A stretch of 64,000 nt of DNA from Clostridia bacterium (GTDB lineage Bacteria > Bacillota > Clostridia > Oscillospirales > Acutalibacteraceae). This document shows, in pieces, positions 1 to 64,000 of the stretch (position 1 is the first letter of the stretch; every line of letters starts with the position of its first letter). The notes under the pieces are model-generated. The model had not been told where the DNA came from. It ran no database searches and saw only the letters and a list, made by a program, of their open reading frames with translations. A program made the position numbers and the translations under genes. The stretch is from positions 1 to 64,000 of the forward strand of contig JAQXHF010000004.1 of assembly GCA_029007095.1 (NCBI GenBank), in the 5' to 3' direction.

Positions 1-1
1 T

Positions 2-319
2 TTACAGCTTGAAAAAGAAAAAGCCGCTAAGGCCAAAGAAAAACAGCGAATAGCTCTTGAAAAAGCTCGTGCCGCCGAAGCCGAAAGGGCAAGATTGGCA
101 AAAGAAAAAGAAAAGGCCAAGCTTGCAAAAATGAAAGCGGATCAACTTGAAAAAGAAAGAGCCGCAAAAGCAAAGGCAAAGGAAAAAGAGCGAAAAGCCA
201 AAGAAAAAGCTAAGCAAAAAGAGAAAGAAGCCCGTCAAAAGGCAAAGAACAAAGAAAAAGAAATTTTGAAGCGTGACAACGCGAAAACTGAATCATCAAA
301 CGAGGCAAATCAGGACTAA
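2..319 (+). CDS. C-terminal part of a Lys/Ala/Glu-rich (coiled-coil-like) protein, truncated by window edge
   Basis: Frame 2 is open from the window edge to TAA at 319; translation LQLEKEKAAKAKEKQRIALEKARAAEAERARLAKEKEKAK... is low-complexity K/A/E. Confidence 0.6.
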   Translation, partial: LQLEKEKAAKAKEKQRIALEKARAAEAERARLAKEKEKAKLAKMKADQLEKERAAKAKAKEKERKAKEKAKQKEKEARQKAKNKEKEILKRDNAKTESSNEANQD

Positions 320-346
320 TCGTAATTTATAAGCGGAGGATTAAAT

Positions 347-3300
347 ATGTTCGGTAAAAAAACGGAAAGGATAATAGTGTTGATACTCAGCATTGCCGTG
401 CTGTTGTCATCGACAGGTGTACTGCCGTCTCTTGCGGCAGACGCATCCGAATTGTCCTCGTCGTCCGTTTCCGAGTCAACCTCCGCTGAAATATCACAAG
501 AGGGCGGATCTGTCACGACTACTCAGATTTCGCAGGAGGGCGGCTCGCTCAACACTCTGTCGGGTGAGGGAACTTCGGACAATCCTTATAAGATTGCAGA
601 TGCCAACGATTTTCTTGCAATGCAAAACATCATCAACGATACTTCAAAGTCCGATAAGTATTTTGAATTAACCTCCGATGTTGATCTTTCCTCTGTTAAA
701 GCTGATGATTTCAATTCAAACGGTGTTTACGGCGGCTCGTTAATTTCAGTTGACAAAGCATTGGCTAAGGCATCAAAAAATGTCGGATTTAAACTTGACG
801 GTAACGGACATAAAATTATCGGATTGAATGTTTCGTCTGACGATAAAAACGGTATAGCTGTTTTCGGTTACATCAATTCAACATCTTCTGTGTCAAACAT
901 TGTGTTTGAGACTCCTGCTGTCACTTCAAGCGCAGATACGGCTTCTATAATAGCTGTTGTTTCCGCAGAAAATGACGGTACTATTTCTAATGTAACCGTA
1001 AATTACCCTGTGCTGACTGCTGTTTCTGCGAAGTATGCCGGCGTAATTGCCGCAGTTAACAGAGGTACTGTTATCAACTGTACCGTTAAGGGTAAAATTG
1101 CAAATTCAGGCACAGCAACAAAGGATTCACACACCGTAAGCGCGTCGGGCGTATGCGGTGCTGTTGTCGGTTATAACAGCGGAAAAATTACTTCTGTTTC
1201 CGCGATAAATGTCGGTATTTATATCCCTGAGGGCGGCAATTCCGTATGCGGCGTTGTTGCCGGCAGAAGCAACGGAACAATAACTAACAGTATAGCTACC
1301 GGCGCTATATCCGGCGGTGATTCCAAATCGGTAGCCGGAGGAGTTGTCGGTGAAGCCGTTACTCCTGACAAGAATGATAATAAATTAAGTATAACAAATG
1401 TATATGTGCTTACAGCAATATCAAAGTCGGTTGTAGGAAATGCTGTTATCGGAGCTAACGGAACCTCCGATATGTTAAAGGATTGCTATTGGTCAAGCAT
1501 TGTCAGTGGCAGAAATACAACCGTTGATTTTGCCGGAACAGGTATTAACGATCTTTCGTTCACTTCGTACAAAACCGTATGCGTAGGAAAGTCTGTTGAG
1601 CTTAAATCTAATGACCTCGGATTCAAATGGGGTAAAGCAAGCTTTTCTGATACCTATGGTTACAGAGCAAGCGGAAAAAGCGTAGAGCTTATCAATAATA
1701 AGAATTCTGCAACAGTTAAAGGTACTGTGCAGGATAGCGTTTCGAGTGTGGTTTATAATGTCGACATTATGCTGCCGTCTGAAGTGGGAGCGGGCGACGG
1801 TTCGGTTAAGCTTGTTCAGGCTTTGAAAACCGCTGTTTTAGTTCTTCCGAAAGGCGTTTCGGGCGACGGTACAGAAAAGAATCCTGTCGAGATTTCTACC
1901 GCAGGTGAATTGGCTTTAATTGCAAAAGTTCCCTATATGAACTATAAGCTCGTTTCCGATATAACGCTTACCTCGGTATCACCGTTTGAATTCTGCGGAA
2001 CTATCGACGGAAACGGACATACGCTTACTGTTGACGGACCGCTATTCTCTACCGTTTACGGTTACGAGGAGCAAACCGCTAATGTTAGAAATATTAAAAT
2101 TGTTGTTTCCGAAGAAATAAACTCCGCAGTTCTCGGAACGGCTGCCAATGCAAAACTTTCGGGTGTGCAGCTTGTACTTGCACAGAATGTGGTAGCTCGT
2201 TTAAGCTCAAAGACGGGTGTACTTCTTAATTCTGTTAACGGTGCTTCTGTTATAGATGACTGCCATGTTTCGGCTGACATTATGGTAATGGGTGATAAGG
2301 CCAAAGAAATAGGCGCGTTTGCAGGTTCGGTTGACGGAAACGGTGCGATTATTACAAACAGCGGCGTTAATACCGTAATTAAATCGGACAAGAATTCGGT
2401 ATTTGATTCGGTTTCCGGATTTATAGGAAGCGTTAATGCAGATAATACGACAATATCGAATTGCTATGTAACGGGATCGGTTGAAGCCGGAAAATTTGCG
2501 TTTATCGGCAAAACTACAACTAATATAATTAAGGTTGAAAATATAATTTGGAATAAGGGCGGAGAGAATTCTGCTCAGTCGCCGGTTGATTTTACAAATA
2601 AAACTGCCTTTGATGAGAAGCAGTTTTCCATATGGCATTTTAATTTGACCGGCGGAGCTTTCTTTACAGGCAAGGGCGGCAAGTTCATAGCTGATTTACC
2701 TCAGATAAAAGCCTTGCAGACTGCCGACAAAGATGATTTTACGGTTAATTTTGATTCCGAAGTCATAAACGCTTCTGTCAATATCGACAGCGGCAAATTA
2801 GTGCTTAATGTTTCAAGAGCCGACGGAGCGGTTACTGTCGCTAACAGTCCGATTACCATAACTGAAAATAAAACAGGACTTTCTGTTTCTCTCAGCGTTT
2901 CTAACGGACTTGACAAGGATTCTGACGGCAATTACATAATCGCTTCCTCATATGACCTTGCATATTTGAGCGAAAATATCAATGAATATTCCGACTCAAA
3001 CTTCATTATGTCTGCTGATGTCGATATGTCGGAAATAGGCGATTTCAAGCCTATTGGCGGAACGGACGCGTCATTCAGCGGTGTTTTTGACGGAAACGGT
3101 CATACAATTTTAAATCTCAATGTTAACGGAACTTCAAAATCAGCGCTTTTTGCTACTCTTGATTCTGCTGTCGTTAAGAACTTAACTTTCAAAAATGCTA
3201 AAATCAATGCAAAAGGCAGTTATTCGGCTGTTCTTGCAGGTCAGGCTGTCGGCAATACAGTTATTAAATCTGTAAGTATATTAAACTCACAAATAACCGC

Positions 3301-6300
3301 AGACGATTTATATTCAGCGGCTTTGGTCGGTTCTGTTAATTCAGAAAGTGAAGCGGTTATATCGGATATAACTGTTTCTGATACCGTTCTGCTCTCATCG
3401 GCAGGTTTTGTCGGTGGAGTGGCCGGACGCGCCGACGGTAATGTTGCTTTCGCCAATTTGACTCTTATTAATCTCAATGTCAGCGGGGCGCAAAATATAG
3501 GCGGAGCGATAGGTGCCGCCGACGGCAAAGTAAAATTATCTTCGGTTTCTGTTTCAAACTCCGATATAAGCGGTATATCCGATGTCGCAGGTTTGGTTGG
3601 CACATCAGGCTCTGAAACGGTAATTTCAAATGTAAAACTCATATCGTCGTCTGTTTCTACGGTCGGCAATGATTCGTCCTATGTATCGGGAGGTATTTCG
3701 GCTTCAAGCGCAGCCGATATTTCAAATGCGTCTGTTGATAATTCTACTGTAAAAGGCGGTATTGCCGGCGGTATAGTCGGAAGATCTACCGGTGACATAA
3801 ATATCAATAATGTAAAAGTATCCGATACGGCTGTTTCTGCTGAGGGAACAGGTACGGTTGCGGCCGGAATTTTGGCTGTTCATAATTCCGGTGGAACTGC
3901 CTCTGTTTCAAATGCAAAGTTATCGTCTGATTCTTCTGTATCCGGTGCGGCAGTCAGCGCAGGAATTGTCGGAGACTGCTCCGGCGAAACTTCATTTTTA
4001 AATGTAAAAGCTTCTGTTTCTCTTGCCGATATTAAGGGAGATATGACAGCAAGCGCCGTTTCTGCTGCCGGAATAGTCGGTAAGATCGGTGTTAAGGCTA
4101 TAAATAATGTAAAACTTAATAATGTTAAGGCAATGGGTAATATCAGTTCTGCGGCTTCGGTTGGCGGAATAATCGGTTGCATTAAAAATACCGATAACGG
4201 TTTTGATTCAAAGCTGCCGCTTATCAACGGTTGCGTATCTTCCGTTACTGTTTCTTCTAACGGTTTGGATTCCTGCGGTTTGATAATAGGCGCAGTTGAA
4301 AATAATGTACTCAATTCAGAAAATATCGCTTCTGCCGTTCAAAATGCCGTGATTTCGACAGCAATGTGTGAGTTAGGCGCATATTCGGCAATAAGCGGTA
4401 TCAGCGGTGATGTATATGATGTTAACAATCCGGGCGGCAAGCCTGTATCTCCGTCTGAAAATGTATTGAAAAACACAGATGAAATTGAGATAACAATAAG
4501 TAATTTGCCTCAGATTAACGGCTTCGTTTTCGATTCAAACAGCGGTTGGGTTTCGGAGTCGGAAGAAAGAATTGCCGTAATAGACAGTACGGAAAATACC
4601 GTTAGGCTTAAAGCTCTGCGTAAGTCTGAGGTTATGATTGTCACTTATTATATCAGCGAAGACGACGCCGAATTCAGTATTCCGGTAGGATTTAAGGTTA
4701 AAGCCGATCTGCGCGATAAGTTGGAGGGCAGCGGCACAGAAGCAGAACCGTATCTTATCTCAAATGCATATGAGCTTGAAACAATGGCTCAGTATGCGGG
4801 TGATAATGCATATTTTGTTCTGACAGACGATATCGTGCTTAATGATTCCGATTTTGCTTTCGGCGGCGGATTCTATAATGTCGGAAACGGAATTGTAACC
4901 ATAGGCAACGCTGAACAGAAATTCACAGGCCATTTCAGCGGACTTTATAACGGCAAGATACATACAATCAGCGGACTTCGCACAGGTAATAATACTTTCG
5001 GTGGACTTTTCGGAGCGATCGAGTCTGCCGTAATTTCCGACTTGATAATTGATTATGCACAGACAGAGGGCGAATATTATTCGGGAATCCTTGTCGGTTG
5101 TGCTGATAACTCGACGATAACCGGAGTTACTGTTAAAAATTCTAAGGTTAACTCTGTTCAGGGCGGCAGCTTCGCCGGTGTAATTGTCGGATTAGGCAAT
5201 GATGTAAACATTGAAAATGTAACTGTTGAAAACTGCTCTGTGACTGCGGCTGTAAATTCCGATTCGTCAACCTTTGAAGCTGTCGGAGGAATTGCCGGTC
5301 AGCTTTGCGGAAGTATAAACAAAGCTGTTGTCAATAATGTTAAGATTGAAACTTCGTGTGCGGCAGGTGGTTTGGTCGGCGTTATTCCGAACGGAGATAA
5401 CTCCCTTGTCATTTCTGACGCTGAATCGGTTGCCGATGTAAGAGCAGATTATGCAGGCGGCGTAATCGGTAAGCTCAGCAACCCTGCGTTGCTCAAAATT
5501 TCGGATGTTTCCGTTGGCGGCTGTATCGAGGGGTTTGAAAGCGGAGCGGGTATCGCCGCTTCCGTAACGGCCGAAAGCGTTGACTTTGATGTTTCAATGC
5601 TGAAAACGCCAATGATAAAGCATACGGTTATTGCCGCCGATATCAGCGGTAATAATAACGGTATTGTAATCGGTGAAACATCTGCCGACATCTTCACAGA
5701 CGCCGTTAATAAAAATACAGATGTATTCACGAATGTATATTACTCATCATATCAGAATTCTGCCGGTGTATTCGGAACAAACGAGATAAATTCGTACCAA
5801 AGCTATGAATATATCGTCAATGACTTAAATGATGTTAAATATTCGGAGAACGGTGAGAAGTATAATTCCGTTAAGCTCGGAGCTGATTACAAAACTCTTA
5901 ACGATGACAGCTTTACTGTCGGAGACTTTGATAGTTGGAAACAGCTCGTGATTGGTGATGTTACTCTTAATTTGACTGACATTACCTGTAATCAGCCTGA
6001 TACCGTCGTGTACGATTCCGATAATTCGGCTGTGCGTTTAATAAGGAAAGCCGATAATGCGGTGCTTGAACTTGTTTATGATAACGGATTGAAAGTTTCC
6101 ATACCGATTGAGGCTGACTTTAAGCTTGCAGGAAACGGAACAAAGGATAGTCCTTATCTGATATCAAGCGCAGAAGATTTTGCTGTTATGCAGCAGAGCG
6201 CGGTCGGCGGAAATGCGTATTATGCGCTTACATCAGACATAAATCTTAATGATGTTCAGCCGTCCGAGTCTTTTGACGCTAACCTTGACGGAAACGGATT

Positions 6301-7585
6301 TGTACTTTACGGTTATACCGGTAAGCCGTTGTTCGGCTCAGTAACCGGAAGTATCGTAAATGTAGGCTTCGCAGGATTTGCAATATCCGACAGTGAGAGC
6401 AAGTCCGTCGGCGCGGTTGCAGAAATTCTTAATGGCGCTGTTATCAAAAATTGTTTTGTTATCGCTGATGTTTCAGCTAACTTAAATAATCAGGACGCAG
6501 GTATTCTTGCAGGACGCGCGGTTAACGGCACTTATATTGACGGTTGCCTTACAAGCGGCAGGGTTGTATCTAATAAAGCAATTTCTGTCGGCGGCATAGT
6601 CGGTTATGCGCTTAATTCCGAAGTTTTAAGATCAGCATCTACCGCTTATGTTTACGGCGGTAAGTTTGTCGGCGGAATTGTCGGTGAAGCTGATAATTCT
6701 TCGCTTGATACGGTTGTATTTGCAAATATGACGGAATCCGTAAGCGGTACTGCGGCCAATATTGCAGGAAATGCTGTTGGCACAAAGATAACTGATGCTT
6801 ACTTTGATTCATCAGCTTCTGTTTCTGATAAATTTGTCGGTTCGGGTAGTGCGGATACTTCGTATGCGCTTTCAACAGAACAGCTTGTTTCTGCGAAAAT
6901 CAGCGGATTTATTTCAAACGGCGGCTATCCTGTACCAAGCGGCTTGATATCGGAAAGCAATTCGTCTGCTTTTGATACAGGCGTAGCGTTTGCAGCTTTG
7001 CCGGTAAGATATCTTTACGGACTGAATTCAGGAACCGCAAGTAATTATACAGATATTAAAGTAGAACCTGAGGTCAACGGCAACAAGGTGAACCTTGTTA
7101 TAGGCGGCGGATATAAGCTTACTTTGGAGCCTGTATCCGATTACACCGATTCTACTAATGAAATTGCAAGATATTCAAATCCGTCCGACATAAATTCACT
7201 TTCACTCAGCTATAAGCTCAGCGGAAAAGATGACGGTGAACTTAAAAATTCCGTAATTTCAGTAATGCTTAGAAGCGGCAAGGGCTTGGGTTCAACCTCG
7301 TTCGGACTGTTTACTAAGCTTAACGCACAGTCAAAACAGATTTCAGATATTGCTGTTGCTGACGGAGTGCTTTATGTGTCTGTCGGCGGTGCGGCCGAAG
7401 ACCGAGATTATACTGTTTCTGCCATCGACGGTAACGGAGTACAGCTTCAAGTCACCGAAATTAACGGTGAGTATGCTGTAAGCGTGGGCAGTTCCGAAAC
7501 AGTTTCCCTGAGCATAGAGATCGGCGGTAAAGCAGATCAGCCGTGGGGACTGCGTTCAATATGGCGAAGTATTACGAATAAATAA
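347..7585 (+). CDS. Giant secreted GLUG-motif / beta-helix repeat surface protein (2412 aa)
   Basis: RBS gcggagg; N-terminal signal peptide (IIVLILSIAVLLSSTGVLPSLAADA); many G-G-[IVL]-[VA]-G GLUG-like motifs (AGGVVGEA, AGGIVGRS, GGIIGCI) and DGNGH motifs. Confidence 0.85.
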   Translation: MFGKKTERIIVLILSIAVLLSSTGVLPSLAADASELSSSSVSESTSAEISQEGGSVTTTQISQEGGSLNTLSGEGTSDNPYKIADANDFLAMQNIINDTSKSDKYFELTSDVDLSSVKADDFNSNGVYGGSLISVDKALAKASKNVGFKLDGNGHKIIGLNVSSDDKNGIAVFGYINSTSSVSNIVFETPAVTSSADTASIIAVVSAENDGTISNVTVNYPVLTAVSAKYAGVIAAVNRGTVINCTVKGKIANSGTATKDSHTVSASGVCGAVVGYNSGKITSVSAINVGIYIPEGGNSVCGVVAGRSNGTITNSIATGAISGGDSKSVAGGVVGEAVTPDKNDNKLSITNVYVLTAISKSVVGNAVIGANGTSDMLKDCYWSSIVSGRNTTVDFAGTGINDLSFTSYKTVCVGKSVELKSNDLGFKWGKASFSDTYGYRASGKSVELINNKNSATVKGTVQDSVSSVVYNVDIMLPSEVGAGDGSVKLVQALKTAVLVLPKGVSGDGTEKNPVEISTAGELALIAKVPYMNYKLVSDITLTSVSPFEFCGTIDGNGHTLTVDGPLFSTVYGYEEQTANVRNIKIVVSEEINSAVLGTAANAKLSGVQLVLAQNVVARLSSKTGVLLNSVNGASVIDDCHVSADIMVMGDKAKEIGAFAGSVDGNGAIITNSGVNTVIKSDKNSVFDSVSGFIGSVNADNTTISNCYVTGSVEAGKFAFIGKTTTNIIKVENIIWNKGGENSAQSPVDFTNKTAFDEKQFSIWHFNLTGGAFFTGKGGKFIADLPQIKALQTADKDDFTVNFDSEVINASVNIDSGKLVLNVSRADGAVTVANSPITITENKTGLSVSLSVSNGLDKDSDGNYIIASSYDLAYLSENINEYSDSNFIMSADVDMSEIGDFKPIGGTDASFSGVFDGNGHTILNLNVNGTSKSALFATLDSAVVKNLTFKNAKINAKGSYSAVLAGQAVGNTVIKSVSILNSQITADDLYSAALVGSVNSESEAVISDITVSDTVLLSSAGFVGGVAGRADGNVAFANLTLINLNVSGAQNIGGAIGAADGKVKLSSVSVSNSDISGISDVAGLVGTSGSETVISNVKLISSSVSTVGNDSSYVSGGISASSAADISNASVDNSTVKGGIAGGIVGRSTGDININNVKVSDTAVSAEGTGTVAAGILAVHNSGGTASVSNAKLSSDSSVSGAAVSAGIVGDCSGETSFLNVKASVSLADIKGDMTASAVSAAGIVGKIGVKAINNVKLNNVKAMGNISSAASVGGIIGCIKNTDNGFDSKLPLINGCVSSVTVSSNGLDSCGLIIGAVENNVLNSENIASAVQNAVISTAMCELGAYSAISGISGDVYDVNNPGGKPVSPSENVLKNTDEIEITISNLPQINGFVFDSNSGWVSESEERIAVIDSTENTVRLKALRKSEVMIVTYYISEDDAEFSIPVGFKVKADLRDKLEGSGTEAEPYLISNAYELETMAQYAGDNAYFVLTDDIVLNDSDFAFGGGFYNVGNGIVTIGNAEQKFTGHFSGLYNGKIHTISGLRTGNNTFGGLFGAIESAVISDLIIDYAQTEGEYYSGILVGCADNSTITGVTVKNSKVNSVQGGSFAGVIVGLGNDVNIENVTVENCSVTAAVNSDSSTFEAVGGIAGQLCGSINKAVVNNVKIETSCAAGGLVGVIPNGDNSLVISDAESVADVRADYAGGVIGKLSNPALLKISDVSVGGCIEGFESGAGIAASVTAESVDFDVSMLKTPMIKHTVIAADISGNNNGIVIGETSADIFTDAVNKNTDVFTNVYYSSYQNSAGVFGTNEINSYQSYEYIVNDLNDVKYSENGEKYNSVKLGADYKTLNDDSFTVGDFDSWKQLVIGDVTLNLTDITCNQPDTVVYDSDNSAVRLIRKADNAVLELVYDNGLKVSIPIEADFKLAGNGTKDSPYLISSAEDFAVMQQSAVGGNAYYALTSDINLNDVQPSESFDANLDGNGFVLYGYTGKPLFGSVTGSIVNVGFAGFAISDSESKSVGAVAEILNGAVIKNCFVIADVSANLNNQDAGILAGRAVNGTYIDGCLTSGRVVSNKAISVGGIVGYALNSEVLRSASTAYVYGGKFVGGIVGEADNSSLDTVVFANMTESVSGTAANIAGNAVGTKITDAYFDSSASVSDKFVGSGSADTSYALSTEQLVSAKISGFISNGGYPVPSGLISESNSSAFDTGVAFAALPVRYLYGLNSGTASNYTDIKVEPEVNGNKVNLVIGGGYKLTLEPVSDYTDSTNEIARYSNPSDINSLSLSYKLSGKDDGELKNSVISVMLRSGKGLGSTSFGLFTKLNAQSKQISDIAVADGVLYVSVGGAAEDRDYTVSAIDGNGVQLQVTEINGEYAVSVGSSETVSLSIEIGGKADQPWGLRSIWRSITNK

Positions 7586-7620
7586 AAGTTGTTTTATTAA
7601 ATCAAGAGAGTAGGTGAACT

Positions 7621-8247
7621 ATGCGAAAGAATTTCCAACTTTACAAGACGATAATACTTGTTGCGGCTTCTGCAATAACCTTGATTGCGGTTACTTTTGC
7701 ATGGTTCGGAGTTTCAAATAACGGCACTTTTGAAAGTTTCAAAGGCGTTATCGAGGGTAATCCCGTAAGCGTTGATTTCTATCAGAAGGGAACCGATGAT
7801 GAATATGCCGCTCTTGACGGAGATATAACGCTTAACAATTTTGTCCCCGGAAGCTATAATTGCTATAAAATGCTTGTAACTACAAAGACGGCTGATCCTC
7901 TTAAACTGTCATTCACGATAGACGATTTACCGAGCGATATGCCCGCGGCGCTCAAAAGTGCTGTCCAGATTAAATATACCCTTGTTAAAGACTCATCCGA
8001 CGGTAGCTCACAAACCGTAATTTCCGAGTCAAACGGATATATCTCGCTTGACGAATATACAGACGGAGTGATTTTCGGCGGAATTGACCTTACTCAATAT
8101 CAGAGCGCAAAAGGCGATATTTTTACCATATATTATGAAATCGGTCTTGATCCGAACAGTTCTTCCGATATTTCATTGTTGAGCTCTTCGCTCGGATATG
8201 TTAATATCAGCGCACAGAGAGTAGGTATTGCCGACGGAGGCAACTGA
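7621..8247 (+). CDS. SipW-dependent-type signal peptide protein (TasA/camelysin-like)
   Basis: N-terminus TIILVAASAITLIAVTFAWFGVSNN has the TM plus AWF pattern typical of SipW substrates. Confidence 0.75.
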   Translation: MRKNFQLYKTIILVAASAITLIAVTFAWFGVSNNGTFESFKGVIEGNPVSVDFYQKGTDDEYAALDGDITLNNFVPGSYNCYKMLVTTKTADPLKLSFTIDDLPSDMPAALKSAVQIKYTLVKDSSDGSSQTVISESNGYISLDEYTDGVIFGGIDLTQYQSAKGDIFTIYYEIGLDPNSSSDISLLSSSLGYVNISAQRVGIADGGN

Positions 8248-8852
8248 TGCAAAAGGTAAAGAAAGTTTTTTCGGCAGTAATGGCGGTTATAACCGCGGCT
8301 TTATTCATCTTCGGCTTTGCTGTTTTTGTTTCTGTTATGAGAGCGGCGGGCGGTCAGATTCCGTCTGTCCTCGGATACAGCGTGATGCAGATTCAGACTG
8401 GTAGCATGGAGCCTGAGTATGAAATCGGCACGGTTATTGTTACTAAAAAAACAGACGCGGTTAAACTGAAAAAAGGCGATGTAATCAGCTTTTATTCAAC
8501 AGATTCTTTAATCAGCGGTAAGGTGAATACTCACCGCATCGTTTCGGTAAGATATGACGATGAGGGTTATCCGATTTTTATGACAAAGGGTGACGCTAAT
8601 CAGGCTGCCGATAGAATGGAAGTCGATTCCGAAAGAATAATCGGTAAGGTCATATTTAATCTCGGAACGGTCAGCGGATCGGTTATAAGCGTTTTACAGA
8701 ATCCGAAGGTCATTTTTTTCCTGATTGTGTTGCCACTGATTTTCATAACTTTTGGTGAAGCCGTAAATCTTGTAACGATGATTGCCGCCAACAGAGAAGC
8801 AAAAAAATTTGGAAGCGACAAAAACGATAATGAAAAGCCAAATGACAAATAA
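8247..8852 (+). CDS. Signal peptidase I, SipW/ER type
   Basis: QTGSMEP (Ser) and NTHRIVSV (His) boxes, TKGDAN box, N- and C-terminal TM segments. Confidence 0.85.
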   Translation: MQKVKKVFSAVMAVITAALFIFGFAVFVSVMRAAGGQIPSVLGYSVMQIQTGSMEPEYEIGTVIVTKKTDAVKLKKGDVISFYSTDSLISGKVNTHRIVSVRYDDEGYPIFMTKGDANQAADRMEVDSERIIGKVIFNLGTVSGSVISVLQNPKVIFFLIVLPLIFITFGEAVNLVTMIAANREAKKFGSDKNDNEKPNDK

Positions 8853-9345
8853 GCAAAAATTAAATATATTTTTTACTTCCGTTGTAATTTTTATTGCTGT
8901 GATTGCGGTCGGGTTTGTATTTTTCCCAAAGTTGGTCAATTACAAAACCTATTCCATTCAGACAGGAAGTATGGAGCCGAATATCCATAAGGGCAGTATG
9001 ATTTATGTAAAGGAATGTAAAAATTTTTCCGACTATAAGGTAGGCGATGTCGTCACATTTACCGATTTCGGAAAAACTAAGAGCTTTACTCACCGAATTG
9101 TTGCAATCGACGAGGAAAATCAGATGTTTACAACTAAGGGCGACGCAAACGAAGAAAATGATCTTGAACCTACATCGGCAATGTTTGCGGTCGGTAAAGT
9201 AGAATTTGCAGTACCTTATCTCGGCTATGTAGCGACTTTTTTGAATAACACGGCGACTAAAATTTCAATAGCTGTAATTTATATAGCATGGCTCGCCATA
9301 GAAATTGAAATCTATATTACGGAAAGGAAGAAGAAATATGAGTAA
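8830..9345 (+). CDS. Signal peptidase I, SipW/ER type (second copy)
   Basis: Start chosen at ATG 8830 (the track start at 8782 is TTG); IQTGSMEPNIHKGS, FTHRIVAID, TTKGDANEEND; overlaps upstream gene by 23 bp. Confidence 0.85.
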   Translation: MKSQMTNKQKLNIFFTSVVIFIAVIAVGFVFFPKLVNYKTYSIQTGSMEPNIHKGSMIYVKECKNFSDYKVGDVVTFTDFGKTKSFTHRIVAIDEENQMFTTKGDANEENDLEPTSAMFAVGKVEFAVPYLGYVATFLNNTATKISIAVIYIAWLAIEIEIYITERKKKYE

Positions 9346-9988
9346 AAGAATAATACTGATGATAGCTTCCCTTGCCGTGATACTCGGTCTGATGAATTGC
9401 GGCAGTTCATATGCCTGGTTTGTAACCGCGGCTAAGAAACAGCAGACAATTTCTGTTTCTGTTGTCAGCAGTACCAATACCGCATATCTTACCGATTTGG
9501 ATTCTGACGAGTCAAACATAATAATTATGCAAAAGGATAATCTTGTAAGTCTTGACGGCAGAGAGGCTGTTCTGAAAATTGAGAATAAATCAACTACCGA
9601 TACACAGCTGAGAATTGCGGTCGAATACACGAGCTGCAAGGACGGAAAGCCTGAGCAGGTTCGATATTCGGCAAGCGACGATGATATAACAGTTGAATTT
9701 GCCAATAAAAATTGGGCTAAAAATATCAACGCCGGCGGTGATTGCTATTTCTATTATGTCGGTGATAATTATTCCGGCGATGAAATTGATAACCTTGACT
9801 CGGTTGCTTCAATAGGTTCTGATGTTTCTGAAATAGAAGCTATCAAGAGTATTTATTATAATGAAGATGTTTCTGACAACTATTCGGGACAGAAGATAAA
9901 TGTTAAGGTTATTTTTGAATCAAAGCAAGCTGACAATGTTACATGGTCAACTGTTGATGAATACGGCGTTTCAGGCGTAGCGGAGTGA
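9338..9988 (+). CDS. SipW-dependent-type signal peptide protein (TasA-like)
   Basis: MSKRIILMIASLAVILGLMNCGSSYAWFVTAAKKQQ; AWF motif; RBS upstream of 9338. Confidence 0.7.
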   Translation: MSKRIILMIASLAVILGLMNCGSSYAWFVTAAKKQQTISVSVVSSTNTAYLTDLDSDESNIIIMQKDNLVSLDGREAVLKIENKSTTDTQLRIAVEYTSCKDGKPEQVRYSASDDDITVEFANKNWAKNINAGGDCYFYYVGDNYSGDEIDNLDSVASIGSDVSEIEAIKSIYYNEDVSDNYSGQKINVKVIFESKQADNVTWSTVDEYGVSGVAE

Positions 9989-9992
9989 AAAA

Positions 9993-10520
9993 ATGATGTC
10001 TAAGGTAAAACCTGCAAACATCTTATTTAACATTTTTATGATTATTGCCATGCTTGCAGCCGGTTTTGTCGGATTTAATCTTGTAACCGGAACAAAGGGT
10101 TATGCGGTAGTCAGCGACAGTATGAAAGAAACGCTGAATAAAGGCGATGTTGTGTTTGTCCGTGAGACTGATTTCGACAGCTTGAATGTGGGTGATGTCA
10201 TTACCGTCAAAGTTGGCGATAAGGGATATTTCACACACCGTATAGTTGATATTGATTATGAATCTCAAACGGTTAAGACTAAGGGTGACGCAAATCCGTC
10301 TAACGATCCGGGCAGAACGGAAAGTAAAATGATAGTTGGAAAAATGTGGTATAAACTGCCGCTTGCAGGATATCTTTCAATATGGTTAGGCGGCTCGACA
10401 GCGAAAAAAGGAATTATAATTCTTACTGTTGCGGCTTGTGTGCTTATAGCGCTGAACTCAATTATAGCTGCAAAGAATAAAAATCGGAGAAAGGAAGATG
10501 GCGGAAATGAGCAAAACTAA
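9993..10520 (+). CDS. Signal peptidase I, SipW/ER type (third copy)
   Basis: YAVVSDSMKETLNKGDVVFV, YFTHRIVDID, KTKGDANPSNDP; divergent Ser box. Confidence 0.85.
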   Translation: MMSKVKPANILFNIFMIIAMLAAGFVGFNLVTGTKGYAVVSDSMKETLNKGDVVFVRETDFDSLNVGDVITVKVGDKGYFTHRIVDIDYESQTVKTKGDANPSNDPGRTESKMIVGKMWYKLPLAGYLSIWLGGSTAKKGIIILTVAACVLIALNSIIAAKNKNRRKEDGGNEQN

Positions 10521-11139
10521 AAAAATACTTGCCTGCATAGCCTCGCTTACGCTTGTTTTATGCGTCGGATATTTTTCCGTTATGTCTCCGACCTCCGCAT
10601 GGTTTTATGACAGCGGCGTTATCGACAGCGGCGACAGCTTCGTTTTCGGCAGCCTTTCGGTTAATTCAAGATTTGTTTCGGACAAGAGCGTTAGCTTTGA
10701 AGCGGCTACGGATTTTACCGATGAAAACGAAATCTTTTTTGACGATATGGTTCATACCGATACCGTTAATGTTTCTAATGCGGGCAATATCCCTGCAAGA
10801 GTTTATATTGATGTTAAAAATGTCGGTGAGTCAAAGGGACTTCGTTGGTTTGCATATACGGACAGCGTACTCGTTGATTCAAGTGTAAAAAAGACACTTA
10901 AAAATGTGCTTGATTCGCTTGATGATAACGGATTAAGTTCATACAATATCGGAGCTGATTCCAACAGCGGTTGGTATGTTCTTCTGCAACCGGGACAGTC
11001 AGAGCAGATTAAGATTGCCACTTGGATTCAATATGATGATGTTAAGAATGAGCTTCAAAAAAATAATTCTCTGAGCGGATATGATGTTGAAATTACAATG
11101 ACCGCAACTCAAGATATTGACGGTGCAATGCAACGATAA
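10498..11139 (+). CDS. SipW-dependent-type signal peptide protein (TasA/camelysin-like)
   Basis: ACIASLTLVLCVGYFSVMSPTSAWFYDSG; downstream VNVSNAGNIPARVYIDV resembles the TasA-like core; alternative start 10507. Confidence 0.75.
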   Translation: MAEMSKTKKILACIASLTLVLCVGYFSVMSPTSAWFYDSGVIDSGDSFVFGSLSVNSRFVSDKSVSFEAATDFTDENEIFFDDMVHTDTVNVSNAGNIPARVYIDVKNVGESKGLRWFAYTDSVLVDSSVKKTLKNVLDSLDDNGLSSYNIGADSNSGWYVLLQPGQSEQIKIATWIQYDDVKNELQKNNSLSGYDVEITMTATQDIDGAMQR

Positions 11140-11160
11140 ATTAAGTCGGGGTGACAGTAA

Positions 11161-11784
11161 ATGTTTCAGAAATTTAATAAAAAAGCAATAGCTGTCATCG
11201 TAGCGGTTGTTGCAGTTATAGCGGCTGTCGGTGCAACGCTTGCGTGGTTCTCCACCAAAAGCTCTGTAAGCGAAAAATTTACGCTTTCACCGATAAAAGC
11301 GACGGGTGAAGTTTATTTCGATGTTAACGGCGAGAAAAAAGAAGCTTCAAAGTTTGCTGACAACGACGGACTGTATATATTAAGTCTTGATAAAAATGAT
11401 GATAACTATATCGGAAATCTCAGAATGAATGTGAAGCTCAGCGGCAAAGCCTGTGTGCGTGTTCGTTTAGAATTTGAATGGAATAACGCTGACGGTTCGG
11501 TGGCTCAGTATTCTACATCGGTTCCGTATGTTTTCGGTGACGAGTGGTACGATAACCGCAACGAAGATTACTGCGTTTATTATATGGAAAACAACGGCAA
11601 AGCGAGCTTTGACAATTTGCCTGTAATAAGCGGATTTGATGAAAGCGAATTTGACGATTTCGGCTTTGACAGCGGGAATTATGTGAGGACGTCGATTGAG
11701 GTTGACGCGGTTCAGGTTAACCGATATCCGCAGCTTTGGGGTATTAAAAATTTCCCATGGGAAGTTGATGAAAATGGCAAATAA
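11161..11784 (+). CDS. SipW-dependent-type signal peptide protein
   Basis: AIAVIVAVVAVIAAVGATLAWFSTKSSVSEKF; AWF motif. Confidence 0.7.
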   Translation: MFQKFNKKAIAVIVAVVAVIAAVGATLAWFSTKSSVSEKFTLSPIKATGEVYFDVNGEKKEASKFADNDGLYILSLDKNDDNYIGNLRMNVKLSGKACVRVRLEFEWNNADGSVAQYSTSVPYVFGDEWYDNRNEDYCVYYMENNGKASFDNLPVISGFDESEFDDFGFDSGNYVRTSIEVDAVQVNRYPQLWGIKNFPWEVDENGK

Positions 11785-12661
11785 AAAGAAAAAGCCTGCG
11801 GCAGGTAAGTCTGTCGCAGGCAAAAATAATTCAGACAAAAAAGTTAATAAATCGGCGTCCGTTTCAAGTAAATCTGCACGCAAAAAGGCTCTCAATGATG
11901 AAAAAGAAGCGCTCAAAGTAATTAAAAAGAATGAGAAAGCTCAGCTTCAAAAAAAGAAAAAGAGCGATGAAATAAGAAAAATGCGTGAAAAGAAGCAAAA
12001 TGCCGAAAGGAAGATGGCAGAAAAAGAAAAATCAAAGACTGAGAAAATCAAGAAAAGAAAAAGCTTCAAGAAAAAATTAAAAAAATTCGGTAAAAAAATT
12101 AAATACTATACAAGCAAGGATTTCTTGGGTTCTTTTAATTATGTCAGGATTTTTCTTTTTATAATTCTTCCCGTATCGGTCATAGTTGCAGGCTGTGCAG
12201 CCGTTTCACAAAGCGTTGCGGTTAATGTTCCGAGCGAAATAAGAAATTTTGAATTTACGGGCAGAACCGAAAGTGAGCTTACAGCCTTAAAATCAGAGTT
12301 TAACGAGGGGCAAAAGCAGGCTCTTATAGATTCGACAGATGCAAAAGGTTCAGGCAAATTTGATTTTTATATAGACAAAACAATTTATATTGACGATGAC
12401 TTTTCTGATTTTGATTTATGCTTCGGCAATCCGAACAGCGACTGCATTTTAATTGCAACGATTTACGATTCGGACGGAAATGTTATTTACCGTTCGCTCG
12501 GAGTTGAACCGGAAACCGAAATCAAAAAAGCTTCTCTTTTTAACAGCATACCCTACGGTGAACAAAAAATGAAGGTATGCGTCAATGCTTATGACAGCGA
12601 AACAAATGAGAAAATCGGTACAAAATATGCTAAAATTAAGCTCGCGGTTGGTGTTCGGTAG
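11774..12661 (+). CDS. Membrane-anchored protein with ~115-aa Lys-rich cytoplasmic region, one TM and an extracellular domain
   Basis: MANKKKKPAAGKSVAGKNN...KKKLKKFGKKIKYY then TM VRIFLFIILPVSVIVAGCAAV; ectodomain paralogous to the next gene; start 11774 chosen over track start 11696. Confidence 0.7.
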   Translation: MANKKKKPAAGKSVAGKNNSDKKVNKSASVSSKSARKKALNDEKEALKVIKKNEKAQLQKKKKSDEIRKMREKKQNAERKMAEKEKSKTEKIKKRKSFKKKLKKFGKKIKYYTSKDFLGSFNYVRIFLFIILPVSVIVAGCAAVSQSVAVNVPSEIRNFEFTGRTESELTALKSEFNEGQKQALIDSTDAKGSGKFDFYIDKTIYIDDDFSDFDLCFGNPNSDCILIATIYDSDGNVIYRSLGVEPETEIKKASLFNSIPYGEQKMKVCVNAYDSETNEKIGTKYAKIKLAVGVR

Positions 12662-13147
12662 ATGAATAAAAAGAAAAGAATAATACTTATTTTATTATCT
12701 GTCGTCGCTTGCGCCGTTATAGTTTCAATCGTTCTTGTTTTTAGCGGTGCGGCGGATAAAATCAGATTAAACGCGGCTGCCTCCGGCGAGGTTAAGGACG
12801 GACTTCTGCCAGTTGAAGGAATTGAGCATATTACCGATGTTCCCAACGGTGAAATCAGATATTTGATTAACAAAAAAGTATTTTTTGAAAGTCCTTATTC
12901 AATGGGGAATTTTATGTTTGAGAATCCGTCAAGCTGTGGATATGCGCTTGTTTTTGTAATATATGACGGCGACGGCAAGCAGATTTATACATCGCCAAAA
13001 ATCAATCCCGGACAGTATTTGGAAAAGGACAAGCTATCCTCTGTGCTGAGTTCGGGAGTATATGAATGTTCATATTCTGCTCAGGCATATTCAGACGATG
13101 AATTTGTCGGGAAAATAAGCGGAGTAATAACGCTGAGTATCGGCTGA
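12662..13147 (+). CDS. Membrane-anchored/secreted protein paralogous to the ectodomain of the preceding gene
   Basis: N-terminal TM (IILILLSVVACAVIVSIVLVFSG); INKKVFFES..NFMFENPSSCGYALVFVIYDGDGKQIYTSPKINPG matches IDKTIYIDD..DLCFGNPNSDCILIATIYDSDGNVIYRSLGVEPE upstream. Confidence 0.65.
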   Translation: MNKKKRIILILLSVVACAVIVSIVLVFSGAADKIRLNAAASGEVKDGLLPVEGIEHITDVPNGEIRYLINKKVFFESPYSMGNFMFENPSSCGYALVFVIYDGDGKQIYTSPKINPGQYLEKDKLSSVLSSGVYECSYSAQAYSDDEFVGKISGVITLSIG

Positions 13148-13159
13148 CGGGGTGAAACC

Positions 13160-13840
13160 ATGAATATTACTGAAAAAATAACAGAGCTTTTGAAATCCGA
13201 GGGAGCGGCAGATGTCGGATTTTCAAAAATAGGCTGCGGACCTTTCGGTGAATCTACATATGCCGTCAGTATAGTTATAAAACTGTCAGAAGCGGTTGTA
13301 GACGAAATAGATGCAGAGCCGACGCACACATATTTTCATCATTACAGGACTGTCAATGCATATATCGACAGACTTTGTCTCAGAGTTGGATTCCTTTTGG
13401 AGCAGAACGGTTACAAATATATTCCGATTGCGGCTTCCCAGAGTATAAATAAGGACGGCTGGAATTATGAGGGCAGATTCTCTCATAAAAAAGCGGCGAG
13501 CCTTGCAGGACTTGGGGGAATCGGAAAAAACGGATTGTTTCTGCATAAAGACTACGGACCGCGCGTAAGGCTCGGCACGGTGCTGACGGACTGCAATTTT
13601 GATATTAAACTGTCGGAGTACAAATCCCCGTGTATCGGCTGTGACGCTTGTGTAAACGCCTGCCCTTCGGGAGCTATAAAAGGTAAGCTTTGGCAGGAGG
13701 GAATGGACAGAAGCGAAGTGCTTGATCCGGCGGCTTGCAGTAATTATATGAAAAAAGCTTTCAAGCATATAGGCAGAGGCGCGGTGTGCGGAATTTGTAT
13801 GAGCGTTTGTCCGATCGGCAAAAAAATTAGCAGAGAATGA
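13160..13840 (+). CDS. Epoxyqueuosine reductase (QueG)-like double [4Fe-4S] protein
   Basis: CIGCDACVNACPSGAI and CGICMSVCPIG clusters; GLGGIGKNGLFLHKDYGPRVRLGTVLTD typical of QueG-like proteins. Confidence 0.75.
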   Translation: MNITEKITELLKSEGAADVGFSKIGCGPFGESTYAVSIVIKLSEAVVDEIDAEPTHTYFHHYRTVNAYIDRLCLRVGFLLEQNGYKYIPIAASQSINKDGWNYEGRFSHKKAASLAGLGGIGKNGLFLHKDYGPRVRLGTVLTDCNFDIKLSEYKSPCIGCDACVNACPSGAIKGKLWQEGMDRSEVLDPAACSNYMKKAFKHIGRGAVCGICMSVCPIGKKISRE

Positions 13841-13883
13841 TTCCTTAGAGGAATACGCCGCGAAAGAAAGGTACGGTTAAAAT

Positions 13884-14099
13884 ATGGAACAAAGCAGAAT
13901 TGACAGAATTAACGAGCTTGCGCGAAAGGCAAGGACTCCGGAGGGACTTACTGACGCGGAAATTGCGGAAAGAGACATACTTCGCGCCGAATATATCGCT
14001 TCATTCAGACAGAGCTTAGTTTCTCAGCTTGAAAATACTTATATTGTCGATGAACACGGTAATAAGCGTAAGGTGACGAGCAAGAAAAAAAGAAGATAA
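13884..14099 (+). CDS. DUF896 domain protein (YnzC-like)
   Basis: 71 aa; RIDRINELARKARTPEGLTDAEIAERDILRAEYIASFRQSLVSQLENTYIVDEHG. Confidence 0.85.
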   Translation: MEQSRIDRINELARKARTPEGLTDAEIAERDILRAEYIASFRQSLVSQLENTYIVDEHGNKRKVTSKKKRR

Positions 14100-14118
14100 A
14101 GCGGCGGGAGGTCTTATA

Positions 14119-14937
14119 ATGATTTCAAATAAGAAATGGGCAGGTTTGTTTTCCGCCTGTGTGTTAATCGGAGTTATTGCAAGGATTTTTGATAATAATA
14201 TTTCGGCGTTTCTTTACCGCGACGGCAATATAGTCGGCAGCATATGCGAACATATCGTTCCTATGATTTGGTTTCTTCTTTGCGGATTTGCCTGCGCGAT
14301 ATTGCTTTTTCATCGTAATACGCATACTACAAAATCAAAAAATCAGGTTCTTAATGTTGTTTACGGTGCGTTGTCGGTTATATTTATTTTTGCCGGAACA
14401 ATTTTTCCGTTTCGCAACACCGAGGATAAGCCGTATGTGATTATTGTTATTACGGCTGTTGTTGCAGCGGCTTGTATTATTTATATAAGCTCCGCATGGT
14501 TTAAGCAGGATTTTCAGAAACGGATTATTACAACGGCTTCGGGAGTTTTACTTGCTTCCTGTGCGACTTCCGCTTTGGCTTGTGCAATCAGTCTTGCTTT
14601 ACCTGCGAGACAGAGTTATTATGATTTGCTTCAAATACGCCAAACCGATAATATGGCCGATATGAAGCAGTATCCTGTTTATTTATTCTGTTTTGCGGCC
14701 GCTTCCGGCGCTTTGATTCTGTGGTTTAATTATTTTGCGGCGGTAATGCCTAAAATCAGATACGCATCAGCAAAATTTTTTGCAGCTACCGTGGCGATTA
14801 ATATTGTGATTGCGTTAGGACTTGTATCAACGGGACATTTCTATTTGTCAGAGATTATTTACGGAATGGCAGTCAGCTATTTCTCACTTTTCGCTTTTGC
14901 AAAAATTGCGGAGCGTAAGGACAAAAAGAGAAAATAA
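14119..14937 (+). CDS. Multi-pass membrane protein (possibly PAP2-like, degenerate)
   Basis: Several hydrophobic segments; LVSTGHFYLSEIIYGMAV resembles the C-terminal PAP2 signature but other PAP2 motifs not seen. Confidence 0.55.
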   Translation: MISNKKWAGLFSACVLIGVIARIFDNNISAFLYRDGNIVGSICEHIVPMIWFLLCGFACAILLFHRNTHTTKSKNQVLNVVYGALSVIFIFAGTIFPFRNTEDKPYVIIVITAVVAAACIIYISSAWFKQDFQKRIITTASGVLLASCATSALACAISLALPARQSYYDLLQIRQTDNMADMKQYPVYLFCFAAASGALILWFNYFAAVMPKIRYASAKFFAATVAINIVIALGLVSTGHFYLSEIIYGMAVSYFSLFAFAKIAERKDKKRK

Positions 14938-15134
14938 TTTTTGTGCTAAATGCCGAAAAATTTTCAAAATATAGTATGTCCGGCGGCATTGGCAAGCTTT
15001 TAATCTCAACACATGGTAATTTTGAACATATCAAAAATGACTTATTTGAATGGTTTTATTTGTTAATATTCTATAAAATAAAAGCTTTAAAAACTGTTTT
15101 TTGAAGTTTTTTTTCAAAAAAATGCTCAAAACGC

Positions 15135-15163
15135 TTGAAAAATAGCTTGGAATTGTGTAAAAT
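15135..15163 (+). promoter_or_regulatory. Sigma-A-type promoter upstream of CdaR-like regulator
   Basis: TTGAAA-17 nt-TAAAAT. Confidence 0.6.
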
Positions 15164-15261
15164 GTATATGTGTCAGTTGACATTTTGCATAAATCAAATC
15201 CCAATATGCCGAATTAGGCAATTCAGTAGACGTTTAAACATCATAAGTGAGGAGTTTTATT

Positions 15262-16347
15262 ATGTCAAACAGACTTTTTCAGGGTGTAATTCATCAGATG
15301 AGGGGCGCCATAGACAGAACCATAGGCATTATTGATGAAACCGGCGCTGTTATTTCATGCAGCGAGCTTGGAAGAATAGGAGAAGTTAGGTCATCAGCCG
15401 CCGCTGCTGCTTTTATGGACGCAGAGGTCTGTGTTGTAGACGGCTGCACCTATAAGGCTTTTGGCAGTCAGATTCATCAGGAGTACGCGGTTTTTGTTGA
15501 CGGTGACGATGACCTTGCTGAAAAGTATGTCAATATAAGTGCGGTTGCTCTCAACAATCTCAAACTTTATTTTGACGAAAAGTACGACAGAAACAACTTC
15601 ATAAAAAACGTTATACTTGATAATATTCTGCCGGGCGACATATATCTTAAAGCTCGTGAGCTTAGATTTAACAATGACGCTTCGAGAACTGTCCTTCTTA
15701 TCAGAATCCCGGAGCAGTCGGATATTTCGGCTTACGATGTTATACAGAATCTTTTCCCCGACAAGTCTAAGGATTTTATTGTAAATGTCAGCGAGACGGA
15801 TATTGCGCTTATCAAAGAGGTTAAGAGCAATGTTGAGTCCAAGGATCTCGAAAAGCTTGCCCGTTCCATTGCCGACGCTCTTTCAACAGAGCTTTATGTT
15901 CACGCGGTAATTGGTATCGGTACAACCGTTGTAGGTATAAAGGAGCTTGCTCGCTCGTTCAAGGAGGCTCAGGTTTCACTTGAAGTCGGTAAGGTTTTCG
16001 ATACAGAAAAGACTATTGTCAGCTACGACAGTCTCGGAATTGCAAGACTTATATATCAGCTTCCGACAACGCTTTGCGAGATGTTTTTACATGAAGTATT
16101 CAAGAGAGGTTCAATAGACAGTCTTGATCAGGAAACGCTGTTTACAATTCAGAAATTCTTTGAGAATAATCTGAATGTCAGCGAAACATCAAGAAAGCTG
16201 TTTGTTCACCGTAACACCCTTGTATATAGACTTGAAAAAATAAAGAAACTCACAGGACTCGATCTCAGAGAATTTGATGACGCAATAGTATTTAAAGTTG
16301 CATTGATGGTAAAAAAATACCTCGACGCAGATCCGATTAAATATTGA
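15262..16347 (+). CDS. CdaR/PucR-type helix-turn-helix transcriptional regulator
   Basis: C-terminal NNLNVSETSRKLFVHRNTLVYRLEKIKKLTGLDLREFDDAIVFKVAL is a PucR-type HTH; start 15262 after ggag RBS. Confidence 0.85.
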   Translation: MSNRLFQGVIHQMRGAIDRTIGIIDETGAVISCSELGRIGEVRSSAAAAAFMDAEVCVVDGCTYKAFGSQIHQEYAVFVDGDDDLAEKYVNISAVALNNLKLYFDEKYDRNNFIKNVILDNILPGDIYLKARELRFNNDASRTVLLIRIPEQSDISAYDVIQNLFPDKSKDFIVNVSETDIALIKEVKSNVESKDLEKLARSIADALSTELYVHAVIGIGTTVVGIKELARSFKEAQVSLEVGKVFDTEKTIVSYDSLGIARLIYQLPTTLCEMFLHEVFKRGSIDSLDQETLFTIQKFFENNLNVSETSRKLFVHRNTLVYRLEKIKKLTGLDLREFDDAIVFKVALMVKKYLDADPIKY

Positions 16348-16363
16348 TCAAAGGCTGGTTTCG

Positions 16364-17275
16364 ATGATTGACTTTAAAAACGTATCTAAGGTATATGATA
16401 ACGGAACAAAGGCTCTTCATAATATAAACATTCATATTGATAAGGGAGAATTTGTATTCGTTGTCGGCGCTTCCGGTGCGGGAAAGAGTACCTTTCTCAA
16501 ACTGATGATGCGTGAAGAAGTTCCTTCAACGGGAACAATAAACATTAAAAATTACAATCTTGGAGAGATGAAGAAAAAGGAAATCCCGTATTTCAGACGA
16601 AATATGGGTATCGTTTTTCAGGATTTCAGACTCATTCAGAATATGACGGTTTATGACAATGTTGCTTTTGCGATGCGCGTTGTCGGCGCGAGGGAAAAAG
16701 AAATCCGTAAACGCGTTCCGTATGTTATAAATATTGTAGGTCTTTCCTCTAAGGCGAGAAACTATCCGATGGAGCTTTCCGGCGGTGAACAGCAGCGTGT
16801 TGCACTTGCAAGAGCGCTTGTTAATAACGCCGATATTATCATAGCCGACGAGCCTACGGGAAATGTTGATCCGCAGATGTCGCTTGAAATTGTTGAGTTG
16901 CTTACAAGACTTAACGAGGCCGGCACAACGGTTATAATGGTTACTCACGAGCATAGCCTTGTTTCGCAGTTTGACAAGCGTGTAATCGTTCTAGACAGCG
17001 GCGAGGTTATTTCCGACGGCGTTATGGAAGACGGTGAAATCCCGATAGGTCTGGCTTCTCATCTCAACAGCGACACAAAGAGGAGAACCCGTACTAAATT
17101 CGGAAACAAGATTTCTAAGAAAGAAAAAAATTCAGAGAAGATTATTGCGGTTGAACCGAAAGATAATGTTAAGGTTGACGACGAATATCTTGACGCTCTT
17201 ATCGGAGATACCGATTCTTACAGAGTTTATCTTGAACAGGACGATTCACAGCCGAAAGGCGGTGACAGTCAGTGA
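16364..17275 (+). CDS. ftsE: Cell division ATP-binding protein FtsE
   Basis: ABC ATPase Walker A (GASGAGKST), signature LSGGEQQRVALARALVNNADIIIADEPTGNVDP; adjacent to ftsX. Confidence 0.93.
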   Translation: MIDFKNVSKVYDNGTKALHNINIHIDKGEFVFVVGASGAGKSTFLKLMMREEVPSTGTINIKNYNLGEMKKKEIPYFRRNMGIVFQDFRLIQNMTVYDNVAFAMRVVGAREKEIRKRVPYVINIVGLSSKARNYPMELSGGEQQRVALARALVNNADIIIADEPTGNVDPQMSLEIVELLTRLNEAGTTVIMVTHEHSLVSQFDKRVIVLDSGEVISDGVMEDGEIPIGLASHLNSDTKRRTRTKFGNKISKKEKNSEKIIAVEPKDNVKVDDEYLDALIGDTDSYRVYLEQDDSQPKGGDSQ

Positions 17276-18198
17276 AAAAAGGCGGAAGTTTAAGTTATCT
17301 TACCAAAGAGGGATTTCACAATGTTTGGATGAACCGATTGATGTCGGTTGCTTCCATAGCGGTCCTTATGGCTTGCCTTGTTATGATGGGTTCTGCGTTT
17401 ATGATTATCGTAAATGTGCAGAATGTTATGAATCAGATTGAACAGCAGAACGTAATTATGGTCTATATGGACGATGATGCGACGCAGGCTGATGTCGCGG
17501 CGCTTCAAAAAGATATATTGAGCGTTGACAATGTTCTTTCCTGCGAGCATGAGGATAAGGAAAAGGCTTTTCAGGAACAGCTTGACGAGCTTGGCTCAAA
17601 GGCCGATTATTTTGAAGGAGTCGAAAATCCTCTTCCGGAAACCTTTAAAGTAACGGTTAAGGATATGGAAAAATTCGATGAAACGGCTTCGGCTTTATCG
17701 GGACTTCAAAAAGTAAACTCAATTCGTGATAATAAAGAGATAGCACAGATTCTAATCAAGACTCGTTCTTCGGTTACTTATATCAGCGTAGGAATTATTG
17801 CGGTTTTGTTGGTAATTTCACTGTTCATTATTGCTAATACTGTTCGTATAACAATGTATAGCAGACGGCTTGAAATAAATATTATGAAATCCGTTGGCGC
17901 TACAAATTGGTTTATCAGATGGCCTTTCTTTGTCGAGGGAATGACGCTCGGCGCTATTTCGGGCGTTGTGTCTTTCGGAATCGTTTGGGGCGTATATAAG
18001 CTGCTGAACGGAACTTTGCAATCAATGTTCTCCGTTATCAATTCGGGATTCAAAATCGTACCGTTCACATCATATGCTTTGTATATATTGGCAGCATTCC
18101 TTGTTATCGGTATTGTTTCCGGCGGATTGGGAAGCTTAGTTTCTATTCAAAAATATTTAAAGGAGCGTGGAGGAATTGTCTATGAAGAAGAAGAGTAA
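17272..18198 (+). CDS. ftsX: Cell division protein FtsX
   Basis: Overlaps ftsE stop; FtsX permease architecture; NVIMVYMDDDATQADV ectodomain, EINIMKSVGATNWFIRWPFFVEGM. Confidence 0.93.
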   Translation: MKKGGSLSYLTKEGFHNVWMNRLMSVASIAVLMACLVMMGSAFMIIVNVQNVMNQIEQQNVIMVYMDDDATQADVAALQKDILSVDNVLSCEHEDKEKAFQEQLDELGSKADYFEGVENPLPETFKVTVKDMEKFDETASALSGLQKVNSIRDNKEIAQILIKTRSSVTYISVGIIAVLLVISLFIIANTVRITMYSRRLEINIMKSVGATNWFIRWPFFVEGMTLGAISGVVSFGIVWGVYKLLNGTLQSMFSVINSGFKIVPFTSYALYILAAFLVIGIVSGGLGSLVSIQKYLKERGGIVYEEEE

Positions 18199-19516
18199 TC
18201 TCAGCCTTTTCAAAAGACTGACTTCGTTTGCGATTTGCGCCGCGGTTGTGTTCACGGCTGTCGGTTCGATGAAAATAGAGTCTCATGCAACATCTCTGTC
18301 AGCTCTTAAAAGCCAATATAACAGCTATCAGAGCAAGATAGAGGAGAGCGAAGCCAAGGTTAAGGAGCTTGAAGCGCAGCAGGCAGAGCAGGAGAGTATC
18401 ATTTCTGAGCTTAACGGTCAGATAGAACAGTTAAACCGCGAGCTTGAAAATATTATTGCTCAGCAGGCGATTATTTCAGACGATATAAATTCATCTGAAA
18501 AGGCGATTGAGAGTCTTAATACTCAGATTGCAGACCTTGATAATCAGATTGCTCAGAAAGATAAGGAGATTGACGATACCGTTGAACTTTTCTGCCAGCG
18601 AATGAAAGCGAATTATGTTTCGGGCGGAACTTCGTTGCTTGAACTTTTCACCTCGTCGTCAAGCGTATCCGGCTTTCTTAACAGACTTGAAATATTCAAG
18701 AGAGTTACTGACAGCGATCAAGCTCTTGTTGACCAGCTTGATAAGGAAATTGCTTCTATTGAGTCGATGCAGGAGGATCTTAAAACAAAGAAAACCGAGT
18801 TGCAGACTCAGAAAACAAAACTTGAAACTAAAAATTCAGAGCTTAAAGAGGCCGGCGACGAGCTTATCAGCCGTCAGCAGGATATAGTAACTAAATCGAA
18901 CGAGGTTAACGCAAAGCTTGAATCTCTCAATTATCAGACTCAGAAGCTCAATGTTTCTATCGACCGTTACGAATCCGAGATGGACGCACTTGACGATCAG
19001 ATCAAGGCTTTCATTCAGAATAATACAAACAATTCGTCTTCCGTCGGTTCATCGTCCTCAGGCGGTTCGTCATCTTCGTCGGGCGGTTCGTCTTCTTCGA
19101 CCGTCAGCAGTAAGGGTTGGGCATGGCCTGTACCTTATTCAAGCTCATATATAAGCTCGCCTTACGGATACAGAAACGATCCGATTTCGGGCAAATATAA
19201 GTTCCATTCGGGAATTGATATCACGATGGGCGGTGCTTACGGTAAGAAGATTGTTGCTTCAAAGGCGGGTACGGTTATCAGAACCGTTCATAGCAATTCA
19301 GGATACGGCAATTATGTTATGATTGACCACGGCGGCGGATATGTTACTCTTTACGGTCATTGCAGTTCGCTTGCAGTATCGACCGGTCAGAAAGTCAGCC
19401 AGGGACAGACGATAGCTTATATCGGCACGAGCGGATATTCGACAGGACCTCATGTTCATTTTGAGATACGCTTGAACGGTGAAAAGGTTAATCCGTCCAA
19501 TTATGTTCACAAATAA
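18182..19516 (+). CDS. Murein hydrolase activator (EnvC-like) with M23 peptidase domain
   Basis: Signal peptide, long coiled coil, Ser/Gly linker, M23 motif FHSGIDI...GNYVMIDHGGGYVTLYGH..GPHVHFEIR. Confidence 0.9.
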   Translation: MKKKSNLSLFKRLTSFAICAAVVFTAVGSMKIESHATSLSALKSQYNSYQSKIEESEAKVKELEAQQAEQESIISELNGQIEQLNRELENIIAQQAIISDDINSSEKAIESLNTQIADLDNQIAQKDKEIDDTVELFCQRMKANYVSGGTSLLELFTSSSSVSGFLNRLEIFKRVTDSDQALVDQLDKEIASIESMQEDLKTKKTELQTQKTKLETKNSELKEAGDELISRQQDIVTKSNEVNAKLESLNYQTQKLNVSIDRYESEMDALDDQIKAFIQNNTNNSSSVGSSSSGGSSSSSGGSSSSTVSSKGWAWPVPYSSSYISSPYGYRNDPISGKYKFHSGIDITMGGAYGKKIVASKAGTVIRTVHSNSGYGNYVMIDHGGGYVTLYGHCSSLAVSTGQKVSQGQTIAYIGTSGYSTGPHVHFEIRLNGEKVNPSNYVHK

Positions 19517-19524
19517 TTTTGATT

Positions 19525-19551
19525 AAAACCGCTGCGTTATGCGGCGGTTTT
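19525..19551 (+). terminator. Rho-independent terminator-like hairpin after M23 gene
   Basis: AAAACCGCtgcgttatgcgGCGGTTTT inverted repeat followed by T-rich tract. Confidence 0.7.
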
Positions 19552-19598
19552 AGCCGTTTTACTGCCGGAATAAAATTTTCATATGCTCAGAGGTTTAT

Positions 19599-21200
19599 AT
19601 GATTAGGATAAATGAAATTAAATTGCCGCTTGATTCTAACTATGACGACTTGTTTGCCGCGGTTATTAAGGAGCTTAAATGCTCAAAAAATCAGATAAAA
19701 AACATTGAGATTTCACGCAAATCTCTTGATTCGAGAAAGAAGGACAATCTTCATTTCGTTTACAGTGTGGATGTTACGGTTGACGCAGATGAGAACAAGT
19801 TGCTTGCAAAATCAAAGAGCAAGAAGTCTGCTGCTATCGAACCGTTTATTTATACAATGCCGGAAAATAAGCGAAAAAGTCAATTCCGTCCTATCGTTGT
19901 TGGCTTCGGTCCCGGCGGAATGTGGGCGGCGCTGACGCTTGCAAGGGCGGGACTTTGCCCGATAGTATTAGAGCGCGGAAGAAGTGTAGATGAGAGAACG
20001 GCCGATGTTAATCGCTTTTGGAAAACTAAGGTTATAGATGAAACATCAAATGTGCAGTTTGGAGAGGGAGGTGCCGGTACATTTTCCGACGGAAAATTGA
20101 CCACCGGCATCAAGGACAAGCTTTGCAGAAAGGTCTTTCTTGATTTTGTCGAATTCGGCGCGCCTGAGGATATTCTCTATTCGTGGAGACCTCATATCGG
20201 TACAGATAAGCTTGCAGAAGTGGTTAAAAATATCCGTAAGGAGATCATAAGACTCGGCGGAGAAGTCAGATTTTCGTGCTGTCTTACAGATGTTATTATT
20301 GCTAATGGAGTTGTTCACGGCGTTACTTATAAGTATGCAGACAACAATTCCGTTGACATTGAAACGGATTCCGTTATAATGGCGATAGGTCATTCGGCTA
20401 AGGATACGGTTGAGATGCTTTACCGTAAGGGATTGGATATTATGCAAAAACCGTTTTCGGTCGGAGCGAGAATTGAACATTCGAGAGAAATGATTGACAA
20501 GTCGCAGTACGGCTCGTTTGCAGGCCATCCTGCGCTCGGAGCGGCAGATTATAAACTTTCGTGTCATCCGCCGCATGGCAGAGGCGCATACACCTTTTGT
20601 ATGTGTCCGGGCGGCACGGTGGTAGCTGCGGCGAGCGAGAACGGAGGAGTTGTTGTAAACGGAATGAGCAATTATGCCCGTGACGGTGAAAACTCAAACT
20701 CGGCTCTGCTTGTCGGAATTGAGCCGGAGGACTTCGGAAGCGATCATCCTCTTGCCGGTTTTAAATTACAGCGTGAAATTGAGGAAAAAGCTTTCAAGTG
20801 TGGAGGCTCGGATTTTACTGCGCCTGCTCAGCTTGTAGGAGATTTCCTTCAAGGAGTGGCTTCCACCTCTCTCGGCAATGTCAATCCGTCATGCCCGACA
20901 GGAGTTAAACTCGGAGATATACGGCTTGTTTTACCCAAAAAAGTAACGGACACGATGGCCGATGCCATTGTGAAAATGGGACAACAACTCAAAGGATTCG
21001 ATTTACCTGACGCTGTGCTTACCGCTCCTGAAACGCGTTCATCTTCGCCTGTAAGAATTCTGAGAGACGAATTCTATCAATCGTTGAAAGTCAGAGGACT
21101 TTATCCCTGCGGAGAGGGTGCAGGTTACGCAGGAGGTATTGTTTCGGCGGCGGTTGACGGAATGAGATGCGCACACGCCGTCCTTGATGATGAATTTTAA
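19599..21200 (+). CDS. NAD(P)/FAD-dependent oxidoreductase (uncharacterised FAD dehydrogenase family)
   Basis: VVGFGPGGMWAALTLARAGLCPIVLERG Rossmann motif; GEGGAGTFSDGKLTTGIKD; YPCGEGAGYAGGIVSAAVDGMR. Confidence 0.88.
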   Translation: MIRINEIKLPLDSNYDDLFAAVIKELKCSKNQIKNIEISRKSLDSRKKDNLHFVYSVDVTVDADENKLLAKSKSKKSAAIEPFIYTMPENKRKSQFRPIVVGFGPGGMWAALTLARAGLCPIVLERGRSVDERTADVNRFWKTKVIDETSNVQFGEGGAGTFSDGKLTTGIKDKLCRKVFLDFVEFGAPEDILYSWRPHIGTDKLAEVVKNIRKEIIRLGGEVRFSCCLTDVIIANGVVHGVTYKYADNNSVDIETDSVIMAIGHSAKDTVEMLYRKGLDIMQKPFSVGARIEHSREMIDKSQYGSFAGHPALGAADYKLSCHPPHGRGAYTFCMCPGGTVVAAASENGGVVVNGMSNYARDGENSNSALLVGIEPEDFGSDHPLAGFKLQREIEEKAFKCGGSDFTAPAQLVGDFLQGVASTSLGNVNPSCPTGVKLGDIRLVLPKKVTDTMADAIVKMGQQLKGFDLPDAVLTAPETRSSSPVRILRDEFYQSLKVRGLYPCGEGAGYAGGIVSAAVDGMRCAHAVLDDEF

Positions 21201-21213
21201 AGGATTGATTTTA

Positions 21214-21693
21214 GTGATAATTGATAAATATGATGAAAAATATCTGACCGAAGCGATAGCAATATGGAATGAAGTTGTCAATGACGGTCAGGCTTTTCCG
21301 CAGACAGAACCATTGAATATTGAAAGCGGAAAAGAATTTTTTGAATCTCAAAGCTACACGGGAATTGCTGTTGATTGCGGCAAAGCGGTGGGATTATACA
21401 TTCTCCATCCTAATAACATCGGCAGATGCGGCCATATTTGCAACGCAAGCTATGCGGTTAAAGGCAGCGAAAGGGGACGGGGAATAGGTGAATTACTTGT
21501 TAAAGATTGCTTGACTCAGGCTAAAAAGCTCGGCTTTGGAATTTTGCAGTTTAATGCAGTTGTAGCAACTAATAAATCGGCTCTTTCACTTTATAAAAAG
21601 CTCGGGTTTACTCAGCTCGGAACAATCCCAAAAGGCTTTTTGAAGAAAGACGGAACATATGAGGATATAATTCCGCATTATATAAATTTGTGA
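21214..21693 (+). CDS. GNAT family N-acetyltransferase
   Basis: VKGSERGRGIGELLVKDCLTQAKKLGFGILQFNAVVATNKSALSLYKKLGFTQLGTIPKGF; likely GTG start at 21214. Confidence 0.85.
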   Translation: MIIDKYDEKYLTEAIAIWNEVVNDGQAFPQTEPLNIESGKEFFESQSYTGIAVDCGKAVGLYILHPNNIGRCGHICNASYAVKGSERGRGIGELLVKDCLTQAKKLGFGILQFNAVVATNKSALSLYKKLGFTQLGTIPKGFLKKDGTYEDIIPHYINL

Positions 21694-21700
21694 TAAAAAT

Positions 21701-21736
21701 AAGTCCAAAAGTCAGTTCGTTTCGACTTTTGGACTT
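21701..21736. terminator. Bidirectional terminator between convergent genes
   Basis: Perfect 13-bp stem AAGTCCAAAAGTC / GACTTTTGGACTT. Confidence 0.8.
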
Positions 21737-21741
21737 TATGC

Positions 21742-22413
21742 TTATTCTGTGTTATTTTTCTTTTTTACCGTTCTTTTTATTAACATTGCAACCGAGAAAA
21801 TCACGAGGAACAATACGGCGGCGATTATGATATATTTCATAGGAATAAGATTGTATATGCTCTCTCCGAGTATGGTAAAAGCGATAACTCTCGGTGCAAT
21901 TCCGAGGACGGATAGAATCAGATACTTTGGAAAGCTGAAATTTAATGTTCCCATTAAAAGCGACGATATATCAATGGGAAAAGCCGGTATGAGCCTTATC
22001 AGAAATATTGCAATATTCTGGTTTTTGTCAAGCATACCGATTAGCTTTTCGCCGTTTTTTGCAGAGTCAAGCTTTTTTTGCACCGCGTCTTTTCCGAGGA
22101 ATTTCCCGAAAAAATATGCAACGGTGACTTCAAAAGCTATACCGAGGATATTGACTATAATCGCTTCTTTCCAACCCATTGCAACGCCGACTGAAATATA
22201 AATCATAGACGCCGGAATAACCATACTGACGGCTTTAACGCAATATACCCCGATTATAATTATTATAGCTGCCGGCAGGCTTTTTGCACCGGATATCAGA
22301 CTGCGAATGTCGAGATTTGACAGAGTGCGATAGTTTAAAGCCACGGCTAAAACTATTGCAACAACTATTGCTATCCGAAGAATGTCAAGCAGTTTTTCTT
22401 TTTTTGAACTCAT
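21742..22413 (-). CDS. TVP38/TMEM64 (VTT domain) family membrane protein
   Basis: VAMGWKEAIIVNILGIAFEVTVAYFFGKFLGKD; RLIPAFPIDISSLLMGTLNFSFPKYLILSVLGIAPR. Confidence 0.8.
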   Translation of the reverse strand: MSSKKEKLLDILRIAIVVAIVLAVALNYRTLSNLDIRSLISGAKSLPAAIIIIIGVYCVKAVSMVIPASMIYISVGVAMGWKEAIIVNILGIAFEVTVAYFFGKFLGKDAVQKKLDSAKNGEKLIGMLDKNQNIAIFLIRLIPAFPIDISSLLMGTLNFSFPKYLILSVLGIAPRVIAFTILGESIYNLIPMKYIIIAAVLFLVIFSVAMLIKRTVKKKNNTE

Positions 22414-23153
22414 ACGATCCCCTTAATTTTCAGAGTTTTGAGATATTCTTTCTGTTCAGGCAATATACGGGTGCTTTCTATCGCCTTTTGGATTGTTTTG
22501 TTATGTACCCAAGGTTCAAGACGGCACTCCGTTATAAAAGGCAGAATATCGTTGTATTGCTTAGACAGAGCGGTAGCGAAGTACCACGCGATCATCATTT
22601 TAATATAGTATTCGTCACTTTTTATATTTGAAATAAGTTCAGGATAAGCTATATCAAATGAACTGTCAAGATAATAATTCATCAGACATTTGATTGCAAA
22701 TCGTACAGCGTAGGTGCTGCCGAATGATATCCATTCACGACATTTTTCGCTAAGCGCCGTTAGATTTTTACCGAGAATTTTCGGGGACATCATATCGCAG
22801 GTTGCCCAGTTATCTACATAAGGCAGAAATCGGTCGAGCGCTTTTATAGTTTCATTGTAATCCTTGATTTGTTCAATCAAGAATGCGTGTAGGTTGTTCT
22901 CCTCGTAATACTTATGAGGTAAGTGATTCATAAAACCCTGCGATTCATCGCTTTTTGAAAAAGCTTTTGCAAACTTCCTTAATTCGGGCGTACGCACTCC
23001 TATTACAAGTTCCTTGTCGATATTAGGAATGAGCTTAGCGTGAAAGTCGCGGTATTTTAAGTCCTGCATCTGAAACAGTTGAGTATGCAATTCGTTCAAT
23101 AATATTACCGCCTTTGTGCAATGTAAAAGCGGCGCAGTTCGTCTGAGCTGCAC
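22410..23153 (-). CDS. DNA alkylation repair protein (AlkD-like)
   Basis: HEAT-type pattern with VDNWATCDMMSPK and FAIKCLMNYYLD..MMIAWYFATALSKQ. Confidence 0.85.
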   Translation of the reverse strand: MQLRRTAPLLHCTKAVILLNELHTQLFQMQDLKYRDFHAKLIPNIDKELVIGVRTPELRKFAKAFSKSDESQGFMNHLPHKYYEENNLHAFLIEQIKDYNETIKALDRFLPYVDNWATCDMMSPKILGKNLTALSEKCREWISFGSTYAVRFAIKCLMNYYLDSSFDIAYPELISNIKSDEYYIKMMIAWYFATALSKQYNDILPFITECRLEPWVHNKTIQKAIESTRILPEQKEYLKTLKIKGIV

Positions 23154-23173
23154 CGCTTTTTATCAATTCAATG

Positions 23174-25063
23174 TTATCTTACGCTGTTTGTAAGGTCAAT
23201 GAATTCTTTTATGACAGTTGAAGCAGCGTTGCGTCCCCATGAAATAAGGCACCATGTATCGGTGTCAAATTTATCCTTTTGGGAGCTGTACTGAATACCT
23301 GCCATTACATAATCATCATCGGGTTCGAGATATCCGATAGCGTCATTCATAAGGTCAAATACGATTAAATTCTCGCCGTAGATTTCACGAAGTGACTTGT
23401 ACTTAAAGCCGACAAGTCCTTCGCCGCCGACAAGAAGCTCACCGTAAGTTTCGCCGGGGCAAAGCTCAACTTTGAGCGAATCGCCAAGCTCCATATAACC
23501 GCACTCGGTTACCGAGTAGTAAGTATCTGAGCATGAATCATAGAGGAAGAAATAGTCTGTAATTCCTACCTTGCCGATTATATCGAGAAGTCTGTTGCTT
23601 ACTTCGATGATATACTGCTTATTTGCAATGTTGAGCATAGGAGCTACAACTTCTTCTGTAACGGGTTCCCAATCCTCGTACCAAATTGTGTAGTTTTCGT
23701 TATCGGAAAGCTCTTTAACACCGAGAAGATCGCCGTATTTTTCATTTATAACAGCGCACTCAGCTTCGCTTTCGGTAAGGCCGAGAAGCATATATCCGAT
23801 TTCGTGGCCGTAACGGACTGTTTCCTCGTGTCTTGTGAGACCTTCGATTCCGTCATCTGTAACGCCGCGCTGGTAGGTAATAGTTCCGACTGCGCCCTGT
23901 ATAAAGATGAAGTTGTATCCGGCAGAATTAAGAACTTCCTCAGCGTAAGGAATAAAGTCAGCGGAAATAACCTCGTGACCGAATCCTGAATTCTCAGGAT
24001 GAACGCCAAAGCTTGTAATCATTGTGGGAGTTTCGTTTGCATTGTCGGGAGTGAATTCAAGACGGTAGATGTTCTCGTCAAAAGCGTAGGGAGCTGTTCT
24101 GTCTTTGAGATAATCCTCGGCAATGTTCTTCTTAGCAAGAGTAAGAGTACCCGAAGTCATATCTGCATAAGCTTCTTTGATAGACTTAGCGGTGCTGTCG
24201 ATAACCTTGCTGAGGAAAGTACGGTCAACGCCGCTTTTGAGGCTTGCCAAACCGAGATTTGAGAGGAAAATGTTGCTCAGAACATTCTCAACGGTGTTAG
24301 CCCAAACGCCCTGCAAGTCAATACCGCTGTGGGTGTGTGTGCAGGAAACATTTATGCTTACAATATTGTTTTCAGCCGCAAAATCAGCGACTGCTTCACG
24401 GATAAGGCGAACATCTGCATTTGCGATGCCGATAGCGTCAAGCACACAGAATGCAACATTTCCTCTGCCGCTGCCATCGTTAAGTATGATAGTGCGGACG
24501 CTGATACCGTCAAAAGTTTCTGTGGTTTCAGCCATAAGACCGTAGCCGCCCATTGTGTAGGGCTTAACACCGAAATCATCGGGAAGTATTGATTCCTTAG
24601 CATAGCCGAGATGCCATCTTGCACCGGCGGCAGGCGAGTCAAGGAATTTGTCCATTCCTGCGTAGAAGTTGCCGTATTCGTCAAGATTAAAATCGGCATA
24701 ATCGTTTATAGCAGAGGTCTTGGGAATGATTTTCTCAATCGCAGAGCCGAGAACGCCGATAAGCACATTTGTAAGAACATTTACAAGATTTGCAACGAGC
24801 TTCATAAATGTTGTCTTGAAGCTTGAATTGAAAATGAGGTTTGCCGTGTCCGCAAGACGGTCAGCCTCGACCGAGGAGCCGTTGACCTCGACATCTGTAC
24901 CGTTGGTGGCGCATTGGGCGAGATAATCCTCAAACGAAGTTGCATTGAGAGTTACCTCAGGGCCGACATCTTCTTTATTCCCTGCAAATGCCGTTACCCC
25001 GATAGGGATTACAAGGCAGAAGCAAAGAAAGACAGAAATTACGGAAAGAACTGTCTTTTTCAT
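23174..25063 (-). CDS. Secreted neutral/alkaline ceramidase-like protein
   Basis: Signal peptide VLSVISVFLCFCLVIPIGVTAFA; NVSCTHTHSGIDLQGVW and SFGVHPENSGFGHEVISADFIPYAEEVL resemble ceramidase metal-binding segments. Confidence 0.65.
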   Translation of the reverse strand: MKKTVLSVISVFLCFCLVIPIGVTAFAGNKEDVGPEVTLNATSFEDYLAQCATNGTDVEVNGSSVEADRLADTANLIFNSSFKTTFMKLVANLVNVLTNVLIGVLGSAIEKIIPKTSAINDYADFNLDEYGNFYAGMDKFLDSPAAGARWHLGYAKESILPDDFGVKPYTMGGYGLMAETTETFDGISVRTIILNDGSGRGNVAFCVLDAIGIANADVRLIREAVADFAAENNIVSINVSCTHTHSGIDLQGVWANTVENVLSNIFLSNLGLASLKSGVDRTFLSKVIDSTAKSIKEAYADMTSGTLTLAKKNIAEDYLKDRTAPYAFDENIYRLEFTPDNANETPTMITSFGVHPENSGFGHEVISADFIPYAEEVLNSAGYNFIFIQGAVGTITYQRGVTDDGIEGLTRHEETVRYGHEIGYMLLGLTESEAECAVINEKYGDLLGVKELSDNENYTIWYEDWEPVTEEVVAPMLNIANKQYIIEVSNRLLDIIGKVGITDYFFLYDSCSDTYYSVTECGYMELGDSLKVELCPGETYGELLVGGEGLVGFKYKSLREIYGENLIVFDLMNDAIGYLEPDDDYVMAGIQYSSQKDKFDTDTWCLISWGRNAASTVIKEFIDLTNSVR

Positions 25064-25247
25064 TGAGAGTTTGTTCTCCTTTCAGTTTAAAAGCAGTCAA
25101 AACAAACTGCCCTTAGTATATATTTTGATTTATTATATCACATTTTACAAAAATATACAATATAAAACAATAGGGTGAATTTTTAGTAATTTTAACGAAA
25201 AATATAATTTTTTAAAATAAAAGAACAGTTTAATTTCAAATTATATA

Positions 25248-25275
25248 TTTACACTATTAAAAGATATGTTATAAT
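25248..25275 (+). promoter_or_regulatory. Sigma-A-type promoter for pyruvate kinase
   Basis: TTTACA-16 nt-TATAAT. Confidence 0.6.
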
Positions 25276-25345
25276 GACTTTGATTTTGATTTATTATGGA
25301 AATAATTTTTGTAAATTTTATTATAAATCAGAGGAGGCTTACAGA

Positions 25346-26758
25346 ATGAGAAAAACAAAGATTGTCTGCACCATAGGCCCTGCCTGTTCAGACAGAGAAA
25401 CGCTTATTGCAATGTGCAAAGCAGGTATGAATGTTGCAAGACTTAATTTTTCGCACGGCACACATGAGGGGCATCAGAAAGTTATCGACCTTATAAAAAG
25501 CGTCAGAGACGAGCTTGAAGTTCCGCTGGCTATAATGCTCGATACAAAAGGCCCGGAATACAGAATAAAGACATTTAAAAACGGCAGCGTAACGCTTAAA
25601 GCAGGAGATACCTTTGCTTTCAGTATTGAGGATATAGAGGGCGACGAAAACCGCGTCGCCGTAACATACAAGAATATTGTTAATGAGCTTGAAAAAGGCG
25701 ATAAAATTTTGCTCAACAACGGATTGATTTCCTTTGAGGTTACCGATTTTACGGAAAAGGAAGTTGTCTGCCGCGTTGTAGTGGGAGGCGTCCTTTCCGA
25801 CCGTAAGAGTATGAGCTCCCCCGGCAAGGTTCTCAATCAGCCTTATCTGAGCGAACAGGATAAGAAAGATTTGCTTTTCGGAATTAAAAATGATGTTGAT
25901 TTTATTGCCTGCTCATTTGTTTCGTCAAAGCAGGATGTCGCGCAGGTTAAAAATTTCCTTGCGGAAAACGGAGCTGAGGGGATTGACCTGATAGCCAAGA
26001 TAGAGAACCGCTCCGGCGTTGACAATATAGAGGAAATCTGCACAATTTGCGACGGAATTATGGTTGCGAGAGGCGATATGGGCGTTGAAATTCCGTTTGA
26101 GGAGCTTCCGGCAATTCAGAAAAAACTGATTACGGTTTGCCGTTTGCTCGGCAAGAGAGTTATCACCGCGACCGAGATGCTCGAATCTATGATTCACAAT
26201 ATCAGACCTACAAGAGCCGAAATTTCAGATGTCGCAAACGCTGTCTATGACGGAACGAGCGCGATAATGCTGTCGGGAGAAACCGCCGCCGGCGAATATC
26301 CCGTGCTTGCCGTCGAAACAATGTCAAAGATTGCTCTTGAAACCGAACAGCATATTTGCTATGAGCAGAGGTTCCGCCACAATGATTTTCAGATTAAAAA
26401 CACGGTTGACGCTATTTCACACGCGACCTGCGGTATGGCGATTGATATAAACGCAGGAGTAATAGCGGTTTGCTCTCTTTCCGGAGCAACGGTCAGAATG
26501 GTATCCCGATTCCGTTGCCCTGCCGATATTCTGGGTGTAACGACTAATAAAAAGACCTGGCGCAAGCTTGCTCTTTCGTGGGGAGTAACGCCTGTTATGT
26601 GTGAAATATTCAATTCGGTAGATGTGCTTTTCTATACAGCGAAAAAGCTCGCCAAAGAAAAATTTTCGCTTAATGAGGGAGATAAGCTTATCATAATGGG
26701 CGGTATGACAAACGGTGTTTCCGGCAATACCGATCTTATCAAGGTTGAAACCGTATAA
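25346..26758 (+). CDS. pyk: Pyruvate kinase
   Basis: MRKTKIVCTIGPACSD..; MLDTKGPEYR; KIENRSGVDNIEEI; GDMGVEIPFEELP; TATEMLESMIHNIRPTRAEISDVANAVYDGTSAIMLSGETAAGEYP. Confidence 0.96.
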   Translation: MRKTKIVCTIGPACSDRETLIAMCKAGMNVARLNFSHGTHEGHQKVIDLIKSVRDELEVPLAIMLDTKGPEYRIKTFKNGSVTLKAGDTFAFSIEDIEGDENRVAVTYKNIVNELEKGDKILLNNGLISFEVTDFTEKEVVCRVVVGGVLSDRKSMSSPGKVLNQPYLSEQDKKDLLFGIKNDVDFIACSFVSSKQDVAQVKNFLAENGAEGIDLIAKIENRSGVDNIEEICTICDGIMVARGDMGVEIPFEELPAIQKKLITVCRLLGKRVITATEMLESMIHNIRPTRAEISDVANAVYDGTSAIMLSGETAAGEYPVLAVETMSKIALETEQHICYEQRFRHNDFQIKNTVDAISHATCGMAIDINAGVIAVCSLSGATVRMVSRFRCPADILGVTTNKKTWRKLALSWGVTPVMCEIFNSVDVLFYTAKKLAKEKFSLNEGDKLIIMGGMTNGVSGNTDLIKVETV

Positions 26759-26775
26759 AAATAATATTAAAAACC

Positions 26776-26813
26776 ACAGGCTTGCACGAGTTAATTCGTA
26801 CAAGCCTGTTTTT
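26776..26813. terminator. Terminator hairpin after pyk (convergent)
   Basis: ACAGGCTTGcACGA..TCGTaCAAGCCTGT followed by TTTT. Confidence 0.8.
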
Positions 26814-26834
26814 ATGGAGTCTTATTAAGTTGAA

Positions 26835-28634
26835 TCAATACTGCTTGACAGCGTCTGCAAACGAATCGGTAAAGCCTCTCGGTCCCCAATATTTGAGGAT
26901 AAGCTCGCTTGCTGTTCGGCAAACAACGAGGAGAATACGATCGAGAGTGTCTGACTCTCTTTCCTTTGCGCCGACTGCTATGAGGGCTTCGGTCAGACGA
27001 GCCTCTGCTGTTTCAAGCTCACCGTCAACGATGATTGTCTTTTCGAGAAGAGCGTTTGCATTACTCAATGCAGATGTAAGAATGGTTGATTCTGTTTCGG
27101 AGAGGTTGGAAATATCAACCGCATTTGCTTCTGCAATCAGCTTTTTAAGTTCTCTCGGATTTCTGTGACCGTTGAACTGCGGATACTCGGTAGTTGTGAA
27201 TACATCCATATCTTCAACTAAAAGGAGATCGGTTGCAAGTCTGATAACAACATCGTTGCTGCCGATTTTTTCATGATCCTGACCGCCGAAGAACCAAGTG
27301 GTCTTCGGGAAAGCGGCGGTTGAAGCGTCAACCTGACCGTCGGGTGAAAGATAGTCGTACTGCTTGTAATTCTGCTGAACATAATCTTCACCGAGGGCTT
27401 CACCGACTTTACTGAATGTTGCGCCCATCGAGGTAGAAGCTGAATGAATTATCTTATCTGAATTTGAATCGGAATCAATCAGGCTGTAAAGCTCCAAACC
27501 GTAAGCGGAGATATCATAAATTTTAACGCCGTTTTTCTCATAATTTTTGAGATTCTTTACGAGATTGCTCTGAGCTTCATGGAATTTGTCAGCCTTAGCT
27601 TTGAGTACGGTACCGTCTGTCAGATATTCTGCGGCAAGCTCGTCGTACATTGCGTTGGGAACAAGTCCCCACATATTGATTGACTTTGAGAGAAGAGCGG
27701 TCGAAAGACCGGTAGCGGCGGCAGAGAAAACATTTACAAGAACTTCTTTCGGAAGAATTCTTACGGCAATGTTTATGAGCCAACCGGTGTAATCGTCAGG
27801 TCCGATGAGCTTTGTGAACATATCGCGGTAAAGTCCGGTATCGCTGTAATCAAGCTCGTTTGCCATAACCTTGCCGACAATTTCCGAACCGTCAAGGGCG
27901 GGAACGATAAATACGATTTTATTGATACCATCGCCGGAGGGATGTTCGTTGATATAAGCTGTTGCAATAGCTCCGCCGAGACTGATAGGTACAAGGTTTA
28001 CCTTATCTTTACCGGTGTCTTTCTTTGCTTTTTCGATAATAGCTTGAAGCTCATCTATGATTTTGTATGTATCTCCGAAAGAGTTGTAAGCAAAGTAGTA
28101 GAGGTTTTCTTCGCCGACTTCCTGAGCGTATTGGTCAAGAGGAACGCGGTCAAATATTTCTTTCTTCTCTTCCTCTGTGCATTCCGAAATCGGGCGTCCG
28201 TCATAACCTTTTACAGCAATGTTGTTGAGAGGCTCGCCGTCGTCTCCGGCAGCGCTGAGGGACATCTGATCAAGCAACGCGTTGTAAATCGCGTCGGAAA
28301 GACCGCAGTCTTTTTGCGTTATAAGAGTGAACATAAGGGGGAGTATGAGCTTTATAACAAGATCCCGGACATTGAAATAGAGAGGCCAGCCTGTGATTTC
28401 TTTTCCGCTGTCATCGTAAACCGGATCACCGTTATCGTCAGCGAGATAGGTGTTGGCCTGACCGATACCGTGAATGATGATGGTCGGGTAAACCTCGTCT
28501 CTTTCCAGTTCGCTTACGGAAACTCTCTGAGCGGAGTCGTTGGTGTCAATCGCGTAAGCGCCGACTGCCGCAATACCCGTCAGCATTGAAATTGCAAGCA
28601 GGACGGAAAGGACTTTTTTAAAAGTCTTGTTCAT
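26835..28634 (-). CDS. Secreted alpha/beta-hydrolase (lipase/esterase-like)
   Basis: Signal peptide; YPTIIIHGIGQAN oxyanion segment; NLVPISLGGAIATAYI nucleophile-elbow-like motif. Confidence 0.65.
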   Translation of the reverse strand: MNKTFKKVLSVLLAISMLTGIAAVGAYAIDTNDSAQRVSVSELERDEVYPTIIIHGIGQANTYLADDNGDPVYDDSGKEITGWPLYFNVRDLVIKLILPLMFTLITQKDCGLSDAIYNALLDQMSLSAAGDDGEPLNNIAVKGYDGRPISECTEEEKKEIFDRVPLDQYAQEVGEENLYYFAYNSFGDTYKIIDELQAIIEKAKKDTGKDKVNLVPISLGGAIATAYINEHPSGDGINKIVFIVPALDGSEIVGKVMANELDYSDTGLYRDMFTKLIGPDDYTGWLINIAVRILPKEVLVNVFSAAATGLSTALLSKSINMWGLVPNAMYDELAAEYLTDGTVLKAKADKFHEAQSNLVKNLKNYEKNGVKIYDISAYGLELYSLIDSDSNSDKIIHSASTSMGATFSKVGEALGEDYVQQNYKQYDYLSPDGQVDASTAAFPKTTWFFGGQDHEKIGSNDVVIRLATDLLLVEDMDVFTTTEYPQFNGHRNPRELKKLIAEANAVDISNLSETESTILTSALSNANALLEKTIIVDGELETAEARLTEALIAVGAKERESDTLDRILLVVCRTASELILKYWGPRGFTDSFADAVKQY

Positions 28635-28639
28635 TGTAA

Positions 28640-29362
28640 TTACTCCATTTCTATATTATTTATAACCAAATCGGTAGATCCTGTGAGGATAACTCCGCAG
28701 GAGACCGTTGATTTCTCATCAACCGAGCCAATGCTAACGCTGAGCGTATTGCCGTCTGCGTCGCACCGGCAATCCCAGCTATTGCCGATATTTACATTAT
28801 CGCTGAAATTGACTCTGATTTTTTTACCGCTTAAATATTCGTCGGTAAGATTTTTCTGATAAATATTGAGCTGATATGAATATGTGCCGTCGTCATTTTT
28901 CCAGATATTGATTATTCGGGCGGAAATTTTTACTTCATCGGTCGAGATTTCTGCGCTCAGACTTCCGCTTTGAGCGGCGCTTCCGTCGGACTCTGTATAT
29001 GGAAGGCTGTTTATTTTGCCGATAGAATATCTAAAAATCAGCAAGGCGTCTGTTGAATCAACCGTTCCGTCAAGGTTAACATCGGCAATTTTTATCTGAT
29101 TTTCAAAAAGCTCCGCTTTGTTAGATGTATAATTGGTTACAAGCAGAGCGTCATTGGAATTTATAACTCCGTTACCGTCAACATCACCGACAGCGCAGTT
29201 TTCATATGAATCGTTTGTTACCCGTGTCGCAAAATGAACGATGAGCGAAACTGCGGCACAAACAACCGCAATAACCGTAAATATGATTATCAGATTTTTT
29301 TTACTGATTTTTTTGCTCTTTTTACGACTGCGTTTTATAACATCGGGTTTGTTACTGTCCAT
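28640..29362 (-). CDS. Membrane-anchored protein with dockerin type I-like domain and C-terminal CBM-like domain
   Basis: Basic N-terminus plus TM; duplicated Ca-binding repeats GDVDGNGVINSNDALLVTNY / ADVNLDGTVDSTDALLIFRYSIGKI; C-terminal beta-rich domain; start 29362 chosen. Confidence 0.75.
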   Translation of the reverse strand: MDSNKPDVIKRSRKKSKKISKKNLIIIFTVIAVVCAAVSLIVHFATRVTNDSYENCAVGDVDGNGVINSNDALLVTNYTSNKAELFENQIKIADVNLDGTVDSTDALLIFRYSIGKINSLPYTESDGSAAQSGSLSAEISTDEVKISARIINIWKNDDGTYSYQLNIYQKNLTDEYLSGKKIRVNFSDNVNIGNSWDCRCDADGNTLSVSIGSVDEKSTVSCGVILTGSTDLVINNIEME

Positions 29363-29450
29363 AATGTTCCTCACAATTTTTTGATAAACAATATTATATC
29401 AAAAATAATAAGTTTTTTCAAGAATATTATGTATAAAATTCCTATTAGGA

Positions 29451-30149
29451 TTATATTGAAAAAGGCAAAAGACTGAAAAGAAACGACAAAATAGGCGCAA
29501 AAATAATCGCGGGCATATAGTTGGCAACTTTAAATTTTGAAATTCCGATTAAATTAAGACCGAGGGCGATTATAATTACCGAACCGGCGCAGGTCATTTC
29601 CGCAATCGCCGCGTCGCTCAACAGATTTTGCAGCAGTCCTGCCAAAAGCACGAGAGCACCCTGAAAAACGAAAACAAAAACGGCGGAGAGAATTACTCCG
29701 AAGCCGAAGGTTGCCGCGAGCATAGTTGAGGAGATAAGGTCAAGCAGCGATTTTGTGTAAAGTATCTGATTATCACCGAGCAGACCGGCATTCAGAGAAC
29801 CGACTACCGTCATAGAGCCGACGCAAAAAAGGAGACTTCCTGTTACGAAACCTTGTGCGACGGAACCGTTCTGATTTTTGCCGAATTTCTTTTCAACAAA
29901 TTTTCCGAGCCTGTCTAATTTATCGTCAATATCTATGAGTGTTCCTACTATTGCGCCGAGTACCATTGAGATGATAAGCACCAGCGTGTTTTCTCCCGAT
30001 AAAGCTCCGTCAATTCCGATATATACCGTGCATAATCCTATACCTATCATAACCGCGTTGCTCAGCTTTTCGGGGATTCCTTTTTTGCAAAGTGTTCCTA
30101 CCGTGCCTCCGAGCAGAACGGCAACGGTATTTACAATAACTCCTAACAC
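29451..30149 (-). CDS. DUF554 family membrane protein
   Basis: GVIVNTVAVLLGGTVGTLCKKGIPEKLSNAVMIGIGLCTVYIGIDGAL characteristic of DUF554. Confidence 0.85.
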   Translation of the reverse strand: MLGVIVNTVAVLLGGTVGTLCKKGIPEKLSNAVMIGIGLCTVYIGIDGALSGENTLVLIISMVLGAIVGTLIDIDDKLDRLGKFVEKKFGKNQNGSVAQGFVTGSLLFCVGSMTVVGSLNAGLLGDNQILYTKSLLDLISSTMLAATFGFGVILSAVFVFVFQGALVLLAGLLQNLLSDAAIAEMTCAGSVIIIALGLNLIGISKFKVANYMPAIIFAPILSFLFSLLPFSI

Positions 30150-30314
30150 ATTTTCGCCGCTTTCTTTAAAATATTTATTTAATCATAACATATATCGGGA
30201 GTAATTGTCAATTTTAGGTTGTAATTGTAGAGCGTTTGTGTTAAAATATTTTTAAAATATTAGACTTGACAAAATTTAATTGCCTGAAAAAAACTGATGC
30301 GGCGAGGTGCGGAT

Positions 30315-31985
30315 ATGTATAAGTTTGTTCCCTTTATCAAATATTCCGTAAACGGAAAGGTATATGAAAGCGGTAAGCTTAACGATGAGCATTATACGCT
30401 TGATTACACGGCTGACGATTCCGCAGTTAAGTGTATTCTTCACCCGAAAACCGAGATTGAGCTGATGGAATTCAGACTGACGGCTATACGCAAAAGCTCC
30501 GGTTCTGAGGTGTTCTTTGCCAACGGATATCAGTCATGGACTACCACAAGGGAGTATTCGCCCGACGATACCGTAAACGGATATATTCCTGTTGCAAAAA
30601 TATCGGACTTTACAAAATCGCTTGCAGGAATTTCCGGTGATTACCACTTCACAAATTACGGAGAAAAGGGCCGTTTTCACAGCTTTACATATACATATTT
30701 CAGGCTCGGAGACAAGCTTGAACTTTTCGGCTCTCTCAACGAGAGAACAGGTTATACTATTTTTGAAGTCAATTATCCCGAAAACAGTTTTTCTGTAATC
30801 AAAGATGTTGAGTCGGCAAAGGTCACGGGCGATTACGAGCTTGTAAATGTACTTCGTTTCGAGGGCGGATACGATGAGGTGTTTGACAATTATTTCGGAG
30901 CTATGAATCTGAGAAAATCAAAGTTAGAGCATCTTTCCGGATATACTTCATGGTATAATTATTTTCAGAAAATCAGCGAGGATATCATTCTCCGCGACCT
31001 TGACGGACTTGACAGAGCGAAGGATTCCGTATCGGTATTTCAGATAGACGACGGATTTGAGAGCGCCGTGGGCGATTGGCTTGAAATTGACGAAAAGAAG
31101 TTCCCGAACGGAATGAAACCCATTATTGATAAGATTCACGAAAAAGGATATCTTGCCGGACTTTGGTTAGCTCCGTTTTCCGCGCAAAAATCATCTGAAA
31201 TCGCAAAAGAGCATCCCGACTGGCTTATAAAGGACAATGCTTCGGGTAAACCGCTTCTCGGCTGCGTTGCTTGGGGCGGAGCTTATACGCTTGATTTTTA
31301 CAATCCCGAAGCGAGGGAATATATAAGGCATTTCTTCGATGTCGTCCTGAACGAGTGGAATGTTGATCTCGTTAAGCTTGATTTTCTTTATTCAGAATGT
31401 ATGCAGCCGCGAGACGGAAAAACCCGCGGACAGATTATGTGCGAGGCAATGGATTTCCTGCGCGAATGTGTTGGCGACGAGAAATATATCCTCGGTTGCG
31501 GCGTTCCTCTCGGACCGTCTTTCGGAGTCGTTGACGCCTGCCGTATAAGCTGCGATGTTGATTTGAAATATACCGGAAAATACTACAATAAGCTCGGCGT
31601 AAACCGTGAGATTCCGTCTGCCCGTTTTGCAATGAATAATTCCATCTTCCGCAGACATCTTAACAGGAGAGTTTTCTGCAACGATCCCGATGTTTTCTTC
31701 CTGCGCGACGGAAATCTCAAATTCAACGACGAGCAGAAGCTTTTGCTTGCCAAGATAAACAATCTCTGCGGCGATGTGCTTTTTGTTTCTGATAACGCCG
31801 GAGAATACAGCGATGAAAAAATCTCTCTGCTTAAAAAATTCTTTAAGCGAAGCGACGCAAAAATACTGAAAGCCGAATATATCGGAAAAGACAGTCTTTA
31901 TATCAGATATACCGAAAACGGCGGCGAAAAAACTTTGAGATTTAATATCGCTACCGGTAAGAGCAATGTTGAAAGTCTTATTTGA
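30315..31985 (+). CDS. Alpha-galactosidase-like glycoside hydrolase (GH36-type)
   Basis: FQIDDGFESAVGDW; GYLAGLWLAPFSAQKSSEIAKEHPDWLIK; DLVKLDFLYSECM. Confidence 0.8.
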   Translation: MYKFVPFIKYSVNGKVYESGKLNDEHYTLDYTADDSAVKCILHPKTEIELMEFRLTAIRKSSGSEVFFANGYQSWTTTREYSPDDTVNGYIPVAKISDFTKSLAGISGDYHFTNYGEKGRFHSFTYTYFRLGDKLELFGSLNERTGYTIFEVNYPENSFSVIKDVESAKVTGDYELVNVLRFEGGYDEVFDNYFGAMNLRKSKLEHLSGYTSWYNYFQKISEDIILRDLDGLDRAKDSVSVFQIDDGFESAVGDWLEIDEKKFPNGMKPIIDKIHEKGYLAGLWLAPFSAQKSSEIAKEHPDWLIKDNASGKPLLGCVAWGGAYTLDFYNPEAREYIRHFFDVVLNEWNVDLVKLDFLYSECMQPRDGKTRGQIMCEAMDFLRECVGDEKYILGCGVPLGPSFGVVDACRISCDVDLKYTGKYYNKLGVNREIPSARFAMNNSIFRRHLNRRVFCNDPDVFFLRDGNLKFNDEQKLLLAKINNLCGDVLFVSDNAGEYSDEKISLLKKFFKRSDAKILKAEYIGKDSLYIRYTENGGEKTLRFNIATGKSNVESLI

Positions 31986-32028
31986 TTTTAGAAGTTAAGT
32001 TTAAAAGATATGTAACTGAGGTGGCAAG

Positions 32029-32319
32029 ATGGCAAAAAAAGAGAAAAACGCAAAAGAATTCGATCCGGGCGAGGCTCAGAAGCGTATGGAGAAATATATC
32101 AAAGCCTGTGAGAGCGAAAAGAAAGGCAAAAAGCTTACTCTGTCCATACTCGGCGGTTCTCTGCTGATTTTTGTTATTTTGCTTGTTGTAATTTTAAAAA
32201 TGAGCGGAGTCGGTAAAACAATCGTTTACGAGCAGGGCACAGTAGCAACCTCCGCTTATACCGAGAGCGCCACGGAGAGTACGGAACTTACAGATTCAGC
32301 GTCTGAAAATTTAACATAA
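32029..32319 (+). CDS. Small single-TM protein of unknown function
   Basis: RBS gaggtg; basic N-terminus, TM LTLSILGGSLLIFVILLVVILKM, Ser/Thr-rich tail. Confidence 0.6.
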   Translation: MAKKEKNAKEFDPGEAQKRMEKYIKACESEKKGKKLTLSILGGSLLIFVILLVVILKMSGVGKTIVYEQGTVATSAYTESATESTELTDSASENLT

Positions 32320-32333
32320 CAGGAGTGATCAAT

Positions 32334-33092
32334 ATGAATTTTGACGCAAAAAAGACCGCTGAGGAAGCGGCGGAATGGATAAGGGACTTTTTCGAGAAAA
32401 ACGGAAAAGGCTGCAATGCAATCGTTGGCATTTCGGGAGGCAAGGACAGTTCTGTTACTGCGGCACTGTGCGTTAAGGCTCTCGGAAAAGACAGAGTTTA
32501 CGGCGTACTTATGCCTAACGGAGAGCAGGCTGACATTGATATGGCTAAGCTGCTTGTAAATCATCTCGGAATTAAAAATATCGAGGTTAACATCAAGGAC
32601 GCATATGACGGCTTGATGAATTCTATAAAAAATTCAAAATGCGCCAACGGAATTGACGGAATCGAAATATCCGACGCCACACGAATCAATCTTGCGCCGA
32701 GAATTCGTATGTCAACCGTTTATGCAATCGGACAGAGCCTGAACGGCAGAGTAGCAAATACCTGCAATCTTTCCGAGGATTGGGTAGGCTACTCAACAAG
32801 ATACGGAGACGCAGCAGGTGATTTCAGCCCGCTTGCAAGACTTACCGTTCAGGAGGTAAAGGCGATAGGCAGAGAGCTCGGCTTGCCGGAAGCTCTTATA
32901 GAAAAAGCTCCGTCTGACGGACTTTGCGGCAAAACCGATGAGGACAATCTCGGATTTACTTACACCGTGCTTGATAAATACATCAGAACCGGAGTTTGCG
33001 AGGACGAAAAGACAAAAGAGCTTATCGACTACAAGCACGAAATGAATAAGTTTAAAATGGAGCTTATGCCTTGCTTTGAATATAAAGCATAA
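32334..33092 (+). CDS. nadE: NH3-dependent NAD+ synthetase
   Basis: VGISGGKDSSVTAALCVKALG; NTCNLSEDWVGYSTRYGDAAGDFSPLARLTVQEV; EKAPSDGLCGKTDEDNLGFTYTVLDKYI. Confidence 0.95.
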   Translation: MNFDAKKTAEEAAEWIRDFFEKNGKGCNAIVGISGGKDSSVTAALCVKALGKDRVYGVLMPNGEQADIDMAKLLVNHLGIKNIEVNIKDAYDGLMNSIKNSKCANGIDGIEISDATRINLAPRIRMSTVYAIGQSLNGRVANTCNLSEDWVGYSTRYGDAAGDFSPLARLTVQEVKAIGRELGLPEALIEKAPSDGLCGKTDEDNLGFTYTVLDKYIRTGVCEDEKTKELIDYKHEMNKFKMELMPCFEYKA

Positions 33093-33122
33093 CTAAGAGG
33101 TCTATTTCCGTAACAGAAGAAA

Positions 33123-33164
33123 AACCGTTGCAAAGGTTAGAACAGTTCTTCCTTTGTAACGGTT
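33123..33164. terminator. Terminator hairpin between convergent nadE and PPTase genes, overlapping the PPTase 3' end
   Basis: AACCGTTGCAAAGG / CCTTTGTAACGGTT, 13 of 14 paired. Confidence 0.75.
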
Positions 33165-33751
33165 ATTATTTTATCGTAAAATTCGTATGAGCAGGCAGAT
33201 ATCAAAGCTCCGTTTGCGCTGAAAACACTGTATTTGTCGCCGTATTTGCAAAATCTGTCTGAGCTTGAAGGAAAATTATATTTTTTGATATCCGCGAGCG
33301 TTTCACCTCTGCGCTTAACGGCGCTCTCTTTCAGAGTCCAAAGCCGCGTAAATTCATATTTCGGACTTTCGCTTGACCTGACTGCGTTTATTTCGTCGTC
33401 GCTGAAAACCCGATTTAAAACGGCGTCTTTCACTTCGGTTACAGGCTGAATGTCAATTCCGACAGCTTCGGTTCCCACGACAACGGCAATGCCCGAATCG
33501 CAATGGGAAAGATTAAAATGGATTTTGTTCGTTTCTTTAATATACGGCTTGCCGCCTACGCTTGAAGAAAGAGTGAATTCATTTAAACCGAATTCTTTTT
33601 TTAGTGCGAATTTAAGCAAAAGATATGCACAAAGACAGTTACGCTTATCAATTTCCCGTGCAAGCCGACAGTATTTAGCATATCGGTCGTCCGGCAAAAG
33701 CTCTTTTACATTTTCGGGAAGCTGAATTTCTTGACCAAAATAATAAATCAT
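33137..33751 (-). CDS. 4'-phosphopantetheinyl transferase superfamily protein (Sfp-like)
   Basis: FNLSHCDSGIAVVVGTEAVGIDIQPV; FTRLWTLKESAVKRRGETL. Confidence 0.88.
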   Translation of the reverse strand: MIYYFGQEIQLPENVKELLPDDRYAKYCRLAREIDKRNCLCAYLLLKFALKKEFGLNEFTLSSSVGGKPYIKETNKIHFNLSHCDSGIAVVVGTEAVGIDIQPVTEVKDAVLNRVFSDDEINAVRSSESPKYEFTRLWTLKESAVKRRGETLADIKKYNFPSSSDRFCKYGDKYSVFSANGALISACSYEFYDKIITVTKEELF

Positions 33752-33867
33752 AGCTCGGTTTTCCTGTTATAATTCTCTGTAAAACTGTGAAGCTCTCCGC
33801 CGTCGGATTCGCGGTAGCCGATGACGGTTGCCAAATTTACATTGTGAATACTTTTAAAGATATTCAT
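33748..33867 (-). CDS. Possible 39-aa small protein (below ORF-track length cutoff)
   Basis: MNIFKSIHNVNLATVIGYRESDGGELHSFTENYNRKTEL*; TGA overlaps PPTase ATG (ATGA); sits in gap after TtcA-like gene; no strong SD seen. Confidence 0.4.
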   Translation of the reverse strand: MNIFKSIHNVNLATVIGYRESDGGELHSFTENYNRKTEL

Positions 33868-33882
33868 ATCCACATTGTCGTT

Positions 33883-34590
33883 TTAGGCTTTCAGATTTTT
33901 TATAAGCTCTTTGACTTCCTGCCTTTTGGAACCGTCGCAGCTTATATCGTTTTTTTGCGTGACCTTACAGGCGCAGCGAATGAAATGCAAATCGTTATAT
34001 GCCGCCCATGAAATTATGTCCTTTTCCCGAACCATATACAGCGGCCGAATAAGCTCCATTCCGCTGAAATTAGTGCTTTTGAGCTTTGGCATCATTGTTT
34101 TGATTTCCGCTCCGTACAGCATACTCATAAGGGTAGTTTCTATCGCGTCATCGAAGTGATGGCCGAGAGCGATTTTATTGCAGTTACATTCGCCGGCAAA
34201 TTTATAAAGATAGCCTCGTCTCATTCTTGCGCAGAGATAGCAAGGAGTACCTCCGTCAGCGGCGTCAACGGTTTTAAATATATCGGAATCAAAAATTTTT
34301 ATCGGCAGTCCGAGAATTTCGGCATTGTCGATTATTTTTTTTCTGTTTTCGGGAGCATATCCGGGATCCATTACTATATATTCGGTTTCAAATTCAAAAT
34401 CGCTGTATTTCTGCAAATGCTGCATACATTTTGCCAAGAGCATAGAGTCCTTACCACCGGAGATACACACGGCTATTCGGTCGCCGGGACTTATTAACTC
34501 GTAATCTTTAATAGCTCCGATAAAATTATTCCATATAGTTTTTCTGTATTTTTTGATGATGCTTCTCTCTATAAGCTGATCTCTGTCCAT
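33883..34590 (-). CDS. TtcA-like ATP-PPi tRNA-thiolation family protein
   Basis: ISGGKDSMLLAKCMQHL PP-loop; CYLCARMRRGYLYKFAGECNCNKIALGHHFDDAIET. Confidence 0.85.
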   Translation of the reverse strand: MDRDQLIERSIIKKYRKTIWNNFIGAIKDYELISPGDRIAVCISGGKDSMLLAKCMQHLQKYSDFEFETEYIVMDPGYAPENRKKIIDNAEILGLPIKIFDSDIFKTVDAADGGTPCYLCARMRRGYLYKFAGECNCNKIALGHHFDDAIETTLMSMLYGAEIKTMMPKLKSTNFSGMELIRPLYMVREKDIISWAAYNDLHFIRCACKVTQKNDISCDGSKRQEVKELIKNLKA

Positions 34591-34674
34591 ACTAATCTCC
34601 CGATTGTTAGTGCTGATAAATTTATTATAGCATTGACTTTTACAAAATACAACAATAGTGTAAATCTTTTTATG

Positions 34675-34703
34675 TTGAAAAATGTAGGATATTCGTGTAT
34701 AAT
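34675..34703 (+). promoter_or_regulatory. Sigma-A-type promoter for lon
   Basis: TTGAAA-17 nt-TATAAT. Confidence 0.65.
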
Positions 34704-34739
34704 TATCGTATATATTTTATCGGAGTTGATTTTTTGCAT

Positions 34740-37136
34740 ATGACGCTTAATGAATACAGAGTAATTCCGACCGTAGCGCTCCGCGGACTTGTAGTTTTCC
34801 CGGATATGAAGCTCACCTTTGATGTCGGCAGACCGCGCTCCGTTGCCGCGCTGAAAGCGGCGATGGCTCAGGACCAGGAAATTTTCCTTGTGGCGCAGAA
34901 AGATGTCAGAGATGACGAACCGGGCTTTGACAAATTGTTTAAGGTCGGTACGGTTGCGAGAGTTAATAATATTTTTACGGTTCCGAACAGCGACACAGTC
35001 AGAATTTCGGTGGACGGACTTTACAGAGCTTCGCTTGAAGATATAATCGACGACACTCCCTATCTGCTTGCCGATATAAGAATTCGCAAGCCTGTTGCAG
35101 TTAAGGCTCAGGATAAGGATTATGCGATTGCTCTCGTCAGACAGACTAAGGATTATTTTGAGGATTACGCTCAGGCGGTTCCGCAGATGCCGGGAGATAT
35201 ATTGCTTGAAGTGCTGGAAAAGAATGAGGCAGGAGAGCTTGCCGATTATATTGCCGGTAATGTTATGCTTGAATACAAAAAGAGGCAGAAAATTCTTGAT
35301 GAGTTCAATCCTATTAAAAGACTTGAACAGGTGTGTTCTCTTCTTGCCGGTGAAAGCGACCTTATGCGGCTCGAAAATGAAATCAATGAAAAAGTGCAGG
35401 AGAATATCGACAAGGGACAGCGCGAGTATTATCTGCACGAACAGTTGAAGGTTATTTCCGAGGAGCTGAACGACGGCCTTTCTCCACAGGCAGAGTGCGA
35501 AGAGCTGAGAGAAAAAATCAAAGCTTTGTCGCTTGAAAAAAACGCGGAGGACAAGCTTCTGAAAGAATGTGCCAGACTTGAAAAAATGCAGTCGTCCTCG
35601 CCGGAAGCAACTGTTTCAAGGGTATATATCGAAACCTGTCTTGAACTTCCTTGGCATAAATATTCGGCGGATAAGCTCGACCTTGCACATGCAAGAAAGA
35701 TCCTTGACCGCGACCACTACGGAATGGAAAAGGTTAAAAACAGAATAATCGAATATCTTGCCGTTAAAAAACTGTCGGACGGAGCATACGGACAGACCTT
35801 GTGCCTTGTAGGCCCTCCGGGCGTAGGCAAAACCTCGATAGCGTCAAGCATTGCAAAGGCGATGGGAAGAAAATTTACGCGGATTTCACTCGGCGGAGTA
35901 AGCGACGAGGCCGAAATCAGAGGTCACAGAAAAACTTATATAGGTTCTATGCCCGGCAGAATTATAAACGCCTTAAAGTCAGCAGGAACAGCCAATCCTA
36001 TCGTTTTACTCGATGAGGTTGACAAGCTCGGCTCGGATTATAAGGGCGATCCGTCGTCGGCATTGCTTGAAGTCCTTGACGGCGAACAGAACAGAACCTT
36101 TACGGACAGATATATTGAAATTCCGTTTGATTTGAGCAAGGTTATTTTTATAACAACCGCGAATGACAAATCTACTATTCCCGCTCCTCTGCTTGACAGA
36201 ATGGAGATAATAGAGCTTGCGAGCTATACTCATGAGGAAAAATTCAATATAGCGAAGAAGCACCTTGTACCGAAACAGGTCAAGCTTCACGGACTGGACG
36301 GAAAATGTTTCCGCATCAATGACGAAGCACTTCGTATGCTGATTGACGGTTACACGAGGGAGGCAGGCGTCAGAAAATTGGAACAGCAAATTGCGGCTCT
36401 TTGCAGAAAGGCGGCGTCACGGATTGTAGCCGGAGAAGAGAAAGTCTTTGTCAAGAAAAAAGATTTGGTGCCGATGCTCGGACCGGAGAAGTTTATTCCC
36501 GATACATTGGAAGAAACCAATCTTATCGGCGTTGTCAACGGACTTGCATGGACAAGCGTCGGCGGCGAGATGCTTCAGGTCGAAGTCGCTGTCCTTGACG
36601 GAACGGGAAAGGTGGAACTTACCGGTTCTCTCGGAGATGTTATGAAAGAGTCGGCGATGGCGGCGATCAGCTTTCTCAGAAGTCGGTGCGGCAAATACGG
36701 TATTAACCCGTCTTTCTATAAGGATAAGGATCTTCATATTCATGTTCCGGAAGGCGCTGTGCCTAAGGATGGTCCGTCAGCAGGCGTAACGATTGCAACA
36801 GCGCTTTTATCGGCATTGACCGATATCCCGGTCAATCAATATGTTGCTATGACGGGTGAAATCACGCTTCGCGGCAGAGTGTTGCCGATTGGCGGACTGC
36901 GAGAAAAAACCATGGCTGCCTATCGTATGGGCATCAAGACGGTTGTCATTCCGAAGAAAAATGTCCCCGATCTTGCCGAAGTGGACGAAGCCGTGAAAAA
37001 AGCGATTCGCTTTATTCCTGCGGATAATCTCGACACGGTTTTTGAAACCGCACTTGTTTTGCCGATTAAGAAAAATCAAGCGGTTGCGGCCATGGCAGGC
37101 GCACAGGACAAGCATTTTAATACCATGAGAATTTAA
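34740..37136 (+). CDS. lon: ATP-dependent protease Lon
   Basis: CLVGPPGVGKTSIASSIAKAMGRKFTRISLGGVSDEAEIRGHRKTYIGSMPGRII; DGPSAGVTIATALLSALT Ser/Lys protease site; start 34740 chosen. Confidence 0.97.
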   Translation: MTLNEYRVIPTVALRGLVVFPDMKLTFDVGRPRSVAALKAAMAQDQEIFLVAQKDVRDDEPGFDKLFKVGTVARVNNIFTVPNSDTVRISVDGLYRASLEDIIDDTPYLLADIRIRKPVAVKAQDKDYAIALVRQTKDYFEDYAQAVPQMPGDILLEVLEKNEAGELADYIAGNVMLEYKKRQKILDEFNPIKRLEQVCSLLAGESDLMRLENEINEKVQENIDKGQREYYLHEQLKVISEELNDGLSPQAECEELREKIKALSLEKNAEDKLLKECARLEKMQSSSPEATVSRVYIETCLELPWHKYSADKLDLAHARKILDRDHYGMEKVKNRIIEYLAVKKLSDGAYGQTLCLVGPPGVGKTSIASSIAKAMGRKFTRISLGGVSDEAEIRGHRKTYIGSMPGRIINALKSAGTANPIVLLDEVDKLGSDYKGDPSSALLEVLDGEQNRTFTDRYIEIPFDLSKVIFITTANDKSTIPAPLLDRMEIIELASYTHEEKFNIAKKHLVPKQVKLHGLDGKCFRINDEALRMLIDGYTREAGVRKLEQQIAALCRKAASRIVAGEEKVFVKKKDLVPMLGPEKFIPDTLEETNLIGVVNGLAWTSVGGEMLQVEVAVLDGTGKVELTGSLGDVMKESAMAAISFLRSRCGKYGINPSFYKDKDLHIHVPEGAVPKDGPSAGVTIATALLSALTDIPVNQYVAMTGEITLRGRVLPIGGLREKTMAAYRMGIKTVVIPKKNVPDLAEVDEAVKKAIRFIPADNLDTVFETALVLPIKKNQAVAAMAGAQDKHFNTMRI

Positions 37137-37185
37137 ACGAGGGTTCAAAAGGACTCAAAAACACCGATGGATTCCCTCTACGCTT

Positions 37186-37253
37186 ACAGAATCGAATACG
37201 CATAGGAATGACGATTCCTTTGACCGACAGCGTAATCGAGATTGTATTTTTTT
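37186..37253 (+). terminator. Complex stem-loop with T tract downstream of lon
   Basis: ACAGAATCGAATACGC (37186-37201) pairs imperfectly with GCGTAATCGAGATTGT (37230-37245); inner AGGAAT/ATTCCT; followed by ATTTTTTT. Confidence 0.5.
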
Positions 37254-37306
37254 CGGTGGGTTCCGTGATGTGAGCTGTTTTACAAAATAAAATTTAGGTG
37301 ATTTGT

Positions 37307-39739
37307 ATGAAAGAAATTAAACTGATATGCAACGCACATCTTGATCCCGTTTGGTTATGGCGCCGCGATGAAGGTATGGCTGAAGCTATTTCAACTTTTC
37401 GCGTTGCCGCCGAATTTTGCAGGCTTTATGACGGGTTTGTATTCAACCACAACGAAGCGGTTTTATATGAATGGATAGAAGAAAACGAACCTGCTCTTTT
37501 TGATGAAATCTGCGAGCTTGTAAAACTCGGAAAATGGAAAATAATGGGTGGATGGTATCTACAGCCCGACTGCCTTATGCCCTGCGGAGAATCCATAATC
37601 CGCCAGATAAAATACGGCAGGAAATATTTTTATGAGAAATTCGGCGTTAAACCCTCAACTGCCATAAACTTCGACTCATTCGGTCATTCAAGAGGACTGG
37701 TACAGATTCTGAAAAAATGCGGTTACGATTCCTATGTCCATATGCGCCCGTCTGACACAACAACAGACAACGATTACCTTTGGGAGGGGTATGACGGGAG
37801 CAGGATTTGCGTACACCGCACAAAAACAGGCTATAATACCGCCCGCGGAACGATGGCTCGAAATCTTGATGAATTTATAAACAACAAAGCAGACGAGGGT
37901 TGCAATCTTCTGCTGTGGGGTATCGGCAATCACGGCGGCGGACCGTCAAAAGAAGACCTTGACCAAATTGCGCAATACACCGATAACCACCCGGATATAA
38001 AGATTTCTCATTCGTGGTGTGAGGATTATTTTGCACAGCTTGACAAGACCTGTCTGCCCACGATAAGAAGCTCACTTGTTCACTGTATGGTAGGCTGCTA
38101 CACATCCATGGTGCAGATTAAGCAGGCTCACCGCAGACTGGAAAATGAAATTGCCCTGTGTGAAAAGTTGCTCGCCGCCGACGAAACGGAGTATGACAAA
38201 GCGAAACTGGAAGAGGCGGAAAAAGCGCTTATTTTCTGTGAGTTTCACGATATACTTCCCGGCTCCATGATAAAAAGCGCTGAGAACGATTCCCTACGTC
38301 TGCTGAATTACGGCTCTGAAATTGTATCAAGACTCATCACAAAGGCTTTCTTTTCCCTTTGCCGCGGTCAAGAGAAATGTGCAGACGGTGAAATACCGAT
38401 TCTCGTTTTCAATCCGCATCCGTACACAGTTACTCAGTGCGTTGAGACGGAGTTTCAGCTTGCAGATCAAAACTGGTCGGATAACGAATACACAATAGCA
38501 AATGTCTATGACGAAACAGGGAAACAACTGTATTCTCAAAATGAGAAAGAAGAATGCAGCTTCTCGCTTGACTGGCGTAAGCATATTGTCTTTACTGCCG
38601 AGCTGAAACCTATGAGCATCAGCCGCTTCAACTGTAAACTGAATGTCATCAACTCTCCGAGCAGACCTGTTGCCGCATGTGATATGAACGACACACACTT
38701 CTTCATCAGCAACTCCAAAATGAAAGTATGGATAAGCAAAGCAACAGGGCTTATCGACAAATACGAAGTGAATGGTACGGATTATCTCAAAGCCAACAGC
38801 GGAAGAATTGATGTGTATCAAGACAATGAAGATCCGTGGGGAATGACGGTTGACGGATTCCATGACAAAATCGGAGAATTCAAGCTTCTGAATAAAAAAG
38901 AAGCGAACCTTTTTAACGGTTATCCTGATGCCGATCATGAAAATGTTCGGGTAATAGAAAATGGTGATGTTCGCTGTAAAATTCAGGCAATCTTTCAACA
39001 TAAGACTTCTTTTGCCGTTATAACATATACAATTCCGAAGCAATCCGAGTACATTGATATAAAAGTAAAAATTCTCTCAAATGACTCTAATGTTATGTAT
39101 AAACTAACCTTTGAATCCACATTGGAGAATCCCGATTTTATCGGTCAGTCAATGTTCGGCAGAGAAAAATTATACAGCGATGGGAGAGAGATAACTTTTC
39201 AGAAATGGTGCGGTCTTTTTCAGCATAACAAAAGTCTCGCCGTGCTCAATAAAGGTACTTACGGCGGCAGTTCAAAAGGCAGTTGCTTCAGTATATCTCT
39301 GCTTCGCACGCCCGTTTATTCGGCACACCCGATCAATGACAGGCCCATTGCCGATAACCGTCTCAGCCACAATCATATAGATATCGGTGAGCGCGAATTT
39401 GAATACAGACTTACGGCTGAAACTGCACATATTGATAAAGAAGCAGAAATCTTCAATCAAGCGCCGTACACGCTTTCATTCTTCCCTTCGGGCGACGGAA
39501 CGAAAAAGGAAACCGAACTGTTGCTTGACAATGACGATGTTATTCTGACAGCCTATAAAGCCATATCTGCTGAGAAAAAACTGATAAGGCTGTATAATTC
39601 GCTCGGAGCGGATACCGAAACAACGCTTATGATGAACGAAAAAAGATTTTTAATCCGTTTGACCACATATGAAGTCAAAACGCTGCTCATTACGCAAGAT
39701 ACGATTACCGAAACCGATATGATAAGTGAAGAATTGTAA
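37307..39739 (+). CDS. Alpha-mannosidase-like GH38 family protein
   Basis: ICNAHLDPVWLWRRDEGMAEAISTFR; VFNHNEAVLYEWIEENEP; INFDSFGHSRGLVQILKKCGYDSYVHMRP. Confidence 0.85.
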   Translation: MKEIKLICNAHLDPVWLWRRDEGMAEAISTFRVAAEFCRLYDGFVFNHNEAVLYEWIEENEPALFDEICELVKLGKWKIMGGWYLQPDCLMPCGESIIRQIKYGRKYFYEKFGVKPSTAINFDSFGHSRGLVQILKKCGYDSYVHMRPSDTTTDNDYLWEGYDGSRICVHRTKTGYNTARGTMARNLDEFINNKADEGCNLLLWGIGNHGGGPSKEDLDQIAQYTDNHPDIKISHSWCEDYFAQLDKTCLPTIRSSLVHCMVGCYTSMVQIKQAHRRLENEIALCEKLLAADETEYDKAKLEEAEKALIFCEFHDILPGSMIKSAENDSLRLLNYGSEIVSRLITKAFFSLCRGQEKCADGEIPILVFNPHPYTVTQCVETEFQLADQNWSDNEYTIANVYDETGKQLYSQNEKEECSFSLDWRKHIVFTAELKPMSISRFNCKLNVINSPSRPVAACDMNDTHFFISNSKMKVWISKATGLIDKYEVNGTDYLKANSGRIDVYQDNEDPWGMTVDGFHDKIGEFKLLNKKEANLFNGYPDADHENVRVIENGDVRCKIQAIFQHKTSFAVITYTIPKQSEYIDIKVKILSNDSNVMYKLTFESTLENPDFIGQSMFGREKLYSDGREITFQKWCGLFQHNKSLAVLNKGTYGGSSKGSCFSISLLRTPVYSAHPINDRPIADNRLSHNHIDIGEREFEYRLTAETAHIDKEAEIFNQAPYTLSFFPSGDGTKKETELLLDNDDVILTAYKAISAEKKLIRLYNSLGADTETTLMMNEKRFLIRLTTYEVKTLLITQDTITETDMISEEL

Positions 39740-39773
39740 AAACAGGCGAAAAGATATAAAGTGAGGTTTAAAA

Positions 39774-40358
39774 ATGAAATTTGATAAAGCACAGTATGAA
39801 GCGTCCTACGGCACCTCGGCGCAGCTTCCGCAGTCGGAGGAAGCCGAAATTGCTTTTGCCGGTCGTTCCAATGTCGGCAAATCATCACTTCTCAATAAAA
39901 TTTTAAATCGAAAAAATCTTGCCAGAGTGAGTTCTGTACCGGGGAAAACAGTCACCGTTAATTTCTTTGAATGTGACGGAACGAAGCTCGTTGACTTGCC
40001 GGGTTACGGGTATGCCAAGGTTAATTTTAACGAAAAGAAACGCTGGGCGGATTTGATGGAGGGTTATTTTAACTCCGGTAGAAATATCAAATTGGTTGTT
40101 CAGCTGACGGATATGCGCCGTCCGGCAACGAAAGACGATTTGGATATGATGCGCTTTATGCAGTCGGCGGGATACCGCTTCATAGTCGTTATGACAAAAA
40201 GCGATAAGTTAAACAAAACAGAGTACGCCAACAGGCTTGAAGCCGTTAAATCTGAACTTGCCGAGTTCGGAGACATAACCGTAATACCGTTTTCAGCCTC
40301 AAACGGCGACGGTGTTCAGGCGGTTAAGGACGCCATTTCGGACGCCTTAGAAATGTAA
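39774..40358 (+). CDS. ysxC: Ribosome biogenesis GTP-binding protein YsxC/EngB
   Basis: EIAFAGRSNVGKSSLLNKILNRKNLARVSSVPGKTVTVNFF; LVDLPGYGYAKV; VMTKSDKLNK. Confidence 0.95.
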   Translation: MKFDKAQYEASYGTSAQLPQSEEAEIAFAGRSNVGKSSLLNKILNRKNLARVSSVPGKTVTVNFFECDGTKLVDLPGYGYAKVNFNEKKRWADLMEGYFNSGRNIKLVVQLTDMRRPATKDDLDMMRFMQSAGYRFIVVMTKSDKLNKTEYANRLEAVKSELAEFGDITVIPFSASNGDGVQAVKDAISDALEM

Positions 40359-40363
40359 AAGGG

Positions 40364-40408
40364 CAGGGTTGCTGCATTAGCTTTCGCTTAATGTGACAAC
40401 CCTGTTTT
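40364..40408. terminator. Terminator hairpin between ysxC and GNAT gene
   Basis: CAGGGTTG..GCATTAG..CTTAATG..CAACCCTG followed by TTTT. Confidence 0.75.
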
Positions 40409-40428
40409 GCTATGTTGTTTTAACCTCG

Positions 40429-41049
40429 TTATACAAGCTGTCCCGGAAGTTTCAGCTTTGTTTTAGGCGGGAATTTTTTGTCGAATTCCTCGGCTTTATC
40501 TTCGTCGACAAAGTATCCGTCGGGTGTTCGATAAACACCCGTCACGCCGTCAAGGTATCCTTCTTTCAGCTCATTGAGCAGGAAATACGGAACCTCCTCG
40601 CTTCTCGGCTCGGCATAGTAATGTATGCCTTTTTTGCTCGCAATATCAAATCCGCAATGGGAATAAAAATCAATATTTCCCTCCATGCAAAGCGCACCGA
40701 CTTTAAGCTCCTTCGCTTTGCTGATTGCATAGTCGAGAAGAGCTTTGCCGTATCCCTGCCGCTGATACTTTGGAGCAATACTTATAGGGCCGAAAGTCAT
40801 AATGGGAAACTTTCTTCCGTCATCGGCGATGATTTGGGCGCGCACAAAAGCGATCTGCCCGATTATTTCTTTGTCTGTTTCCATAACAAAGTCGAGTTCG
40901 GGAACAAAATCCTTATCGTTTCTGAGTATATGCAGAACATAATGCTCGGTACAACCGGGACGGTAAACATTCCAAAATGCTTCTCTTACAAGATTTTCTG
41001 TTGCTTCAAAGTCTGTGGGGTTTTCCAAACGGATAATATAATTGTTCAT
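40429..41049 (-). CDS. GNAT family N-acetyltransferase (YhbS-like)
   Basis: MTFGPISIAPKYQRQGYGKALLDYAISKAKELKVGALCMEGNIDFYSHCGFDIASKKGIHY; strong SD CAGGAGGTCAC. Confidence 0.85.
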   Translation of the reverse strand: MNNYIIRLENPTDFEATENLVREAFWNVYRPGCTEHYVLHILRNDKDFVPELDFVMETDKEIIGQIAFVRAQIIADDGRKFPIMTFGPISIAPKYQRQGYGKALLDYAISKAKELKVGALCMEGNIDFYSHCGFDIASKKGIHYYAEPRSEEVPYFLLNELKEGYLDGVTGVYRTPDGYFVDEDKAEEFDKKFPPKTKLKLPGQLV

Positions 41050-41208
41050 AGTGACCTCCTGAAAATTGTAACATTAAAGTATGATAAACAATCGGGAGGC
41101 TTTGAGATTTTCGCGGCCTCCCGGTCAGCGAACAATCTCCGAAGCGTTGTTTTTAATCAAACAGCAATCTCCTAAAAATAAATTTATATAAAATCGAAAT
41201 TTTATATC
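41050..41208 (-). promoter_or_regulatory. Structured leader of the GNAT gene (candidate attenuator)
   Basis: UUCG-loop hairpin (41186-41207), SD AGGAG (41169-41173), possible 11-codon ORF (41125-41160), 8-bp GC hairpin CGGGAGGC/GCCTCCCG (41093-41123), SD of GNAT. Confidence 0.5.
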
Positions 41209-41214
41209 GTTAAA

Positions 41215-41243
41215 ATTATATACCATACATAATCGTATGTCAA
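41215..41243 (-). promoter_or_regulatory. Consensus sigma-A promoter for GNAT leader
   Basis: Minus strand TTGACA-17 nt-TATAAT. Confidence 0.8.
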
Positions 41244-41431
41244 CACGGCATAGGCCGTATTTTGTAAATTTGCCTATTGAATTGTGTGAAAGAAACAAGG
41301 CGAACACTATTTCTTGTGGAATTTTCATAAGGGTGTAAAATATTGATTTTTACTGTTCCTTTTATGCCGAATTTTGTGTATAATATAAAATCAAGGCGTT
41401 ATAGCTTTATCAATAAAAAGGAATGTTAAGA

Positions 41432-42409
41432 ATGTCTTATAAAATAAATCCTAATATGTATGCTTCAACTTTCCCGATTCCGTCGCAGATAGTTGATGAG
41501 GATATTAAAATGGTAAGCCCGGCGCAGCTGAAAACCTTGCTCTGGGTTTTTCGCCATCCTGCCGAGGAGTATGATTGTGAAGCGATAGCAAAAGAGATAG
41601 GATATAAAGATTACGATGTGCGCGACGCAATGATTTATTGGTCGGGCAAGGGAATTCTGATGACGGGCGAAAATGAAGCTCCCGTCCGCGATGTGAAAAT
41701 AACTGTCGAGCCAAAAACCGAAACCGTTAAAGCTAAACTGCCGGAAATTAAACAGGTAGGACTTTCCTATGAACAGATAGAGGCTCGCTGTAAAGAGTCT
41801 CCCGAAATTACAAATATGTTCAATGATATACAGAAGGTCCTCGGCAAAACTATCGGATATAACGGCCAGAGCGTTCTTATTACCCTGCACGACGGCTACG
41901 GACTGCCGATAGAGGTTATTTATATGCTCGTTGAATACTGTGTTTCTGTCGGGAAAACTGCATTTTCTTACATAGCCAAGGTCGGCAGAGATTGGGGCGA
42001 AAAGGAAATAGATACTATCGAAAAGGCGGATAAACAAATTTCCGTACTCAATGAATGTAACGGAGTTTGGCGTGAGTTTGCCGCTATGGCAGGAATTCAG
42101 AATTCAAAGCCAACCTCAGCGCAGTCTGCATATATCAGGACATGGACGACAGAGATGAAATTCAGCGTTGATATGATTTATCTTGCCTATGAGGAAGCTA
42201 TCGACCATTCGGGAAAGATAAGCTTCCCTTATATGAATAAAGTCCTTGCAAACTGGAACGCCAAGGGACTCAAAACTCCCGAAGCTGTCGAAAAGGAAAA
42301 GGAAGAATTCAGAAGCCGTGCGTCACAAAAGAAAAATGATTCGTCATACGATATCGACGAATTTAAACGCAGGGCGGACAAATTACCGGTTTATAAGCAA
42401 AATCAATAA
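41432..42409 (+). CDS. DnaD domain replication protein
   Basis: VSPAQLKTLLWVFRHPAEEYDCEAIAKEIGYKDYDVRDAMIYWSGKGIL N-terminal wHTH; two DnaD-like YN/W(E/G) segments incl. DMIYLAYEEAIDHSGKISFPYMNKVLANWNAKGL. Confidence 0.85.
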   Translation: MSYKINPNMYASTFPIPSQIVDEDIKMVSPAQLKTLLWVFRHPAEEYDCEAIAKEIGYKDYDVRDAMIYWSGKGILMTGENEAPVRDVKITVEPKTETVKAKLPEIKQVGLSYEQIEARCKESPEITNMFNDIQKVLGKTIGYNGQSVLITLHDGYGLPIEVIYMLVEYCVSVGKTAFSYIAKVGRDWGEKEIDTIEKADKQISVLNECNGVWREFAAMAGIQNSKPTSAQSAYIRTWTTEMKFSVDMIYLAYEEAIDHSGKISFPYMNKVLANWNAKGLKTPEAVEKEKEEFRSRASQKKNDSSYDIDEFKRRADKLPVYKQNQ

Positions 42410-42439
42410 TTTTCAGTAAATTGCAAAAGAGGTGTAATC

Positions 42440-43408
42440 GTGCCTTACAGTAGAGAAACTTATGAAGCGGCGGAGCGTGAAATCAAGGAAAGACGCAAAC
42501 GGGCGCTTGCCGAGAGAGAAAAACGGCACAGCGAGGCTGTCGCTGTAATTCCGGAAATTTTAGAGCTTGAAAATACTATGTCAAAGGCCGGTCTTGACGC
42601 GGTTAAGGCTATCGGTATGAATCCCGATACATCTGCCGATTATATTAAAAGGCTCGCAAAAGTAAATATGGACGCTCAGGAAAAGCGCAGAAAGCTGCTT
42701 GCCGATAACGGATTTGCACCCGATTGGCTCGATGTTCATTATGTGTGCAAGGTCTGCGAGGACAAGGGAGTTAATGACGGAAAAATCTGCGAATGTTTTA
42801 AGACTCTGCTGCGTTCTATCGAGTACGAGAAGCTTTGCTCCAAACTCCCTGTTGACAAATGTCGGTTTGATAATTTTAAGCTTGATTATTACCCCGACGG
42901 CGCAGGAATAAGTCCGAGAAAGAGAATGGAGAGCGTGTATAATTACTGCAAGGCATATGCGGAGGATTTCAGCTTACATTCTCCGAGCCTGCTTCTTTAC
43001 GGACTGACGGGACTCGGTAAAACACACCTGTCGCTTGCCGTTGCGGCAAAGGCTGTCGAAAAGGGTTACGGCGTTATTTATACCTCGGCGCAAAATCTTT
43101 TTAACCGTCTTGAAAGAGAAAAATTCGGCAGAGCCGAAGATTGTTCCACCGAACAAAACACTCTTGACTGCGACCTGCTGATAATCGACGACCTCGGAGC
43201 TGAGTTTTCTACTCAGTTTACCGTTTCGGCTCTGTATAACATCGTCAATTCGCGCGATTTGGAAATGAAGCCGACGATTATAAGCACCAACCTTGCTCCC
43301 GACGATTTGAAAAAAACTTATACGGACAGAATTGCGTCAAGAATTCTCAGCAATTATGTTTCGCTGTATTTTGCGGGTTCGGATATAAGACAGCTAAAAA
43401 CTCAGTAA
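42440..43408 (+). CDS. Helicase-loader-type AAA+ ATPase (DnaC/DnaI-like)
   Basis: CKVCEDKGVNDGKICEC zinc-binding segment; LLLYGLTGLGKTHLSLAVAAKAVEKGYGVIYTSAQNLFNRLE; LLIIDDLGAEF. Confidence 0.9.
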   Translation: MPYSRETYEAAEREIKERRKRALAEREKRHSEAVAVIPEILELENTMSKAGLDAVKAIGMNPDTSADYIKRLAKVNMDAQEKRRKLLADNGFAPDWLDVHYVCKVCEDKGVNDGKICECFKTLLRSIEYEKLCSKLPVDKCRFDNFKLDYYPDGAGISPRKRMESVYNYCKAYAEDFSLHSPSLLLYGLTGLGKTHLSLAVAAKAVEKGYGVIYTSAQNLFNRLEREKFGRAEDCSTEQNTLDCDLLIIDDLGAEFSTQFTVSALYNIVNSRDLEMKPTIISTNLAPDDLKKTYTDRIASRILSNYVSLYFAGSDIRQLKTQ

Positions 43409-43435
43409 ATTAAGTCAAAAAACAGTTAAAAACTA

Positions 43436-43464
43436 TTGGAACTGTCGATTTAATATTGTATAAT
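43436..43464 (+). promoter_or_regulatory. Sigma-A-type promoter for hprK
   Basis: TTGGAA-17 nt-TATAAT. Confidence 0.6.
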
Positions 43465-43495
43465 ACATATTATGAAGAGATTATAAAGCGAAGGA

Positions 43496-44473
43496 GTGAC
43501 ATACTTGGCGGCTAAATATACGATATCTTTGGAAAAAATCGTAAAAACTCATGGATTTGAAGTTGTTTACGCACCTAAGAATATATCCGAAATTTTTGTT
43601 TCGTCACCCGATGTTTACCGACCGGGACTTATTTTTGCCGGATTTGCAAAATACTTCGATCCTGACAGAATACAATTTCTCGGCGCTGCGGAAACTGAGT
43701 ATATAAAGAGCTTTGAACCCGAACAAAGAGCCGATATTATTAAACGGCTTCTTGCAAAGAAACCCGTCGCCGTTGTGCTGACGAGAAATCTCAAATATAC
43801 GGATGAATTCATAGAGCTTGCAAAGGAATACGGCGTACCTCTGCTGAGTACGGCGGAGGGTACTTCAAGCTGTATGTCCACCCTTATAGCATATCTTAAT
43901 GTCGAGCTTGCACCGAGGATTACGCGGCACGGAGTTTTCGTCGAGATTTACGGCGAGGGAGTTCTGATACTCGGTGACAGCGGAGTGGGAAAAAGCGAAA
44001 CTGCTTTGGAGCTTATAAACAGAGGTCACAGACTTATTGCCGACGACGCTGTTGAGATACGCAAGGTTTCGCACAAAACTCTTGTAGGTTCCGCGCCGGA
44101 AAACATACGCCACTTTATAGAGCTTCGCGGAGTCGGAGTAATAAATGCGCGCAGACTTTTCGGTATCGGCTCGGTAAAAATTTCGGAAAAGATAGATATG
44201 GTAGTTCAGCTTGAACAATGGGATCCCGAAAAAACTTACGACCGTATGGGACTGGAAACAGAAACTATTGATATTCTCGGTATCAGCATACCTATAAATG
44301 TGGTGCCGGTCAATCCCGGAAGAAATATCTCTATCATCATCGAAACTGCCGCTATGAATAACAGGCAGAAGAAAATGGGTTACAATGCTGCCCGTCAGCT
44401 TCTGCACAACCTCGGTATGACCGATGATGTCGTACCCGAACAGGAAGAATTGGAAATCTGGCATAATTTTTGA
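43496..44473 (+). CDS. hprK: HPr kinase/phosphorylase
   Basis: VLILGDSGVGKSETALELINRGHRLIADDAVEI; LRGVGVINARRLFG; LEQWDPEKTYDRMGLE. Confidence 0.96.
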   Translation: MTYLAAKYTISLEKIVKTHGFEVVYAPKNISEIFVSSPDVYRPGLIFAGFAKYFDPDRIQFLGAAETEYIKSFEPEQRADIIKRLLAKKPVAVVLTRNLKYTDEFIELAKEYGVPLLSTAEGTSSCMSTLIAYLNVELAPRITRHGVFVEIYGEGVLILGDSGVGKSETALELINRGHRLIADDAVEIRKVSHKTLVGSAPENIRHFIELRGVGVINARRLFGIGSVKISEKIDMVVQLEQWDPEKTYDRMGLETETIDILGISIPINVVPVNPGRNISIIIETAAMNNRQKKMGYNAARQLLHNLGMTDDVVPEQEELEIWHNF

Positions 44474-44515
44474 TATTGCCGCAAAAATAATTAAATTAAA
44501 ATCGGAGGAATTTTT

Positions 44516-45460
44516 ATGTATAAAATCGGAGTTGATCTCGGAGGAACAAATATAGCGGTAGGCGTAGTTGACAAGGACTATAAAATTATCGGCAGAGGCA
44601 AGGTTAAGACTAATTTGCCAAGACCTGCCGAGGAAATTTTTGATGACATAGCTAAGGCTATTCGCCTCGCTGTTGATGACGCAGGACTTACCATGGACGA
44701 TATTGAATCGGTCGGAATAGGTACGCCCGGTTCGGTTAATAAGAGTAAGGGAATTATTGAATTCTCAAACAACCTCGGCTTCAATAATGTTCCGGCAAAG
44801 GCTATGCTTGAGGAACGCATCGGCAAACCCTGCGTATTTGAAAATGACGCAAACGCCGCCGCTCTCGGTGAGGCTTATGCAGGCGCAGGCAACGGAGCAA
44901 AAGATTTTGTTGCGGTCACTCTCGGTACGGGCGTGGGCAGCGGAATTGTTCAGGACGGCAAAATTCTCAGCGGAATAAATGACGCGGCAGGCGAGATAGG
45001 TCATACCGTAATTATGGTTGACGGCGAACAGTGCAACTGCGGCAGAAAGGGCTGCTGGGAAAGATATGCTTCCGCAACCGCTCTTATTTCACAGACAAAG
45101 GCAAAAATGAAGCTTTGCCCGGACAGTAAGATGTGGGAAGTGGTTGACGGCGATATTGACAAGGTAAACGGCAGAACCGCTTTTAACGCTATGTATGAAA
45201 ATGACGAGCCGGCTAAGGAAGTTGTAGAGCAGTATATTAAGTATGTTGCCGTCGGCATTACAAACATTGTAAATACATTTCAGCCGGAGGTTGTCTGCAT
45301 AGGCGGAGGAATAAGCAACGAGGGCGAAAATCTGCTCAATCCCATACGCGAAATTGTTGAGAAAGACCGATATACCAAATATGCTGAAAAGCAGACGAAA
45401 ATCTGCAAAGCTGTTCTCGGTAATGACGCCGGTATAATAGGAGCGGCTCTTGCTGAATAA
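44516..45460 (+). CDS. glcK: ROK family glucokinase
   Basis: IGVDLGGTNIAVGVV; CNCGRKGCWERYAS zinc motif; GAGNGAKDFVAVTLGTGVGSGIV. Confidence 0.9.
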   Translation: MYKIGVDLGGTNIAVGVVDKDYKIIGRGKVKTNLPRPAEEIFDDIAKAIRLAVDDAGLTMDDIESVGIGTPGSVNKSKGIIEFSNNLGFNNVPAKAMLEERIGKPCVFENDANAAALGEAYAGAGNGAKDFVAVTLGTGVGSGIVQDGKILSGINDAAGEIGHTVIMVDGEQCNCGRKGCWERYASATALISQTKAKMKLCPDSKMWEVVDGDIDKVNGRTAFNAMYENDEPAKEVVEQYIKYVAVGITNIVNTFQPEVVCIGGGISNEGENLLNPIREIVEKDRYTKYAEKQTKICKAVLGNDAGIIGAALAE

Positions 45461-45474
45461 ATTGGAGCGTTTTT

Positions 45475-46380
45475 ATGAATTTTGATAAGATTTACAGCCT
45501 TGCCGTTGAGCTTGGCTGCAAGGCTGAATACGGAGTGCCGATGCGCGACTATACTACCTTTAAGACAGGCGGAGCCGCAAGACTTATGATAACTCCGAAC
45601 TCTGACGAAAGTCTTTCAAAGGTAATTGAAGCCTGCAATGACGAGGGTATTAAGCCGCTTATATTGGGAAACGGAAGCAATATGCTTGTTTCCGATAACG
45701 GACTTGATAATGTTGTTATAAATATGTGCCGCCCGAACGCAGAAATCCGAGAACTCTCAGACGGAATCATTGAATGTGACGCAGGTGTGACGATGTCTAA
45801 ACTCTGCAACTTTGCTCTTGAAAAGGGACTTACGGGACTTGAATTCGCATTCGGAATTCCCGGAACAGCCGGCGGCGCGGCTTATATGAATGCGGGCGCT
45901 TACGGCGGCGAAATGAAAGATGTTTTATTTTCGTGCAGCCATATTGAACCCGACGGAAGTATAGGCGAGCTTTCCGATTCCGAGCTTCAACTCGGATACC
46001 GAACAAGCGCGTACGAAAAGAACGGATTTGTTATTACAAAGCTTCGTCTTTCCTTGAAAAAAGGAAATTCCGAAGAGATAAGAGCAAAGATGTATGAGCT
46101 TCTCAAAAGGCGCAAGGATAAGCAACCGCTTGAATTCCCCAGCGCAGGAAGCACATTTAAACGCCCGGAGGGATATTTTGCCGGCAGCCTTATAGAGGAA
46201 TGTGGACTTAAAGGCAAGTCGATAGGCGGAGCGCAGGTTAGTGAAAAACACGCCGGATTTATAATAAACAAGGGCGGCGCAACCTCTGAGGATATTTTAA
46301 ACTTGATTGAATTTGTTAAAGATACTGTCAAGAGGGAAAAGGGCGTGACTCTTGAACCTGAGGTAAGACTTATAAAGTAA
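45475..46380 (+). CDS. murB: UDP-N-acetylmuramate dehydrogenase
   Basis: TTFKTGGAARLMI; LGNGSNMLVSDNG; FGIPGTAGGAAYMNAGAYGGEM; FPSAGSTFKRPEG. Confidence 0.96.
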   Translation: MNFDKIYSLAVELGCKAEYGVPMRDYTTFKTGGAARLMITPNSDESLSKVIEACNDEGIKPLILGNGSNMLVSDNGLDNVVINMCRPNAEIRELSDGIIECDAGVTMSKLCNFALEKGLTGLEFAFGIPGTAGGAAYMNAGAYGGEMKDVLFSCSHIEPDGSIGELSDSELQLGYRTSAYEKNGFVITKLRLSLKKGNSEEIRAKMYELLKRRKDKQPLEFPSAGSTFKRPEGYFAGSLIEECGLKGKSIGGAQVSEKHAGFIINKGGATSEDILNLIEFVKDTVKREKGVTLEPEVRLIK

Positions 46381-46408
46381 TTTAACGCGGTTAAAAAGAA
46401 GGGATAAT

Positions 46409-47269
46409 ATGGAATTACTTATTGTTACGGGAATGTCGGGTTCGGGCAAATCTGCGGTTACGGACGCGTTGGAGGATCTCGGATATTTCTGCGCGGACAA
46501 TATGCCGCCTGCTCTGATTCCGACGATAGCGCAGTTTGTCAATTCGTCGGAAAACCTGACTAAAAAAACCGCAGTTGTTACGGATATCCGAATCGGTGAA
46601 AGTTGGGTTAACGACTTTCTTGCAATGCTCGTAAAGCTTAAAGATTTGAGCTATGAGTATAAGATTCTGTTTGTTGACGCGTCCGATGATGTGCTGATAA
46701 GGCGTTATAAGGAAACACGCAGGAAGCATCCTCTGATTGATGACTGCGACGGCTCGCTCATTCACAGCGTACAGCATGAGAGAGAGCTTTTGCTCCCGAT
46801 TAAGGCTATTGCCGATTATGTGCTTGATACCACTTCCAGCACCGCCGCTGAATGTAAGCGGAGAATTAACGAGATGTTTCTTGAAAATCCTGACAATGCG
46901 CTGAAAATTCGTTGTATGTCTTTTGGTTTTAAGTACGGAATTCCTAACGATTCGGACATTGTTTTTGATGTTCGGTGTCTGCCGAATCCGTTTTACATAC
47001 CCTCAATGAAATATAAAACCGGACTTGATAAGGAAGTAAACGACTATGTTCTGCAATCGGAACAGTCGAGGACGGTGCTTGATAAACTGAACGACCTGAT
47101 ATCATATATGATTCCGCTTTATGTTGACGAGGGCAAGAGCCAGCTTGTTATATCAATCGGCTGTACAGGCGGCAAACACCGCTCCGTTTGCTTTGCGGAG
47201 CATATTGCACAAAAGCTTAAAGAACAGAATTATCCCGTGTCGGTCAAGCACAGAGATATTGAAAAATAA
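46409..47269 (+). CDS. rapZ: RNase adapter protein RapZ (YvcJ)
   Basis: LLIVTGMSGSGKSAVTDALEDLGYFCADNMPPALIP; DVRCLPNPFYIP; VISIGCTGGKHRSVCFAE. Confidence 0.95.
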   Translation: MELLIVTGMSGSGKSAVTDALEDLGYFCADNMPPALIPTIAQFVNSSENLTKKTAVVTDIRIGESWVNDFLAMLVKLKDLSYEYKILFVDASDDVLIRRYKETRRKHPLIDDCDGSLIHSVQHERELLLPIKAIADYVLDTTSSTAAECKRRINEMFLENPDNALKIRCMSFGFKYGIPNDSDIVFDVRCLPNPFYIPSMKYKTGLDKEVNDYVLQSEQSRTVLDKLNDLISYMIPLYVDEGKSQLVISIGCTGGKHRSVCFAEHIAQKLKEQNYPVSVKHRDIEK

Positions 47270-47303
47270 AAGGATTAACTGCGAAAGAGAGGAATGAACG
47301 CAA

Positions 47304-48200
47304 ATGTCCTTTACCCACGAGCTAAAAAAAGAATTAGCCTTGCTTGAATCAGAAAATCCGTGCTGCGAAAAGGCGTTTGCGTACGGATTTATGCTTTTTG
47401 GCAAGAGCTTTAACTTGCGTTCCATGAGCTGCTCTACGGATTATACGGAGGTTATGGACAGCTTCGTTCGCTCTGCGAAAAAATTTGTCAGCGATACTAA
47501 ATTTGATGTTTCTCACAATGACGGCGGAAAATACACGCTTCGTATAAATTCTTTACAGGCAAGAAACACCATTCTCAATTACTTCGGTCACGAATCAAAT
47601 GAAATATCTTTGAGGATAAATTACGCAAACTTTGAAAATGACTGCTGCTATGCTTCGTTTGTCAGGGGAGTTTTTCTCTCCTGCGGTTCGCTTGCAGATC
47701 CTTATAAGAATTATCACCTTGAATTTGTTGTTCCGTACTTCAAGCTCAGTCAGGATTTGTTGAAAATGCTTACAGACCTTAATTTTAACGCAAAGTATAT
47801 CCTTCGCAATTATTCCCATGTTATTTATATTAAAGAGAGTGAAAGCATAGAGGATATTATAACGCTTATGGGAGCGATGAATTCGAGCTTGAAGCTTATG
47901 GGTATCAAGCTCGAAAAAGATGTAAGAAACAATATTAACAGACAGATGAATTTTGAAAGCGCAAATATGAACCGCTCCATTGAAGCCGGCATAGCGCAGG
48001 CAGAAGCGATTGAGCTTATTGAAAAGAAGCAGGGACTTGATTCTCTGCCGGACAATCTCAGAGAGCTTGCTAAGATAAGAAAAGACAATCCCGATATGTC
48101 TCTGAAACAGCTTGGAGAGTGCCTTTCGGAGCCGCTGAGCCGTTCGGGAGTAAATCACAGACTGAAAAAGATTATGGAAATTGCCGAAAGTTATAAATAA
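47304..48200 (+). CDS. whiA: DNA-binding protein WhiA
   Basis: Short LAGLIDADG-like N-terminal half and C-terminal LPDNLRELAKIRKDNPDMSLKQLGECLSEPLSRSGVNHRLKKI HTH. Confidence 0.94.
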   Translation: MSFTHELKKELALLESENPCCEKAFAYGFMLFGKSFNLRSMSCSTDYTEVMDSFVRSAKKFVSDTKFDVSHNDGGKYTLRINSLQARNTILNYFGHESNEISLRINYANFENDCCYASFVRGVFLSCGSLADPYKNYHLEFVVPYFKLSQDLLKMLTDLNFNAKYILRNYSHVIYIKESESIEDIITLMGAMNSSLKLMGIKLEKDVRNNINRQMNFESANMNRSIEAGIAQAEAIELIEKKQGLDSLPDNLRELAKIRKDNPDMSLKQLGECLSEPLSRSGVNHRLKKIMEIAESYK

Positions 48201-48209
48201 TACCCGGAG

Positions 48210-51200
48210 GTGAACGCTTTGCCCGGATTCACTCATTTGCATCTTCATACCGAATACAGCTTGCTTGACGTAGCGTGCAGACTCGATAATCTCCTCGACA
48301 GAGCGGTTCAGCTCGGTCAGACTTCTATTGCGATCACAGACCACGGCGTTATGTACGGCGCTGTGGATTTTTATAAAAAAGCAAAGGCAAGAGGAATAAA
48401 GCCTATTATCGGCTGTGAATGTTATCTTGCAGCGAGGACAAGATTTGATAAGATTCACGCTCTCGACAGCGAAAGATATCACCTTGTCCTGCTTTGCAAA
48501 AATGCACAGGGATATCAGAACCTTATAGATATGGTTTCGCGCTCGTGGACAGAAGGCTTTTATACAAAGCCGAGAATCGACCGCGAACTACTTGAACAGA
48601 AGCATGAGGGACTTATAGCTCTGTCTGCCTGCCTTGCGGGAGAAATTCCGCGCGCGCTGTCACGCGGAGACTACGAAAGTGCCAAGGAAAAAGCTTTGTG
48701 GTATAATTCCGTTTTCGGTCAGGGAAATTTCTATCTCGAATTGCAGGATCACGGAATAAAAGAGCAGAAAGCTATCGAACCGATGATGATACGCCTTTCG
48801 GAGGAAACCGGAATTCCTCTCGTTGCGACTAATGACACGCATTATGTTATGCGTGAGGACAATAAAATTCAGCAAATACTGATTTGCATAGCTACAAACA
48901 CAACGCTCGGTCAGGACAACGGACTTGAATTTCAAACGGACGAGTTTTATCTCAAATCCGAGGAAGAAATGCGTGAACTTTTCTCAAATGTTCCGCAGGC
49001 GATAGACAATACTCAGGTTATAGCCGAGCAATGCAATTATGATTTTGAATTCGGAAACACAAAGCTTCCGCATTTCGATGTTCCTGACGGCAGAGACCAT
49101 TTTGAATGGTTCAGGGAGCAGTGCTTCAACGGACTTTACCGCCGATACGGGGACAATCCTCCTCAGAGCTACATCGACAGGCTCAACTATGAGCTTGGAG
49201 TTATAAATAAGATGGGATATGTTGATTACTATCTCATAGTTCACGATTTTATTCGCTACGCAAAGTCTAAAAATATTCCGGTCGGACCGGGCAGAGGTTC
49301 GGGTGCAGGAAGCCTTGCGGCTTATTGCATAGGTATAACCGGCATTGATCCGATGAAGCATAATCTTCTCTTTGAGCGCTTTTTGAATCCCGAAAGAGTC
49401 AGTATGCCTGACTTTGATGTCGATTTCTGTTATGAGCGCAGAGGCGAGGTAATAGATTATGTTATCGAAAAATACGGGGCGGATCATGTTGCTCAAATCG
49501 TAACTTTCGGAACGCTTGCCGCCCGCGCCGCAATACGCGATGTGGGACGCGCAATGGGAATGGCATATAATGTAGTGGATAATGTCTGCAAGCAGATTCC
49601 TACCGAGCTGAATATCACAATAGAAAAGGCTCTTAAAAAATCTTCGGAACTTAAAGCAATGTATGACTCCGACACCGAAATAAAGGAGCTTATTGATAAT
49701 TCAATGAAGGTGGAGGGTATGCCGAGACATACATCTACCCATGCCGCAGGCGTTGTTATCACGAGAGATCCGGTTTCAACATATGTTCCACTTGCTTTGA
49801 ACGATGAATCGGTTGTTACGCAGTTTACCATGACTACTCTTGAGGAACTCGGACTTTTGAAGATGGACTTCCTCGGACTCAGAACGCTTACCGTTATTGA
49901 TGACGCGCAAAAGATGATACGCAGGCGCGAAAAAGATTTTGATATCGAAAAAATCCCGACTGATGACAAGGCGACATTTGAAATGATGTCGCAGGGACAG
50001 ACCGAAGGCGTTTTTCAGTTTGAATCGGCAGGAATGAAAAATGTGCTGATAGGACTGAAACCGGAAAATATAGAGGACCTGATAGCGGTTATATCTCTTT
50101 ACCGTCCCGGTCCTATGGATTCGATACCGACTTATATAAACAACAGGCATCATCCCGAACAGACGGTTTACAAGACGGAGAAACTCAGGGATATACTTGA
50201 TGTTACAAACGGCTGTATGATTTATCAGGAACAGGTTATGCAGATATTCCGAACCCTTGCCGGATATTCATACGGCAGAGCGGATATAGTGCGCCGCGCT
50301 ATGTCTAAGAAAAAGCACGATGTAATGGAGCGCGAAAGGCATAATTTCATATACGGACTCGTAAACGAGGACGGCACGGTAGAGTGCGACGGCTGCATAA
50401 AAAGGGGAGTGCCTGAAAGCGTTGCAAACGAGATATTCAACGATATGTCCTCCTTTGCGTCATATGCTTTTAACAAATCCCATGCCGCCGCATATGCCTA
50501 TGTCGCTTACAGAACCGCTTATCTCAAATGCCATTATCCGTGTGAATTTATGGCGGCGCTGCTTTCGAGTGTGCTTGACAATTCGGGCAAGGTTTCACGC
50601 TATATCGGTGAATGTGAGCGAATCGGAATAAAGGTTCTCCCGCCGAGCGTGAATGACAGCGGAGAGAATTTTACCGTTGAGAACGGAAATATTCGCTTCG
50701 GCTTGCTTGCTGTTAAAAATCTCGGTAAGAATTTCATAAGAAACATTGAAATGCAGCGCAGAGAGGGCAAATACACATCGTTTTATGATTTTTGTTCAAG
50801 ACTGCACGGCGCGGATTTCAACAAGCGGGCGATAGAGAATCTTATTCGCTGCGGTTCGCTTGATTCGCTCGGCGCTAATCGCCGTCAGATGCTTATGGGT
50901 ATGGGCGACATAATCGACGAGCTTGATAATAAACGACGCAGAAATGTTGACGGTCAGATAGGTTTCTTTGATTCCGGCTTCGCGTCCGACGGCTCGACGG
51001 CTCACGAACCCGAACTGCCTTATGTTGACGAATTCCCAAAAAATGAGCTTCTCGCTATGGAAAAGGAGACAACCGGACTGTACCTTTCGGGGCATCCGAT
51101 GTCTGAGTACAGAGAGCTTGCCGTCAGTCTTAAATGTACGGATATTGCAGATTTGGTTGAAGAGCAGGAAAGTCCTTCGTCATATTCTGACCGTGACAGG

Positions 51201-51713
51201 GTAAAGATAATGGGAATAATAAGCACGGTTAAGAAAAAAATTACAAAATCCGATTCTACGATGGCGTTTCTTACTGTCGAGGATGTTACAGGCTCTATGG
51301 AAGTGATAGTATTTCCTAAAACTCTTACTGAGTATTCTACTCTTATAGGAGAGGGCGAAATAGCTGTTTTTACAGGCAGACTTGATATGCGTGAAGATGA
51401 GCCGACAAGACTTGTTTGCGAATTCATTTCAAGCCTGAGCGAAGCGAAAAAAAGAATGGGTGCAAATCCTACTCAGCAAACCAAGCATAAGCGCAGAGGA
51501 CTTTTTATAAAATTCAAGTCTAAAAATTGCCCTGAACTGATACAGGCGGAAAAATTACTTAAAATTTTTGACGGAAATATGCCGCTGTACTATTATTTTG
51601 AAGATAATAAAGAATATACAAAACTTCCGGCAGACAGGTTTGTTGATGTAAACGAACCGCTTATCAGGGAGCTTAAAAAGGTTGCCGGCGAAAAAAATGT
51701 AGTTGTTCAGTAA
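48210..51713 (+). CDS. dnaE: DNA polymerase III subunit alpha
   Basis: PHP domain FTHLHLHTEYSLLD; GPGRGSGAGSLAAYCIGITGIDP; PDFDVDFCYERR; 1167 aa. Confidence 0.97.
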   Translation: MNALPGFTHLHLHTEYSLLDVACRLDNLLDRAVQLGQTSIAITDHGVMYGAVDFYKKAKARGIKPIIGCECYLAARTRFDKIHALDSERYHLVLLCKNAQGYQNLIDMVSRSWTEGFYTKPRIDRELLEQKHEGLIALSACLAGEIPRALSRGDYESAKEKALWYNSVFGQGNFYLELQDHGIKEQKAIEPMMIRLSEETGIPLVATNDTHYVMREDNKIQQILICIATNTTLGQDNGLEFQTDEFYLKSEEEMRELFSNVPQAIDNTQVIAEQCNYDFEFGNTKLPHFDVPDGRDHFEWFREQCFNGLYRRYGDNPPQSYIDRLNYELGVINKMGYVDYYLIVHDFIRYAKSKNIPVGPGRGSGAGSLAAYCIGITGIDPMKHNLLFERFLNPERVSMPDFDVDFCYERRGEVIDYVIEKYGADHVAQIVTFGTLAARAAIRDVGRAMGMAYNVVDNVCKQIPTELNITIEKALKKSSELKAMYDSDTEIKELIDNSMKVEGMPRHTSTHAAGVVITRDPVSTYVPLALNDESVVTQFTMTTLEELGLLKMDFLGLRTLTVIDDAQKMIRRREKDFDIEKIPTDDKATFEMMSQGQTEGVFQFESAGMKNVLIGLKPENIEDLIAVISLYRPGPMDSIPTYINNRHHPEQTVYKTEKLRDILDVTNGCMIYQEQVMQIFRTLAGYSYGRADIVRRAMSKKKHDVMERERHNFIYGLVNEDGTVECDGCIKRGVPESVANEIFNDMSSFASYAFNKSHAAAYAYVAYRTAYLKCHYPCEFMAALLSSVLDNSGKVSRYIGECERIGIKVLPPSVNDSGENFTVENGNIRFGLLAVKNLGKNFIRNIEMQRREGKYTSFYDFCSRLHGADFNKRAIENLIRCGSLDSLGANRRQMLMGMGDIIDELDNKRRRNVDGQIGFFDSGFASDGSTAHEPELPYVDEFPKNELLAMEKETTGLYLSGHPMSEYRELAVSLKCTDIADLVEEQESPSSYSDRDRVKIMGIISTVKKKITKSDSTMAFLTVEDVTGSMEVIVFPKTLTEYSTLIGEGEIAVFTGRLDMREDEPTRLVCEFISSLSEAKKRMGANPTQQTKHKRRGLFIKFKSKNCPELIQAEKLLKIFDGNMPLYYYFEDNKEYTKLPADRFVDVNEPLIRELKKVAGEKNVVVQ

Positions 51714-51740
51714 AAAATTAAAAATATTTTAAGGATTTAT

Positions 51741-51769
51741 TTGACATTTTTTTCAAATTAGTGTATGAT
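51741..51769 (+). promoter_or_regulatory. Sigma-A-type promoter for pfkA
   Basis: TTGACA-17 nt-TATGAT. Confidence 0.7.
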
Positions 51770-51808
51770 ACAAATCGTATGTAATTTAACCAAAGGGGAT
51801 GTTCCAAA

Positions 51809-52786
51809 ATGAAAACAATAGGTGTTTTGACAAGCGGAGGAGACGCTCCGGGCATGAATGCCGCAGTTCGTTCGGTAGTTCGTACTGCTTGTGAAAATAA
51901 TGTTAAGGTTTACGGCATTGACAGAGGCTTTAAAGGCCTTATGGCAGGCGACCTTATACCGATGGAGATTCGCTCTGTATGCGATATAATTCACAGAGGC
52001 GGCACTATTCTCCATTCGGCAAGAAGCAAGGAGTTTGCAACCGAAGAGGGAATGGCAAAGGCAATAGAAATTTGCAATGCTTACGGAATTGAGGGCATAG
52101 TTGTAATCGGAGGCGACGGTTCTTTCAGAGGAGCAAGAGATCTTTCCGAGAGAGGTATTCCCTGCGTCGGAATTCCCGGTACTATCGACAACGATATAGC
52201 TTGCTGTGATTACACTATCGGCTACGACACCTGCCTTAATACAATTATGGAAATGGTTGACAGAATTCGCGATACTTCCGCTTCTCACGACCGCTGCTCC
52301 GTAATCGAGGTTATGGGCAGACGCGCAGGTTACCTCGCTCTTAATGCGGGTATTGCCGTCGGCGCTGCTGCAATTCTTATCCCTGAGGTTGAGTTTGACC
52401 TTAAAAGAGATGTTTTTGACCGTATCCGCCGTACTCAGAAGACAGGCAAAAAGCACTTCCTTGTAATCGTTGCCGAGGGCGTAACCGCTGACGGTAATAT
52501 AACGGTTGAAGAGCTTGCAAAGGCTATCGAAGAAGAAACCGGAGTTGAGTCAAGAGCTATGGTACTCGCTCATGTTCAGAGAGGCGGCTCACCGACAGTA
52601 CGCGACAGAGTTGTTGCAAGCCAGATGGGTTACCATGCTGTTCAGCTGCTTATGCAGGGAATCGGCAATCGCGTAGTAGCTATGCAGAAAGACCAGATAG
52701 TTGATTTTGACATCTTTGAAGCTCTCAATATGAAGAAGCATATTGATATGGATCTTTATAAGATGGCAAATGTAATTTCTATCTGA
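51809..52786 (+). CDS. pfkA: 6-phosphofructokinase
   Basis: IGVLTSGGDAPGMNAAVRSVVR; GGDGSFRGA; GIPGTIDNDIACCDYTIGYDTCLNT; EVMGRRAGYLALNAGIA. Confidence 0.97.
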   Translation: MKTIGVLTSGGDAPGMNAAVRSVVRTACENNVKVYGIDRGFKGLMAGDLIPMEIRSVCDIIHRGGTILHSARSKEFATEEGMAKAIEICNAYGIEGIVVIGGDGSFRGARDLSERGIPCVGIPGTIDNDIACCDYTIGYDTCLNTIMEMVDRIRDTSASHDRCSVIEVMGRRAGYLALNAGIAVGAAAILIPEVEFDLKRDVFDRIRRTQKTGKKHFLVIVAEGVTADGNITVEELAKAIEEETGVESRAMVLAHVQRGGSPTVRDRVVASQMGYHAVQLLMQGIGNRVVAMQKDQIVDFDIFEALNMKKHIDMDLYKMANVISI

Positions 52787-52821
52787 GAATATTAAAAATA
52801 CATTAAAGAGGGACATAGATT

Positions 52822-55209
52822 GTGCTGAAAGACGAATTTTTAGAACTTCGCCGCCGCATAATTGCAAAAGATTTCTCAAAGATGAACGATAAGCAGCAAG
52901 AGGCTATTTATACGGTAAAAGGCCCCTTGCTGCTTCTTGCAGGAGCGGGAAGCGGAAAAACGACAGTCCTTGTAAACAGGATTGCAAATTTAATAAAATA
53001 CGGCAACGCATATAATTCCGATTACTGTGAGTTTGAACCCACAGAGAACGATGTCGAGCTTATGAGGGCATACCTGAATGATGACAGCATAGACCTTTTT
53101 GAGGTCAGCGACCTTTTGAGCGTTGACGCACCGTATCCGTGGGAGATACTTGCAATCACTTTTACCAATAAGGCGGCAAATGAGCTTAAAGAAAGGCTGT
53201 CAAAGCTGCTTGGGGACGCGGCAAATGATATTTGGGCAAGCACCTTTCATTCTGCCTGCGCGCGTATTCTTCGCCGTCACGGAGAAGCTCTCGGCTATAC
53301 AAATCATTTTACAATATACGATACCGACGATTCAAAACGCGTTATGAAAGAGGTTCAGAGACTTCTCGGTATCAACGATAAAATGCTTTCTCACAAGGTG
53401 ATTTTAAAAGAGATAAGCAAGGCAAAAGATATGCTTATAACTCCTAAGGAATACATCGAAAAAGCCGGCGGCGATATACGGCTGAAATCCATAGGAGAGG
53501 CGTACGAGTGCTATCAGAAGCAGCTCAAAGCGGCAGACGCAATGGATTTTGACGATATCATATTCAAGACTGTCGAACTGCTTGAAAAGAACGAGGAAGA
53601 ACGCAAATATTATCAGAATAAATTTAAGTATATATTGGTCGATGAGTATCAGGACACAAATCATGCTCAGTACAGACTGACGAGCTTGCTTGCCGATAAA
53701 TATAAAAATATCTGTGTTGTCGGTGATGATGATCAGAGTATATATAAATTCCGCGGCGCTACGATAGAGAATATACTCAGCTTCGAGAATAGATATCCCA
53801 ACGCGAAGGTTATCAGGCTTGAACAGAATTACCGCTCAACTCAGACGATACTTGACGCTGCCAACTTTGTAATTTCCAACAATCAGCAGCGCAAAGGCAA
53901 AAATCTTTGGACGGATAACGGAATCGGAGATAAAATCACGGTAAATACCTCTTATGACGAGAGGGAGGAAGCGAGATTTGTCGCTGAAACCGTGATGAAA
54001 GATGTTGCAAACGGTAAAAAAATGAGCGATCATGCTGTTTTGTACCGTATGAATTCACAGTCAAACAATATTGAAAACGCGTTTGTAAGAGCGGGAATTC
54101 CGTACCGCGTAATCGGCGGACTTCGATTCTATGAGAGAAAAGAAATCAAAGACGCGCTTGCATATCTCACGGTTATAAACAATCCTGCCGATACCGTTAG
54201 ACTTCGCAGAATTATCAACGAGCCTAAAAGAGGTATAGGCGACTCCACCGTGAACAACGCTTCCGAAATTGCGGCAGGCCTTGGAATCAGCGTGTTTGAG
54301 GTTATTTCAAATTCTGAAAATTATCCGGCGCTCAGCCGTGCTTCGGGTAAACTCAAACTTTTTACGGATATGATAAATGAGCTGATAGAAGCTTCGTCCG
54401 ATATGAAGCTTGACGAGCTTTTGGAGCTGACGCTCAATAAATCCGGATATTATGAATATCTGAAACTCGATAAGGATACCGAGCAGGACAGAAAAGAAAA
54501 CCTTAAAGAGTTAAAGGACAACCTGCGCCGTTATGAGGAAGAAACCGAGGAACCGTCTCTTAACGGCTTCCTTGAAGAAATTGCGCTTATGACGGATATT
54601 GACAATTATAACGCTCAGGCGGATACGGTAGTGATGATGACTTTGCACTCGGCAAAGGGATTGGAATTCCCGGTTGTGTTCATCGTAGGTATGGAGGACG
54701 GAATTTTCCCCGGAAGTCAGTCGCTTTACAGTACCGAGGATATGGAAGAGGAGCGGCGGCTTGCCTATGTCGGAATAACGAGAGCTAAGCAGAAGCTTTA
54801 TCTTACCAATACGAGGACAAGGCTTATGTTCGGCTCGACCTCTCACAATCCTCCGTCGCGGTTCCTTTCCGAGATACCCGATAAACTTGTTGAAAAGACG
54901 GGCGCAACGGCGTACGGATTTGGCGGAATGTCCGACGATTTTGACAGGGATGAACGAAGCTTTAACAGGTACTCCGACTCCGAGCCTCAGCGCAGAAGCG
55001 TTAACAGAGGCTTCTCGGCGGCAAAGACAGCTCCGTCTGCGCCTACCGGCGAGCAGTATAATGTCGGTGATACGGTTAAGCACAGAGTTTTTGGCACGGG
55101 AGTTGTTTTATCGGCTCAGAGAGTCGGAAACGATACCTTGCTTGAAATAGCTTTTGACAATGCAGGCACTAAAAAGCTTATGGCAAATTTTGCAAAGTTG
55201 ACAAAATAA
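52822..55209 (+). CDS. pcrA: UvrD/PcrA-type ATP-dependent DNA helicase
   Basis: LAGAGSGKTTVLVNRIANLI; VDEYQDTNHAQYRL; GDDDQSIYKFRGA; VMMTLHSAKGLEFPVVFIVGMEDGIFP; GTG start. Confidence 0.94.
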   Translation: MLKDEFLELRRRIIAKDFSKMNDKQQEAIYTVKGPLLLLAGAGSGKTTVLVNRIANLIKYGNAYNSDYCEFEPTENDVELMRAYLNDDSIDLFEVSDLLSVDAPYPWEILAITFTNKAANELKERLSKLLGDAANDIWASTFHSACARILRRHGEALGYTNHFTIYDTDDSKRVMKEVQRLLGINDKMLSHKVILKEISKAKDMLITPKEYIEKAGGDIRLKSIGEAYECYQKQLKAADAMDFDDIIFKTVELLEKNEEERKYYQNKFKYILVDEYQDTNHAQYRLTSLLADKYKNICVVGDDDQSIYKFRGATIENILSFENRYPNAKVIRLEQNYRSTQTILDAANFVISNNQQRKGKNLWTDNGIGDKITVNTSYDEREEARFVAETVMKDVANGKKMSDHAVLYRMNSQSNNIENAFVRAGIPYRVIGGLRFYERKEIKDALAYLTVINNPADTVRLRRIINEPKRGIGDSTVNNASEIAAGLGISVFEVISNSENYPALSRASGKLKLFTDMINELIEASSDMKLDELLELTLNKSGYYEYLKLDKDTEQDRKENLKELKDNLRRYEEETEEPSLNGFLEEIALMTDIDNYNAQADTVVMMTLHSAKGLEFPVVFIVGMEDGIFPGSQSLYSTEDMEEERRLAYVGITRAKQKLYLTNTRTRLMFGSTSHNPPSRFLSEIPDKLVEKTGATAYGFGGMSDDFDRDERSFNRYSDSEPQRRSVNRGFSAAKTAPSAPTGEQYNVGDTVKHRVFGTGVVLSAQRVGNDTLLEIAFDNAGTKKLMANFAKLTK

Positions 55210-55253
55210 TCAAACTGTATAAATAATTTTACTAAAAATTCACCTAAAAACTA

Positions 55254-55282
55254 TTGATAATTAACAGAAACTTCTATATAAT
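55254..55282 (+). promoter_or_regulatory. Sigma-A-type promoter for small secreted protein
   Basis: TTGATA-17 nt-TATAAT. Confidence 0.6.
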
Positions 55283-55312
55283 ATTATCATAAAATAAAAA
55301 TGAGGTGATTTT

Positions 55313-55873
55313 ATGTCAAAAACTATTTCAAGGTTTATGGCTATTCTCTTGTCGGTGGCAATGCTGATAGCGCTTCCTATTGCGTCGGGTGCAGACGATG
55401 CGCAAGCTTCCATAAGCAATGTCGGAATAAATGTTGTCAGCGGCAGATGGTCTGATGATTACATCGGCAAGGTTGAATTAAAATTCAGCAGTGCCGCCAA
55501 TATGGTTGGCGACGGAACGCTGGTTGTTATTTCTCTTAACAGTGAAGATAATGTTATCAAAGAGCTTTCGCTTGATAATTCTTCTGTTTCGGTCAAGGGC
55601 AACAATGTTTGTATAGAATTCGACTTTGACAGGACTGTTGAACATTCGGACACATATATTTTCAGCATTTGTGAGGGCGCGTTTACAGCGAGAGACTCAT
55701 CTCAAAATGCGGCTTATGTTTTCAGCGTAACGGGCAATGAGCTTGTAGAGGATATTGATACCGTAGAAATCGCGGTTACTCCTGTTCAGCGAATTATTGA
55801 ATGGCTTGAATCGCTTAACAAATTATGGCTTAAACCTGTAATATGGATACTCACTTGGTTCACAAAGCTTTAA
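55313..55873 (+). CDS. Secreted protein of unknown function (186 aa)
   Basis: Signal peptide FMAILLSVAMLIALPIASGADDA; beta-rich middle; Trp-rich C-terminal RIIEWLESLNKLWLKPVIWILTWFTKL. Confidence 0.7.
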   Translation: MSKTISRFMAILLSVAMLIALPIASGADDAQASISNVGINVVSGRWSDDYIGKVELKFSSAANMVGDGTLVVISLNSEDNVIKELSLDNSSVSVKGNNVCIEFDFDRTVEHSDTYIFSICEGAFTARDSSQNAAYVFSVTGNELVEDIDTVEIAVTPVQRIIEWLESLNKLWLKPVIWILTWFTKL

Positions 55874-55891
55874 TGCTTCATATTTGACTTT

Positions 55892-55927
55892 AAACGGCTT
55901 GCAACAATTTTGTTACAAGCCGTTTTT
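55892..55927. terminator. Terminator hairpin between convergent genes
   Basis: AAACGGCTTG..CAAGCCGTTT followed by TT. Confidence 0.8.
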
Positions 55928-56012
55928 CTGCTTAAAGCAAAAAATATGAGTATGCGTCGACTGACTCATACTCATATTGTCATATTTTGTTTGATAAGAA
56001 ATTTCGCAGAAA

Positions 56013-56432
56013 TCAGAATTTTTCTTCTTCTTTTTTGCTCTTCTTTTTCTTAGCCGGCTTGCCCTGAGCTTCACGGCGGGCTGCCTTTTCTTTTTCAGCG
56101 GCTTCCTTAGCTGCTGCACGCTCCGCTGCAAGCTTCTCGTTAGCGGTATTGTTCTGGCTGATTGCCCAGCGTGTTACTTTGATATGGTTTCTGTCAACGC
56201 CGGTTTCGATAATCAAAGAGTCGTCCTTAACTGTAACGATTGTACCGATTATACCGCCGATTGTTGTTACCTCATCACCGATTTGGAGATTTTCACGCAT
56301 CTGCTGTTCCTGCTTCTGCTGCTTCTTCTGAGGTCTTATCATAAGCAAGTACATAACTCCGAAGATGACAAGCATCCAGATGATCATTGTCCAACCGCCG
56401 CTTGAAGTATTAGCTGCTGCCAAAAAATTCAT
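56013..56432 (-). CDS. yajC: Preprotein translocase subunit YajC
   Basis: TM then MLVIFGVMYLLMIRPQKKQQKQEQQMRENLQIGDEVTTIGGIIGTIVTVKDDSLIIETG. Confidence 0.94.
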   Translation of the reverse strand: MNFLAAANTSSGGWTMIIWMLVIFGVMYLLMIRPQKKQQKQEQQMRENLQIGDEVTTIGGIIGTIVTVKDDSLIIETGVDRNHIKVTRWAISQNNTANEKLAAERAAAKEAAEKEKAARREAQGKPAKKKKSKKEEEKF

Positions 56433-56535
56433 ATTACATCCTCCTATAAAACAATATTTGTATTATACAGTAAATTTGTCTAATATGCAAGACTTTTTTA
56501 TTACTATTCTGTGAACATAAAGAAAATATTAAACA

Positions 56536-57129
56536 TTATTTGGAAATAAATTTTTGCAAAGGCTTATAAACAAATACTGTCACGATCGAACAAATCAGAC
56601 CTTTTACTATCGTAAACGGTACATTGAAGACGAGCAGAGCCTGCGCTATGCTCTTTATCGACGGGCATATGAGTTGGTACATTCCGAGTATAGCCTCCTG
56701 CGGGAAGCCCATTACGCTGTAATAAAGCGGATAAATTACAAAATAGTTGACAGGCAGCGAAACTGCGCCCATTACCAAACACGCGGCGGCAGAGCCTAAG
56801 ATAACGCCCTTTATGTTTGGAAGCTTTTTGTAAATCAGACCTGCCGTGAGCGCAAACACAGCTCCCAGAATGAAGTTTGAAAGCTCGCCTATACCTCCGG
56901 ACGAACCTAAGGCAAGGTGAATCAGATTTTTAAGAAAAGCTATTGTGACTCCGGCAATCGGTCCGCAGACGAAAGCTCCGATAAGCTCCGGCAAATCGGA
57001 AAAATCGAGTTTTATGAAGCCGGGCATTATGGGTATCGAAATTTCGATAAATTGCAGGACTACCGCGACAGCCGTAAGGAGCGCAACCGTTGTTAATTTC
57101 TTTGTTTTGATTTTTGTGTTTGTGTTCAT
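56536..57129 (-). CDS. ribU: ECF transporter S component, riboflavin (RibU-like)
   Basis: Six hydrophobic segments; KLDFSDLPELIGAFVCGPIAGVTIAFLKNLIHL; downstream of FMN riboswitch. Confidence 0.9.
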   Translation of the reverse strand: MNTNTKIKTKKLTTVALLTAVAVVLQFIEISIPIMPGFIKLDFSDLPELIGAFVCGPIAGVTIAFLKNLIHLALGSSGGIGELSNFILGAVFALTAGLIYKKLPNIKGVILGSAAACLVMGAVSLPVNYFVIYPLYYSVMGFPQEAILGMYQLICPSIKSIAQALLVFNVPFTIVKGLICSIVTVFVYKPLQKFISK

Positions 57130-57220
57130 TTTGACAGATCCTTTCTCTTTTAGGGCAAAAGAGAAACCCCAGAAAAGTCGTATGACTGTTCAGGGGCGTA
57201 AATGTTCTTGTATGATTTAA

Positions 57221-57352
57221 CATTTTCTCTCATCCGGACTTTAACCGTCGGTATCGGAATTTCACCGATTCGGCCGCAAAGGAATTTGCGGTTCGCAGAC
57301 TTTGAGGAGTTGACCTCTTACTGCCGGTGGGGAATTGCACCCCGCCCTGAAA
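57221..57352 (-). ncRNA. FMN riboswitch (RFN element)
   Basis: Minus strand TTCAGGGCGGGGTGCAATTCCCCACCGGCAGTAAGAGG...GAACCGC..GCGG..ATCGGTGAAATTCCGATACCGACGGTTAAAGTCCGGATGAGAGAAAATG matches RFN consensus segments. Confidence 0.95.
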
Positions 57353-57418
57353 ATATTTTGTGGTATTATTATATGACCGTGTGTCTTGTTTGTCAAGATA
57401 AAATACGCTTTTTATATA

Positions 57419-58555
57419 TTAAATTCGAGTGTCGAGTAAATCAACATAAGTCTCTTTGAACTTGTCAAAAGTTCCGTCTGCAATACTGTCACGAATTTTT
57501 TGCATCAGCGTATTATAAAAATAAAGATTATGAGTTACGCAAAGCCGCATTGCGAGCATCTCTTTGGCTTTGAAAAGATGCCGTATATAGGCTTTTGAAT
57601 GTCTCTGACAGGTGGGACAGCCGCAATCGGGATCTATCGGGGTATCGTCCTTCATATATTTCGCGTTATTGATGTTGATTATACCGTTCATCGTGAATAA
57701 ATGACCGTGACGCGCATTTCTGCTCGGCATAACGCAGTCAAAAAGGTCGACGCCTCGGCTGACGGCTTCGATTATATTGCCCGGAGTGCCGACTCCCATC
57801 AGATATCGGATTTTATCGGACGGCATATAAGGCTCAACAGATGAAATAATCCTATACATATCCTCTTTTGGCTCTCCGACGGCAAGACCGCCTATCGCAT
57901 AGCCGTCAAGATTCAGCTCTGCTATGCGCTGCATATGTTCGATTCTCAAATCATCGTAAACGCAGCCTTGATTTATGCCGAAAAGAAGCTGATTTTTGTT
58001 GACGGTATCCGGCAGAGAGTTGAGTCTTTCCATTTCCTCTTTGCATCTTACGAGCCATCTTGTTGTTCTGGCGCATGATTTTTCAGCATATTCGCGCGTT
58101 GACGGATTGGCGACGCATTCGTCAAAAGCCATAGCGATAGTTGAACCGAGGTTTGACTGAATTCTCATACTTTCCTCAGGTCCCATAAAAATCCGTCTGC
58201 CGTCGATGTGAGAGGCAAAGGTTACGCCCTCCTCCTTGATTTGACGAAGCTTAGCAAGCGAAAAAACCTGAAATCCGCCGCTGTCTGTCAGTATCGGACC
58301 GTCCCAACCGGTGAATTTGTGAAGTCCGCCAAGCTCCTTTATCAGCTCATCTCCGGGACGGACATGAAGATGATAGGTGTTGCAGAGCTGAACCTGAGCG
58401 CCAACCTCTTTTAAATCGTATGAGTCGAGAGCGCCTTTTATCGCGCCGCAGGTTGCGACATTCTGAAATGCCGGAGTCTGAATTGTTCCGTGAACCGTCG
58501 AGAATTCTCCGAGTCGTGCGTTTCCGTGTTTTTTTATAACTTTAAATTCTGCCAT
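57419..58555 (-). CDS. tgt: tRNA-guanine transglycosylase
   Basis: ILTDSGGFQVFSLAKLRQIKEEGVTFASHIDG; YLMGVGTPGNIIEAVSRGVDLFDCVMPSRNARHGHLF; CxCxxC zinc site DCGCPTC. Confidence 0.97.
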   Translation of the reverse strand: MAEFKVIKKHGNARLGEFSTVHGTIQTPAFQNVATCGAIKGALDSYDLKEVGAQVQLCNTYHLHVRPGDELIKELGGLHKFTGWDGPILTDSGGFQVFSLAKLRQIKEEGVTFASHIDGRRIFMGPEESMRIQSNLGSTIAMAFDECVANPSTREYAEKSCARTTRWLVRCKEEMERLNSLPDTVNKNQLLFGINQGCVYDDLRIEHMQRIAELNLDGYAIGGLAVGEPKEDMYRIISSVEPYMPSDKIRYLMGVGTPGNIIEAVSRGVDLFDCVMPSRNARHGHLFTMNGIININNAKYMKDDTPIDPDCGCPTCQRHSKAYIRHLFKAKEMLAMRLCVTHNLYFYNTLMQKIRDSIADGTFDKFKETYVDLLDTRI

Positions 58556-58564
58556 AATCTTCAC

Positions 58565-59590
58565 TCAGCCAATAAACATGGCGTCTCCAAAACTAAAAAA
58601 TCTGTATTTTTCTTCAACAGCGATTTTATACGCATGCATTGTATTTTCATATCCGCAAAAAGCGCTGACAAGCATAATAAGTGTGCTTTCGGGCAAATGG
58701 AAGTTTGTCAGCAAGGCGTCTATGCACTTGAATTTGTATCCGGGATATATGAATATACCCGTATCGTCCTCATATTCGCAAACCTTGCCGGCGGCCTGAC
58801 AAACGGATTCGAGAGTTCGGCAGCAAGTAGTGCCTACGGCGATTACTCTGTGTCCCGCAGCCTTGGTTTCGTTTATAAGCTCCGCTGTTTCTTTGGGGAT
58901 TCTGTAATGCTCGGTGTGCATCTTGTGTTCCTCAATGTTTTCGGTTTTAACGGGACGGAAAGTGCCTATTCCGACATGCAGAGTTACAAACCCTACCTTC
59001 ACGCCTTTTGCTTTGATTTTTTCGAGAAGTTCGGGGGTGAAGTGCAGACCTGCCGTGGGAGCGGCCGCTGAACCCAATTCCTTTGAATAAACAGTCTGAT
59101 ATCTTTCTTTATCTTCAAGGCGTTCTTTAATGTAATGCGGCAACGGCATTTCACCTATTTTATCAATAACATCATAGAAGTTTCCGTCATAGGTGAATTT
59201 GACAAGGCGGTTACCGTTTTCAAGCACCTTTTCTACTTCGGCGGTCAGCAAACCCTCACCGAAAGTAAATACTGAGCCTTCGCGCGCTTTCTTTCCGGGA
59301 CCTGCCAATACTTCCCATTCGTTTGCGTTCAGCCTTTTAAGCAGGAGAAATTCCACAATAGCGCCCGTGCCTTGCTTTACACCGTACATTCTTGCCGGTA
59401 GAACCCTTGTGTTGTTAAGGATCAGGCAATCGCCGGGATTAAGATAATCGGTAATTTCGTGAAAAATGCTGTGCTTGATTTCGCCTGTCTCTTTGTTGAC
59501 AATCATCAGCCGCGAGCTGTCTCTCGGCTCGGCAGGATGTTGAGCTATAAGCTCCTCAGGCAAATCGTAGAAGAAATCACTTTTTTTCAT
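58565..59590 (-). CDS. queA: S-adenosylmethionine:tRNA ribosyltransferase-isomerase
   Basis: [73 protein letters not shown]. Confidence 0.97.
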
Positions 59591-59614
59591 ATTAGGACCT
59601 CTGAAAAATTATTG

Positions 59615-59643
59615 TTGACTTAAATATATAAAAGTGGTATGAT
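59615..59643 (+). promoter_or_regulatory. Sigma-A-type promoter for asd
   Basis: TTGACT-17 nt-TATGAT. Confidence 0.65.
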
Positions 59644-59731
59644 TATAAACAATATTCGCATTAACTTATATATTATATTGCAAAGCGGATAAATAAGCAA
59701 TATTTTTTAAGAAAATTCAGGGGTGAATTGT

Positions 59732-60820
59732 ATGAAAAATTATAAGGTCGGTATCATAGGCGCAACGGGAATGGTTGGACAGAGGTTCGCAACTCTGCTT
59801 GAAAATCATCCTTGGTTTGAGGTTGTTGCGCTTGCAGCAAGCTCACGCTCGGCCGGTAAGACCTATAAGGAGGCTGTCGGCAGCCGCTGGTGTATGGATG
59901 TTCCGATGCCGAAAAATATGGAAGATCTCGTAATCTTTGACGCTCAGGCTGATGTTGAAAAAATCGCTGAGCTTGTTGATTTCGTTTTCTGCGCAGTAGA
60001 TATGAAGAAAGATGAAATCAAAGCTCTTGAAGAAAGATATGCTAAGGCTGAATGTCCTGTTATCTCAAATAACAGCGCAAACCGCTTTACACCTGATGTA
60101 CCTATGGTAATTCCTGAGCTGAACAGCGACCACATTGATGTTATTCCCGCACAGAGAAAGCGTCTCGGAACAAAGAGAGGCTTCATTGCGGTTAAATCCA
60201 ACTGCTCGCTTCAAAGCTATGTTCCCGCTGTTTATCCTCTCGACAAGGCAGGATTTAAGGTTAAAGATGTGCTTGTTTGCACATATCAGGCAATTTCGGG
60301 CGCAGGCAAAACCTTTGAAACTTGGCCGGATATGGTAGATAATGTAATTCCGTTTATCGGCGGTGAGGAAGAGAAGAGCGAACAGGAGCCGCTTAAAATT
60401 TGGGGTAAGCTTGAAAACGGCGAAATCGTTAAGGCTTCTGAGCCGAATTTCACCGCTCAGTGCATCAGAGTTCCGGTTTCAAACGGACATATGGGCGCTG
60501 TATTCGTAAGATTTGCCGACAAGGTTCCCACAAAGGAAGAAATCCTCGATGTTTGGCAGAATTTCTCAGGCGTTCCGCAGGAGTTTGATTTGCCGAGCGC
60601 ACCTAAGCATTTCCTCAATTATTTCACCGAGGACAATATGCCGCAGACTAAGCTCAACAGAGGACTTGAAGGCGGTATGGCTGTAAGCATCGGCAGACTT
60701 CGTGAAGATACGCAGTATGATTATAAGTTTGTATGTCTTTCACATAATACGCTCCGTGGCGCAGCGGGCGGCGGTGTTCTGCTTGCAGAATTACTCTGCG
60801 CGAAAGGCTATATGGACTAA
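59732..60820 (+). CDS. asd: Aspartate-semialdehyde dehydrogenase
   Basis: KVGIIGATGMVGQRFATLLENHPWFEV; VKSNCSLQSYVPAVYPL; TYQAISGAGKT. Confidence 0.93.
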   Translation: MKNYKVGIIGATGMVGQRFATLLENHPWFEVVALAASSRSAGKTYKEAVGSRWCMDVPMPKNMEDLVIFDAQADVEKIAELVDFVFCAVDMKKDEIKALEERYAKAECPVISNNSANRFTPDVPMVIPELNSDHIDVIPAQRKRLGTKRGFIAVKSNCSLQSYVPAVYPLDKAGFKVKDVLVCTYQAISGAGKTFETWPDMVDNVIPFIGGEEEKSEQEPLKIWGKLENGEIVKASEPNFTAQCIRVPVSNGHMGAVFVRFADKVPTKEEILDVWQNFSGVPQEFDLPSAPKHFLNYFTEDNMPQTKLNRGLEGGMAVSIGRLREDTQYDYKFVCLSHNTLRGAAGGGVLLAELLCAKGYMD

Positions 60821-60821
60821 T

Positions 60822-61031
60822 CCGGACTGCCTCAGTAAGCGAAGACCAAAAGAAACGGATTATATAGTAAAGATATAAGAAAAAACAGGTTCGTGCAAAT
60901 GTATGAACCTGTTATTTTTTTAAATTTTATGAAAAAAAGGAAGTTTCTTTTTATCCGTTTTTTTCCTCGGCGTATCACATACGCCTGTCGTCGAAAGAAA
61001 ACGAATTCTTCATCTTACTGCGGCAGTCCGG
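60822..61031 (+). repeat. Palindromic element, copy 1 of a tandem pair
   Basis: Arms CCGGACTGCCTCAGTAAG (60822-60839) / CTTACTGCGGCAGTCCGG (61014-61031), 17 of 18 complementary; internal AACAGGTTC/GAACCTGTT-T7 hairpin and GGCGTAT-CAC-ATACGCC hairpin. Confidence 0.85.
60885..60921 (+). terminator. Terminator hairpin inside copy 1 (downstream of asd)
   Basis: AACAGGTTCGTGC-AAAT-GTATGAACCTGTT followed by ATTTTTTT. Confidence 0.8.
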
Positions 61032-61039
61032 GCTAAAAA

Positions 61040-61235
61040 CGCAGTAAGCGAAGACCAAAAGAAACGAAAAAATAAAGAACAGGTTTATGCGAAAACAAAA
61101 TCGTATGAACCTGTTATTTTTTCAAAATGTTTACAAAAACAAGAAGTTTCTTTTTATCCGTTTTTTTCTCCTCGGCGTATCGCATACGCCTATCGTCAAA
61201 AGAAAACGAATTCTTCATCTTACTGCGGCAGTCCG
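61040..61235 (+). repeat. Palindromic element, copy 2 of the tandem pair
   Basis: Repeats GCAGTAAGCGAAGACCAAAAGAAACG...AACAGGTT..AACCTGTTATTTTTT...AAGTTTCTTTTTATCCGTTTTTTT...GGCGTATCGCATACGCC...CGAATTCTTCATCTTACTGCGGCAGTCCG; 5' outer arm truncated. Confidence 0.85.
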
Positions 61236-61330
61236 AAATGAAAAAATTAAGCGAAAATTAAGAAAAAGATTTATTAGAAAACGGAAATCGTGCATTTTTT
61301 TAGTTTTAACACATAATTGGAGCTGATTTT

Positions 61331-62224
61331 ATGAAAGAAACAGTTTTTACCGGCTCTGCCTGTGCGATTGTTACGCCGTTTGACGAGACGGGGAAGTTGG
61401 ATTTAAAGGCTCTGAAAAGGCAGATTGATTTTCAGATTGACAACGGTACAAAAGCTCTTGTGGTCTGCGGAACTACCGGAGAGGCTTCTACACTAAATTT
61501 AAGAGAAAGGCGTCAAATGATTAAGTCTGCGGTCAGATTTGTAGACGGCAGAGTTCCCGTGATTGCCGGTACGGGAAGCAACTGCACACAAACTGCGGTA
61601 AGGCTCAGTGAAGCGGCGGAGCTTTCGGGCGCAGACGCTCTGCTTATGGTGACGCCTTATTACAATAAATGCTCGCAGGAGGGACTTGTCGGGCATTACG
61701 GCTATATCGCGGAAAGAACGGAGTTGCCGATAATTGTTTATAATGTTCCGTCGAGGACGGGGGTGGATATCAAGCCGGAAACATACCTCGAACTGAGCAA
61801 AATCGAAAATATTGTAGCGACCAAAGAAGCTAACGGAAATATCTCGGCACTTGCAGAAACTATGAGTCTTTGCGGTGATGAGCTTAATATATACTGCGGA
61901 AACGATGATCAGACCGCTGCGTTTACCGCGATGGGCGCAAAAGGAGTTATTTCTGTTATGGCAAACATTCTGCCGGCTGAAACTGCCGAGCTTGCCGAAT
62001 CGGGAATTATAGGTAACATCGGACGAAGCGTTCAGCTTCAACTGAAATACCTTGAACTTTGCAAATGTCTTTTTTGCGATGTCAATCCGATTCCTGTTAA
62101 GGAGGCAATGTATCTGCTCGGTTATGACAGCGGTGTGACGCGGCTTCCCCTCACAAGAACAAAAAGAGCCAATCGCGAAAAAATCGAATTGACTCTTAAA
62201 AAGTACGGATTGCTGAACAGTTAG
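61331..62224 (+). CDS. dapA: 4-hydroxy-tetrahydrodipicolinate synthase
   Basis: GSACAIVTPFDETGKLD; VCGTTGEASTL; VTPYYNKCSQEGLVGHYGYIAE; YNVPSRTGVDI; ATKEANGNI. Confidence 0.96.
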   Translation: MKETVFTGSACAIVTPFDETGKLDLKALKRQIDFQIDNGTKALVVCGTTGEASTLNLRERRQMIKSAVRFVDGRVPVIAGTGSNCTQTAVRLSEAAELSGADALLMVTPYYNKCSQEGLVGHYGYIAERTELPIIVYNVPSRTGVDIKPETYLELSKIENIVATKEANGNISALAETMSLCGDELNIYCGNDDQTAAFTAMGAKGVISVMANILPAETAELAESGIIGNIGRSVQLQLKYLELCKCLFCDVNPIPVKEAMYLLGYDSGVTRLPLTRTKRANREKIELTLKKYGLLNS

Positions 62225-63105
62225 CGCACAAGCAATTTTTCAATTTTTATAATGCCTTCTTCGTGTTTGCCGAGGCCGAGCAGTTCGTTGTCGGGCGAAT
62301 AAACGCGGCAAATTCCGTCAGGCAAGTCGCCCTTTATTCTGTTAGCGTCAAGCTCTCCACCGTTTGAAAAACGAACGGATTGCTTTTCGCTGATATGAAT
62401 TTCGGGATAAACACCAAGCATTTCATCGCAGCTGTGTAAAACGGATTCGAGTTCTCCTGCGGAGGCAAGCGCTTCAAGCTCGTCAATCGTGACCGTCTGC
62501 GAAATATCAATTCCGTTTGCGCTTGTTCTCCTAAGGGCGGAGATTGCGGCGCCGCAACCTAAGGCGTCACCGATATCCGATGCCAGAGAGCGTATATAAG
62601 TGCCGGCAGAACAGGAAACTTCAATTTCAAATTCGCAGTTGCAAATACCGCTGATTATTTCGATTTTGTGGACGGTCACGCATCTTGCTTCTCTTTCAAC
62701 CTCGATTCCGCTTCGCGCGAGCTTGTAAAGCCGTACTCCGTCCTTTGAAACGGCGGAATACATCGGCGGTAACTGCTTTATATCTCCTATGAAAGAGGGG
62801 ATAATGTTTATGATATCTTCATCGGTCACGCTGACTTCGTTTTGTTTAAGTATTTTTCCCGTTGTGTCGAGAGTGTCGGTAACGGTACCAAGCAGAATTT
62901 TCGCGCGGTAGGATTTATCGTGCGTGGGCAGATATTGGGAAAATCGCGTAGCGCCCGAAAGCATTATCGGCAGAACGCCTGTCGCCATAGGATCGAGAGT
63001 GCCTGTGTGACCTGCTTTCTTAACGGAGCAAATCCGCCTTACTTTATTAACTGCTGTGAAAGATGTGATACCTTCGGGTTTGTCCAGAAAAATGAATCCT
63101 GTCAT
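62221..63105 (-). CDS. truB: tRNA pseudouridine(55) synthase
   Basis: GFIFLDKPEGITSFTAVNKVRRI; KKAGHTGTLDPMATGVLPIMLSGATRF; start 63105 chosen. Confidence 0.96.
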   Translation of the reverse strand: MTGFIFLDKPEGITSFTAVNKVRRICSVKKAGHTGTLDPMATGVLPIMLSGATRFSQYLPTHDKSYRAKILLGTVTDTLDTTGKILKQNEVSVTDEDIINIIPSFIGDIKQLPPMYSAVSKDGVRLYKLARSGIEVEREARCVTVHKIEIISGICNCEFEIEVSCSAGTYIRSLASDIGDALGCGAAISALRRTSANGIDISQTVTIDELEALASAGELESVLHSCDEMLGVYPEIHISEKQSVRFSNGGELDANRIKGDLPDGICRVYSPDNELLGLGKHEEGIIKIEKLLVR

Positions 63106-63148
63106 AATATTCTCCTGCATAGTCGGCTTTTAATATAATTATGATAGT

Positions 63149-63177
63149 ATTATACAATGTCCGTAGGAATTTTTCAA
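63149..63177 (-). promoter_or_regulatory. Sigma-A-type promoter for truB
   Basis: Minus strand TTGAAA-17 nt-TATAAT. Confidence 0.6.
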
Positions 63178-63315
63178 TATCTCTGAAATTTGGCGTATTT
63201 TGTGCAAAAATATCATAGCATAGCGCAATTTATATTTTGATATTGTAAAAATAAACAAAAACAAATCTGCCTTTTTGTAAATTATTTCAAAAATGAAAAA
63301 TTTTCGTCTGTTTGG

Positions 63316-63344
63316 TTGACTTTTTTGCCGCTATGGGATATTAT
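63316..63344 (+). promoter_or_regulatory. Sigma-A-type promoter for sigma factor gene
   Basis: TTGACT-17 nt-TATTAT. Confidence 0.6.
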
Positions 63345-63377
63345 AAATATCGTATCTTAGTCCTGTGAGGTGTCCGT

Positions 63378-63935
63378 ATGAATCAAAACTCCGTAAGCGA
63401 GGAAATGATTTATGCGGCGCGTAATGGCGATAAGACTGCAATGAATAGGCTGATAGCCGCTCTTGCGCCGGCTGTTGAAAAAATTGCCGGAGCTTATGCA
63501 GACAGATGTTCTCTGAGCAGATGCGACTTGATTCAGGAGGGTATGTTGGGATTGCTCAGCGCCGTTTACGGTTACAGACCGGACGGGAGCGCGGAGTTCA
63601 AGACCTATTCCTGCACCTGTATTACAAATCGTATCGTCTCCGCTGTCAGAAGCCAGTTGAGAGGTAAAAACGCACCGCTTAACAGCTATGTTCCGCTTGA
63701 GGATGTAGAACTGTCTAATTTTGAAGCCGATCCGCAGACAGTTGTGGATATGCAGGAAAAAATTCAGTCTATCGAGCAAAAAATCAAGGCCGAGCTTACT
63801 AAGCTTGAACGCGAAGTGCTTGAGCTACATATTGCAGGCCATAATTACAGCTATATTGCCGCAACTCTTTCAATCAACGAGAAATCCGTTGATAACGCTC
63901 TGCAACGGGCGAGGAAAAAGCTCAGAGAAGATTAG
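63378..63935 (+). CDS. Sigma-70 family RNA polymerase sigma factor
   Basis: CDLIQEGMLGLLSAVYGYRPDGSAEFKTYSCTCITNRI region 2; C-terminal LTKLEREVLELHIAGHNYSYIAATLSINEKSVDNALQRARKKL region 4. Confidence 0.88.
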   Translation: MNQNSVSEEMIYAARNGDKTAMNRLIAALAPAVEKIAGAYADRCSLSRCDLIQEGMLGLLSAVYGYRPDGSAEFKTYSCTCITNRIVSAVRSQLRGKNAPLNSYVPLEDVELSNFEADPQTVVDMQEKIQSIEQKIKAELTKLEREVLELHIAGHNYSYIAATLSINEKSVDNALQRARKKLRED

Positions 63936-63989
63936 AGATACTCCAAAATGCGCCGTGCGGCGTAAAACTTTTTTAGAGAGGTAAAAATT

Positions 63990-64000
63990 ATGTACGAAGA
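63990..64000 (+). CDS. Start of a further CDS, cut by the window end
   Basis: gagaggtaaaaattATGTACGAAGA: RBS plus ATG; only a few codons visible. Confidence 0.4.

Follow-up and report, generated by a model that had tools for sequence, protein, structure and literature searches.

Among the closest described systems, TasA polymerises through donor-strand exchange (PMC9674648), and in the sipW-bsaA system SipW is required for the export of BsaA, which forms filaments, the regulator being a two-component system (PMC7395162). These known SipW-dependent fibres take shape outside the cell, and no cytoplasmic motor is known for them. A further kind of system, CoCoPALM, is named in one paragraph of the main text of Bell et al. 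2024 (PMC11090510). In the literature searched, the name occurs only in that paper and its preprint, the system is characterised nowhere, and no paper pairs DUF2357 with SipW. The first-pass annotation of the DNA analysed here took the exact arrangement to be probably uncharacterised. This holds in so far as the literature searched contains no characterisation, but the kind had already been named, in that paragraph of the main text of PMC11090510. The locus is real, well conserved and largely undescribed, a detailed variant of a kind that has been named once.

The window, by which we mean the whole stretch of 64,000 nucleotides analysed, starts at the first base of contig C4 (G000:C4:1) in a draft genome of 146 contigs. 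It carries ten co-directional genes on the + strand between 347 and 13147, with a spacing of -23 to +35 nt. The tight spacing, single direction and positions of the named genes were all as first annotated, but the count of nine genes was wrong, as the order given with it already contained ten. The starts of SipW2 and of the K-rich protein, Kanc, were corrected from the sequence to 8830 and 11774. Scans for promoters and terminators gave the same result as shuffled sequence.

These ten genes make up just the 3' half of what is a larger locus, a point that the first annotation had missed. In relatives, the genes 5' of the giant gene encode an EAL-like protein, the K-rich membrane protein Kanc0, AWFa and/or AWFb, SipW0, an McrB-type NTPase and a DUF2357 coiled-coil protein. 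In the genome studied, contig C79 carries the EAL-like protein, Kanc0, one AWFb, SipW0 and most of the NTPase. It ends within the NTPase gene, and C4 starts within the K/E-rich coiled-coil (DUF2357) gene; from the relatives we infer that C79 joins C4. The K/E/A-rich open reading frame at 2..319 (+), at the position of the relatives' McrC-like DUF2357 gene, is the 3' tail of the gene preceding the giant in relatives, with 27 nt between its end and the giant. A search of the rest of this assembly for the DUF2357 half found nothing. It seems probable that the full locus, with about 15 genes and of the CoCoPALM kind, builds a cell-anchored extracellular fibre. Calling it an expanded TasA-type locus, as was first proposed, is too simple, as the AWF proteins fail the TasA/camelysin Pfam model and an McrBC-like pair, an EAL protein and a fourth SipW lie beyond the contig edge.

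The annotation of three SipW-type peptidases in the window was borne out. All three scored above the TIGR02228 cut-off of 51.85 bits, at 84-103 bits, and each has the Ser (SM) and His (THRI) motifs by pattern check. SipW1 (8247..8852, +; 86 bits) falls in a clade defined by position across loci, while SipW2 (8830..9345, +; 102.6 bits) and SipW3 (9993..10520, +; 83.9 bits) each form one clade of their own across loci, with support of 0.97 and 0.98. The SipW0 and SipW1 clades include positional counterparts in other families. Since the clades follow position, specialised SipW peptidases are suggested, and the four SipW proteins probably differ in their substrates.

The likely substrates are four AWF proteins, each with a basic N-terminus, then a hydrophobic stretch, then A-W-F. 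AWF1 (7621..8247, +; 208 aa) has a SipW-type signal peptide whose signal region, by sequence, ends VTFAWF, and its orthologues were aligned. AWF2 (9338..9988, +), AWF3 (10498..11139, +) and AWF4 (11161..11784, +), likewise aligned, are also SipW-type signal peptide proteins. The SipW-substrate model TIGR04088 was touched by AWF4 only, under its cut-off. A cut before W would put the AWF aromatic residue at P2', as at the TasA site discussed in PMC10269814. The first annotation had called for structure prediction of the AWF proteins, and the predicted models of AWF4 (pLDDT 85) and mature AWF3 (pLDDT 82) are mainly beta, of beta-sandwich type. As annotated, then, four AWF proteins are present which, judged by their signal regions and predicted models, look like SipW-processed beta-sandwich subunits.

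How these subunits relate to known matrix proteins is a matter of faint similarities. No AWF family reaches the cut-off of a TasA, camelysin or BsaA model. AWF4 scored 13.2 bits against PF12389 (TasA/camelysin; cut-off 22.5), 2 of 16 AWF2 family members touched Peptidase_M73 (best E 5e-4), and the best AWF4 relative scored 26.9 bits (E 3.5e-6) against the BsaA model TIGR04090, for which the cut-off is 60. By sequence, the AWF4 relatives appear to be distantly similar to BsaA, a family of biofilm-matrix proteins. Searches of PDB folds with AWF3 and AWF4 gave no strong match: TasA (5of1) was the ninth match of AWF3, a weak one (E 0.04, TM 0.38), and was absent from the top 50 of AWF4. PDB profile searches with AWF2, AWF3, AWF4, AWFa/b and anc2 found no meaningful relatives. 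On these fold searches the link to TasA is a lead and no more. With signal peptides removed, AWF2 and AWF4 prove homologous (profile E 9.6e-8); as this was the sole significant pair among the AWF families, the idea that one subunit is present in four copies was abandoned.

The AWF proteins and the giant might instead cover the surface as a non-polymeric coat, or form an adhesin complex, with Kanc and anc2 holding it in place. The presence of four different AWF proteins with only partial mutual homology would suit such a coat, as would the poor match of their folds to those of known fibre subunits. The characterised SipW substrates, however, make fibres (PMC7395162, PMC9674648), and in the models of both AWF3 and AWF4 the stretch right after the predicted cut is of low confidence, as a free donor strand could be. 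We consider a coat very unlikely and favour a fibre.

Such a fibre would need a base in the membrane. Kanc (11774..12661, +) has a K-rich cytoplasmic N-terminus with 45 K/R in residues 1-110, one hydrophobic segment and an outer beta-rich domain; the K-rich protein occurs in all 18 genomes of the genus, including the one studied. The membrane protein anc2 (12662..13147, +), the last gene of the conserved unit, is a paralogue of the outer domain of Kanc, and the two match each other at E 2.7e-7, so that their description as paralogous anchors holds as regards their paralogy. One genome of the genus has a further, isolated paralogue of the Kanc/anc2 domain that stands apart from the main locus (G150:C57; L067 984-1466). 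Kanc0 and AWFa/b have in common, by eye, a W[LM]EGxDxxC-like stretch, and Kanc0 may be an uncut, anchored paralogue of AWFa/b.

A gene for a QueG-like protein (iron-sulfur, epoxyqueuosine-reductase-like by sequence) lies at 13160-13840, 12 nt past anc2. It adjoins anc2 in some relatives and other genes do so elsewhere, which places it outside the unit. More generally, a QueG-like gene follows anc2 in one group and an opposite-strand gene in another, and this change of neighbours indicates that the conserved unit ends at anc2.

The giant secreted repeat protein (347..7585, +; 2412 aa) has orthologues at the same position, ranging in length from about 2000 aa to more than 5600 aa. It had been described as a GLUG protein. 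It is indeed a large repeat protein and matches Peptidase_M26_N above the cut-off (Pfam, E 1.3e-8), but Pfam Glug (PF07581) did not match it even at E 1, and a GLUG-like regular expression occurred twice where 0.5 instances were expected, which is not convincingly above chance. The protein has no recognised anchor. Its C-terminus carries the motif WGLRSIWRSITNK (7544..7582, +), and WG was found in the last 30 residues of every one of the 31 giants examined, against 0.27 expected. In the C-termini of the giants from L079 to L113 a WG[LIV]-type motif stands past the final beta-strand, and the remaining length is highly variable. The C-terminus of AWF4, WGIKNFPW in the window (11737..11760, +), resembles this end: 29 of 30 AWF4 C-termini have W[GND][ILMV], in the form W[GND]I..[LF]PW. 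At a guess, the WG end of the giants is a putative docking signal.

On the cytoplasmic side, a profile of the NTPase finds the structures of E. coli McrB (E 5.7e-8). The protein on C79 and those of relatives carry the motifs GISGTGKT and NxD, the latter as GTINNDDS. In TM-type loci a strong hydrophobic segment lies near residue 60, followed by a stretch that is heptad-like by eye. Eight aligned NTPases are 72-94% identical to the first and are far more conserved than the AWF proteins. The McrC-like partner matches DUF2357 (E 1.5e-9 in a relative) within its first 478 aa, beyond which its sequence is that of a K/E/A-rich coiled coil. Pfam finds DUF2357 alone in those 478 aa, no nuclease was recognised among the locus genes, and phmmer of the DUF2357 half against the PDB returned no McrC. 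McrB-like/DUF2357 pairs without SipW, and outside SipW loci, were seen in L141 and L142, where the NTPase has a different, divergent N-terminus; the L141 genome (G238) has two such divergent NTPases close together.

McrB and McrC ancestry could indicate an anti-phage device, whose surface proteins would block adsorption or sense infection, and PMC11090510 predicts that the related CoCoNuT systems serve in defence. Yet the genes of the locus showed no nuclease domain, HEPN or methyltransferase, whereas CoCoNuTs, in the same account (PMC11090510), always replace a lost nuclease by a neighbouring one. The whole genus also keeps the locus, unlike typical defence islands. A role in defence is therefore, in our judgement, distinctly improbable, and we prefer to see the McrBC-like pair as part of a machine for surface assembly.

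The EAL-like protein matches the EAL domain at E 1.8e-46, with several catalytic positions changed relative to the intact EAL proteins of related loci. Its sequence marks it as a catalytically degraded EAL protein. Two loci of other families (L137 10731-13022 and L143 11719-14010) have full-length EAL proteins with intact catalytic residues, adjoining NTPase and SipW genes. These proteins have an N-terminal part that is GGDEF-like by eye, a further link to c-di-GMP.

The first annotation had named a failure of co-conservation as grounds for giving up the locus; instead, the gene order recurred in the genus and in some 30 named loci. In the genus, wherever contigs were long enough, the order giant-AWF1-SipW1-SipW2-AWF2-SipW3-AWF3-AWF4-Kanc-anc2 was constant, and it persists in other genera of the family at protein identities of 20-35%. 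A single-protein AWF4 scan of the contigs of named genomes gave no match; a scan with the AWF4 alignment found 36 loci, most of them (about 30) with the same order, and some of their genes are uncalled because the simple ORF caller favours long reverse frames where the DNA is G+C-rich. This recurrence shows that the arrangement is not due to chance. The 36 loci come mainly from uncultured Clostridia, Oscillospiraceae and Ruminococcaceae, and the gut of ruminants or horses is the source of many. The cultured Bacilliculturomica massiliensis has a divergent locus (L112) with AWF2- and AWF3-like proteins past a large ORF.

The NTPase profile matched in 30 of 297 genomes of the order (about 10%) and in 21 of 392 of the class. 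In the phylum sample it matched the genome studied and no other (1/399), so that at this sensitivity the NTPase looks restricted to the class. Loci at the level of the order usually keep Kanc0-AWF-SipW0-NTPase-DUF2357, often with SipW1 and the EAL-like protein, and the genes after these vary. Among 150 genomes of the family, SipW-type peptidases were present in 19/19 with the NTPase and 60/131 lacking it (p 1.6e-6, kinship ignored), usually about 1 kb upstream of the NTPase where the NTPase is present. Of the seven of these 150 genomes with a strong AWF4, six also have the NTPase (p 1.2e-5, or 6e-4 minus the genus, kinship again ignored).

This distribution bears on whether the NTPase belongs to the fibre at all. 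The AWF proteins, SipW peptidases and giant might form a self-sufficient matrix fibre like that of TasA or BsaA, with the McrBC-like pair an unrelated neighbour. Neither TasA nor BsaA fibres have a known need of a cytoplasmic NTPase, and from family to family the cargo part differs, whereas the NTPase part stays the same. Against this, in every relative whose contig is long enough the NTPase and DUF2357 genes have SipW0/AWFb on one side and the giant on the other, the gap to the giant is just 27-44 nt where computed, SipW co-occurs with the NTPase in all 19 genomes, and the NTPase is anchored in the same membrane. We regard an independent fibre as unlikely. The reading that we favour, with reasonable though not strong confidence, is a SipW-processed, anchored fibre carrying the giant, with the EAL and McrBC-like proteins as its cytoplasmic control or assembly machine.

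Under this reading, the AWF proteins would be exported by Sec and stay tethered via their signal peptides until cut by dedicated SipW peptidases. The freed beta-sandwich subunits would then polymerise, possibly by donor-strand assembly, on a membrane base of Kanc, anc2 and Kanc0. The giant would be carried on or at the fibre, docking via its conserved C-terminal strand and WG motif, and might serve in adhesion. On the cytoplasmic side, the membrane-anchored McrB-type AAA+ NTPase may gate or power assembly with the nuclease-less DUF2357 protein as its activator, the degraded EAL protein being a possible sensor of c-di-GMP. The specific proposal that a McrBC-derived membrane NTPase and a nuclease-less McrC-like activator drive or gate the assembly of a SipW-processed fibre under c-di-GMP control is tentative, and we put it forward as one possibility.

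If the McrB-type NTPase does take part, a module of restriction enzymes has been recruited for surface assembly, and Gram-positive bacteria would have an NTP-driven route of fibre assembly derived from it. The CoCoPALM prediction would then also become testable, as likely substrates, a membrane base and a displayed protein can now be named. With the NTPase in about 10% of the sampled genomes of the order and many loci from the livestock gut, the system may matter for colonisation there.

Compared with tapA-sipW-tasA of Bacillus subtilis, the locus has in common a SipW-type peptidase, an aromatic residue at the substrate cut and beta-sandwich subunits, but there are four types of SipW in place of one, and the AWF proteins have no Pfam match and a weak fold match to TasA. 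The sipW-bsaA operon of Clostridium perfringens similarly combines SipW with secreted matrix subunits, and its BsaA model is weakly matched by the AWF4 relatives; it has one SipW and lacks both a McrBC-like pair and a giant. McrBC of E. coli resembles the cytoplasmic part in its homologous AAA+ domain (McrB, E 5.7e-8) and in the DUF2357 partner, but it has NxxD, whereas the NTPase of the locus has NxD, is membrane-anchored and has no nuclease found with it. The closest likeness is to CoCoPALM as the main text of PMC11090510 presents it, although the AWF subunits, Kanc/anc2, the EAL protein, the giant and the WG motif are undescribed in that text. Four of its five features recur here: an NxD McrB-type NTPase, an N-terminal transmembrane segment with a coiled coil (FtsB-like in the published description), a coiled-coil McrC homologue (with DUF2357 seen in a relative and the coiled-coil tail alone in the window) and neighbouring signal peptidase genes, SipW0 adjoining the NTPase. 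The window thus probably shows the substrates and surface parts of a CoCoPALM.
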